DNA of 64,000 nt from contig JAQGBZ010000077.1 in the NCBI GenBank assembly GCA_034687125.1, positions 124,001 to 188,000 on the forward strand, given 5' to 3'. The DNA is from Neelides folsomi (lineage: Eukaryota; Arthropoda; Collembola; Neelipleona; Neelidae). This document shows positions 1-64,000 of this stretch, in pieces. Below the pieces are notes generated by a model, which was given only the letters and a program-made list of their open reading frames with translations, did no database searches and was not told the DNA's origin. The translations under genes were made by a program, and so were the position numbers. Within the stretch, counting starts at the first letter, position 1. Each line of letters opens with the position of its first letter.

Positions 1-127
1 GATCGTAAAATTATAAAAAATTATATATTTCATCCTTCATTGTAAATTAGATTTTTTAATTGTAAATGACAATTTTTCCCAGCATTTTCTGAAACATTTT
101 GGCTGTTTTACTTGATAATCTGGCAAG

Positions 128-1569
128 ATGGAAGTTTGTAAATCAAGATTATTTATACCGTTCTATATTGCATTTCTTTTATCAATCGGAATAGTCTTAA
201 AACATTTTGAACTTGTTGAAGCTCAAGTAAGTTGTGTACCTATCTATATATCTGTAATATGTATTCGATTATTGATAAACGTAACAGTATTAAATACGTT
301 AAAATAATTATTGAGGGTCCAGGAGGAATTACGGATTTTGAAATTACTCCATTGGATTCAGAAAATGAGTTCAGTCTCTCTTTCACTTATACTAAACATG
401 AAACTGATCCAGATGAAAAACGTAAGATTTCCAGCATGGACACATTATTTACATACCTAACATTATGGTTTCATATTAATTTATGATTTTCTATGTCATA
501 TTTCCTATTTTAGCACTTCGCTATTACATTTACGGAGCAAACACATTAGATGATATGGAAAATGGGAACAGAGATTTGTTTTTGCAGGTTAATAGCCCAA
601 AAGAACCTGGTATGAAGGAATCATTCAATTTAAACATTTTCGACGCTGATGATGAGCAGATGTATTTTCAGATCATTGCTATATCTTCTAATGGGGATGT
701 ATGATAACAATATGCAATAAATGTATAAAACCTTTGTATTACATTCTGTATTTGACATTTAAACTTTCTTTTATAGATTGTTCCTTCCAACAAAGTTGAA
801 GTTAATGAAATCAAACTTCCAAGTGTTGAAAGTCCACAAGTTTTAATTAGAGAAATCAACAGTGCAACTTTTGAAGCCAATATTACTGTACCCTTGATTA
901 AGCATGCAAATTATGATGCAAAAGGTATGAAATACATGCAATTGATAATATATCATACTTAATATTTAAGTAAAATGATTGATGATTGATCTTTGGTTTT
1001 ATAATAAAAAATACATCTTGATTAATAGTGTCCAAATTTCTGATATTTGGTTCTGACAATAAGACTGTTGGAGTTGACTCCGAGTTTTTGGTTCAATTGA
1101 ACAATCGTAAAGCCCCAGGAGATAATAACATTGTGATTGTTAATGTCGATGTTCCAACAAATTCAAAACTATATTATATCAGTGTCGCTCCAGTTTATCA
1201 AAAATATAGATCAGAAGTAATATTTACCAATATAATTATGCATTTGATGTGACAATCATGGCATAAAATGCCGCTATCATAGCTTATTCCACATGAGTTT
1301 TAATTTTAAAGTGTCTAACCTAATTATTTATTAAATTTTCATTTTAGTGGGATACGCATTTAATTATCAACCGAACTGAAGATTTGACAACGATTCAGAC
1401 AACCGAAGAAACGACGGTTTACTATGAAGCAGATGAAAGTGATGACACACCTTGGATTAAAACTACAGTCGGAATTATTACCGTTTGTGCAGGAGTGGCA
1501 GTTGTTCTTGCTGCCGTTCTTGCACTCCATTTATTTATCAAAAACAGGAAGAAAAAGAGCTTTGTTTAA
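128..1569 (+). CDS. CLCA C-terminal-domain-like type I membrane protein
   Basis: Proposed exons: 128-226, 316-421, 514-698, 777-924, 1029-1216, 1348-1569; all phases agree and give 315 aa. Residues 1-33 look like a signal peptide ending VEAQ. Next come two beta-rich segments. The first (about 34-130) resembles the fibronectin-like C-terminal part of calcium-activated chloride channel regulators: an RYYIYGANTLDD strand, a NSPKEPGMKESFNLNIF strand and a FQIIAISSNGD strand match that fold's order of landmarks. The second (about 140-240) repeats a similar pattern. A threonine-rich stalk, one hydrophobic helix (about 282-305) and a short basic tail (KNRKKK) follow. The metalloprotease and VWA domains of full CLCA are absent. 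The exon 2 acceptor (ATTGAG) is weak, and exon 1 could instead be internal to a gene extending left of the window. The role is inferred only: a cell-surface or adhesion protein. Confidence 0.62.
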
Positions 1570-1586
1570 CCTTGTGAATTAAAACT

Positions 1587-1592
1587 AATAAA
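1587..1592 (+). promoter_or_regulatory. polyadenylation signal of the CLCA-like gene
   Basis: AATAAA lies 18 nt after the stop codon at 1569 in the short convergent gap before the kinase-etherase gene. Confidence 0.6.
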
Positions 1593-1923
1593 GACCTATA
1601 ATACTAACTACTTTATATTGAAACTTATAATAATACAGGCCATATCTTGGGTGTTAATATTAACTACACCACAATTACATAAATGATATATTATATTTTA
1701 TTAGTACATAATGTGTACTCGTACATATTTTATAATACAGTTACAAATGATACAATTTATTAGATTTACACAAGCTCTTTTTCAATTCTTCAAATTCGTA
1801 AATTACCTACTTAGGTAAGGTTAAATGCATTTAGGATTAAATGTTCTTATAATATTAATTATTACAAATTAGGGTTTCAATAAAACCAAAAATACCTATA
1901 TTGTAAATTTAATGTTAAAACAA

Positions 1924-4332
1924 TTAAAAATGGTTCAATGACGGAAATTTTTCTCGAAGGATATCAACACTCTTCCTTATGTCGAAATCGTTTTGTTCGA
2001 CGACGGCCCTCACCGTTTCAATGTCCACCTTGCCGTCTAGAATTGTAAATACAATTCTTTGAGCTCTGTCTTTCAACTTGGCATTAACTGGGTTAAGATC
2101 AACCATAAGATTCTCTAAACATTTTCCATATTGAACCATCGAGAGGGTCGTAAGGATGTTGAGAACAAGTTTTGTTCCTGACCCGGCCTTTAATCTTGTT
2201 GACCCAGTGAGGATCTCAGGTCCAGCAGAAACACAAATTAAATGGTCAAGAGTCAATTTCATTTCTAAATAAGGATTAAAGTAAAGCAGAGCTGTTGTTG
2301 CTCCTGCACATTTAGCTCCATATAATGCCCCCCATACGAAAGGTGTTGTTCCTGAAGCCGCAATTCCTATTTAATTAACGATAATTTTATCATTATTAAA
2401 TTACAAGAAAATTGATTATCATCATAAAATAGTAATTTAGAATTATTATGGATTACCAATTACTACATCATTAGAGCAGAGATTCATTTCTTCAACCGCT
2501 TCAACACCTTTAGACACATAATCCTCAGCACCTTCCACAGATTTAAATACTGCAGGTTTTCCTCCAGCTGAAAATAAGAAAAAATATAAAAATCTTTCGA
2601 TTTTTAAGTTTTTGACTAATAATGATAATTGTAGTAAATATTTCTACCAATAATTCCTTGAACCCAATTCGGTGGAGCTTTAAATGTCGGAGGGCATTCA
2701 CTTGCATCCAAAATTCCGAGTCGGCCACTCGTCCCAGCTCCTACATAAATGAGCCTTCCAGAATTCCTGTATGCATTCGTGATCTTCTTAACAAGAATTT
2801 CAATCGTTTCTTTATGCTCGGCAATTTTGGCATGAATATTGGACTCTTCGTTGAGCATCAGGTCAACTCCCTCCGGTATGCTCATGGTGTCCAACTTGAA
2901 CGATTTTGGATTCCTCTCTTCAGTAAGGGAAAGTTGGGTCTTTATTGGAAGTACAAGTTTCCGCAATTCTTCTTCGCTCATCCTCACACTTCTCATCCGG
3001 GTAAAATCTCCTTTCCCTTCCCATACATTTTGGAGTTTGCGGAAGGCTCCATGAACTGTTTCTTCTAAAATGGCAAATGTGATTTTCACAGATGGGCCAA
3101 GCTCAGCTTCCAACATTTCTCTCAATTCTTGAGAAAACCGGACGTTTTTGGTAAGGACACTTCCAGTTAATCCAATTTTAACTTTAATTGGCTCGGTGTA
3201 TGATGAGCCGCCGAGTTTCCTGACAAGAGCTGAAGCATCTGCCACGATGTTCCGAAGGGCTGATTGAACAATATGGTCAGAGATCTCATTCCCCTTTCGG
3301 GCTTCAAAATCTTGAGTGATGAGTTCACATATTGAAGCGATGGAATCAGGGGACGCTGAAAGCGTCCAGTCTGTCAACTCGGACAATTTTCCAAGACCCA
3401 AACGGGCATAAATTCTTTCAAGGAGTTCGGATTCACCCTTGTACTCGAATTCCGTCACAGCTTTTCTTAGGCCTTTGTGACCGATGAAATATGCCGACCC
3501 GTGGCTTCCTAAAATTTTCCCATGGCCGCCTATTTTAATTACTTCCTTTGTATCCACATTTGTTCCATAACAAACGGACCCGGTTCCGGAAATAATTATC
3601 ATTCTCACATTCACATCCGTGTAATCGTCGAGACATGACAATGATATTTCAGAATCTCCTCCGGTCCAGATTTCTTCTAAATTGTCCCAGACTTTATTCA
3701 CAAGTTCTCGAACAATCTGAAAATAATTTTAATTAATCAAAATTAATCGTTTATTTTAGTATGAATCTTATCAGAATGAAAAATTATTAACATTTATAAT
3801 AAAGGAATTGAACGTTTAACCGGCGTCATTTAAAGTGCTAGCAAACTAAATAGCTAATTATCAATATTATTTATCATAGTTTAGCGAACATACAAACCAA
3901 TAGGTTTAAATTCTTGGTAGAAAGAATACATTAAAAAGGTAAATGTATTCATATCTCATTTTATTTTATAGCAAAGAAATTATAATAACTTTTTTAATCC
4001 TCAAGTTATTTATTTTCTACTCCTTAAATATACGTATAGCATGTGGTTTGGTTTAGTTTTATTAACTATACTCCTATGTATTCATAAAGTTAATGTCGAC
4101 TTACATTTTTATCCTCAAGGGTGGCGAGGCCAGCCATGCCAATTGCGACTCTTCTAACATTGCCATTGACCTTACTCTTTATCGCACGAAGAAATTCTTC
4201 AAGCTTGTTCGGATTCGGATCCCTTTGAATGAATTTGTAATTTCCAGGGCCAAAGGTATATTTCTTCGTGGGTTCGGATTCTAACACCGCCACAGAGTGA
4301 CTTCCTCCACACTCGATCGCAAGGGACGTCAT
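1924..4332 (-). CDS. Fused BadF/NAGK-type sugar kinase and MurQ-type N-acetylmuramic acid 6-phosphate etherase
   Basis: Exons in coding order: 4332-4105, 3716-2648, 2567-2457, 2366-1924; phases agree and give 616 aa. Residues 1-310 form a BadF/BcrA/NAGK-type ATPase: an N-terminal IECGGSHS phosphate loop, a GMAGL strand, an Asp pair at 106-107, ISGTGS at 118-123 and GSHGSAYFIG near 146. NAGKs usually have DE where this has SH at 147-148. Residues from about 335 form a MurQ SIS-domain etherase, with LTEERNP, YVGAGTSGRLGILDASECPP, VEGAED, PEILTGSTRLKAG and NLMVDLNPVNAKL. Glu416 and Glu447 align by spacing with Glu83 and Glu114, required in E. coli MurQ. The tail resembles the UBA-like end of MurQ. 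Bacterial MurQ releases D-lactate from MurNAc-6-phosphate, giving GlcNAc-6-phosphate; related kinases phosphorylate GlcNAc or MurNAc. A single-protein kinase plus etherase route is inferred. The intact glutamates argue against a GCKR-like regulator. Confidence 0.93.
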
Positions 4333-5859
4333 TGTTCGGTTAATTTACCTAATAAAATGAGTAGTCAACAGAGAATCCTCCGGTTAAAATCCTTCCAACT
4401 TCAAAAACTTAATGTTGGAAGCGGTCAAAGGAAAAGGAAACGTTGCCTAATTCTCGTTTAAACCACGCTTCGCTATTGTCTTTGATTCTGTAAATCAGCC
4501 TGCGGTTTGCGAACCTAGGTTGTGGTCGTGGATTTGTTTATAAAAACTTGTCGATTGTAAATCTTGTCACTTCAGCTTACACTTGTACACATCAAAACTC
4601 AGAAGGGAGATAGACTGTATGTATGAACTTATATTCCTCCACATTCATTTCCAAGTATCTTATTTATGATGATAGTAAGATGTCTACAGTCTTTTAATCT
4701 TTAACGATGAATAGTAATACAAACGTTATATGACTCCACTCCCTTGTACTGGTCTAGTACATAGATATATTATATATTAAAAGTGGCTCAATATAATGGC
4801 TATATATCCACAAACTATATCTAGCTTATGTATGTAAGTATGTCTTTCAAATTGTAAGGGCACTGTGACAAATGAATTTATGCTAACTACTAACTAATGG
4901 AAGCCTCACTTTACGTATCTGAATAGGTCGTATAGTTTTATTGGTAAATGGGAGAAATTCTTTTATCTTTCTTAAGTTACTTGACTCTTCTAAATTAAGA
5001 AGGTTCATTGAAATAAAACTTGATAGAAATTGTCAGTCAAATGGGATTCTCAATCTGATGTAGACCTTTACGTATAAAATATATTTTATTAGAGGTTACG
5101 CTAAGCAAATGAGTCTTTACAACCAAAAGAAAATAATTAAAATAAGAGTGGATCAAAAGACTTATTGAATGTAAATATTGGTAAGTGTTGATGCTTTTAT
5201 ATTAAAACATAAGCATTGGCTTATAAGCGTTCAAATATCATTACTTCATTACAAACTTAATTTCCTTTATCGCATATTGTTCTTATGCATTTATAGCTTA
5301 TCTTTCATACGATTGCTTTTACATTTCGCTATAATAAATAAGACACGCTTTACAATATTATAAAGTTATATGAAAGCTACATATTTAATGTTGAAATAAG
5401 TAAATCCCATGAGTATCGCCAAATGTATGATATTGGATAAATAAGTATGTATCATGCTATATATCTTGCATTATATTGTAAGCATAACTATCCTACTAAA
5501 TATATCTATTTATATGTATAAAACATGGTTCAAGCGTTTTTTGTATTGATTCATATTAGCATGTGACTGACTTGAAAATGAGGCATAAATGATTCATATT
5601 ACTCTTATATTAATGTCGATGATTTAAGATATATTTATAGAATTTATATAGCCGTGTTTGACGTTCTTCTTTTATACTTTAAACAAAATATTTAAATATT
5701 TATATAAACCATTTAATATTTATTCATGATAGATGAATCCATGTATTTATAATAAATAACTCATGGAGTCAGTCTGGTAATCTGGAGAAGATAACCAAAA
5801 TCATGGATGATAAATGAGGGAAGCTAAGATTACAAAGTGGAAAATTTGTTGTCGAGAAT
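4333..5859. other. Intergenic gap, kinase-etherase 5' side to symporter 3' end
   Basis: This 1.5-kb AT-rich stretch should hold the kinase-etherase promoter and the symporter 3' UTR (both genes are on the minus strand). I see no conserved coding segment, only short chance ORFs. Confidence 0.5.
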
Positions 5860-8800
5860 TTATTCATTGGAGCCTCTGTCATCATGTTGTGTCTCTTTGG
5901 CGAGACATGACGAGAGATGAGTGCCAGGGAGCAACTTTTCCCATAGAGCGAGGACAGGGAGGCTCAGAGCTTCCCTCTTCACACCCTTTGACTCCACTCC
6001 CCATTTCCGAATGGCCAAGCTGCTCAAGAGACCCAAGACAATCGACAATACTGACCCAAGAAGAGAATTCCACAAATATGACATGCTGAGGATCCTAATC
6101 CCTCCGCTGTCATCTCTTTCTTTCCACGCTTTCCCTGGGAAACTCTCATATTCCTCTGATATGCATTCTTCGGTTGACAGAGGAAGCCGTTGGTCCGGAA
6201 GTTCTGATGCTTCCAAGTAACCCGCTATTGAATATGAAGCCATGATTCCAAAGGTCGAGAGCATTCCAATGATGGCTCCTCTTGTGTTGGCCCAAGGGAA
6301 GAAAATGCCTTTGATATAAAATTTTAAAAATATCGTTAATTATTGCATTTGCAGTTTAATCATATCTAATGTAATGCATTCTCGGTTAAGCCGAATGAAC
6401 TTTTCAAATGTTTAAAGGTAAGTAACAAATAGTAAATTTCAAAATCAAATATCACTACCTAAATGTGTATTATAATCATAATTTGTAAAAATAATGAGCA
6501 CATTAAATACAATCACATAAAGTCTAAAACTTCTTATATTACTCATTTCAATCATTGAACAATGGCATTATTACGTAATTCAGAATTGTCATCAGATTTT
6601 TCAGAAAAAAAGCTATGAATAAGGTAATTCTGGACAAATATTTACAAAACTCAAGCTGAGATATTTAATATATTTCATTCATTTTTATATAAATATTGAA
6701 TCAGATTCATTTTATCATTTTCTTTCATTCTTGTTAAAGTGACGATCAATAGAGGATATTTACCTAATGAAAACACGCCAAAAACTGGGCCAATGATAAT
6801 TCCGAGAAGGCTCGAGGTCGCCTTTAAAGATAAGAAACGTTTGAGTTAAGCGTAACATTTGGAACTAACCGTTAATGGGTAATTAAAAGTTAGATCTTAC
6901 TGGCAATATATTTCCCATCTTTTCCACAGCGAATACAAACAAATAAGAAAGAACTCCAAAGATTGCAGAGTTAACTTTAGATATTAGCGATAATTGAGTA
7001 TCATTTAATTTAGGATACAATTTGTTGACATAATCATAAGTCGTAATTGAAGCCAAAGCAGTGATTCCACTAGAGAGAGTACTGTAAAATACAGTAATAA
7101 TAGTAATACATATTTTAATATAAATCAATCTATACTTGAGTGTGATAATAAAGATAAACTGAGGATGAAATAAATAAGAAACCTCATGCTGGCACAAACG
7201 AGACCAGCTACAAAAAGGCCAAGAAGTCCATTGACATCTCTTGTCGTTTCTTCTACAAAATGAGGAACTAGTTGATCTGACTTGGATACTATCTGGAAAG
7301 ATAAGAATTATGAGGTCAAAATTGTCAGTTATTTCAATATTAACCAAAATATCAAATATATCAAATATCAAGTATATCGAAATAATATTTACGTATAGGA
7401 GAATTTTATGGAGAAAGTTGAATTAATAATTATGTTAGGCTTGCCTTTGCAGTTATCGGATCACAATTATGATATTTGGCAAATATAACCAATCCGGCAA
7501 ATAGACAAAGACCCACAATTACAACAAGCCCAATTAAGTTTATAAATAAGGCTCTAGAAGTCAAAATGGACATAAAATGGTTAATTGTTGTGTTATTTAC
7601 AAGTATTATATTATTTTGTTGGATATTATACCTTCTTGCTATTTTTATATTTGGCATTGAAAGAAATCTTTGTACTTGAATTTGAGTTGCAGCATAAAAC
7701 GGTATACTAAAAAATATGTTTATTATAGGAAGTCATAATATAATGCCATGTTTCAATCCTTGATTTTAAGATCAATGACATTTTATGAATTTCTTACAAA
7801 AAGAAATATCCTCCAATAATACTCGTCCATACAGTATGCCTTGTTCTCGGATCAGGGTCAAAACTAAAGCATTTAATTTATATAATTTTGTACACAACTT
7901 ATGGTTAGGTAAGTAATAAACGACATGTAATCTTATAAGATAAACTTAATTATCAATCGTCAAACTTTAAAAATTCAACTCGTCCTCCTTCCTCGGCTCT
8001 TTTCCAAATAACAGAAAGTCCTCCAATATCCGAAACTCCTTTGATTGTAATGGCTGTTAGTGAGGCTAACATTATAAAAGCTTGGAGAACGTCTGTCCAC
8101 AACACAGCTTTCAATCCTCCCTATATTATAAAGAGAAAAGCATATTTCATATTCTTGGTTTAAGAACTACTATACAGGGTGAGTCTAAAGTCGTTTCCGA
8201 TTCTGAATCCGAAAAGATTAGAAATCGGAAACGACTTTAGACACACCCTGTACGCATATTTTATTCATGGTCAATTCAGTAATTACATAATTTATTAATG
8301 TTTATTATTTTAAGTGAAGTTAATATTATTTTATGTCACTTGCCAAAGATGAATAAAATATGCAAACTAAATAAATAATCCCAGTGGTCAATTTGGTGCT
8401 GATTCCGGTGACTTGATTTATGGCGAGAGCTGGAGCATATACAGCAATTGCCATTGAAGCAACGATGTGGATTAGACCCAAGAGTGAAATAACAAAACGA
8501 AGAGATTTGTCAAACCTAATTTCAATATACTACACAATTTATTGTCACAATTGCATGTTATTGTTTTACCTCATAAGCCGACTTGATATTTAAATTGAAA
8601 TAAACGGGGATGTAGAGGTAAGCGAGACTAAGGTTAAATGGAATGAAACTCAAAATGATGAAGATGTATTGAGTTCCATACAAGTATATTTCAACAGGAT
8701 ATCCGAGAAGCGTTATTGCAGAAACTGCACTGTAAAAATGTAGTTTCAATTTTTAATTAACTTTTGGTAATAATATTCGCATGTAATGGGACTCTCATAT

Positions 8801-9009
8801 ATACGGTCTGTAAGGTTATAATTTTTCTACCTGCACATTAGTGAAAGTGCTACTGGAAAAGAAGACATTTGGCTATTGGCCATAAGGAACTCTTTGGTTG
8901 TTTTTTGTTTCGACCCGAAAAATCCATAAAATACACCAATACCCACCGATGAAAGAAGAGTTAATATAAATATTGTATAATCTAGCCAGTGAAGATCTCG
9001 CTCCGCCAT
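5860..9009 (-). CDS. SLC5 sodium:solute symporter (monocarboxylate/multivitamin transporter-like)
   Basis: Eleven exons: 9009-8831, 8729-8570, 8529-8344, 8120-7966, 7863-7798, 7706-7632, 7553-7445, 7292-7183, 7081-6901, 6821-6764, 6308-5860; 575 aa, the usual SLC5 length. The protein starts MAERDLHWLDYTIFI, entering the first membrane helix. SLC5 landmarks in order: LGYPVEIYLYG, YAPALAINQVTG, GGLKAVLWTDVLQ (the family signature), NFDPDPRTRHTVW, QVQRFLSMP, CDPITAK, LPxxF-type GLLGLFVAGL and MSTLSSGITALASITTYD. These are typical of the SLC5A5/A6/A8/A12 branch, which imports iodide, biotin/pantothenate or lactate-type anions with sodium across the plasma membrane. The substrate cannot be told from sequence alone. 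The exon 3 and exon 7 donors are GC rather than GT, and intron 3 holds a small MITE. The C-terminal tail after the last helix is charged and cytosolic. Confidence 0.95.
8173..8252. mobile_element. 76-bp TA-flanked mariner-like MITE in symporter intron 3
   Basis: Two near-perfect inverted arms of about 31-35 bp face each other: CAGGGTGAGTCTAAAGTCGT on the left and its counterpart ending ACACACCCTG on the right. TA dinucleotides flank the element at 8173-8174 and 8251-8252, as expected for Tc1/mariner target duplications. It has no coding capacity, so it is a non-autonomous or solo-hairpin element. Confidence 0.85.
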
Positions 9010-10580
9010 TTAAATATATTTTGTGAATATTTTACAAATTCAATTTTAAAAAGACTAGTTATTTGCCTATATTTAATGCTCAACTAAAAACTAATAAATA
9101 TAAGCCCATTAATTGTAAGTCCGTGCAGCTCGACCTTCTTGATTTGATTTAACAATGAAAACTTTTAATAACTTTATATTGTTAATCCCAAGATAATCAA
9201 TCTGATATGCTTTATAGTTTTATCTAGTGCTATTTATCTTTCGATAGATTAAATGTACATAATTAAGTTGTGGCACAATAATAAAATATGCATGTAACAA
9301 TATGTTACATTTCAGATTATCCCAACTCAGTTAAACATTAATCGAGATATTCAATTTGGCACTTATATAAATATAATAGGCATTAGTTTTTGAAGCCAAA
9401 TAACAAATAAAATTAAAGAGTTACGATTTTCTCATGGAGAACGTACACATACCCATGTTGTATAAAGTGCGAAATTATTAAGAATGTTTCATTAAATTGT
9501 AATTGACAGCGATACTTACGATACGATACGATTTTGAATAATCCATTTCATTTCAGTATTATCTCTTCAGAGTTACCATTTTCTGTTAGTTGGTAATAAG
9601 AGTTATAAGCAAGCATCATTTGAATGAATGAATTTTTCAAGATTAGCAGAAAAGCAGAACAATGGGAGTCTGGGATTGATCAGGAATCAGGATATACTTA
9701 AGTTAAATATCCATTGATTAACATTTTTGAGTAGAAAGCATGCTTATCCAATGTGAGTAAAAATTAGTTTTTTATTTTACCTTTCTTATATGGTGAACTT
9801 GACAAAGCGTCAAGATGACATTCTCAGCTTTCATTACTTTCAATCTCCTCAGAGGCTCCAGAGACCGGTTGAGCAGGTCATTAAAACATTTGGCCTTCGA
9901 TGGGTTGTAAATGGTGTAAATAAAAATACAAATTAAATGTTCGATTTGTTTTACTAGTATTTCGATAAGTTATGCAAGAGATTAACATGCTGATAGTTAA
10001 TGAATTCAAAGGGAAAGGCATTTTTCCAAGAAAGTGAAGAACATGAATGTTTTAAATAATTAAAGTCGGATTTCTTAATTGGTCAAAGAAAAAAAATTGG
10101 GCAATTAAACTTCTAATTTTCCAATATAGTTATATGTAATACAATACATACATAGCATACACATAAAATATAAAATACTAAAAATTAATATAATTTAATA
10201 TTTATACTCATATGCGAAATTGATATTATGCCTGTATTGTATTGATCTACAAAATAGACTATTTAATAATGTTCAATCACTAATGAATATAATATTGTAT
10301 AATGATAAATACCTAATGATCTCTATCCAAAATAACGATCGCTTCATGTGGAATAAGAGAATATTCATAGAGCGACAACTAAATTTGGAGAACCGAACAG
10401 GTCGTTTCAAATCTCCCTTTGAAAGTAGTTATTTAATTTTATTAATTAGAACATTTAAATATAATAAAAAATTATTACAACAATCAACAAATATAAATTA
10501 TGACAGACTATAATTTCAAATAGATTGGTCTTTCAATCATTTAACATTTGTATGATATCTGTTTAAATTTAACGATAAGA
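9010..10580. other. Divergent intergenic region, symporter / FAM91A1
   Basis: This 1.57-kb gap separates two genes transcribed away from each other and should contain both promoters. It is AT-rich, with a short GATAC-type run near 9516-9533 (ACGATACGATACGAT). No conserved coding sequence was recognised; the 97-aa ORF at 10220-10513 has AT-driven composition and no family resemblance. Confidence 0.5.
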
Positions 10581-13500
10581 ATGGATTCCAATCCTGAGGT
10601 GTCTTGCCACATTGGAAAAAATGTTCCTTGGGCAAAACTTCCACCAAAGGTCAAAGAGGTAAACCAAATAACAACGATTGAATTTTTCAAATAATTGATG
10701 CCAATGTTAAAATAAAATGATTGAGCTTGATTTAATAATCAAACATTTTTTGATAACAGATTTTTGGGAATGCAGTTAAAGGATACGAGAAAGCTGTCAT
10801 TTCTTATAGCGTTCGCAATCAGCTCAGATATTCAGAAAATTTAGGTTCTCATTTAATTAAAATCCTTATAATTAAAATCTAATAATTATACACATGCACA
10901 TCACTAAAAAGATGTTCTAATGAAACACATTTTTGTACAGTTAAGACAATACGTAAAGACGAAGGGAAATATTATGAAGATATTGTGAATTACAGCAAAG
11001 ATCATTTAATGCTTTATCCTTATCACCTCTCCGATCGAATTGTTAAGGGTTTGAGAATAACTCCGTTTTTGTATTATATCTCGGTGCTTGAGAAAATAAT
11101 GGAACAAGAAAAAAGTTATGATTCATTACCGAATTTTACAGCTGCTGATTGTGAGTATATTAAAAATGTGCAATTAGTAATAATACACCTATTTTATTTT
11201 TCTTCGTAATATGTATTATTTAATGTTCTCTATTTCATTCAATTTATTACAAAACAATTGGATGAATTTATATCGTTTATTATTTAGGCCTACGATTGCT
11301 TGGAATTGGAAGAAATCAATACATTGAATTGATGAATCAACACAGGTCAAGTCGAAAGTTATTCCGTAGAAAGCCTCCAAGAGAATTGTTGCCAATTAAA
11401 CCTGTCGACGTAGCGATTGAGCCATGGTTTATCATTCAAGTTGGTTATATAACTGAAGAAGACATAATGACAATTAAAGAAAATGAGAAAAAAATTATCG
11501 ATTTTCTGATTGATAATCGAGGACAAAAAGCCGGAATATTCGACTCTGATGGTGTAAAGGTGCTTTACAGAAAAGGTCTTATTTACTTTGATGTTCCAAT
11601 TCAAAGTGATGATTACATCGTCGTTCCTCCTCTTGAGGGATTTGTGATGAACAGAGTTCTTGGGGATTATTTTGAGACCTTACTTTATAAAATCTTTGTC
11701 TCGATTGATGAACACACCACTGTTGAAGATGTAATTTTCCATTTTTTATTAAAATTATAGTTGATAATGCACATTAAATATGTTTTAATTGTGTATGAAT
11801 TACTACTTAATTTTAATTAAATGATTTACATTATTGATTTTATTTAATCTAGTTGGCCACTGTACTTGATATTGACCAGCAATTGATCAAGAACGCAGTA
11901 TCGTTATATTGCCGTCTTGGATTTGCTTATAAAAAGAACCTTGACATTGATTACAATCAACTCGACGCAAGTTGGAGAAATCACCAACCACAATTTCATA
12001 AAAGGTATGGGATTTTTAGAAAAGGATTTTTTAAATTAAAGGTTAAAAAGCATATGTTAGATATAGGTGATAACGTTAATTTTTTATTTTCAGTAAATCG
12101 TACATAGGGCCAGAAGATTTGATGAATGATTTACGAGCCGCGATGAATGAACCTGAAAGTCGCAATCGAACGCCAGAACCGAACATTTCACATTCGGAAC
12201 TTTCTCCATCACTTCTATCGACATCACATTCCATGACGAATTTTTCTTCTGTCGCTAAACGGATCGCATTCCTTTATGATTCCACGCTCACTGCATACCT
12301 TATGATGGGAAATTTATCACCCGTAATTCACATTCTTAAAAATTTATCATTTTTTAATAATTGTTTCTCATTATTTAATTTGTTTTCCATATTAAAGGGT
12401 TTAAAGAACCATGCTGTTACAATGTTTGAGGTTGGGAAAATGGCAGATGAGTCATTGGATAGCTTTATCACTGAACTTGAAAATATATCTTGGACGGAGG
12501 GAGAAGGAGAAGCTCAACGCTACTTTGAGCACGCAATTACTTTAAGGAAAACCATCATGTTTTTAAGAAATAACCCAAGATTGGGTTCAATGGCCCTTGA
12601 TTTACTCCGGTGTGAAAGTCTCCTCAATTTGGATTCACAGACTTGTTCGAGGCTTTTAAACAAAAATTATGGGTAAGTTTGTGGATTAAATTAAGTATCA
12701 AAAAAGACAGCAATTAGTGCTAATTTGTATTTATTTAAAGCATTGAGAGATTTTAATGATCACAATTTTATTGTAGTTTATTAGTTTCAATGGCGCCTTT
12801 GAGTTACGAAGTTATGCCTGTTTGTTGTGAAAATCTTCCTCAGTTTGGTCCAGCCATTCCAGAAGTGAATTCAATTTGGTTCAAATTGTTTCTTTATTCT
12901 TCAATCCAAAGTGGTCCAACTTCTCTTCTTTTACCAAGAGGTGATCCTCTTTTCTTTACAAAGAAATTAAGATTAACGACTTTTGTTTAAATTTAGGGAC
13001 GACCATATATGAATTACCACCAGAATTGGAAGACTGTGACAAATATTTAGTAACTTCATGGGATCATGATCCCGGTGTTATTCCTGGTTCAAATGTACTT
13101 TTTACACTTACTGAAACTCTTTCGCATTCTTCCGTTCTTGTGCAAGCATATGGAACTCAAGGCGAGTCATCAACAGGTATTTTAAACACTTTAAATGGTT
13201 AATAATTGACTTTTAATTGTAAATATTATAATAAACGCATATTTATCTTTGTTACGTATGAGTACGCATGAGCTCAAAATTCATTAATTCTTTGAATATA
13301 TATATTTTTTTGAAATATTCCAGTCATAGTTCCATTCCCATTTCCCAAAAAGAATAAAACTGAAGGAGGTGGAGACGAAAATGTGTTTGATTCAAGGTGG
13401 ATAAAACATCCTAGTATATTGAAGCTATCCAGACTCATCGATCTTGAGCGGAATGTTGGGTTCATCACAATGGTGAACGTACGGGGATCAAATTTGCAAG

Positions 13501-14927
13501 CAATAAATCATCGAGCTAAAGAAAATCCCTTTGCCAAAAAACTTCCAATGCTAAACGAAAGAGAAGAGGAGGATGAAAAAGATGAGAGCGAAGAAGAAAT
13601 CGTTTTTGTTTCTCCTCACAAGGCTGGAAGTGAAACGGGTTCAGAACCGCATAATGGATTCAAAGACGATTCATGTGCCAAATTATATCAAGATGAGCTT
13701 GATGAATTAGAATTTGGAGATGAGGAAAAGAAGTCAGTAGCCGTATTTGATTGTCGACAGCAGAAGATTGAGTCCTTAAGGCTCGACTTGGGTTGCGAAA
13801 TGGGAAAAGTTGAAATGGAAGGGGAGGATTTATGGTTTGACGATTGGACGTTTCTAGACTGCCAATTTGGAATTCCGCTTTTTGACTCGAGCGTGAATGA
13901 GGCCACATGTCGTCGCATAGTTGAAAATGATCTTTGCGATGAACAAAGGTATTATAATACATTATGTATGAAATATTATATATAATTGAAAATTCAATAA
14001 ATAAATTTTATTTATCATTATGATTGATTTATTGACAGTCTGGAGAAGCTTATGAAATCAAATAAGGAATTGGGTGAAAAGTTGAAAGCGTTCATTTCTT
14101 CTCATCAGGTTAGCAAAATAAAACAACGAATTAAAGTAATATAATTTTATTCCTATTTTATTACTTTTATTTACATACAACAATTACTCAATATCAATTT
14201 TAGCTAAAAATTAACAAACATAAGTAAATTGTGTGCAATGTAATTTTTGATAGATAATTCAACATTATTTATTTTGCAAGTAGGCAATTCAATTTTAAGA
14301 TTAAAAGCGATCAATATAATTTAATATGAGTAGGTTTTGATATATTTTATATCGTTTTTTAATTATCGCCTAAATATATTACTTGATAATTGTGCCACTC
14401 GTTACCTTCAGTCTCGTATATATTAAAATACGGACTTGGATCTTAAGATCCTATATTTTAGGCATTTTAAATCTAAGCACATCACAATAAATATTTTCAT
14501 TTCTTTATTGTTCATACCTTTATTTGATGTTCTATGTATTCTATTTAGTAAGTAATTCTAATAATTTTACATAATTAGAATACTACACTTAGAGATATAC
14601 TTTTTAAATCTTGAATGTCCATGACCTATGGACATTTCTTGCCCTTTCTAAATATTTACTGATTCCGTGAAATTCCTTTCAATTTTACTCCCGTTTTCAA
14701 TCACAATTTCAGTCATTTTTGTATATATGGCATAGGCTCAGCTAAGCAATTAAGGTTAAGGCAGAAAGTGAACGTGATTAGTACATTTATTTTATACCAC
14801 ATGTAATGTTAACTAATTATTAACGGCGGTTTCTTTTTAGGAGGAAAATCTGTGGAAGTTAGAAATTCCGATGCCTTCCAGAAGTTTCTACTGTCATAAC
14901 GGTAGCCTCAGCGAATTCAAGACCTAA
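10581..14927 (+). CDS. FAM91A1: FAM91A1 homologue (Golgi vesicle-tether adaptor)
   Basis: Twelve exons: 10581-10658, 10760-10844, 10941-11150, 11288-11730, 11853-12004, 12094-12322, 12398-12672, 12777-12940, 12997-13176, 13324-13948, 14039-14108, 14841-14927; 865 aa against about 838 in human. Family blocks are strongly conserved: [123 protein letters not shown] and [11 protein letters not shown]. In mammals FAM91A1 works with WDR11 and C17orf75 and binds TBC1D23 to capture golgin-245/golgin-97 vesicles at the trans-Golgi. The large exon 10 holds an acidic, low-conservation insert ([14 protein letters not shown] and more), which accounts for the extra length. The last intron (732 bp) is the longest in the gene. 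Convergent with the annexin gene. Confidence 0.97.
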
Positions 14928-15594
14928 AAAGATATTGTGCTATTCAAATCATCCAATTTACCCAAATCAATTTTTAGTATAGATTCTTCTTTTATAATTT
15001 TAAATTACAATACTTATAAATATATTTCCATTCACTTAACTTTACTAGAGGTTAATTAATAATTAATATAGAACTATACAGCTATACTATAAATAGTTTA
15101 TAAATAATTTAAATATAAATCAAAAACGATTAATTAAAAATAATAACTGTATGATACGCAAATCCATTTTCAAGTTTGAAAAAAGTTATCACGAAAATAA
15201 TATAGGTATACCTTTAGAATTTTTTATATTAAATCTAAAATAGTTCTTTCGTTATTATTGGTAGTTAATTTATGTTCGTTGTAATGTTCGTATCCATAAT
15301 TTATTTTACAAGTAAGTATAATGTGATTTTAATTAGTATAGTAAATTATTGTATTATGCTACCTACTCTATATAGAATTGTGTTAATAACAATGCCAATT
15401 TTATCATTATATAAATTATTTATAGTACACACACGGTATACATTATATTAAATGGTGAAGGTCGCAATAAAATATATTCTTTCACTACCTTTTAATTACT
15501 TAAACCTTTAACTTTATTATCAACTTTTTATTATAACATATTATCCATAATTTCATAATACATAAATATTTTCATTTGGTCTTACTTGTGACAT
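14928..15594. other. Convergent 3' gap, FAM91A1 / annexin
   Basis: This is very AT-rich sequence between two stop codons and presumably carries both 3' UTRs. No coding signal was seen. Confidence 0.5.
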
Positions 15595-18500
15595 TTAATC
15601 TCCGAGTATTCGGATGAGAAGAAGTTGATAATCGCCACTCGTGTCACTTGCAACGTCGTCCTTTAAAGTTGCTTCATACATTCTTTCATATGACTCTGCT
15701 ACATCTTTCAAGTCAATCTACAACAATTTATAGCTTAAGCTAACCAACGCCATTAATTTCAGTAGGAAAGGGCAAGGAATAAAAATTACCTCAGATCGAA
15801 TGACAAGAATTTGGATTAATGTGTCGTCATCCGTTCCCGCCTATTCCATTAACAACCGTTAAATATATGAGACTCAGGAAGTAAATTATTAAATGCATTG
15901 TCTATTAAAACATTTATGTAAGATATAGATTTGGTTTAGATAGCACAATTTATACTCACCCCCTTAAGAGCTCCCCGAACTCGTTCAGCATAATAGTCCG
16001 CCATGCTCCGAAATCCTTTAGCTGAAAATGACATTTTAAAATGTTAACTTTAAATTAGAAAATCCCTTAGCCTTTAAATATAAATCAATTTGGACCATTA
16101 ACTAGGAATATAACATTATATAACAGGACGTATAAGAGTAGGATAGCATTTAAACATTGGCATTCCTTACCAAGTGCAATGTATGCGTTTTGGAGCGCCC
16201 CAGAGAATTCTCCTTCAATAGCAGACTCGATTTCGTTCCCTTCCGATATTTCTTTGTAGGCGTCAAAGACAGCCCTCATATGTTGAGGAGATCTTTGAGC
16301 AAAGACGGCATTGAAAACTTCCTCCCGAGTTCCCAATTCTCCTTCTCCAGCGTCAAAAAGATCCTGTAATTAAGGGAGGAAATGTTTACAATTTATGTAA
16401 TGTATGAGATAATAATGTAAATATTGCACAGTGTAAATACATTACTTTCTGCATTAACCTTAATATTTTAAGTATCTGTATAATAGGCTATTGTAATAAT
16501 TTAAAATAACAAGACAGGGATAGGAAATACTTAGTCACGAAGAAAGATAATTAGAGAGTAAATAAGAAAGCTTTCACCGCGGTGTCACTCCTAATAAATT
16601 TAACTCCCATTACCTTTCACCGTGACCGAAATTGGTAGTTAATTTTAAATGATTACCTTCGCATCCTTCTTGGCCTTTTCTTCATCGGTCTCCTCGTCCT
16701 CCTCTCGTCCAGCCGTCATGAGAGAAATCAAGAGCTTTCGAAAGTCCCCACTAACATCTTCGGAAATGGCCTCTTCCATTTCGACCTCAAACTCTAAAAC
16801 AACGCAAATCGTTATTCTTTAATTTACATTCTGTCATTAAGACAATTGCTTTCAAGATTTCAAGGTACGATGCAAGGATTAATGAAAATTTTAATAAGGT
16901 TTACTTTTCTTATACAATATCTTCATTTCTTCCATTTCAGCGTTTGTGCGCCCACAAAGTTGCATTATCAAAGCAGATTCATCAGTCCCAACACCCTATT
17001 TTAACCAAATAGGAAAATTTCGATTAAAATAAAAGATCGATTAATTAGAAGCATTTATCACACAGTTTTCCATTAGCTATGATTTTAATGATGACAATTT
17101 AAATTAACATATCATTTGTTGGTAATCTAAATAGTTAGACACTGTAATGATTCTAATCTAATTAATAATAATTCAAAATTTACTTATCGTCTAATCATGA
17201 TAAACGATTATGTCAACACAATGCAATATCATATAAATATATCAAATAATTGCATTATTAGGTCTGTGCTTCATTGGCACATATTACATAAATATCAAAG
17301 TTAAAATGAATTCTAATATTTAATGTTAATTTAGCATGCCTTCCGTGCTTTTATACTATAATTTAATTTTTATATGGATTTAACACAGGAATTTATGGGC
17401 AGAAACGTTCGATAACACTCACTAAATAATTGATTCAATGGGAAAGTATTTTGAGATACAAAATTAAACTTTATTTTCCCTTAACATTTGGACTTTGGTA
17501 TGCTTATGTAAGTCAGCAGCATGCTCGCTAAATTATTTATTTAAAGTTGGAGAGATCCCGCTATTTGGATACAACTATCGACGTTTACACATATGGTATT
17601 TATTTATATTTAAATGTCTATCAGTAAAGTACGTTATATTGCATATTGGATTTGTTTATAAGAATGCCAACTGTAGTTATATAAATGTGCCCTTCAGATT
17701 CAGAAGAGACTCCCTGGTTAATAATTTGGCCTATAATGTACTTAATACGTTATATCCTTATGAGTTATATGCTGCTCCCTAGTCCATTCTCTCCGTTTTT
17801 CGGACCGTGGAGCCCATCGGGAACATTAAAGAAATGAAATAAATATGAGAACACTCACTTCAATGGCCTGTTGGACACAATCAATAATGAATTCTTCAGG
17901 GTCGATGAGAAGAGCCAGGACGAGTTTTTTCAAAGAACCTCCAAGCTCATCGCCCAAATCCTCCGTTAGCTCCTATTCCCAATTTAAATAACATTAAATT
18001 AGATAATATAGGGATAGATTTCCCCTCGGGTAACATAAGGACGCACATAGCACTTTAATGTTCCTTATAGGAGACATCATTACAAGATCGGGGATTGTTT
18101 ATCTTTTACGATGATTTCCCAATGTAAAGATCATTTTTTGGTAAAATGAACAAAGAGAATCTCCCTTTGTATTATTTTGGATGAGGGGAGAGGAGAGTAA
18201 AAGGATCACATGCAGCCTCTGAAAAGTCTAGAGGTCATTTGGAACTCAAGGCTGATGCTCTCGGATCGATTCATACCTTCCCGTACATGGTCTTGTATTT
18301 CTCGTTGATGGTCTGTGAAAGGAATGGAAAAACGATGATTAGGAATTTAGATATCCATTTAACACGAGTGAAAATTCTCATATTAGTCGTCATCTCTTCC
18401 TAATTCATGTTGACTTACCTTCCGTTGTTCGAAGTTATGAGTTCCGAGCACTTCGATGATTGCATTCTCGTCAGTCCTATTCAATGATAAAATAAAGGTC

Positions 18501-19149
18501 ATAGATCAAAAATATCAAACCTTTTTCCAATTCTCTAATTCATTATTCTTTTCACCACTAAATACAACCAGAAATATCACGCTGCTTTTTAATTCCAAAA
18601 GGTAACTGATATTTATCAATTAACCTTTTAATTAAAAATTAATAATACGTAAACATTTACTTAAAATTAATAAAAGTGTAAATAAATATTGTTTAAATTG
18701 AATAAACTTACACTGTAATTAAAATTGGTTTAATTTTTAATATTTTGTTATTAGTGAATTATTAACTTAATCAAAGAGAATCAAATAAATGAAAATGTCG
18801 ACTTCTTATTAAAAATATTTTCTTAAAAAATAACACATTTGTAGATGGATTATTGGTGTCTTTAATTACTCGTTTTACTTTCCATCAAAATTGAAAGCTT
18901 TTAAGAAGGAAAGTAAAAATAAAAGAATTGAGTGGGCGGATATAATGAAATGTATTAGAGAAAGAAAGTTTATTGTATTTACCCAAGACCTTTCATTCCA
19001 TCGTAAAGCTTCTTCGCCGCAGCCTCCGGATCAAAGCTCTCATCTGGAACTCCAGCGAGGGTCCCCTATAGAAAAACATGGTATTAAGCCTCGTAACGGT
19101 AATTAAAAGGGCAATTAATTACATTGGACCCGAGATTGTGGAAACCCAT
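15595..19149 (-). CDS. Annexin (four repeats, annexin B9/B10-like)
   Basis: Eleven exons: 19149-19123, 19065-18983, 18476-18419, 18312-18277, 17972-17859, 16995-16905, 16793-16657, 16363-16171, 16021-15960, 15840-15790, 15717-15595; 324 aa, the normal length for a short-tailed annexin. The four annexin repeats each open with a recognisable type II calcium loop: KGLGTDEN, EGVGTDES, GELGTREE and KGAGTDDD. An acidic residue expected about 38 positions later in each repeat lies near LDPEEF-type, EDVSGDF, EGEFSGAL and DTSGDYQ segments. The protein ends ILGD, as annexins often do. Annexins bind acidic phospholipids in a calcium-dependent way at the cytosolic face of membranes. The tiny first exon (nine codons, MGFHNLGSN) is chosen because it joins in phase and lies just downstream of a TATA-like sequence. 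An alternative first exon reading MAETQ at 19335-19321 also joins in phase. Confidence 0.95.
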
Positions 19150-19225
19150 TTGGAACTGTTGAGAGAGGAGAGTGGTTTGATGGTTTGGAGAGAGGAAACT
19201 TGTTCTGATGGAACTCCGAACCTGG

Positions 19226-19240
19226 GCTTAAATATATAGA
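19226..19240 (-). promoter_or_regulatory. TATA-like core promoter of the annexin gene
   Basis: On the minus strand the sequence reads TATATATTTAAG, about 80 bp upstream of the proposed ATG at 19149. It is followed by a pyrimidine-rich leader. The placement fits a TATA box with a start site near 19200. Confidence 0.5.
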
Positions 19241-21344
19241 GACGACGGAGTGAAAGGAACGCAGGTTTTCCTTTGTATCAAACCTCAATGTCACCTCGGA
19301 CGATGAAAACCTGCGTTTCCGCCATTACCTCACCGATCCCACAACATTTTACACAATTTGTGTGGAAAATGGTCCGAGGGGAAAAACCCTTTGAGAAATG
19401 GGCTTTAGCAAACCATAATGAGAATGGCTAAATAAATGAGGAAATGGGCAAATTATATTTTGTTGCCATCAGTAGAAACGCTTAATTGGTATATAACCAT
19501 TCTTTAATTTCCTTATATAACTCGTGAACCTAATTTGGTCAAATTCTTTAGTATTTTGCTCAATTGTTCTTGTTTTTCATACGCTTGTTGGTACATGCAT
19601 ACTCTTAACTTGTTTTAGTAAATAATGACTTTCACCATAAAAAGTTTTCATGTGTAGTATGAACCAAGGTACATTTATATATACGAGTATTTATTTACAT
19701 TGTATTGAACAATGTTTAAGAAAATCTCTTACTTAAATTCGGTGATTATACAGTAGACTCGTTAAATATGTACATTAGGTACAAATTATGTTAATTGTTA
19801 AACTTAACTGTGTGGTTATAAAGCAGTCAAAACCTTAATTATGCATCAATTTTTGGCAATAAGTAAATATTATGTAACTATACAAGTGTTTCTCATTTAG
19901 TATGATCATTGATTAATCGTGTTTTGATTCAGTTAATATGGCTCAAAATATATTTGCAAACTAACAACGCAGTTTGTTATAAGCACGATTGCATTTTGGA
20001 AAATTGATTCTCTACTTGGTAAATGTGGAATTTTGTCAGAAGAGAGCGGCTATTGAACTTTAGCGAAGAGAAACTTCTCCTGATCTCTTGTTATGTAACC
20101 CAAAACCCAACGCTTTCTCCAAATATAAAATAAATCTGCAAATTCAAAAGAAAATACTAATTGTATTTATTTATTTTATTTACCTGTAAGTATTTATAAA
20201 TATACTGTATTTACATTTGTATTACCTAACATATAATTCATATAAAAATAAGGTAAGTACCAATACACTTGTATGAAAGAATATTCATGTAACAATAATT
20301 TTTGATTTTGTGAATGAATTCATTTTATTGCTTTTATTCACCTTTAGCTTTGCCATAAGTTTTTCCTATTTAACTCAAAGTTTGAGAAAAGACATATAGT
20401 ACACATGTATAAATAAGTACATAAGTTTAGTAAGTTTTTATAAAATTATACTGAAAATGGTGCATTAGGTATTCACTGTTTACACTATAACTTAATTACA
20501 TTAATTTTAATATATTATATATTTTTCTAATAATTTATCAAACATTTTATTCGAATATAATTTATTTTATATGTATGTTATCTATGTATTAGGTATGTTA
20601 TAAATTGTGAGCTTAAAATTATATTTTGTGGTAAAGTATGGTACATTTAATGTACATATGTAAATAGATTAGTTTTAAATAATGTTTTATTGTAATAAAT
20701 TACAGCTTAGGTATTTAGCATTGGGTATTGGCCTAATATGTAGTAACTGTATTGTAACCCACTGGCCTTTTTTATTACATAAACCTACTTTATTCATTGT
20801 TAATTAGATTTGTATTTTTAATTGAATTTTAGACATTTTCGATATTATACTCTTGATCTTACCAATCACATTTAAACAGAAATAAGGGTAATAAAAATAC
20901 TTCAAGCACTATGTAATAAATAGCATGCTAATCGTAAGTTGATAACACTTGCACGTACAATAGGCTTTCTTACTTCTTTTTTCTTTAAAAAAAATTTGGT
21001 AAATTGAGCCATAATACATAAAATTTACGATACACTTTTGTTTTGTTAGTATAAAAATAAAGTCCTAACTAGGTTCATACGAACATGAAATACTTCTTCT
21101 TGTAAGATATTAGTAGTTCAATAGTTTAAATTGGCCAATAATTAAAATTGTAAATGGGGCTTAATTGTAGCATTTACGGTTAAAATAATTGTAATACATA
21201 CTTGAGTCGTAATACATTTAAAATACTAGTTATTATATTTAAAATTGAGCTTACCATTAGTTAGTTAGCATTTCATTTCTATTTGTAATAAATAATGAAA
21301 ACACTACTTACAATTAATGGTAAAATTATAAAATAGCGAGCCTG
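19241..21344. other. 2.1-kb AT-rich intergenic region
   Basis: Apart from a 13-bp inverted repeat at 19259-19318 near the annexin promoter, I see no gene here. The sequence is about three quarters A+T, with scattered TATGTA/TACATA words and no ORF of note. Confidence 0.5.
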
Positions 21345-22727
21345 TTAAATCGTAATTTTGTGAGAAATTTTCAATGGCCGTCTTCGAGTGTAAGCGTTCT
21401 TTTCATTGCTATTGTTATTCCCATCTCGATCGAGTAAGGTAGGATCATTTTTCTTTTGAATGAGAGCTTGGTAGTTCTAAAATAAATATCAAAATGAAAT
21501 AAATTGATTATATAATAACAATACCTTATAATAATTATAAACTATACATATAATGATATAATCAAGATGAATACAATTCACGTACTATTGTACATGTCTT
21601 GGTAATAAATAATATGAAGTTTAAACAATAAGCCGATAAAATTGAAATAATGTTCTTACCTTAATTCTATCTCGCACAGATCCGACCCTTTTGAATTCTC
21701 CTTTTGATTCAAGCTCTATTTCAAATTTGTCCTGGTCCTTATCACTTTGCTCTTCGCTTGACTCATTCTGGTCGTCCTCTTTTTCTTTTCTTTTCTCTTT
21801 TTTCCTTTCTTCTTTTTCAACATTAATGCAGATCACTTCGTTACCAGAATCTTCATATGTATCATTTTCCGTTAAAGACGTTTCCAAGAGTGGTTTCTTA
21901 AATTGAATCTTATTCTCAAATGCTCCTCCTTTTCTCGGCTTTATTCCAATATCATCATGTTCCAATTCTTCTTTATTTGTAGCATCTTTATTTGGTGAAT
22001 CCGATTCTTGGATTTCTTTGGTTGGGCTCGGATTCTGTACAAATAAAGTTATCAATTAATTAGATTAAATTTTACAAACTTACGAGTAAATGTTTATTAA
22101 ATGATAAAATTTTTAAAATTTAAAATTGTTTAAAAGAATATCTTACATCGTATACAATAGGAGTGATGAATTGTTCTGATTTCCTTGCAACTGCTTTTTT
22201 TAAGCTCATTAAAATTTGTCCGTGCTTTTGGATTTTTAGAGTTAGCTCTTCATTTTCCTTCTTTAGAGTGTGGTTTTCTTTGTTGCTTATTTCAAGCTGA
22301 GAACTCAATTTCTGGTTTTCTTTTTTCATGTGGGCCATTTCTGCCTTAAGACCTGCAAATCTTTTTTTAATTTCTCTCTCTCTTTCGGCGTCATCATCTT
22401 CTGCACAAAAGAAAGGTTTCATCAGTAATTTTAGTATCCAATAATTTAAAGAATATAAAGAATTTCTTAATGATAAATACCCAATCTACCATACTTATTT
22501 ATCATCATTTAATTAAATAAGATCTTTAATATTACGGTATATTAATAAACTACTACAGATAATTATGTATTTGTATTTATGAAAATTCGTATTATTAGGT
22601 ACATGTGGTAAAATGCCAATAGAGGGAAAGATAATAAACAAGTTTAAAATAATGTCTTACCGATAAGCTTGTCGAAGAGATCAACATACTGAGCATCGCT
22701 AAGATCACAATATCTATTTGACTCCAT
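21345..22727 (-). CDS. Unrecognised highly charged coiled-coil protein
   Basis: Exons 22727-22661, 22400-22147, 22034-21660 and 21476-21345 join in phase to give 275 aa. I do not recognise the family. The N-terminus (MESNRYCDLSDAQYVDLFDK) looks like a short conserved motif. It is followed by an acidic EDDDAEREREI stretch and then a coiled coil over about residues 35-90 (repeats such as HMKKENQKL and NKENHTLKKENEEL). Exon 3 encodes a disordered, serine/proline- and charge-rich region including KEERKKEKRKEKEDD and EEQSDKDQDKFEIELE. The C-terminus carries RVGSVRDRIKNYQALIQKKN, again helical and possibly conserved, then an Asn/Lys/Arg-rich tail. No membrane segment or signal peptide is present. 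A nuclear or cytoskeletal scaffold is possible, but no function is claimed. Clean splice sites and phase continuity over four exons support a real gene. Confidence 0.72.
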
Positions 22728-23801
22728 GATATAAAATTATATTGAGTAAATAAATTAAATGTTGAATAAAAAATGATTTTTTGTGTAATAATTTTAGAAA
22801 TAAATATTTTAAAGAAAAGGAGGAACGCCTGTTTCACTCTTTGGAAAAGGAGAAGGAAATGAGAGAAACAAACGCCAAGGAATAAATAAAAGAGCGAAGT
22901 AATATGTCAATGCGGTAGCTCTCAGCTTACGTAAAATGAGACGAGTGCGACTTCAGGAGAGTAAGAATATTTGTTAAAAGTATTTTTATATATGCAAGTA
23001 AGCCCATTTCGTATAAGTTATAATAATAATATATAACTTTATACATAGGTAAAGATGATGGAATGGTTCACATTCCACATATCTCCCAATGCTAGAGAAT
23101 TTGAATGAGCCGATAAGATAAATCGCTCCCACTGCCAAGATGATATGCGATAATAACATAATTTGTCAACAATGTCAAATCCTCTCTTTTGTCACCCTCA
23201 ACATCCTCGTTGTCTGCAATTACTTTTTGTTCTTTATTTTACATTCATCAAAAGCTTCTATGTACTCTATACTCTACGTGTATGAATAAGTACCTTATGT
23301 ACATACATACCTATGCAGAGTTTATTTTTCCATATTACTTATGAAATGAGCATTATCTCTCTCTGCAGCAGACCATTCAACTTTCATAAAGTTTAACTAA
23401 ATTCATATATTTTCCAATATTCATATTTTATGAACCTTAGAAGTTTAGAACAGATGAACAGATCGTATCTATGAACATAACTAGATTTAAGTATTAGAAT
23501 AAAAATGGAGAAACACGATCTTCTGCATGAGCATTTTTCTTAATACATTCTAAGTATGATATTCGATATTCTATAGTGTATCAATATTATACATGTATGT
23601 ATTAGGGTACATTATGTTTTAAGCCATTATGCAAGCTAAATTTTCTTAAAGAGTCAGAAGCTAAAGGGCACGGGAAAGATTAAGTCTTATCAACATTTTC
23701 CCATTAACTTCCATTTACTCGAAGAATCTAAAATTAAATAGTATTTTGCTTACGAGTAAAGAAAAGAATAGTCTGAGGGCGAATTTAATAAAAAATTCGA
23801 G
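22728..23801. other. Divergent intergenic region, coiled-coil gene / oxidase
   Basis: This 1.07-kb promoter-bearing gap lies between a minus- and a plus-strand gene. No coding segment or strong repeat was recognised. Confidence 0.5.
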
Positions 23802-26800
23802 ATGGTGAAGATAGCCGTGATTGGGGGCGGGATAATCGGACTTAGTTCGGCACTTCGAATCCTCAGGGAGTTCCGAGACATTGAGGTCAAAGTGATATCA
23901 GAGAAATTTTCTCCCAACACTACAGGAGATGGTTCAGCAGGGCTTTGGGGCCCTTTTATTCTTGGAACCACACCAGAGCACCTAATTGAGTGAGTGAGAA
24001 ATTTCATCAATTACAGATAACATCAAATATCAGTTCTTTCATCTTTAATTAAACCGAGAAATCCCTCATGTTTACTTTTAGAATATTTGAATTGAGTCTT
24101 TGAAGGGGATTGAAGGGAGAACGTTAAAAGAGAGGAAAAGACAACATAAGTCCTCTTTACCTCTATTTCTATTCATGTTCATAATAACTGAAGTTTATGT
24201 ATTTTCCAGAATATGCAATCTTGTTTTTTAAGTTATTTACCTCCGCGAATGAGATGCAAAATGTATAAAAGTTATTGAACGAGGCCTTTTGAGCATTTTG
24301 AAGTAAAAGGATTCCAGCCCATTTGAGGAGCCGTAGAGAAAAGAGGATTTTATTTCCAACTCCGAGTCCTTCTGTTGTATGCGGAAAAAGAAAATTGGAT
24401 TCATTTCAGTGAGCCCTTTACAGAATGAGAATGAAGTGTCCCACTTTTATATCATTTTATTGAATGGCCGGAGAGACTTCTTCCACTTTTTAAATTTTTT
24501 TACGAGTGGCAAAGCTCAGTCTTTCATAAAAAATATCTTCATTATCAAACTTTTTTTTGTTAAAAGAATATCCTTTAACCTCCCTCTAATTCTTTAAATC
24601 TATGTTGTAAAACCTCACGTTTCATATTGTATTCTCAAGGGCAAATTCTTTTCACCACAAAAAATATGACAGAAAAATTGATATATTTTAAAAGGTTTAT
24701 TCAAAAGTTTAGTTATCTCACATAAGTTTAAGTTACATTACATATAAATACAGATTTCTATTAAATTGAAAACATGAACTTTTGTGATTTTTCCTGCTTA
24801 CAACACTTTGAGCCTGGAAAATCAAATATCATAATCTCAATTTTCTTTATAAACAAGATAATTTTTACTATTTTTTGAACCATGATAGAGTAATTTAATA
24901 GTCAGTAGTTGGTCAAAAGAAATAACCATGAAATCCAATCATTTATGATTAAACGTATCTTATCAAACTTTAAATTTTTTGCTCCCTCATTTTACACAAG
25001 GTTAACTTTTCACATTTATTCTTCACTTTTACATAAATACATACCATATGTGAACAGATCGTATCGTATCGTATTTTAAAATCCAATATAAACCATGATA
25101 TGATAAGTATCATGTACAAGTTGGAATTTTAAGGGAATGTTTGAGTTTGTGTTTACCTTTAATTTAATTAAGCCTTAGATTAAATTCTAAAGGCTTAATT
25201 TGAAGCGATATCATTGATTGAGCTTTAATTTGAGGAATTCAAAGGAAATTAAATCAACTCGGCCTACTTGAAGATGTTGAGAAGTCGAGTGTATGGATGA
25301 GGGGTTTTAATTAAAAAGTGAAAAGGAAATGGGGCCGGGAGACGCACGAGTATTTCTTCCAACTGTGGAGAGGAGAAGATGCGGGCGAGATGGGGATCTC
25401 AATGATTCCTTGCATGAGGGTCTCATCAGACGATGACTATCCGGAACCGTCTTGGAAAAACGTCGTCTATGGATTCAAGCATTTAAGCGAGAAACAGTTG
25501 AAGGGGCTCAACAATCCCTCGCTCAAGTGAGTAGCACATGGGGCGATGGGCCGTTCTCAATTCAATATTCAGGCACGGGCACATCTTTACGACGTTCGTG
25601 TGCGAGCCGACGAAGTATCTTCCTTGGCTCCTGAGGGAGTTCAGGAAACTCGGTGGACAAGTTGATACTCGGAGAGTTGGAAGGATGGAGGATGTCGCAG
25701 AATTTGACTGCGTGGTGAATTGCACGGGGGTTGAAGCCCATCATTTTGTTCCTGATCCTTCGGTGGGTCCTGTGAGGGGCCAAGTTACACGGGTAAATAC
25801 GGATGATTAAATAAATACATAAATTCTAATATTTGGCCCGTAATTTGTTTCTGGTCTATATAAAAGAAAACTTTGGGTTTAATAGATTTTGCTTATTTGT
25901 TACACAACTTTCAATTTCCTTTTATGTATTTTATATTGTAAACTCATTTCAAATAAATAAAGATTTATTATAAAGATTTCTATTTGGGAATTGGAATTTA
26001 TGAAATGGAAATACTTTTTATGATATTTCTTACATTCAATCTGGAAGATTCAATATCAAACCCTTTTCAACTTTTGTGTACAGAAAGTAATCTTAAAAGT
26101 AATACAAGTTTTGAACTGAAATATTTCGTAAAATGTGGCTTTTTGATATTTAAAAGGAAATGTGAAGATGAAAGGAATGCTTTAAGGATCATGTTGAAAG
26201 GGCATTGTTGAAAGAAAATCATTTTTTTGTTTACAAAAAATTACAATAATATATAATTTCTTTGATTTGAAAATATGATAAATTCATGAACCTACTATAC
26301 ACTGTGTATCAGAGTTAGCCCGGTTTGTTAAAAAACAAGCATAACTTTATCAAACATTTAATCTTCATACTTGAGGAACATGATGGGTAATATGTTAATT
26401 TTAATGTCAATCAAACTAAATGCTGAAATATTAAGAAATGACAAAGACTTTCTTTGAGATAGATAGACTTTCACTTCCATTATTGGCATATTCATTTTAC
26501 AAACCTGGATAACTCTGAAACACACTGTACATAAAATATATTAAATAGTTTATCGTTAGAGTTCGCTGTTGTGCTCTTAAAAAGAAATGATTTTTAATGA
26601 TAAGCATTTAATTGTAATGTTTGTATATGAGGGGAAAGTTAATTAACCGTAACTTTTACGTAAATTATTTGTATTATCCTTCAGATGAATGAACTTAAAA
26701 TGCAAATATTTTATCACATATGTAGTATTCATTGTAAAAGCATAATAATTTATTGTTTTTATGCTTTTTATACTTACTCTATATGTAAGTCGAAGTGGAA

Positions 26801-27761
26801 TAAAAAAAATTGAATTCTAGGGAACTTCTTTAAAAGTTGAGTTGGAGTATTGTATTGTATTTTGGTATAAGTATGTATCTAAAATGTGAATTGGGGAAGA
26901 AAGAATGTGTTTCTTCTCAAACTGACTCGCTCAGCTAACAAGGGAATGGAAATTGAAAAGGGACACAAAGCGTTCCCTTGTTGCAAATGATCAACTTGTT
27001 AAAAAAAGACTTTATTTGACAGGTCGTGGCCCCAAATATTTTTACTGCCATCCTTGATGATTCGGACGACGGAAACTACGTTATTCCAAAGTATAAGAAA
27101 ATAAGAACAAATAATGAAATACGAGTTTAATGGAAATTGAGTTCCTTTTCGTTTTAGTCAGGAAAGTGTTGTCCTCGGGGGAACTCATCAGCACTCTTGG
27201 AACTTGACAATTGACAAAAATGACTCTGCCTTCATTAAAAATGGATGCGAAAAGTTGATTCCAAGCCTCAAGGTATTACCATATAATATACAGAAGTCAA
27301 TGATCAAAATTTTCTCTTATTTTTAACACATCAGGAAAGTGGTAAAGTCGTATCACATCCATTTTCAATCTTTATTAATTATTTAATAATTAATATCTGC
27401 AGACTTCAAAACAACTTTATGAATGGGTTGGTCTTCGCCCTGGTCGACCTTCAATCAGAACTGAAAAAGAGATCAAGATGAGACCCGGGAAGAAAACTCA
27501 AATTGTTAATATTGATTCTGTCATATCATATTTTTATTTAATATGCTAAATTATTATGTTTACTTGATAAATTATAGGATATGTCTTATTCATCATTTTT
27601 GTCAATTATTAATCATTCATTTTTTTGACTTTATTAAGATTATTCACAATTACGGCCATGGAGGAAGCGGAGTTACACTTTCTTGGGGATCTGCAGGGGA
27701 AGTAGTTGAACTCCTCAGAGAATCTCTCCACGTTTTGTCTCTTCATTCTTCCAAGCTTTGA
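23802..27761 (+). CDS. D-aspartate/D-amino-acid oxidase, peroxisomal
   Basis: Seven exons: 23802-23989, 25326-25526, 25573-25792, 27023-27090, 27158-27272, 27403-27504, 27639-27761; 338 aa (DDO and DAAO are 341-347). Residues 3-20 form the FAD-binding beta-alpha-beta unit ([18 protein letters not shown]). Other landmarks are [50 protein letters not shown] (containing the arginine that binds the substrate carboxylate) and [15 protein letters not shown]. The last three residues are SKL, a type 1 peroxisomal signal. The enzyme oxidatively deaminates D-amino acids to 2-oxo acids, ammonia and hydrogen peroxide. The segment [17 protein letters not shown] is closer to what I know of D-aspartate oxidase than of D-amino-acid oxidase, so DDO is the better guess. 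The exon 2 acceptor (GTGAAAAG) is weak but is the only one found that keeps frame and homology. Introns 1 and 3 are over 1.2 kb; intron 3 contains a MITE. Confidence 0.92.
26298..26529. mobile_element. 228-bp TA-flanked MITE in oxidase intron 3
   Basis: Terminal inverted repeats of 29 bp match at about 25 positions: CACTGTGTATCAGAGTTAGC on the left against the reverse complement of the end AACTCTGAAACACACTG. TA duplications flank it at 26298-26299 and 26528-26529. The interior is AT-rich and non-coding. Size and target site fit a non-autonomous Tc1/mariner-type element; its termini differ from those of the 8.2-kb element. Confidence 0.8.
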
Positions 27762-28538
27762 ATGTTTCCAGTTCAACATTTTATTTAAAATGATGAATGC
27801 ATAAAAAGCACGACATGTTCATTTAAAATTTAAACGCTCATTCTTTATTTAAATAAGCATTATCCATCTCCTTACATAGGAAAACTATATAAATATTGCG
27901 CTAATATTATAGTTTTATGTTCAAATCCGAGAATTGATGAATAAATCTTCCGTACCTGTTTCGGGAAATAAGATAAAATAAATAAGGAAATTTTACATTT
28001 TTGTTACATTAAATTCCTCCATACTTCATGCTAAATTGAATATAAGGAATAAAATGGAGATTTTGACTTAAAAATGTTCATTGTGAACACATGGGAGCAT
28101 TAGAGATGTCTAAGAATAGAAAAGTCTCATGGCTCGTATGATCTGTATACAAAATGGTTGTATGTAAAAATAGGGCTTTAAAAGACATCGGCATGATTCC
28201 ACCATTTTCCTCACCCTTTTCCTCTCGCACTCCCGAAGTCATCGTGTGGAAAACCTGTTCAAAAACTTAATTTACAATTTACTTTTGTGCTTCATATCAG
28301 CAACCAATTTTGAGAAACTTTTCATTAAAAAATCTTCCCAACAACATTCTTTCTAAGGATCCATTGATAGAAATACTGTTTGTACTTTTATACACAGATA
28401 CTCCGATACGACTTTCATTTTCTTACTTTACTTGCATAGAACATATTCAAGGAATTCTTGGAAAAGTTGGTAGAAAAGGGATGTTCTTTTAAACTGGAGT
28501 GATTTAAGAAGTTGTAAAAGAGTCTTGGTTAGTGAAGC
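27762..28538. other. Tandem intergenic gap, oxidase / SMYD4
   Basis: The 3' UTR of the oxidase and the promoter of SMYD4 should lie here. Nothing else was recognised; the 60-aa ORF at 28310-28492 has no family resemblance. Confidence 0.5.
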
Positions 28539-31500
28539 ATGGAAGAAACCGGAGATTGTGGAAAAGAAAGTTTCGTGAGGAACCTCGCGGTCATCATAAT
28601 CTCATCTTTTACTCCGGACGACCTTGCTGCCTTTGATAAAGTGAAGAATGATACCGAGGAGGGTCGATTCTTCTTTGAACATGAGACAGGAAAGAAGGCG
28701 GTGGAAACGATCAGAGCCACCGTGAAGGCCAAATTGGAAGAAAGGAATTGTTTTGTGAGGAAAGATGCCGAGAAAGCACTTGATCTCAAGACCAAAGGAA
28801 ACAAGCTGTTTGGAGCAGGAAAGTAAAATGGAAAACAATCAGTTTAATTAAAAAACATTTTCTTTAAACATTATACATTTTACATTTAACAGAATATCAA
28901 AGTTTATACCATTGAGCAATAGTACTTAATTTAGTTAATTAAATTAGCTCTTACGAGTAAAAAAAAGTATTACGATAAAATAATGTAAATTTTCTACTTT
29001 ATATCTTTAATGAATTTAATAAAGGAAAAGTCTCCGAGATGATTTTGAATCGTTTTTTTTGTTTTAATTTAGAGACAAAGAAGCCTTGGAATTTTACTCC
29101 CAAGCTGCATCTTTCATGCCCCCTAATACGGACAACAATGGTGAGGGAATAATAAATGAGGGAATGCTTCGCAGAATATGTAATTAAAATGATCGCGGGA
29201 GAGAGGAGGATCCAAAGGCCGTAATTTACACTGAAGGTCATTTTTAATTCATTCGGGACTGTCAATTAGAATTGTCGGTGATTTACGGGAACAGATCCGC
29301 GGGTCTGTTCCACATGGGAGAGTACGACTTGGCTTTGAAAGATATCGACTTGGCTCTCCAACTCGGCTACCCCGACTCACTTAAGCCCAAACTGACTGCA
29401 AGGGCAAAGGCGGCAAAGCAAAAGGTCCTCGAGGGACAGCCAAAAGATAAAGAAGGTCCAAAGAGAGGAAACGAGGTTGAAGGAGTTTCGAACAAGCTGG
29501 AATGTGTGAGGACTCCAGACCTCGGCAGATTCATGGTACCTTCCAAGTTTTCTTCTATAATCTCATCAAACTTTCACTCAAAAGACAAAAAAGTCAAATC
29601 ATCACTCCATTTCGGAGTCAGCAGTTGTGAGGGAGAAAAGAATTCATATGAATCAGCACACACTTCCGCTGTTCCAATCCATCTAACTTTATGATTAAAC
29701 TGGATTTGTTCAGGTGGCGAAAGAAGAGATGAAACCGGGTGAATTGATTCTGATGGAAAAGCCCTTTGTGTCTGTAACTCTTCCACACACGTACAACCTT
29801 TTCATATTTACCTATTTTACTACTGCTAAATCTACTTTATATGTTATTTAGTTATAAGGAAAAACAAGAAAACTTTTCCAAACTTTGTTTTTTCTTCAAG
29901 GCCAGTTCATCCATTTCAATTTTTGCTTTTTGTGACTAGAAAATCATGAGTTGGGAAATATTTATTAAAAGTTGTAAATGAATTTACTTATTTACAGATA
30001 CCACAAATTTTGCATCATTTGCTTCAACCCGTAAGTAAAAATTAGAAAAAAATAAGCAATAATAATGCAAAAAATATGAAAATATGGCAAGGACCTTGAC
30101 ATTAGATTTTATACGATTAGACTCCGAAGACCAATTTTCTGTCCGGGCTGTTCCACTGTTTCCTTCTGCAGTGCTCAATGCAAAGACTTGGCCCTCCGCA
30201 CACATCACAAATTTGAATGCAAAATCCTTGGTAAGAATTTCATCTTTGATCATAAAATTGTAATGTTTGAAATATGTGAAATTTTACTACACTGCAGATA
30301 CAACTTCATTCAATTCCATTTGATTTTTATGTTTAGTAATGCTCTGAACATGTCAAGCACGTTTCGCAACTTATTCTTTTCACTTTCTGCTTCCTCATTT
30401 CTTTTTGTCGCCATTTTATTACAAACTTGGAATGAAAATATGAATTTCAAAGTATTCGCCCTTGCCCTTGATCTACGAACAACTTTTATGAATGCGTTCA
30501 CATACTGTTAAAATATGATAACTTCGGCCTTCGATTTTTCACAAATTAAAATATTCTTAGTAACAATATAAAATTTTAACTATTTTGCCCAGACCTCGGT
30601 ATTAATTTAAGAATATGAATAATTAGAGCCTTATAATAATTATAAACTTATTTAAGAACCTTACCTCAGCTTCAACATGTTGAATTAATTATGATCGAAT
30701 ATATAATAAAAATAATAATTATTCATATTCTTAAGTTGTTAGTTAATACCAAGGTCTGGGCAAAAGAGTTAAAATATTATGTTGTTACTAAGAATATTTT
30801 AATTTATGAAAAATCGAACGGCCGAAGTTATCGTATTGTAACAGTATTTAACATACGATATAATAAAAAAAGCATAGATTTCAATCTACTTGATTTAATT
30901 AAACTTCCCTTTAAGTTTTTCAATATTGACAAGGCCCCTTTAATTTAACTAATATTATATTCATTTTTAAATAAATTACAATTTTCGGCTATGTAATTAT
31001 TTATTCTTATTTTCTATTTATTAAATAAGTAGAAGCGTTATGTGTAAAAGTGTAAATCTATATTAAATACTTTTACCAACAAGCAAACACTTGAGATAGG
31101 CCTCAATGTAGAATTGTAATATATTTTATCGTTTTAGATCTACTCTCAACAGCAGCTATTTCAGTGACTTGTATGCTCACTCTCCGACTCCTCTCAAAGG
31201 TAAAAGGGTCAATTGTGAAAAAAAGTGGTTAAATGGAGGTTGTTTGTGAGCTCGGGGATCTCAACTGTGTTATGAGAATCAATGGGAGTTTAATGTACCG
31301 CAGGGTCGTGAGGGGGATGGAAAGCTTCTCCGAACGTGGTTTGAAATAATTCGACGACGAGAGGAGGAAAAGGAAGAAGGCGCACTTTCAGGTCATACGA
31401 CCGAATTCCCCTTCACTCTTGTGACTCACCCGACCAAGGGCTTGAATGACAAGTTGCAAAGAGCCCTCATGGCCGTCTTTCTCCTGGCAGCTCTCGAGGA

Positions 31501-34500
31501 AGGAAATTTCTTCCCCAATGGTGGACAAGATGAGAAAGTCCAAGTCTTGACGATCCTCCTAAGAACTCTCAAGTTTATGCAGGTTTTACACACATTTTAT
31601 ACAATTGAGAATGATGCTCTACTTTCAGCCTTTCCTCTGCGCTCTCCTAAATTCCAATTTCGTAGTGATAAATTGCTTGAAAGTTTGAAAAGTTTAAACA
31701 AATCTTTTAACTTCTTTTGACACAAAAGTTCAAAATTAATTTTACAATTGTTTCACTTTCAAAGGCTTAATTTACGTGTTTGAAATTTGGCTTTCAAAAT
31801 ACTTGAAAGTTGAAACTAATCAGGACTAATAAAAATCAATGCGGAACATATTCAACTTGTAAATTAAGTTTAACAATTAATCCAGTAAGATTGCTTATTT
31901 CATTATTAATCACTCATTATAAAGTGTAGAATTGTAGAGTATATTTTTTACATTTATTTAGTTAAATACCAATATACAAAGCAGTATAAGAAATTTTAAC
32001 GTTGAATTGTAGCTCGCATTCAACTCTTGCAAAATTCTCAAAATGTTATTTTCCCCCAAACGCTTTTTTGCTACCATAAAACTATGATCCATTGAGTTTT
32101 ATTCTCATTTATTGCTGTCATTCTGGACTTATGTAATTTATCATTATTTCTCTCTCAGTCAGCCAAGATCAGGAAAACATTCTACGCAAGTATTTAGGTA
32201 ATATAACTTTCCTTTTAGTTCAATGCACACGAAGTAGCTGCTTGGGACGAGGAAATAAGAAACTCCATTGGCATCGGAGGTTCGATCTCAAAACTTTTCA
32301 AATCACACACGTAAAACAACCAACTTATGCAAGTCTCTTAAAACAGGAGCCTTGTACGTGAATTTATCGCTATTCAACCACAGTTGCAATCCAACGATTA
32401 TGAGGTACGTGTTCTTTTTCAGTTTCATAGTTATGCACTCTATTCAAGTACTGTGAGATTATATTTTTCACTATCATATCATGATCACCTTTGTACACCC
32501 AATAAAGTCATATTTGGTTTTTAAAAAGGATTACATAAACCAACTATCAATCATGTTGAGAAAATCATAATCTTTAATCAATTTAAGTATAAAGGTAATA
32601 TGATGCTCTGCGATTCAATATTCAATACACGATATGTATAGTATATCAGTACTACATAGTGCATTTATGAATTTTAGCTTATGGTTCTCATTCATTTATG
32701 TAGGATAAATTGGTGGGTTTGGGAATTGGGATCATTTAGTATAAACTAGATGTATTAGAAGTACAATAAAATGTAATTCCGTTTCAAAGTGAAGCTTCCT
32801 ACCAGTGCAATAGAATAAAGGGGAATAGTTATAAAAGAGTGAATAATACTTACACACAAAGGTTCCATACCTTATTGTTTCCGTAATTGGATTTCTTTGA
32901 GAAGGCGGTTAAGCCAATTTGAAGAAAAAGTTAGAGCTTCCATTTTACCCTCCAAAGAAAGGAGAAAAAGACGCTGTTAGAGAAATCTCGTTGGCTCAGA
33001 TGGAAATATTGTTGTGACCTAGTTTGATTGATGGTATTTATGAGAAAAGTTTCTGCTTTCTCTGTCACCTTCCTTGGGCCGCTTCATACCGAAGATGAGA
33101 CACCCGCATTCTGGCAAAGACTTCTTGCGAAAGAATCCGAATAAATTTGAGACTTGGAGGAAATGGAATTTCACCGAGAGTTACATGCGGGGTTTAGACA
33201 TCCGTCCTTTAATGGGGCCCGCCCTCAATAACTCATGAAGAGGAAATCCACACTCTCACATATGTTATACAATATATCTATGTAATAATAGTATGGTACA
33301 TATCGTATGAACATATCGTATGAACATATCGTATGTTCCAAGTTGAGAGAAATCCGTATATAGCACCTTGGGAAAATCACTTTCTATTTCTCATGGAATT
33401 ATCTCCATGTTAGGTATTTTGTAAATGGATCCGTGGTGGTGAGGACTGTGAGAAATATACGACCTGGTGAACCGGTCACTGAGAATTATGGACCGATTTA
33501 TACGTGCGTTCGAAGAGAAGAAAGAAGAGAGGTTCAAAATTCGTTTCTTCGCATGTTAACTTTCCCCGCTTTTGTAATTAACCTTATTTAATATAGGTAG
33601 TAATATAGCTAATTGAAACTAAGACTAATTTTTAATCTATAAAGGACATAGGCATATCAAGTTACATTTTACTTACTAAATTAGTTTCTTTTTTATTCAT
33701 GTCCATACACGAATGTTGAATGTGTGTTTGTAGAACAACGCACTGAACGCGAAGCTCTTTTTTTTCAGTTTTATTAATGATCCAAGCCATTAGTGCTTTT
33801 TTACTTTTGTTTCCTGTTTCCTTTCCTATTTTACATTAAATTCTTTAAATCATAGATTAAGAAAGAGCTTCGAAAAGCGTTCATGCGTTATTTGAATGTT
33901 TTAAACTTTGAAGCCCATTCTTCATACATAAATAGTTGGGAAACTAAATACTTGGCATTCGTGTTTGATGAGTGATTTACACCCTTTTGGATCCTACACA
34001 ATATGAATGCTTTCAACAGTTTACTATTAATGTTTATAATAATGAATTATTTTGAAACAGGAAATGCTGAAACACTATAGGTAAGTATCATCTGAATTCA
34101 CTTTTATTTGTAATACTTATACTATAAAATGTTTATTCATCCTTTGTGCAACTCAAAGTCTTCATTAAAAGTATTATATTCATATGAGTTGGAAAAGTTG
34201 CCGTTCCACACATAAATAATAAAATAAAATATATCATTTAAAAGATTTACATGCAACTGCAAAGCATGTGAAGAAAATTGGCCATTATTTGAAGACTTTG
34301 GCGAGAGTCCTTTAGCCTTCCGTTGTTCACGCTGCAGAGCTCGACTTTGCACTTCTGAAGCCGAGTCCTTGGGGCTTGTGACTCGGTGTCCCAAATGTTC
34401 AAAGCCCAACAATGTTTTCAAAATGTTGAAAACTCTCGAAGGCACAGAATCAAAGTACAAGAAGGCGATGGATCTCATTGAAATGGGCAAAAGAGAAAGC

Positions 34501-35200
34501 GCGTAAGTTTCCCCTTCATTAAATTGGAGAATATGAGTTTTTGAAATCCCCAGCCACCTTAGCGAGTCGTTTTTCGCTCTCTCGACCCAAGTGTAACAAA
34601 GTTTAATTTCACTCCATTAAAAAGTTTTGTGAAGGACCCCGGTCTTATTTCATCTAAAATTGCAACTTTTAATCGTGAAAGAAACTTTTCACCAATTTTC
34701 TTTCTGAACAAGGTAAAAGCAATTATAATCAATTAAGTAGAGTAATTAGGCTGGGAATGATAGACCAATTATCTAAAAGTGAGCTAGAAAATCCTTAATT
34801 CTCTTCCTCCCTCCTCCTTTTATGATTTATGAATCCACTGCTCAAAACGATGGTTTTAATGATGAAATAAGATGATCCATTATTTTCTTGTTTTAATTAA
34901 TAATTAATTAATGGTAATTTAATATAAATCTATTTTATTTAATGTCTTGTATAATAATTATGCATTGAAGCTCAAAATTGTTAGTAAATTTATTATCTGT
35001 TTAATTTAATAGCCATTATTTATTAAGTTGGACTAAACTTTCTATTGCTTAAATTGCATATTTTATCCGACAGTGTCGGGATTTTATCAGAGTTGCTGAT
35101 ACTTTTCGATTCTCTCCTGGAACCACCTTTCCGGGATTTCTCGCTCTGCCAGGAGGGATTAAGAAAATGCTATCTAAATCTGGGGAACCAGTCGAAATGA
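28539..35200 (+). CDS. SMYD4: SMYD4-like SET and MYND domain protein with TPR repeats
   Basis: Fourteen exons: 28539-28822, 29073-29140, 29270-29535, 29714-29790, 29998-30030, 30121-30230, 31138-31199, 31304-31582, 32219-32279, 32347-32404, 33414-33531, 34061-34080, 34245-34502, 35074-35200; 606 aa. Two TPR motifs (about 83-165; LKTKGNKLFGAGK, YGNRSAGLFHMGEYDLALKD) precede the start of a split SET domain (RFMVAKEEMKPGELILMEKP). The MYND zinc finger lies at about 235-277, with cysteine pairs in FCIIC and FCPGC, then FCSAQC and HHKFEC. The second SET part has NLSLFNHSCNPTIMR (Asn424 to Pro429), RNIRPGEPVTENYGP and the post-SET FTCNCKAC. A further CSRC/CPKC cysteine cluster and a helical tail follow. 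The order TPR-SET-MYND-SET is diagnostic of SMYD4, a putative lysine methyltransferase acting in chromatin or heart/muscle development in other animals. Exon 12 is only 20 nt. Some acceptors (exons 11 and 13) are weak. Confidence 0.92.
30501..30847. repeat. Long fold-back inverted repeat in SMYD4 intron 6
   Basis: Arms of roughly 125 bp (about 30501-30626 and 30716-30847) are imperfect reverse complements. For example, TTTTGCCCAGACCTCGGTAT on the left pairs with ATACCAAGGTCTGGGCAAAA on the right, and AACTTCGGCC with GGCCGAAGTT. The spacer is about 90 bp. There is no credible ORF. This is most likely a MITE or fold-back element, and in RNA it would form a long hairpin. Confidence 0.85.
33297..33342. 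repeat. Short tandem repeat, CATATCGTATGAA units
   Basis: Three copies of a CATATCGTATGAA-like 13-nt unit lie in SMYD4 intron 10. The unit itself contains a small palindrome. Confidence 0.6.
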
Positions 35201-35207
35201 TTTGACG

Positions 35208-35213
35208 AATAAA
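35208..35213 (+). promoter_or_regulatory. polyadenylation signal close to the SMYD4 stop
   Basis: AATAAA starts 8 nt after the TGA at 35200, implying a very short 3' UTR if it is used. Confidence 0.45.
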
Positions 35214-37307
35214 GACAGAGTTTGGTTTTCTTTTTTTATTTCGGTGAGATTCTATTGACGGTCTTTGTAAGGTAAACAAGGTCCGAAATATAAAAAAGTA
35301 CATAATAATCATGTCAAACATTCAATTGAATTCAAAGAGACATTTCCCATGTAATTCTTAAAACTCACAGACAAGTACTTGGAAAGCATATAATTTATTA
35401 ATAATGTTAAATTACATTACATAATAAATATTACACATATCACACACTGCACCAAAATAACTATAATAATCACAATTAGGTTGGTAAATACATAGTACAG
35501 TTAGATACATTTTTACATAGTGCATTTTAGGTGAATATTTTAATTTTAAATTAACTTGTAAAATAAACATATTACGACAATTCAGCGAAAATGTATGATA
35601 AAGAATACATCCGATAAAATACACAATTTCCGATTCAATTCACTCAAATTAACTTTTTTCCCTATTCAAGCATTCATCCATTCCAATTTTGATAACACAA
35701 TGAGAATTTCTAAGAGTCCAAATGGAAAAAAAATAACAATGGAATACTCAAATGACATAATAGAACCATATTCATAATACGTACCATACATACAAAATAA
35801 AAATTTCCTTATTTCAGATAGGCTCTGGTTTCATGTTTTCCTTCAAGAGATTCAAGACTGATAATACCCAAACTGAGAGACAAGATTAAGAACGAAGTAT
35901 AAGAAGTGTCAGAGTTGAGACTATAGTTTTTTGAATTATCTAATAATGGAGTTGAGAATTGTTAAAGGGTCGCAGCCAAGAGTTAAAGCCGCTCTAATCT
36001 AAAATATCTTTTGAGTGTATGTTTTATTATTATACGTCCAACTTTCCCCTTTCTTATTTCACCTTCACTCGGAAACAAATTCATTTCCCTGCTGTCAAGT
36101 TTCTTCCTCCGCTCTTTTCAATATTCATACATTCTCTTTCATGTAGAGTCTTACTGTTAGTTAGATTCGAGTGGAGCAGCGTTGGGACATAAATTTCCTT
36201 TTTATTATATTTTGAAGACTCCTTCATTCTCAAACAGGCCAGCTGTGTCATTTCTTACCGCTACTAAATTCTAACTTTATGACTTATTTATTCTCCATGT
36301 ATTGTTACACATTATGTACAGTAGTAATTTGTAAGTTTATACAGATATACTTAACATGTATTGTGTTATTATGGTTCTTTAAAGCTTAAGTGCAGTTGAA
36401 CTTCAATTACTGAATCCTTTGACAATTCTTCCACGCATAATATTTAAATATCATTTGGAATTAAGCTAACGTCAACATAAAGTAGATGTTTTTTTTAAAA
36501 TTGTCCTTCTAAATACACTGAATTTTAAATAACATACATACTACGTATAAAAACTAAAAATCACGAAATATGCAGTAATTTAGGTACATTGTTCGTAAAA
36601 GTCACAATTATTATACGTATAGTTTTAGTAAATACATAGATTTCTAAAACATGGGCTAATGGGTTACTTCTTAATAGATAATTAGCTTTAATGGTGAATA
36701 TTTAAACTTTTAAATACTGATGGACAGCGGATTTGAAGCATCTGATTGGAAATGCCCCACCAGTTTGAGATTTTGACTAAAACACATGTCAAATAATTTG
36801 GGAGACAAACACACGCATAAATGTTAAGTTGTTTAGTTAAATAATTTTATATGAGTACTCAAACATTGGCACATATACGCAAACAATGAATTGCCTCATC
36901 AAGTGAGCCATTGGGAATTGAATGAATATCTCAAAGGTTTCCCTAATTCTAACGGAATGTTTGTGGTGAGAGAATTTGGATTCCAATCATCTAGATATGA
37001 TATTGAATTCATGACTAGACCCTAGGAAATTGCTAAATAGCTCTGTGTAATTCTTCATATTATTTTGAACGGGAGAAGTGATGAGATAAGGAGAAATCTA
37101 CTCAATGGAATCTTTACACTTTTTATATGTACTGTAGCTGGATGTACAGCTGGATGTAGCTGGATGTATGTAGTTTTGTATTAGTATCGGTTATATTTAG
37201 TATATTCATGTTGTATCATATTAATAGATGTATTTGAGATTCTTATAGCTTCAAGCTTATAGTGTATTACATTAGAGAATGTATATGGAGAGAATCCAAT
37301 ATACGGT
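35214..37307. other. Convergent gap, SMYD4 / calbindin
   Basis: Two kilobases with no recognised gene. A GTAGCTGGAT-type short tandem repeat lies at about 37136-37170. The calbindin 3' UTR should occupy the right end. Confidence 0.5.
37136..37173. repeat. Imperfect tandem repeat of TGTAGCTGGA
   Basis: The unit AGCTGGATGT recurs three times with small spacer changes within about 40 bp. Confidence 0.55.
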
Positions 37308-40300
37308 TCACTCATCCGTCGTCTGTTTGGAGAGGGCAAGAAGGATCATCGTTAGCTCCTTCTTGTTGATTTTCCCATCACGGTTGAAATCACAGCCCTG
37401 GAGGATTGTGTCTTCAAAGTCCTGCAGGTCGTGAGCGTCATAGTCCTTAAATGGAAAAAAACGTCTAATTCGCCATCGGAACTACTAAAGGAAAAGCCGA
37501 TACCCTCTTGGCGAGCTCGAGGAGGTCCTTGAGAAATCCTCTTAACTCCTCGTTCTCTATCGTTCCATTGTTGTCCTTTCGACCATGGAGAGAATATAAA
37601 GAAGTACAATAATTAGATTCAAACCACTGTAAGAATATCAATTTCAAAAAAACCAATTTATTTCAACTCGTCAAATATTGGAAATGTCGAATTGCCTCAG
37701 GAATATTCGTAACGTCTATCGCTCAATACACCCAATAATAATATAAATGTGGTATATGGGAGTTTATTTCTTAACTTTCTTTTCTCTCACTTTTTTTCGC
37801 AATTAAATTTTTCGAAATGAATCATTATGAAAGTACAAAGTAATACGATTTAAGTCTGTCAGTCATTTAACAAAAGTTCTAATGACCAATGTTCCGATAG
37901 AAGGAAAATATATTTGTGAATTAATCACCCACGGAAAGATAGACAATATTTGAGAGCTGTCGTTATTCATTAAATGAACGTTCAGTGATGAAAATTTTAA
38001 TTATTTGACATTAATTCACTACTAATTTAGTTCATCGACATGTGCAGAATTTCTCAAATAGAATGGAGTGTGAAATATGGAAAGAGAAAACTTACTCGAT
38101 CGTAGAGGGCAAAAACACGTTCAATGTCTTCCTTTGTCAGCTTCGTCGCTCCCTAAGGTTGAGAATGAAAACAACAATATAGAGGTCATAATTGAATTGG
38201 TCTTATCGGAATGCAAATGCGTCCGACTTGTAACGGCTGCGCACCCTCATTGATCTTACGAAATTGATTGATTATCTCTTTTTTCCATAAAGCCAATTAA
38301 CCTTCCGAAGCTTTCTTTCCTTTCTCCGAATAATTAGGGAGGATGCGGGAAGGGCTCTTGACATTGAAGTTAATCGATCTTGACTCTTAAGTCTCACTAT
38401 TACAAACACGCGGGCGACAAGGGGAGGAGAACCCAAATGAATTGGTTATAAGAACCCTCCACTATTTTTTGTTTACCCTCCCAAGTTGGTGGACGCCTAA
38501 TCTAAATTGACGAGACTAAATTACCATTTTTTATTAGACCTATAAAGGCATTATAGAACCTACGTGAGTCAACTTTTTTATATATTAATTGGGCATTTCA
38601 AACATTAAGTTTTGTTTTAGCTATGTTCTATTATGTCCTGTAAAACTTGCTAAATAAGGTCTGTGTGTATTCTTATATTATTTTTAACAACATCAATTAT
38701 GCCGCAATTTAAGTAATTGGATTTGCTCAAGGCTTTCTATCTTGATAGTATTTTCACCATTCTAACGCAGCAATTTAATTGCTTTAGTGTTGGTGTGATG
38801 AAACAAACACGTCACTATTAAAGGGCGTTTTTGCTTAATGTCACATGATTATTTAATGGAAATCTGAATCATAAAAATGTTATTTTTGATTGATTAGTTA
38901 CATGTATCAGGCCATGTACCATATAAATATTTTACTATCCTCCTTTCAGGATTACTTTATGGCTATATGAACCGATACAAAAATTAGTATTTAGTATTAT
39001 GATATTTTAACATGTTATTGATTTCAATTTCATAAAAATGTTATTTGATAAATAATATGGTAATATTGATATGTCGTAATATGACGCTTAATTTAATAGA
39101 GTACAGAGCAGAATTGAGCTCGTGTTTTTTTGTATTACGTTCTTCTGACATTTGATTTCTCCTCAATGAAATATGTGAAAGTTGACAAGAAGTATTGAAT
39201 TTGAAAATTTAGTTATATAACATTATGAATTATTAAAAAAGCAAACAAATGTTACTTTGTTCCTCCTACTAAATACATAATTAATATTTTTGATATGCCT
39301 CTTTAAATACCATATTTATTGGTATGCTTTATAATGAGGAAGTAGAGTTTAGAAAAGAGTTAAATGTTAAAGAATATGCGTATACTTTTAATAAAAAGAA
39401 AATGAGCTGCGGTTGCATGTTAAGAAAGAAATGTTTGGGTTCTCCCCACGTCATGTCAGTCGATTATTCCTCATAGGAATATTAAAACGACCATTCCTAC
39501 TTGTTTAGTGATATTGTGGGGGATATTTTTTAAACTATTCCCTTTCCTTCCACGTGGACTGAATCGCATGAGTAATTAGAATTATTGTAAATAGGTTTAC
39601 TCTATGTTAGAGAATGGGTATTATCGGAATGATTTAAATAAGTGGGGAGAAGTGTGATGCTTTTGAGTACGAAACAAGTAGGGCACCACGAAACAAGAAA
39701 GGTCAAACATTTACACGAGGGGCGAAAGGGCGAAGAAGGGCGAGCAGTGAAAGCAAAAGCGTAAGAGTGTGAGAATTATTAAAAAAGAGTACAAAAGTCA
39801 CTTACTTCAAGTCCTTCCTGCATAAGCGAAAGAATGGAAGGTACAATAAGAATGAGATATAAAAATTGTAAATTGTAGGTTAAATTATGTGTTAAAAGAG
39901 GTTGACTCTCCAAATTAATTATTAAGTACATTTACGATACATAATAGTTTTATAAAATTTTATGTATAAAATCGCGGATCATAAAAATTATGTTTATTAT
40001 TGGAAAAAAGTGATTAGTTTTAAAATTCATCAATCTTGAAAACTCTTAGTCCACCAATATGAGGCAAGAGAGAAAGAGAAATATTTGATATATTGATCAA
40101 TAGAGTTAATGACGAGAACAAAGATAAATAAAATGTAATTGCTCAATTAAGTAGGATGAGTGTGTTTGATTGTAAGGGAAATGAGCAGGAAGCAACGACA
40201 CTCATGCAGGAGAATTAATTACAGATATTTAATAGAATATAATTGAAAGATAAATATTGCTTGTAACACGGCAAGAATCTGTTCGATGCGAGACGGCAAA

Positions 40301-43300
40301 TTTTTCGTTTTAAAAACAATGTAAACGACGATCGGGCAAAATCGGGCTTTTGAGAAAAGAAAATCCACACAAGAAAACGAGAAGAGTCATTTATTGATGC
40401 CAGTGCGTAGGAAAAGTTGAGGAGGATTTTTACGGGAATAAGATAAAGTTACCGTACCTTTCTCACCTTGAAAACTTGTCGACAGAGGAAGTTTTCTTTC
40501 ACCGGAAGAAGCCTAAACAAGTAAAGGTTCATTCATGAGTTCCCTTCCTTTATCCGATTTACTTGAGATATGTACATAAGTAAATAAAAGTAGTTGTAGT
40601 AATATGATTGTATGGTTTGAATAGGAAACTCACTTTGCCATCTCCGACAGCTGCAGCTTCCCATCCTTGTTCGCATCGAAGACCTGGAGCTGAAAATGAA
40701 ATTGTTTGTTCTGATAAGTTCCGCTTAACCCTTTCCTTCTTTTTCATTCTTAGCATTGTAATTAAAGGAAGAAGATTCAAAAACAGGGAACTATAATCAT
40801 GATAACTCCTAGGCTCATAAAAGAACTTTCGCTTTCTCTAAGCCGAGTTTGAGTTTGAAAGTTTGAAATAAGAAGGATTCAATTATTCTACCAAGGATTG
40901 TAAATTGGATGTAGGGCATGTTTTTGTAAAAATGTTATATCTTAGGAAAAATGGTGAGTTTTCCGTTTCCCACACTCACCATCGTGTCGGTGTATTCGAT
41001 GAGTTTGTCTTCTGTCACATCATTGATCTTCTTCGCCTCACGCAACAAATCTCGGAGGAAGTTCTAGAGGAAGTTTATTATTCCATTATTCTCTTTCTTA
41101 CATTATTTTGGAAAGATGAGCAAATGAAAGACTTTTAGCATTTCCCACATTGCTCATACAATAAATAGCAATTTTTCACTTCTCACACTTCATCTATTTT
41201 TAATATGTTGAGGAACATTTATGCCTGGGATATTTCCGGTTAGGTGAATTCGTTTAATCATCCCCCACTCCCAGAAACAGGGCAGAGATAAAATAATAAA
41301 ATTCAATGGGCGAAAGATATGGAGATGAAAATGAGAAATATGAGAGCTGAGGAATTTTGTAAAATTGGAAACCGAGCCGTAAACTTATGGTAGTGATGAG
41401 AAAAGTTTTGGGTTGAGTAAAGAGGATTTGGGATATTTTAAAAGCATAGAGAGGAAATCGGAGAATTTAAGGGAAACCCTCTCAAAGGTTGGGAGATCAT
41501 GCAAGTGGAAAATCGACCATTATTCAGATGGGAAGAAAAGGAGATGGCTGCCAACTGTGGATGAACCGCACTTGAGAAGATTCCTCATAAATTACAAGTA
41601 GGAACAAGTCCCTAAAACCGCAAGCGAATAATTCATTCAAGAATTTCTCATCTGAACCTTCAACTCGTCAGCTTCGATGAACCCGCTCCCATCGCTATCA
41701 TACTCGCGCCAAATCTAAAGTGAATAATTGAACACAATTGAGTTTAGAGCGTTAACACGGAAATTATCTTTACACTCAGACTAAATGTTCTGTACATTTG
41801 AAGTGATAAAACGGATACCGGGTAATTGGTACCAGGTGCATATTTTGATCCAATAATGACTCTGAACATTAATGCTCGGAGACAAAAGGAAGATTTGAAA
41901 TATGACTATAATAAACTGTCTTTCTCTCTCTTACCTTCATGAACTCAACGCTCGACTCCAGAGGATTATCGAAGCGGAAAAGGAGAAGAAAGTTTTCCTC
42001 CATCGGCAACAATTGGGCAAGCTGGTGAGAGGAAAAGTTGTTTTGGGTGGAATCAAAAGGGGTTTATGTGGCTTACCTCTCGGATGTCAATTTTTCCATC
42101 TCGGTTGTCATCATAGGCTTCCATAAAGCACTGCTTTAGTTCTGCCAACATCGCGTCCGACACAACCTATGAAAATATTCAAGAAATTCCCGACCGTCTC
42201 AAGAGATCTATTCAACTCACCTCGGGTCCTGAATCAACAGAGTTGACACTTGACACAAATTCCCGGAGGAAACAGTCCAACTCCGTTCCCTCAATGTTTC
42301 CATTTCCTGTGTGCATTAAATTGGGTACATTAGTTATATGGTACATATACCATACATGTCTGTATAGCTTGAGACTTTCTCCAGACTTTTTAACCCCTGA
42401 CTTCACAGACTTCACACCCTTATGCAAAATTGAACATTTCTTCCTTTTTTGTCAAGTTCTTAGGTTTAAAGGTTTATAATCCTATAGATTTCCCTTATCT
42501 GAAGAAAACTACTTACAATTTCCAAAGTGTTAAAGTTTTATATTCTTACATTTAACTATAATTATTTTATGCTCAAAATGTGCATGTTTTAACATTACAA
42601 ATTGTTCTCATTTCACATTAATTTTTAATTTGATTAGAAAAGTTTCACATGTGATTGTTCTAATTATACATAATGGCTGCTCTCGTTTTAGATATATCAC
42701 ATATAATATTCTTGAAATATAATATAACTTATTAAAAATGTAAATTGTTGGCCTTGAAGATTAGTTGAAGAATTTACGAAATTCATTAAAAAAATAACTT
42801 TTAGAGAGCATTAGCACACAAAGAAAGGATAATTTTTATTATAATGGGCATAAAATCATTGTTTGTAATGAACTTTAAGATTTGCCTACTCAAATTGACT
42901 GAGGAAGCAAAATTTTACTTTTTCTCTGAGGAATGAATAATCTTTTGAAAATTGTTAAATCAAGTTACGAACTTTTCTATTCTTTAAACCTAATACTTAC
43001 AAATTGGTGGTAACTTTAATAACTGTCCTTAATTTTGAGTGTGTTTCTAAAAAATCTAAAGGGTAAAGACTTCAGAACTTGTTAAGGAAGTTAAAAGGAA
43101 ATCCTTAGAAAATTTACATAACAAAATGATCCCAGCTCCTAGTAAAAGCTTTATAATGAAATTATTTGCGGGGAAAGGGAAGTTAATACGTTAATAGCGC
43201 TGTAAAGAGATTGCTTAATTTAAATCAACTCTCACCATCTTTATCATAGTGGCTCCAAACTTCCATGAACTGGTTAGCCGTAAGCTTCTTTAACTCGTGG

Positions 43301-43939
43301 CTCTTTGGGTCTCTAAATTGCCGCATGAAGTTGGCGCACTTGTCAATGTTCGACTATTAATTCAAAATAATTAGCATTAGCAATTAATTTAATCTTTTTC
43401 ACTCATGTCGTCCATAATTGCTCCTTTATCTTTCATTAGAAATACACCTTAGGGAAATACGACCTCCATTCTAATTTACATCTTTCCATGCAAAATACAA
43501 TTACTGTTATGTAAAATGAAAATAAATTAAAGCTCAGCAAGTTGTATCTCCAACATGGCTCAAATATTTCAATATTTCTTATTCTTATAAACTTTTGCTT
43601 TTTTACATCATGTTAAAGATAATTTTAATTACATAAAATTTATTCTAAAAATTGCATAATTTGTTCGTTAAAAATCTCCATATTTATGAAAGTAATTCAA
43701 TAAAAACTAAGAGCTGAGAATGTGAGTGTTTTGTTTCCTCAATTTCGCCATATAGAAGGAAAGGGAGAAAGCACTCGAGCAATCTAAATTTGAAAATTTC
43801 CATAAAACTGGTGGCTGGGGGAGGTAAGACGAAGGTGAAAGATGTTCTAAAATATCACAGGTGTAATAAATGAAAAGAATGAGAAGTGAACCTTGAGCTC
43901 TGAAGCGGACGGGCTGCTCGTCATCGTGGCTCCAGACAT
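37308..43939 (-). CDS. Cbp53E: Calbindin-32 / Cbp53E-like protein with six EF-hands
   Basis: Twelve exons: 43939-43892, 43353-43236, 42306-42221, 42166-42077, 42021-41935, 41714-41658, 41063-40980, 40689-40634, 40512-40467, 38152-38096, 37575-37504, 37445-37308; 312 aa, essentially the length of Drosophila Cbp53E. Six 12-residue EF loops are complete: DKDGNGNIEGTE (53-64), DDNRDGKIDIRE, DSDGSGFIEADE, DANKDGKLQLSE, DRDNNGTIENEE and DFNRDGKINKKE. Each has acidic or amide residues at positions 1, 3 and 5, glycine at 6 and glutamate at 12, so all six look able to bind calcium. In vertebrate calbindin and calretinin the sixth site, at least, is degenerate. Linkers such as LLPMEENFLLLFRF and LLPVKENFLCRQVFK are family-specific. 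The protein is a cytosolic calcium buffer or sensor, in neurons and muscle in flies. Intron 9 (40466-38153) is by far the longest and contains a candidate microexon. Confidence 0.97.
39806..39817 (-). other. Candidate 12-nt microexon of the calbindin gene (Glu-Gly-Leu-Glu)
   Basis: On the minus strand, TTTCGCTTATGCAG is followed by GAAGGACTTGAA and then GTAAGTGAC, a near-ideal acceptor and donor 12 nt apart. The site lies inside intron 9, whose flanking exons meet at phase 0. Inclusion would insert EGLE between QVFK and GATKLTKED, in the linker before EF-hand 5, without breaking frame. Confidence 0.5.
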
Positions 43940-46491
43940 TTTCGTAAACGTGTGCGAGGCAAGAGGTTTGATGAAGTAGTGACCAAGAGCCGCGAGGCCC
44001 TCACCGTTTTGTGTAGGGAGTGGAGAAGGCGCAGAAGGCCCAGCTCAAAGGTCTCACTCGGGTGTCCGTAATGAGGAACGGGAATGTCTCTGGTACATTG
44101 GCGAGGTTCCCTCAAGTGAATTATGAAGGATCCTCTCACTCCAAGCGGCGGACTCGAGGTCGGAACAACTCCCATGAGGAGGAACCATCTCGTGCACATA
44201 TCTATCCATGTACTAAATGTATGTAAGTAGAACCATCATTTGTTCAACTATTCACCAGGACCGTACTAGGAGTATAAGTATCCTACATAGTATGCCTAAG
44301 TATATAGTAAATAATAATGTTCCGTATGCAAAGGAGTGTATTTGATGAAAAGAAAAACTTTCTTTGTCAAAATCCTTCTTTGAGATGAATATTCAAAGGG
44401 TTCTTTCTTTCATCAGTCATCACTCATCATTTTGCCTTCCCACCGTCCTGTGGGGTCGACCGTTTCTCTCCCGGCTTTATTCATCTCCTTCCTTTACATT
44501 TAATTCCGACCATTTCCGAGATTTGTTTTATAAATTGGCACCGGCCTATTTTATTGAATGTGAGAGGAAGTGGATTGTTTGAATATTTCCATTCAACCGT
44601 ACAGAGGACATTTACAGTCGCATGAGCGGGGAGCGAAGGGAAAATCAATAATTGCTCTATATGCCCCAAAACAACAATCAAGGTCTTTCAAAAGTCTCAA
44701 CGATCTGACGGTTCTTCCACAGAGAGTTTCCAAATACAAAATGAACAATACCACTTGGAGATTAACTGTTAAAACCTATTACAATACCAATAAACAACAT
44801 CAGGAGAAAATTGAAATATTGGATTTAATAGCCATTTCTTTCATTTCATTTTACAACGTGAATTTATTACATGAACAAGCCATTAATATTTTATCAAACA
44901 TTTAGCCTTTTTGACAATGTCAATAAATTGAAAAAAAATGTCAAAAATGATATTTAAATTTAATAGCCCAAGTGGGCAATTTTATATAGAAAATGGCCAA
45001 ATTCCTTTAATATTTGTTTTCAAATGACTGGGTTGGAGAATATCTTCCTAATACTTGTAGAATAGATAGTCACATTGTGTATTCAAGAACTCTTTCTCAA
45101 AAGTCATCTTGCTCTTTTATTCAATTGAATTGAACTCAATGACGACGATTCCCTGATTCGATTCTACGACCGGATACGCTCATTTTATTTCATTCCGACA
45201 TGTGTATCCGTTCATCCATTCCCTTTCCCGATATATTTCCCTTTATTTATTTCAAAGAAATGAAGAGCGAAATTACATAAATACAGATACTTAACGTAAG
45301 TACTATTTGCATCCTCCTCAATTTATCGTGGAACTTAACACGTGGATGATTATTTACATTGAAAATCATTGAGTGGAAACGAGGAGTAAATAAATGGGCA
45401 GAATGTTTATAAATAAACAATAAAACCATGTGTAATCATTTGGGTGAAGTGCGAAGATGTCAACTGAAAATGTCAGAGCCAAAGGGATAAAACGGCTCTT
45501 GACTTTGACACATGACCTAGTCTTGTTTCAACTTGGAGTAATTGCAAATAGAGTCAAGGATGCTTGAAGAAAATTGAAAGTGAAAAGGATTCATTCCGCT
45601 ATCTAATAACTATACTATTATTATCCATTCCAGCTTACTTTACAGGTATATCAACAAAGCATAGTATACATTATAAAAACTAGGGCTTTGATATTATTTG
45701 TTCCTTGTTAAGTTTACACACAGAGCATTTGTATTTATGTAGGGGAAAACAACTTTGTTTACTATACCGTTGTTTAGACTTGACATATAAGAAAGTTTTT
45801 ATTTACAGCTTATGTCTGTTGGATAACTTGTCACTAGATAAATTGACAAGTTTTTTTTCAGTAGAAAAAAGATAATTGAGTCTTTACTAAATATAAAGGC
45901 GGCACAATTTGAGTGTCTTTCCCCTCAAAAAGAGATTTGTTATTGGAGGAGGACGGAGTGACAGGATGAGAGAGGAGGAATAAAATTCCCATTCCACCAA
46001 CTCCTTACAATCACAAAAGAAGTGATCTGTGGACCTATGGGAGTGTAAAATTGAAGCATTCATAGGGAGCGAACGTGTAAAGTGGAAGGTAATAGGCAAG
46101 AGGGTCCGTCACCCTAAAAAGCAGAACAGATGGGGTCTATTTTCTTTGGAGAGGGTCTGGGTGATCTCCCTGGTTGTTGGCTCCGGGTGGAGTAGAGGAA
46201 GATGTGAGGCTAATTGCATCTCCGATTCATAACTGATCCTCAATGGCATACCTCTCTGGTACTATCTTCCATGTACTAATCTTCATGTTGTCATCTGTAT
46301 ATCTCCTCCTCTTGTACAGGAGGTCGGAGATGACAAGGATATACAGGATGATGAAGATCTGAAGACGATATGATCTTGTAAGCCACACTTGGCATTGGCA
46401 CTCGCCCCTACTTGAGAGGAGGACAGGAGATGAAGAGCTATTCTTGAATTCCTTCCCTCACTACGTGTCCTAACTGGCGAAAGAGGCGGTC
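43940..46491. other. Divergent region, calbindin / fibrinogen-related gene
   Basis: This 2.55-kb region should hold both promoters. A small hairpin (TGTCATCT ... AGATGACA) lies at 46289-46335, about 160 bp before the fibrinogen-related ATG. ORFs at 44020-44226, 44570-44905 and 46029-46232 match no family I know and lack splice support. Confidence 0.5.
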
Positions 46492-49400
46492 ATGGGATTG
46501 AAGTTTCTCTGCCTTACCTTCACCTTCGTCGGTGCTTTCTTGAGCCATGGGAGAGCCTCTGGAGAAATCATCAAAGTATCAACAATTTTTTTTCTTATTT
46601 ATATTTCTCCTCGCTTCATTCGGATTTATAACTGGGATAACTCATAGAAAGTCTGATTTGCCGAGATGGAATAATTTTCCTAAAATAATTTTTCTCCCTC
46701 TTGGGCCGAGAGAGGTTTATTTATATTTACTCACATGTTTTAATGTTTAATGCAAAACAAAAACAAGCCTCTTTTCGTATATTTATATTATTTATAATGA
46801 AACTAGACATCTACTAATGCAATTCCTTTTAAAAAGTTTGAAGTTACCGTGTATGGCTTCTTTCTCCAAATTGAAAATACATTTGACTAATTGAAAATTT
46901 CATTAATTCTCATATCCTTTCTACCCTTCACTTAATATGCTAATAATTTAGATATTCACTATACAAATAATGAATAAGGTAGCGAGGCAGCGACAGCTCT
47001 TTCGAGTTTCGATGCACAGTTGAATATTTAATAAAGTGGTTGAAGGCTCACGTCGTTAGTGTGTAACATTTATATACCAAATGTATTAAAATATGTATAC
47101 TAAATTCATATTTATTTGAAAACTAGCAAATATTTGCCATCAGATTGTTTTATAGTGATTACATTATTAATTTAATTCTGATAAATTAAATTGTAATTAA
47201 ATTGTATCACATGTATCTTATATACTTATCTACCATGCTCTACTCTACAATTTGGAAAAAGAATTTTGTATTGAAGTGGATTCATAACTTACATGTGAAT
47301 TCATGTATATTATTATGTATTTCTTAAAAGCTTATTGTTAGTACATTTAGCAATGGTATCTTACATCCAGCTCAGTACGTTTCCTCAACTTTGTTTTATA
47401 TATAAAATGTAGGGAATAAAAAATAGAAGTAATGCGCGAGGTCGCAATAAGCAACGTAAAAACATTGAGAGTAGTAAAAGTGAGTTTGGATGGAAAGTTG
47501 TGAGTGTTTTTGCAGGAAGGTCAGCGGATGCTCGGAGCCCAAAGTGGCCTCGAAGCCTCCACTCCCGCTGAGTTCCAACAACTGGTCCGGATATTTAGCG
47601 AAGACGGGGAAGAAGTTGCTCCGCCAATGTACAAGAATGAGATGGGGAAGGAAGAAGGCAACTCCCTCACCGAGACCTTCAACACCATCATGGAATCCGG
47701 GAGTGAGGAGATGAGCTCGGAGCGGAGTGCTTTCTCCACAGCCGTCCAACCAACCTACACGGCCCTCGATGCGTCCGAAATAATGGGTCAGGCGATGAAG
47801 CTCATTCGGCTCGACGACCATCTCTCTTTCCTGGCTGGCCAAGTGACCTATTAACCTCATATTCCCAGTCTCTCTCGGTCCCCTTTAACCACCCAATTCC
47901 CAGATGCGCCTTTATGACTCCGAACGGATGGAGAACGCGAACGTGAGCGCGGAGCACGAGGCGAAATTCGATATCCTCATGGAGGAGATGAGGTCTTTGG
48001 GTGAGGCGGGCTTTGAATTACAATTGCAAATTCCTAATGAATCCTTCCCCATCCATCTCGCCCGCTAATCTCGTTGTGATCAGGGGTCGGAATGTCCCAA
48101 TCCGCCGCCCGGATCGGGGAAACCCAACGGAGACTCGAATCAGAATTAACAAAATTGAACTCCAGACTCGATTCCGCGATTGAAATATTCGTTCGAGCGG
48201 CTACATTGTCAGTTCATCAGTTTTCATCAACATATTTTGAACTATGCTAAAAGCCTCATCTGCTTTCTCTTACATTTAGTTTTAGTTAATCTAAATACGC
48301 CCGCCAATTTCCCTTCCCTTCCCAACCTAACCTATCCTATATTATAAACTCCGGCTTCCTCGACCTCAAAATTGACTTTCGTTCCTAATTTCCTATCCGC
48401 CTTCTTATTTCATCGCAAATTGGCTCGCTGTTAATTTCCTTGTCCTCCCGAGATCCTCTCAATAATTCCGCTCAATTTCTGTTCCTGAAGGCTGAGAAAT
48501 TGCAGGATGAAACTAATTTGACAATTTATGAAATAGGGTGGAGAGCAAGGAAGGAAACGCCAAGAGGGACACTCAGGTTACGTTTAATTTATTGCACACA
48601 TGCATGTAGATAGATGTATTTCCACAAAGCCCCTCTCCTCACGCCATCCTACTGAGGTCAAAAAGGTTCTTGGGATAAGACTCAAAAGATTTAAGTATTA
48701 AGTAGATGTTCCTTTTCATTCTTTGTTAGCCATTTGGGAGGGAAATGAAAACATTCTCGTTCCTTTTACTCCTATTTTATTCTCTAGTCTTTCATATTTA
48801 ACACTGCGTGAGGAATGTGAGATTTTCCAGGCCCTCTCGTCGGATCTCCAGGAGCTGAAACGAGAAGTGGGAGACGTGGGTCAAGTGTCTGTCCAGGCCC
48901 TGCTTGCCCTTCAAGTGAGCACCTCGAGGAATGTCTCTTTATCAATTCATTCCCTTTCACTTGTATAGAAAACGGAGGAGAATATTCTTTACGCAATGCG
49001 GCAAGAAGGGCGAAAGGGAGAAGGAGGGCGGGCGGAGATCGGCCCTGAATGCTCAAAACAACGTATAAAGAGGAGGAACCCGCGGAACCCCTTCGTCTCT
49101 CACCCTCAACTTATTGATTGTCTAGGAGGGGCCTTAAGGAACGACTACTGCTCCGACGTAGAGGCGCCTTCCGCCCCGCAAATTCGCAGGAACATCGGCC
49201 ACAGCGGACACATCACCCCGGCAATCAACCTCCACACGATCCAGATTCTCAACAAATCCCTTGATGTCATTTGTGACTTTGATCCTAATGGGGGTGGAGG
49301 GTACGGACATTAATACCGTCTTAATCTATCAACTTCTTACATCTCCACGAACACGAGTTGGCCATTGATGCATAGCTTCCAACAAAATGCCATTAACTCA

Positions 49401-52400
49401 TTAACTTTTCTTTTTATCAATTCACTCACTCACAGTCAGTAAGGTTTTTTATATAACAGGGTTTAATAAAAAGAAAAAAAAGATTTGCTGAAAGTCAACA
49501 GATTTAAACGTTTTTTGATAATGATTGATTTATAAATTTAATTAACTGAAATGTTGATTAACCAAATTAACTCAAATGTTGATAACTAAATTAACTAAAT
49601 TGGTTATTAAATATTGAAAAGAATGGTGAATCTCTTAACTGAAACTTTAGAACGTTTTAAATGCATAGATGGCTTGTCTTTCAAAAGCGCGTTGCTTCCG
49701 CCCCTGGAGACTTTTTTCGGACGTGGGATGATTATGTAGTCGGGTTTGGATCGCCTTCCTCTTCCTTCTGGATTGGTAAATACCTATATTTTACCTTTTA
49801 ATGCGAACCCACATGTGAAAACGGCTTTTCCCTCATTGACATGAAATCTCTCGATCAGCCCATAAACTCCCTTGAATCTGCAGGTTTAGACGTTTTGGCT
49901 GAGCTCACCAAGGATGGAAATTCAGAGCTGCTGGTGGAGTTGGAGGATTTCGAAGGAAGAAAGGCCTTTGGAAAATATTCCTACTTTCGGATTTCTAATT
50001 CGAGTGAAAACTACAAGTTGCACGGTTAGTTAAATGATGAGATGTCAAAGTTAACCTACTTTCTCCTCCTCTTTCCCCCATATGACTCCAACACGATGAC
50101 AATACATTCAATGCATTGATTTCACAAACTTTCTGAGTTCTGCTCCGGAGAACATTTAATTTATATTTAACAATTGACCTTATTTGCCCACCAAGACTTT
50201 TATTCAATATCTTTTCAATTAATTCAATTGGTTCTTGAGTTTTCCAATTGGGCAAAATGGAGTTTCTTTTCATTTTAATTAAACCAATTGCTTCTCAGTT
50301 AACCAAAATTAAAGAACATACATAGTAATAATTGACCAATATTAATCAATTATAATTCAAGGGTTGTCTTATTTGCAATATTAATGTATTTTTTTAGTAA
50401 AATGTGAAAAAATAAGTTGTAAGATATTATTATGTAGACCGAATAACGAGTATAATAAGTACAATCATTACTAAAATGCAAATTTTATGTATTGGAATTT
50501 CAGTTGCGGACTTCAGTGGAACTTCAGGTGAGCATTCTTTTATGCAAATGCTAATCGGATCGTAACAAGTGGATAGTGGCAAAGAATTAATTACATTTTA
50601 ATGAACCAAAAGGCATACAAAAGTCGTAAAAATTCGTTCTATCCTACATTATCGTTGCACCTCTGTCAAAGTAGTAAAAACACGAAAAAGCTCCCATCGA
50701 CCTTATTGAGAAATCTAACAAGGCAATAAAATCTCATAACTATTCTATCACTACAGTACAATATACCAATACGTACATTGATACAGTATGATAGGTATAC
50801 CGTATAAAATAGTCAGAAAATAAGTTAGCCTTATGAATTCCCATATACATTTTATATGGAAGTGATAGGTGAAATAGAGATAATTGGATTTGGCAATAAA
50901 AAAGAGTAGGAATGTAAGTAGCAAGCCTCAGCGGAGCATCAACTCAAGGAACGTTAAGTAAGGAAACTATGCAGAGGAATATTCTGGAGCTCAACTTTCC
51001 GCGTGTAAATAAATTCTCGAGGGACATTCTTTTGGCGTAGAATCCTATTCGGGTGAGTAAATCATGAAAGGGGGAAGGTCACGGAGAAACTCGTATCATC
51101 CATCCCGAAATCCCTCGCACCCACACGTGGAAAGTGAACATATTGAAAGAGAGAACACCCGTCCTATAAGCCGATTAACTGCAATTACATTTAATGCTCA
51201 AGTTATCTCAAAAGAGCCATAAAATATTTGGGCACATGATAAGAGACTTTTCTCGCTCTCTCAGAGGTTCATTCGAACCTCGTGTGCACAACTTCACTCC
51301 AACGCGTTGACTTTAATGGCTTTATGATCCTCATCCACTTGTGAAGTTCTTTTAAATTCCCAATGCAAATTTTTACCTTTCAAAATGTCATTTTTGCCCT
51401 TATTTATTGAAACATAAATAAGGGATTCAAAAATAATGTTTTTATTTATGTTCATTTCACTTGCGATTTTCCTTTTTCACCAATCTAAGTTTTTTATTGA
51501 GATAATATTATAGTAGTTTAAGTAGTTAATATGTAGTTTAATCTGCCAATTTAGCCAATAGTGGATAGGCATGTTAAATAGATTTAATAAAGTTTATGTT
51601 ATTTTAATAAATTAAAAAATAATATTTGTCTGATTCTTATCTGTATTTATAAAATGACTTAATAACTATCTTTTATGTAAGCAATAAAATAAGATAATAG
51701 TATAATGGGTCAATTCATCCTCGGGAGAGTAAATCCGGGTAAATATGTTTTCAGGTGACTCCCTCGCCTATCACAACGGGATGCCATTTTCAACAAAAGA
51801 CAGAGACAACGACTTGGAGAAAACACTCAACTGCGCTCACAAATACACTGGAGCCTGGTGGTTAGTTTTTCCCCATTCTTTTTCTAAATTACTTCATCCA
51901 AAATACTTTTTCATTTCTCTCTTCCTCTCTCGCATCCGTCCTTATCTTTCACTTTGTCTCATTCTGTCGGATTTTTCTCATCTTGATCACATTTTCACAC
52001 ATTTATGGAGGCTGATAAGGGTAAGAGAATCACACACGATATAAAGATCATAACTTCTCTGAGCGAGACAATTTTTCTTCTGCGGAAAACGAGGCCTTGG
52101 GATCCCACCAACCTTTTAGATTGTATAAATGACAGAGACCTATTTCATATATTTTTACAAATACAAATGTATATCTTTTATATGAAATAAATGTCGAAAT
52201 GTTATTCGCCATTGAGAGGTTTTTATATTATATTTATATAAAAAATACCGGACATGTGTGTGTCAAAGTGTCTCTTGTGTCGAAGCTTGTAAGTAAAATT
52301 TATAAAACCTTCTTGCCAACTTCCATGTCACTTAAAACGTGAGCTAAGGAAAGATGTACACTTAAGATAGATTATTCGATCACTTTTCCATTCCAATTTC

Positions 52401-52714
52401 CAGGTACAAATCGTGCCATCAGAGCAACTTGAACGGCGATTACGGTGATGGACAAACAGGAAGGCGTGACACTTACGCCACCGGATTAAATTGGTATTCC
52501 TGGAAAGGATATTACTACTCCCTCAAGGTTTATACCAAATTGCCTTCTTTACCACGACTATTTCATAAATACAAACATACACATTACCTTTAGTATAATT
52601 ATTATAAATTTTGATGCCAATTCAGGGTAAATTATTTTATAAATATTTGACATATATTTCTTTTATTTAATATAGTCCACCATAATGAAGACGAGAAAGC
52701 GGGCGGTTGCTTAA
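46492..52714 (+). CDS. Secreted fibrinogen-related protein (coiled-coil plus fibrinogen C-terminal domain)
   Basis: Thirteen exons: 46492-46575, 47516-47842, 47904-48000, 48084-48207, 48537-48576, 48831-48914, 48969-49300, 49669-49775, 49884-50024, 50504-50527, 51755-51860, 52404-52527, 52676-52714; 542 aa. Exon 1 is a classic signal peptide ([16 protein letters not shown]). Residues about 100-260 are helical and Glu/Arg/Leu-rich, probably a coiled coil for oligomerisation. A basic stretch, [10 protein letters not shown] (282-291), could be a proprotein-convertase site. The fibrinogen domain runs from about 311: Cys313 and VICDF form the first disulfide pair; then come [42 protein letters not shown] and [20 protein letters not shown], with a calcium site at Asp469/Asp471/Asp473. 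The second pair lies in LNCAHKY and [13 protein letters not shown], before [18 protein letters not shown]. Such proteins act as lectins in invertebrate immunity or as ligands; the role here is unknown. Confidence 0.93.
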
Positions 52715-54389
52715 AATGGCAATTGAATGGATTTTGCAAAAACATTTTTTCTTCAAGTGGGAATATATCACTAATCGCAGTACATGTACTATATACTAAT
52801 CGCATACCCATTATGAATAAATAATATTTACATACTTTTGTGTGAATTTTAATTAGTGGTTTCTTTGTTGGCAGTTGAGAGCATACATTTGTAATTTTAA
52901 TAGTAAATGTAGAAACCTCAGACGGCTCTCATCTTCTCATTAATACACATATGGAAGAAATGGAACATGGAACGTCAAAGTTTGAAGAACAAATAAATTG
53001 GCGAAAGTAAATAATATGGATTTCCTTCATAGCTTAATTTTCTCGAACCTTGCACGAATGGAATGAGACAAGTGACATGAAGTCGATTGAACACAAAAAA
53101 CTTACAGCGGTTGATTTGTTCTAGTAATAAAACAAATGTTTGTGTTGCAATTCACTTCGAATTCATAATTAAACCTTGGAAGAGAAAAGAGCAAAGATAA
53201 AAAATTAATGCACTTCTCGTAGATTGGATTAAAGTAAGTGTGCGTTATTAAGTAGAAACTAGAAACAGATGAAATAAATTTTCCCAGGCTTAATGATAAC
53301 TCAAGAGACTTGAGTTCTTCGAGTGTAGTTCGTAATGCGCGTTATTTGCATTATAGACATCGAAAAGCTGGAATTCTTCGTGTATAATTCAGCTTAATGC
53401 CAATTCTATATGAAAACCCTCGTTCAAAATCCCATTTTTCTTCACAATGATTTCCTTCGAATAAAAACGACCTTAAGAAAAGAGTGGGATTCGGAATTGA
53501 ATAATTTATGGATCCATAGTTTGTCTCAATGAAGAAATATCACATTATAAATTTTAGAACCTCACTCCATAATCAAGGCCTTTAATCATTTTCCCTAATT
53601 CGCATTAACACGTGGGACCCCATTTGCATGTCTGTACAATGGGAAGTTGACTTACGTGTGGAAGACAGAAAGTGTTTGAATTTCAATGCCCAACTTTCCC
53701 AAAGAGTTCGCACATAAAAATCGGGTAACGCTGTGTAATAATGAGCCATGAAGTTGGTCCGAACGGCTCCCGTGTGAGGAATAAAAGAACAAAATTCCTC
53801 ATTTTCTCCTTTGCTCCGCCTAAAGTGGTTAGCGGAGTCAAGAAGCTTTTCTTACTCCTAAAATTAAGATTTAAGGCCCGAGTTTTATTACGAAGTGGTG
53901 AGAAAATGAGGATAATCTACAATTTATGCAAAAGCTTCTTTTGCCCACAAGCCCAGGCAAAGTGAAAGAGAAGACTCAGAGAGATCTTTTATTTTCTCAA
54001 ATCTTCGATTCAGAATATTCAACACTGGAACGACCATCAAGATTTCGGCGGTGGGAATTGAGATATCTACGGATAATGATCATTATGCAAATGTTATGAA
54101 GGTTAACAAGTAGTCCCATTGCTCTCCACTCATACAAATACAATTGTACACAATTCCTGATTATATTACACATTAACATTATAACGGTAAGGGTCGTCGG
54201 GTCAGATATCAGTATCGCTGGTTCGCCCGGATACTTACGTCAATCCCTATCCTAACTCGTCCAGGAAATATAACTACTCAATAATAGCACAATGAGGTTT
54301 TGCAGCAGATTACAAGAAGTAGGGTTTTATTGATTAAAGATGAATTAAAACAATAAGGAATAAATACCAATTAATTAGGTAAGAGCTCT

Positions 54390-54515
54390 TATAGTCTATT
54401 TTTTCTCTGCTCGGCTCTGAATTTGAAAGATCCGCAATTTATTTTCATGTATTTAGATAGGAAATAATTGGCGATTTATTCAAATTCAGAGCCGAGCAGA
54501 GAAAAATAGACTATA
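54390..54515. repeat. Inverted repeat, 36-bp arms (MITE-like)
   Basis: The left arm 54390-54425 (TATAGTCTATTTTTTCTCTG onward) and the right arm 54481-54515 are reverse complements differing only by one T in a T-run. The spacer is 55 bp. The ends read TATAG and CTATA, compatible with TA target duplication. Confidence 0.8.
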
Positions 54516-55768
54516 GTAAATAATTATAGGTGTGTTGAGGAGGATGATCAATCTCTTACTGGGTCTCCCCTTCGGGAGATGTTAGGTCGGATGAGCAGCC
54601 CATCTCCTGAATGGCGGTGTGTTCAAATATAATATGTAAAGTAATAATATAATTAATGAATGGTCACATATAGGATATCTCCAGTCACTTCACCATTAAT
54701 AAAACCCAATTAAGTTAACCTATATTACCAAATACCATTACAAAGACATTGTTCTGTATTGGTTCTTTAACGTAATAAATGTATAATTACCTATTATTAT
54801 GCTAAATATGTAAGATACATAGTTATATGAATACCAATACAATCCTGTAAAACATAATCGATAAAAAACGTCGCTTCATTGTTTCATATAAACTTCTATT
54901 TTAGAATTTGTAGCTTGTTTATAGTCTTCTAGCACTTTAATTGTTAACACGAGCTGTTGTTTCAACCAGTTTTTACGACTTACTGATAATGCAAATGAAA
55001 GGACCCAAGTATAAAATTTTACGTGACAATACTCATAATCTCCATGATGTAATTAACTTCCTGAACAATGAGATGTGATATAGTCAATGCAATCAACCGA
55101 AACTCATTTGTTGACAACTATAAAATCCCAAACTTGGTTTAATAAAAGAGCCAAACTATCGTTAAATATTCTTTATTATACCACAAAAACATGTACAATT
55201 GAAATCAGATTTACAATTTATATAAAGGGAAAACGAGGGGGTAACGCCGAGGATTTTGTAAGTATCATGAGGGCGGAGTAGATGGACAATAGATTCTCCT
55301 CTAATTACCCGAATTCTCCCCATTGATTATCGGTAGTTAAAGTAAAGGCCCGGGGAACCGCCCAGCCCTCACAGCACTTTCACTCAATCCAGTCGAGTGA
55401 ATAATGGTCAAGGCCCTGAGCTCCACTTCAACACCCAACACATGATAACGGAGAGGAAACAAGGAAAAATGGAGTAATCTGCCCCATTAATGTTGAGCTA
55501 TTCGACTGCCGGTCACTCCCTTCTCCTCATCGCATTAAATCGAGTAATTTATATAAAGAGGTAATGGGAGTTCCCCAAGATGGGCTTTCTCAGATACTCA
55601 CACAAACCCTCCCTCACGGAAATCTCGAATTATTTCTCAATGACCAATTGCCAAAAATGAAACGACGATCGAGTTTGCCTTCCACAAGGTCACTAGATCC
55701 ATTTCTCAAGATTGAATTTTAACCAATTTGAAATTTGAATATATGTAAAGCGCCTATGAATAGATTTT

Positions 55769-55774
55769 TTTATT
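55769..55774 (-). promoter_or_regulatory. polyadenylation signal of the MARCHF6 gene
   Basis: AATAAA on the minus strand, 12 nt downstream of the stop codon that ends at 55787. Confidence 0.5.
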
Positions 55775-55786
55775 AATAATATTTTT

Positions 55787-58700
55787 TTAGTCAACATGAT
55801 CCCCAGGTTCATCTGGAGGTGGAAGTAATGAAGGAACCATGACAGCGGAAGGCAGCGGTCGTTCGTAGTTTACCAATCTCCTTCCCACTAAATACCTTTA
55901 AAAACAAATAAATTCACATTATTCTCCATTTCTTTAATATCTGATGAAAATGAACAAGAGGTGGAATTGAAAAATGGGTAAACTCACTTATCATTTTTTA
56001 TGTGCTCATATAACTTCCGAAATTGTCGAATCTGGAAATATATAACTCCAATCGTGACAGCAGCGAGAAGAAATATTGGATATATTCGTCTCTCAATCAA
56101 ATTCCTCGTATCCATATTTGGTACTAAAAATTAAATTCAAAATGAAATAATGCCACTAAATACAAATAATTATATTATAAGTCCGCTGCGTCATTCAGGC
56201 GAGAGATTTATAATAGAGATTCAAATAACTTTATCCGGTAATTTGCCAATAATTCCTTAAAGCTCGATTGAAGGCTTTTCCTAAAAACCAATGATAATAG
56301 ACCGAAGAGATTGAACGTAGAGAGAGCTTAGGAATACGTAAAGAAAGAGTAGCAGAATCTTTTAATTCCCTTAAATTCAGGGATTTAGCAAGTAAGTTTA
56401 TCGTGACATCATTTACTCTATTGTTTCCCACTTTCCTCTCCCAACTCAACTTTTATTTTAGGGCTCAACTCTTGCTAAACCCATACACAAATCATTCACA
56501 CGAAACTAAGTATTTGCATGTAATGTAACAATGGATTTGTTTTAATCCAGTTGGGTTGTTTTATGGTTTTGAAATAAATTAACAATTTGTTACATGTACA
56601 AAGTTTTCGGAAAATGGAAGCTCCTCAAAATATCAAAAGAAATCATTATTTTCAAAATAATCATTATAAAAGCCAAAAAATACATTTAAAAAAAGTTTCA
56701 TAAAAATTTAAGGAAATGATGAAAGAAGATCGCTAAAGAACCGTCAAAGACATTAAATGTTGATTTTTAAAGGGACAAGATCAAAATTGAAGGTGAATAA
56801 AAACCGTTGAAGCCTTTTTATTAAGGAATGTAATAGCACTGAAGGGCTTCCTCTCAAAATCCACCACATTCATGTTTTCCCATTCCAAGAAGAAGGTTGA
56901 AAAGAAAGACGATGAAAGTTCCTTACCAAAAAGGGGCGCAATGCTCTGGCTTATCACATAAGGGATGGCGAGGGCGAGGCCGAGCCATTGGATGCATGGG
57001 GCTGCCAGCTCTCGAATAATGTAGTTCAAGTTGATGTTCCGTAGTCCGTCGTTGTAGATCTGTACACAAAATACATGATTGAAGTCTCTCGAGGATTTCA
57101 AGTTCATAAGTATAGTAGTCAGTAGGAAACACTTAATCCCCATTCTTTCTATTAGACCAGAAGCTACGCAAACTTTTTTCAATATTTCATATGCCAGATA
57201 TAATAAAAAAGAGAATCTTCAAAGGAAAAATCACTGAGTTTCAAAAGAATATTTTTACAAGAATATCAATACATCTGACAAAAACGCATTTATTTACAAC
57301 TCTATCATTTTTATAGATTTATCTGTATAAAAACTTTATCTGCAATCACAAAATCGCATAGACTTTACAATTACTCAGTATAGCATGTACATTATACAGG
57401 AAATGTGTTATAAAGGAATGAATTTTTTAAAAACGGAGCAACCTCCATCAAGATACGAATTTAATAGATTATTTAAGAATCCTCCTCCTCCTCCTCGTAG
57501 TAAGTTTTTTAAAGAGAATTCCTAATAGCTAACACATCATCCTTCATCAACGACTCACCGAGAACTTCGGTTAGAAAATGTTTTCTCGGGCCGATGTTGG
57601 AGGAAATGGAGAATATGGTAAAAAAAAGTCACTCCGATAAAATAACCCTATAAATGATATTTTGGATAACTCATTCAAATTTTAAATCTCCTCCACTCCA
57701 CCTCCTGAATAACATGTTATGTAGGTCCGTTTAATAAGGAGGGAGAGAGAACATTAACGTTATAGTAAATCGACCCTAATCTAATCTTTATTACAGGGCC
57801 AATTCCTTTGTCCCAAACCCTTTTATACCTCGCCACACAAAAATATAAATAGCATCAACGATACGATATGGGAGCCTACCTTCAATAAACGGGAAGGAAA
57901 ATCCTGGTGAATGACCAAAGTAAGGGTGAAAAGGGGATTGGTTGGACACATCTACTCGGATAATAACAATTGGATGAAACTGAATAAATAGGAAATGGAG
58001 AAGACGGGAGAAGAAGCTTTCACTTGTTCTCTCCAAAGTTTTTTCTTTTGAGAAAATTGGAAAAAAGTGGATCATCTCTTATTTCGGAGGTTCGACGGGA
58101 AGTGTGGATTGACAGGGGAAGATAGGAATGAAATAAAACTTTCTATCCTTTATACATGAGGATCGAAGAATGAGAGCTCAAAATTTTTCCTCTCATCGAT
58201 CCGTGGCGATGATTCAAAAAGTGGGGAATATCCAGGGTGTAAAGAAAGTGAAAATAAATGGGCTCTACTTATTCTCTTTCAAGGTCTGAGGATGATGGAA
58301 GAAGAATCGAACTTGCATTAGAAAAAAGACCTTCCTTCATAACTTCATTTATGCCGACTGAGACTGAATGGTTGGAATAATGAATAAAAATTGCTTTCTT
58401 TTCCTCTCATGCAAACTTAAAATAATACTAAAAGGGATTTGGCCATCAGTTATCTTAGACATAATATAGATTTTGGTTTGGACTACAATTCGGAATTGGG
58501 TATAATCGATGATGCGTGTTTTTGATGGGGAAGGATTTTACCCGTTCAAGGGCGCGGCGAAGCCAGAAATTTGGCGGGCTCATCATCATCGTGGCACAAG
58601 CAATTTTGATGTACAAAGTTCCCATCACCCAGTTTTCGCTCATGACATAGATCCTCGACTGCGTGAGAGGGATCCTAAAAGAGAAGAAGAAAGTGTTACA

Positions 58701-61700
58701 CATAGAGTCAATGAGGTTTTTCTCTCCACGACCTGAGGGGAGCAATGAGTGTGAGTTCGAACAGAAGTCCGCACAAGTATGGGATCAGTCCGAGTAGTAA
58801 GAAGAGCGCCACAGCCGTTTTCCCCACCTGAAAAGCCATTTGAGAGGTTAACGAGGACCATGGGACACATTAAGATCCATCTTTCTTCTACACCTTATAA
58901 CATTCCTATCCTTTACAACACCACTCTTGTTATTTAAAGAAAAATTGGCGTGCCGTGCGAGAATTTACATTAAACTCATAACAGCCTCTCATCACTCAAC
59001 TTGGATACACGCTGGAGATTAAACCTATTTCTCTTTTCAAAGGCTCATCACCACTCCCCGTGATGCAAATTAAATTATCAAGGGCTTTGAGTTAAATTAA
59101 ATTAAAAGAGGAAATCTTGAGTTACTGAAGAGATTAAAAGTAGTGATGATCAAAGGATTTGGCAAATACGAGAATTAAGAGAAAAAAGGAAATTAAACTT
59201 ACAGTCGCACTCCATTTTTTTGTCGTGGACCAAATGGTTCTCCATCCTCTTGGGAGCCAGGTGCCGATGAGGATGATGGCGCGGATACCCAGCCATGTAA
59301 CATATAATCCACTTGCAGTCGTATACAGCTCGTGTACCGGCTCATCAGTATTTGTTAGCCAAAAGCTCATGACGAGCCGCCCAAGGGACACTAACAAACC
59401 CACAACGACCAATGAGCCATCAAAATTTATCTCTCCTTCTTAATGTTTTCTCATGTTAAAGAGGATTTAGAACAGAACCTGGAATATAGATGATCGCAAT
59501 ACTGACGATCGTCAGAGAAGCACACATTGCAAGGATGAGAGCCAGGATCTGGAACAAAGCCAAAAAATTCTTCGTTAAACCATTTTCATTATAATGCAAA
59601 CGATTTTCCCAAAATTCCTCAACTGCTACAAAATAAAATAAGGAATCCTCCTTAAACTCATCTTAATATTTTACACACTTTTACTACCATTTGGGAAAAG
59701 TTTACGACAAACCAAATTTTCATTTAATTCCATATCATTTCAGTGCAATTTCAGTGCATATAAAATTCTTTAGAATTCAAATTCAAACCCATTACAACTT
59801 TACTGCCATTAAATTTCATGTGGGATTATCGTAAATAAAAGTCCATTTTCTCTCTCTTGAATTCCTTCTTTAACCCATCCAGGATGCAGTCAATTATCAT
59901 TATTTTAAGTTCCATCGAAATTAAGGACCTTGATAGGGAAGAATCTTGGTTTTTTGTACGGGTTGTTCCCAACAGGACCGTCGCGGAAAAGCAAGGCCTG
60001 GTGGGCGGCACCGAGTCCTCCTCCGATAACGAATCCTAAACCTCCAGCGGCAGCTGCTACGCCGTCTGCTGGCCCTCCGACAACTCTTCCTTGACCTGCT
60101 CCAACCTCGGCTGGAACTTCTGGAGGTTCTTGTGCTGGTCCTTCTTCCACAATTCCCTCGTCTTCTTCTTCTTCTCCTTCCTCTTCTCCTTCGTAGTCTT
60201 CATAGTCTTCATCAAAGTCTTGTCCTTGTAGGTCCGGAATGCCTGGGTCTAGTTCGATCCTTTCTAACATGACACGCGGTTGCATGTTGTTATTCAATGG
60301 CTGATCTGCTTCGTTCTAAAAATCAATTTTATTATTTCCTAATTCATATATCTGTACCCACCTAGTCAATATGGTACTTATATTGAATATATTTAATTTA
60401 TTTTATTAATGATTATACTTGTTCCTCAATGTTGACATCTCCGATTAAATAGGACCGAAGATCCAGAATATACGCCATGGTCAGACACCAAGCTCTTACT
60501 ATTTTTTTAACCCAGTCTCTTGAATGCCCTTGCTCCATTAGAGCAGGCATCATCACTTGCAATATAACGAGTTCCAAAGACAATTCATGGGCTTGTTCCC
60601 TAAAGAATCGTTACATTACGTCTAGGATCTTTCAATATACCATTACTTGAGCATTCCGAATTGAATATCGATTTTGGCTTACGTCGTAAAAACGAAAGTG
60701 AAAGGAAGGAATTTGGGGAAAAATCTCTTGATGATTCGAATAGGAAGCCAAATCATCAGAAGGACCATTGTTCCAAATAATATCATTGATAGAAGGAAGC
60801 GCCGAACGTGTCGAATAATTGGCAAATGAATCATCTAAAAACGAAATTTAAAAAAAGTTATAAAATGAAAATATAAAACTCTACGATATATCAAATATAT
60901 GCATGTTATATGATAATCTTTCTGACCTCTTGAATAGGATTAAATTCAGGATCATTGAGATTTCTCAGAAACCAGAGAACACCCGGGCGAAGGATCTCTC
61001 GTAAGAGGAGCACAAAAGAAGCAAAATAGAAGACATAAATCATTCCAAATAGCCAGTGCATGAACATTGTCGTTCCTGGTGCTTTAGAAAATGAAGCTTC
61101 TCGGTCCTGTTTATAAAAATAAATTGTAAATCAAGACGATACTTAAAAATAAATTCATTTCAATGGATAATGTTAAAAACCTTCAATGTAGCATCGAAAA
61201 GTGAGAGTGAGCAAATATCAAGCCACCAACCACAGGTCAGTGGGAAAATCCCAATTTCCACAACAGATAAAAGACAAACTTTAACAACGACGTAGCACAG
61301 ACCGAGTACCTTTTTCGATCTGAAATAAAATAAATGCATTATAATATTTAATATTTTATCAAAGTAAATATTCAATTTTATAACATGTTAGTAAATATAT
61401 TACTTGTTTAATTTGAAAAGTGATGCGATTCCATGTAGTAAAACGAGTGAAATGCCAACGACCAGATATCCACATAATGTTGTCAAAAATCCTTCAAAAT
61501 GGGGTATTTTAACTGATTCTTGCAATTTTAGTCCAATTAATGTAAAGTGACCGATATGATAAGGACAGAACTCTGAAAAACATTAAATAAACAAGGCAAT
61601 TAAAATTACATTAGTCTTTTAAAAACAGTCTTTTCAATTGTAAAGATAAGTTATAAGTTTTTTATAGTGAAAAATTACCAAATACTAAAATGAATAAAGT

Positions 61701-62933
61701 GTTGAGTGATACAACCCAAAAGACATGTTCTAAAAAGACCAGAGATCCGTCAAGCCCAAGGAGCCTTTCCCACGTTAGCTCTTCATTAGCCCGATCCCAA
61801 TCAATAGGATTCCAATTAATTTCATCATTATTATTGACTTGCCGTCCATTCTGCAATTTAAAACAGTTATAATTATGAACCAATTTTATTATTTTAGTTT
61901 TATATTTTAGTTTTTAAAACATTACGTTTCCTTCAACACCCGCTTGGCCTCGATTTTCATCCTCAACTACTTCAGGCTCAGGGTCCAAAATTTCCTCCTA
62001 AAAATTATATAAGAGTTGCATAATGGTAATCAAGTCATACGTTTAAATTGATTATATTATGTAAATATAATCATGATAATTAAATTGTATGTTAATAGAA
62101 ACTTCATACTTCTTGATGAGGATCAAGCCAATCTGGTCCCCCTCCGTGCATAATATGCTCTCGAAGCCATACGAGACTTATGAAAACACATAGTGTGCAT
62201 AGTACTACGACACATCCATAAAAGATGTCCGTTATTAAATGTTCTCTGCAAAAATCACATTATATTAATATTTGGTAACTTGAATGAAATTAAGTAATTA
62301 TGAATTTATAAAACAATACGTATTTTATAAAATATAATAATCAATAATCAGACTATGCTTACGTGGATAAGAGATCAAAAGGAAGAGCGAGAATAGAATT
62401 GACTGAGCCGGTAAAAAGACTTCGATGAATTCGACAGGCCGACAATGGAACAATGCCGAGCCATGCAACAGCGACTAGTGTGTAATGTAGCCAGAACCAT
62501 ACTGCTGTCCCGATACTTTTTAGAAGGCCGCTGAGGACGTCTTTGATCGGAAGTCGTTTTGGCATATCCGGAGCATATACTAAATTATAAGTTCAAATCA
62601 TTATGTTGTAATTATGTCTTTATTTACATAATTAAATAAGTATTGCTGATTTTTTCTTACTAGGAGTGAAGGAAAATCTGTGATTGCAGAGTTCGCAATA
62701 TTCTTTCCGACTGTATCGAAGCCATTGGACAAGGCAGTCCTGATGGATGTACTTGATGCTTCCGGTGCAGACACATGGGTAAAATAAAGGCCGTTCTTGG
62801 GATCCTTCTGAACGGCAAACTCGACAAATATCTAATTTACAAAATAAGCAATAATTATATAACTCTTTCAAAATTAAATATTATCATAATTTGTGATACT
62901 TATTTATATCTTACCTTGTGTTCCATCATCCAT
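55787..62933 (-). CDS. MARCHF6: MARCHF6 (TEB4/Doa10) ER membrane E3 ubiquitin ligase
   Basis: Nineteen exons: 62933-62915, 62831-62661, 62579-62363, 62245-62110, 61997-61926, 61850-61679, 61572-61404, 61319-61181, 61106-60927, 60834-60683, 60599-60419, 60315-59929, 59548-59479, 59435-59203, 58827-58733, 58674-58542, 57059-56927, 56123-55988, 55895-55787; 967 aa against 910 in human. An N-terminal RING-CH finger (Cys9, Cys12, CVC, HxxC, CELC) is followed by many membrane helices. [66 protein letters not shown] and [15 protein letters not shown] are landmark blocks. The C-terminus has [11 protein letters not shown], the conserved element needed for Doa10/MARCH6 activity. The ligase sits in the ER and degrades misfolded or sterol-regulated membrane proteins (squalene monooxygenase in mammals). 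Exon 12 encodes an acidic cytosolic loop ([20 protein letters not shown]) longer than in human. Intron 13 is about 43 nt with a NAGNAG-like acceptor; intron 16 is 1.5 kb. Confidence 0.97.
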
Positions 62934-63881
62934 CTCATATGATTAGATTACCTGTCAAAATTATAATTTTTTTAAAGATATGTCACATGAATCAATATGG
63001 AATTTATAAACAGAATCTCTTACTGTCAGTGTATTGGAGCGAAATATGCGAATTGTAATTAAAATGATAAACTTGGTTCGACGAAATAAAATACACAAAA
63101 ATTCTAAAAATTAGACATCTAGGATATTTCTAAATAGATATTACTCTTTCATTCTTACAGGACCATAATTAATGGTTAAAATTTCCATTTTAATGGTCCA
63201 TCGCACCCTAATTTCCTAATTTCCAGTAAATGATAAAATTCGATAAATGTGAAAAGAGAAAGAATTCTTTTCTTATTATTTCAGACTTGTTCAAAGAATC
63301 CGCTCTTCTTGGACATATTTCGTAGTTCGCTCATTCCCCCAATGAAATATATTTCATTAAGGTTCCTACATTTAGTCTACCATCGCCTGAATATTTCATA
63401 TTACCCATATACGGAACTCCCTTTTCCAAACCATTGCTACGTATTAGGTATTTGGGCTTTTCACATTGACAATTAGAATAAATGGAGATTGAGGATTTAG
63501 ATAAATTGAATGAAAAGCTTAACTTAAAAATGACAAGTTATTGAAAATAAAATTAAATGAGTCATTTTGTCATTTCTTTTTTTGGTGTATGAATTTATGG
63601 TTGAAAAAAGCTATCCTATGTGTAATGTCGTGCCATTCCATTCGATAAGTATATTAGTAGTGAGAAGAACCATATTATATCGTTACTTTTTGGCATTTTG
63701 GTGAATAATGCAATATAGTTCATATGAGATATAGGAGTATCACCAATGTGAGAGAGTCTGAAAATCATTAAGGCTTTAAGGGTGAGGGTCATGTAGGGAG
63801 GGATCCTTAATGGCACAAACTGGAAATTGTTCAAGAACAAGAGGGTTTGAGGAATTCAAGGTCTCGTCTCATTTTTTGCAG
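62934..63881. other. Upstream region of MARCHF6
   Basis: It should contain the MARCHF6 promoter. It is AT-rich, and no gene was recognised. Confidence 0.45.
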
Positions 63882-64000
63882 GGACAGGTCCCCGGGCCTT
63901 TTGGCCAACGATCCATGAAAGGCTCTTCACAACAAGTCTGTTCATAGCCAAACCCCACCAACACATGAGTGATAGAAGTCGAGTGGTGGAATTTAGAATC
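63882..64000 (+). CDS. Possible exon of a gene continuing beyond the window
   Basis: A polypyrimidine tract and acceptor (ATTTTTTGCAG, ending at 63881) precede a GC-richer stretch. One frame is open to the window edge, with codons from 63884 reading TGPRAFWPTIHERL and onward. The minus strand also has an open frame here, so strand and reality are both uncertain. No family was recognised. Confidence 0.25.

Follow-up and report, generated by a model that had tools for sequence, protein, structure and literature searches.

Animals are generally believed to sense peptidoglycan or to dispose of it, and MurNAc catabolism is not usually ascribed to them. Among animal proteins, the recognised relative of the bacterial etherase MurQ is the vertebrate protein GCKR (GKRP), whose origin from MurQ was reportedly described in a 2009 Biochem J paper; it has two SIS domains and no kinase, and its N-terminal SIS domain lacks the first of the two catalytic Glu residues of MurQ. 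In the accessible sections of the relevant papers, bacterial-type MurQ is reported from Naegleria, Bodo saltans and other protists (PMC7052976), and a Spiroplasma-derived murQ gene from eight species of Camponotini ants, where the transfer is called previously unreported and potentially unique to Camponotini and where a kinase fusion goes unmentioned (PMC13320244). On the kinase side, and again from the accessible text, human NAGK phosphorylates both MurNAc and muramyl dipeptide, the latter at C6 of the MurNAc moiety (PMC9477735), so that phosphorylation of MurNAc in an animal is chemically plausible. In MurK of T. forsythia, the sugar is bound at its C4 and C6 hydroxyls by the catalytic D95 and at its C1 hydroxyl by D141 (PMC10465942).

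The gene described here resembles the ant case in that a murQ gene lies in an arthropod-like genome; here it is fused behind a kinase. No kinase-MurQ fusion in an animal was found in the literature searched, which was largely open-access. The architecture itself is already present in bacteria.

The fusion gene and its host genome

The window analysed is a stretch of 64,000 nucleotides, in which the gene runs on the minus strand from 4332 to 1924. Its splicing pattern, predicted from the DNA, joins four exons (Table 1) into a CDS of 1851 nt that encodes 616 aa plus a stop codon, and every one of the three introns is of the GT...AG type and 77-84% AT. Exon 2 contains zero stops in the coding frame vs. 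11-23 in each of the other five frames, and in 30 first-order Markov shuffles of the window stop-free runs reached 157 codons at most. Since this one unbroken exon spans most of the kinase together with the start of the etherase, we regard the fusion as real. It occupies a single locus in the genome (75.1 Mb, 840 contigs searched). The sequence-only reading had proposed a 616-aa frame over four exons with a kinase half and a MurQ half, and the GT-AG splicing and the stop-free exon 2 bear this out; its placement of Glu416 in DASECPP and Glu447 in VEGAED, with a spacing of 31, was recovered from the spliced frame and its codons.

Table 1. Features of the fusion gene and of other loci named in the text (positions in the window, except for the two bacterial fusions, which are given in their own sequences)
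Feature	Position	Strand	Description
Exon 1 (228 nt)	4105..4332	-	residues 1-76; start codon, phosphate-binding loop ECGGSHS, sugar-site N31; donor GTAAGT
Intron 1 (388 bp)	3717..4104	-	GTAAGT...TTTTCAG
Exon 2 (1069 nt)	2648..3716	-	residues 77-432: most of the kinase, linker, first part of MurQ; frame uninterrupted
D97, kinase catalytic Asp	3654..3656	-	Asp in 107/107 other rows; role from the accessible text of PMC10465942
S147-H148 (GSHGS)	3501..3506	-	replaces D-E of GDEGS; D in 106/107 other rows
Linker between kinase and MurQ	2937..3026	-	about residues 307-336, within exon 2
E416 of LDASECPP	2697..2699	-	E in 96/96 other rows; codon checked
Intron 2 (80 bp)	2568..2647	-	GTAGAA...TTTTCAG
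Exon 3 (111 nt)	2457..2567	-	residues 433-469
E447 of VEGAED	2524..2526	-	E in 96/96 other rows; codon checked
Intron 3 (90 bp)	2367..2456	-	GTAATC...AAATAG
Exon 4 (443 nt)	1924..2366	-	residues 470-616 and stop; C-terminus diverges from, and stops short of, bacterial MurQ
FAM91 gene exons	11266-12676	+	FAM91_N 222.7 bits, FAM91_C 179.3 bits
MurQ-kinase fusion L072	3092-4903		Gemmataceae/Gemmata
MurQ-kinase fusion L133	1203-3098	-	Gemmataceae/Gemmata

The three introns and the FAM91 exons nearby show that the gene is eukaryotic and argue against a bacterial contaminant. The assembly has 39 matches to the cuticle family Chitin_bind_4, and its mitochondrial contig reads TGA as Trp and has the order nad2-cox1-cox2-atp6 (gene names assigned by eye); the cuticle matches and the mitochondrial code and gene order look like those of an arthropod host. 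The cox1 and cox2 frames are separated by some 40 nt, too little for a tRNA, a spacing that would suit chelicerates or myriapods better than insects or crustaceans. The fusion is a real and intact gene of what seems to be an arthropod with a small genome.

Beside the fusion gene, on the minus strand at 5860-9009, lie exons that by eye resemble a sodium-coupled transporter of the SLC5 type, of which two gave no Pfam match when searched singly. On the plus strand, a multi-exon gene at 119-1569 converges tail to tail on the fusion gene. By eye it ends in a transmembrane segment followed by a basic tail, and no Pfam family matches the last exon.

An exon-level search of the assembly with Pfam PF01869 turned up no further BadF/NAGK-type kinase, and the N-terminal half of human NAGK matched only the fusion gene (E 0.0015) in an exon-level search, which can miss split genes. 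An exon-level search of the assembly for AnmK likewise found none. If real, the absence of NAGK would be notable, given that Drosophila has one, CG6218, according to the accessible part of PMC9477735.

The MurQ half and the kinase half

Residues 337-606 score 313 bits against the NCBIfam MurQ subfamily model NF003915 (cut-off 168) and 272.2 bits against NF009222 (cut-off 255). The equivalog model TIGR00274 has a cut-off of 302 bits, which the animal protein misses with 279.8 bits and which all four bacterial MurQ proteins compared exceed, with 368-390 bits; the animal protein is therefore assigned to the MurQ subfamily and not to the equivalog. The Pfam domain GKRP_SIS_N is matched as well, at 69.9 bits (cut-off 27). 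Solved MurQ structures match this half at 210-223 bits, the H. influenzae chains 1nri and 4lzj at 223, whereas GKRP chains reach at most 74. Compared with bacterial MurQ (1nri/4lzj, 4s12), the animal protein is 49% identical to 1nri over 243 columns but sits behind a kinase, is encoded by a four-exon gene and has a shorter, different C-terminus.

For residue counts, 110 loci had a MurQ match, of which 94 were kept together with two PDB chains (n=96); the rows dropped were eight exact repeats and eight without the trimming motif (L065, L074, L124-L128, L162). Aligned with these 96 sequences, the MurQ half agrees at 52 of 60 near-invariant columns; of its eight departures, six lie at or past residue 592, in the earlier-ending C-terminal tail. 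Both catalytic positions are Glu in all 96 relatives and in the fusion protein; we take E416 to be the equivalent of E. coli MurQ Glu83 and E447 that of Glu114, in numbering and catalytic roles presumed from the E. coli work. At the E416 position, the N-terminal SIS domains of rat and Xenopus GKRP carry Ser. Hence, on the MurQ scores, the conserved columns, the two Glu residues and the Ser of GKRP, residues 337-606 are MurQ and not GCKR, just as the sequence-only reading had claimed, and this half is very probably an etherase.

The kinase half scores 28.2 bits against Pfam PF01869 (BcrAD_BadFG), under the cut-off of 31.5. Its best solved relative is the MurNAc/GlcNAc kinase 8zo3, a MurK (1.2e-18, 70.6 bits), with which it has in common the catalytic Asp and a hydrophobic residue after GTGS; human NAGK (2ch5/2ch6), of the same kinase superfamily but unfused, is a weak match (2.1e-4, 23.7 bits), and the human NAGK fragment is itself closer to 8zo3 (51 bits) than to the fusion kinase. 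By sequence, then, bacterial kinases are nearer relatives of the kinase half than human NAGK is. Among 121 loci, 105 were kept together with three PDB chains, and human NAGK was excluded from the residue counts (n=107); 13 rows were dropped as presumed copies, of which L105, L108 and L129 are only 76-93% alike to the nearest kept row, and L120, L126 and L127 were dropped because they were short or lacked a motif. D97 (the catalytic Asp) and T121 and G122 of the ATP-binding GTG motif are invariant in these 107 rows and kept in the fusion kinase, as is N31 (N in 97/107).

The departure, which the sequence-only reading did not mention, is in the GDEGS motif: position 147 is Ser, whereas 106 of the 107 relatives have Asp and the remaining one Asn, and position 148 is His in place of Glu (84/107); 8zo3 has Asp-Glu at these positions. 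The residue absent from the fusion kinase is thus the sugar-binding Asp, D152 in human NAGK and, by offset, D141 in T. forsythia MurK: the accessible text of PMC10465942 equates NAGK G145 with MurK P134, and a constant offset then makes NAGK D152, MurK D141 and S147 equivalent. We infer from this that Ser147 replaces an Asp that contacts the sugar C1 hydroxyl in MurK, in which case its loss would affect sugar binding on the anomeric side and not the catalytic base. MurNAc specificity was considered as the cause of Ser147 and rejected, because the Asp is retained in bacterial kinases whose genes adjoin murQ. The earlier identification of a BadF/NAGK-type kinase therefore stands as far as D97, T121, G122 and the 8zo3 match are concerned and is weakened by the loss of the near-invariant sugar-site Asp. 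That is, the kinase half is possibly altered, would work at most like the BadF/NAGK/MurK family, and is assigned neither as NAGK nor as MurK.

Bacterial kinase-murQ pairs and the origin of the fusion

Kinase and murQ genes are frequent neighbours in bacteria, above all in Poribacteria. A contig scan with the kinase half confirmed 236 loci; among the best 80 of these, the top eleven are all from Poribacteria (28-32% identity), and murQ is the next gene downstream of the kinase in 13 of 14 Poribacteria loci, the 14th ending at the contig end. Of the Poribacteria genomes searched, 56 of 58 match the fusion protein at E 0.001, and in seven of the 58 the match follows one path from residue 4/5 to 579-593 at 37-39% identity (best 1.8e-94), running through one or two in-frame stops. 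Matches elsewhere involve mostly the MurQ half, namely in 17/150 genomes of Pseudomonadota (1e-10), 106/148 of the phylum of the Ignavibacteria locus (here Bacteroidota; 1e-15) and 43/199 of Bacillota (1e-15). A contig scan with the whole fusion protein, whose query patterns were poorly conserved, gave no match. The two genes also adjoin on plasmids of Thermomicrobium, Bradyrhizobium, Allorhizobium and Rhizobium, with nagA near the Bradyrhizobium pair on the opposite strand. The Poribacteria pair has the genes and the order of the animal gene but consists of two ORFs with stop codons between them, and it keeps the Asp.

Single-ORF fusions occur in bacteria too. L032 (Anaerolineae, 637 aa) and L118 (Pseudomonadota, 626 aa) have the kinase followed by MurQ on one chain, like the animal protein, but keep the Asp (GDEGS/GDEGG), whereas L072 (603 aa) and L133 (631 aa) have MurQ followed by the kinase, an opposite order which indicates that fusion arose more than once. 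An AnmK gene adjoins the L032 fusion, a peptidoglycan-recycling context, and such a bacterial setting fits peptidoglycan salvage. The sequence-only reading had called a complete two-step pathway on one animal polypeptide unusual; given the gene pairs and the four single-ORF fusions, the kinase-MurQ architecture is not new to biology, and the claim is not supported in itself.

A few further features of the bacterial loci were observed. In nine Poribacteria loci (L013, L015, L104-L108, L130, L132) the kinase frame runs past one stop into the murQ frame; this stop is TAG in the six loci read out and also in the matches for the other three. In the two Poribacteria loci tested, a gene for a DUF362 protein follows kinase-murQ (L012, 6037-6993; L016, 6019-7023), and in three Chloroflexota loci (L051, L068, L085) a gene of the beta-lactamase family (PF00144) directly precedes the pair.

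Separate trees for the two halves, as the earlier reading had suggested, place both on long branches. The MurQ tree has a Poribacteria clade of 28 rows, outside which the fusion falls on a branch of 2.15, a placement short of the support threshold. In the kinase tree, its branch of 2.51 belongs to a fork of 23 rows, likewise short of that threshold, whose other members are MurK 8zo3, the human NAGK fragment and, for the most part, Bacillota. The joined tree (55 rows) has it beside Poribacteria on a branch of 3.89, with support of 93/90, just under the threshold, and the best joined tree does not group it with the bacterial fusions L032 and L118. AU tests did not reject grouping the fusion with the clade of L118 and other proteobacteria (p-AU 0.344) or with a Chloroflexota/Planctomycetota clade (p 0.334). 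No donor emerged from the MurQ, kinase and joined trees or the AU tests, but the MurQ half is, on its sequence, clearly of bacterial type. The long branches of both halves could reflect relaxed constraint, a new role or great age.

Proposed function and competing explanations

The explanation we favor, at a tentative probability of roughly 0.46, is that the fusion is a two-domain amino-sugar salvage enzyme that descends from a bacterial kinase-murQ pair by transfer to an animal genome. Under this hypothesis, the pair would have entered the animal genome, been fused before or after that event, and gained introns. The N-terminal kinase would use D97 as the base to phosphorylate MurNAc, or else a related amino sugar or a muropeptide, at its C6 hydroxyl; the MurQ half, with E416 and E447, would eliminate D-lactate from MurNAc-6-phosphate to yield GlcNAc-6-phosphate, which would pass to the animal's own amino-sugar pathway. 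Uptake of MurNAc by the animal cell is assumed. The enzyme activities, the substrate, the direction of transfer and the physiological role are what we infer from the comparisons above. The points against this explanation are Ser147, the TIGR00274 and PF01869 scores under their cut-offs, the long branches, the lack of a donor in the trees, the human NAGK fragment in the fork of the fusion kinase, and the failure to find AnmK. Of the two steps, phosphorylation is the weak one, since Ser147 occupies the place of an Asp that presumably contacts the C1 hydroxyl of the sugar. A complete two-step MurNAc pathway on this protein is plausible but, with a near-invariant sugar-site Asp lost, is not to be presumed; hence, of the earlier proposal of MurNAc phosphorylation followed by ether cleavage, the second step is strengthened by the two conserved Glu residues, and the pathway as a whole is weakened by Ser147.

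Alternatively, only the etherase might work, the kinase being degenerate or regulatory (a domain that binds sugar or ATP but does not turn it over), with bacteria or another host kinase as the source of MurNAc-6-phosphate. The loss of both Asp and Glu from GDEGS is what this would predict, and the kinase half lies below its Pfam cut-off while the MurQ half is far over its subfamily cut-off. However, D97, N31, T121 and G122 are all kept, the lost Asp would by offset contact the C1 and not the C6 hydroxyl (T. forsythia MurK, accessible text of PMC10465942), and the exon-level searches found no AnmK or other NAGK-type kinase to supply the phosphate; we consider this explanation rather unlikely. 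Old eukaryotic inheritance with loss in most animals, instead of transfer, would leave the function as in the favored explanation and would suit the very long branches of both halves as well as the bacterial-type MurQ of protists such as Naegleria and Bodo saltans (PMC7052976). Yet, as far as the accessible text goes, those protist cases concern the etherase and not a kinase-MurQ fusion, and the only animal bacterial-type MurQ in the literature found is the separate, Spiroplasma-derived one of Camponotini (PMC13320244, likewise from its accessible part), so that we regard such inheritance as improbable.

A more speculative proposal, to which we attach a low probability, is that the arthropod's ordinary NAGK was replaced by a bacterial-derived kinase-etherase whose anomeric-side pocket was remodelled (Ser-His for Asp-Glu) for muropeptides or other C1-substituted fragments, with the 6-phospho-muramyl product destroyed at once. 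If true, one enzyme would both feed on and erase the bacterial cell-wall signal.

Fusion of a host NAGK to a transferred bacterial murQ, such that only the etherase would be foreign and the function similar to that of the favored explanation, is very improbable. It would account for the lack of a separate NAGK among the genome matches and for the human NAGK fragment falling in the same kinase-tree fork as the fusion. Against it stand the far better match of the kinase half to MurK 8zo3 than to human NAGK, the greater closeness of the human NAGK fragment itself to 8zo3, and a kinase-murQ order identical to that of the bacterial gene pairs. Equally improbable is a regulator that senses sugar phosphates like vertebrate GCKR and has no enzyme activity: GCKR is an animal relative of MurQ and the Pfam domain is named after GKRP, but bacterial MurQ is a far closer match than any GKRP chain, and membership of GCKR is rejected on the single SIS half joined to a kinase (not two SIS domains) and on the retention of both E416, where rat and Xenopus GKRP have Ser, and E447. 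Finally, the wrong joining of two adjacent genes, or an assembly error, is hardly credible, even though the bacterial relatives are mostly two ORFs, since the junction lies within the single stop-free exon 2 and the genome holds one locus only.

In conclusion, our best reading is that of a MurNAc-salvage enzyme of bacterial descent, in which the etherase is probably active and the kinase appears altered. The altered kinase site poses a sharp question, namely whether the kinase is dead or re-aimed. If active, the fusion would add a second case to the one published animal murQ transfer found, that of Camponotini (accessible part of PMC13320244), and would let an arthropod convert MurNAc enzymatically to GlcNAc-6-phosphate and D-lactate.
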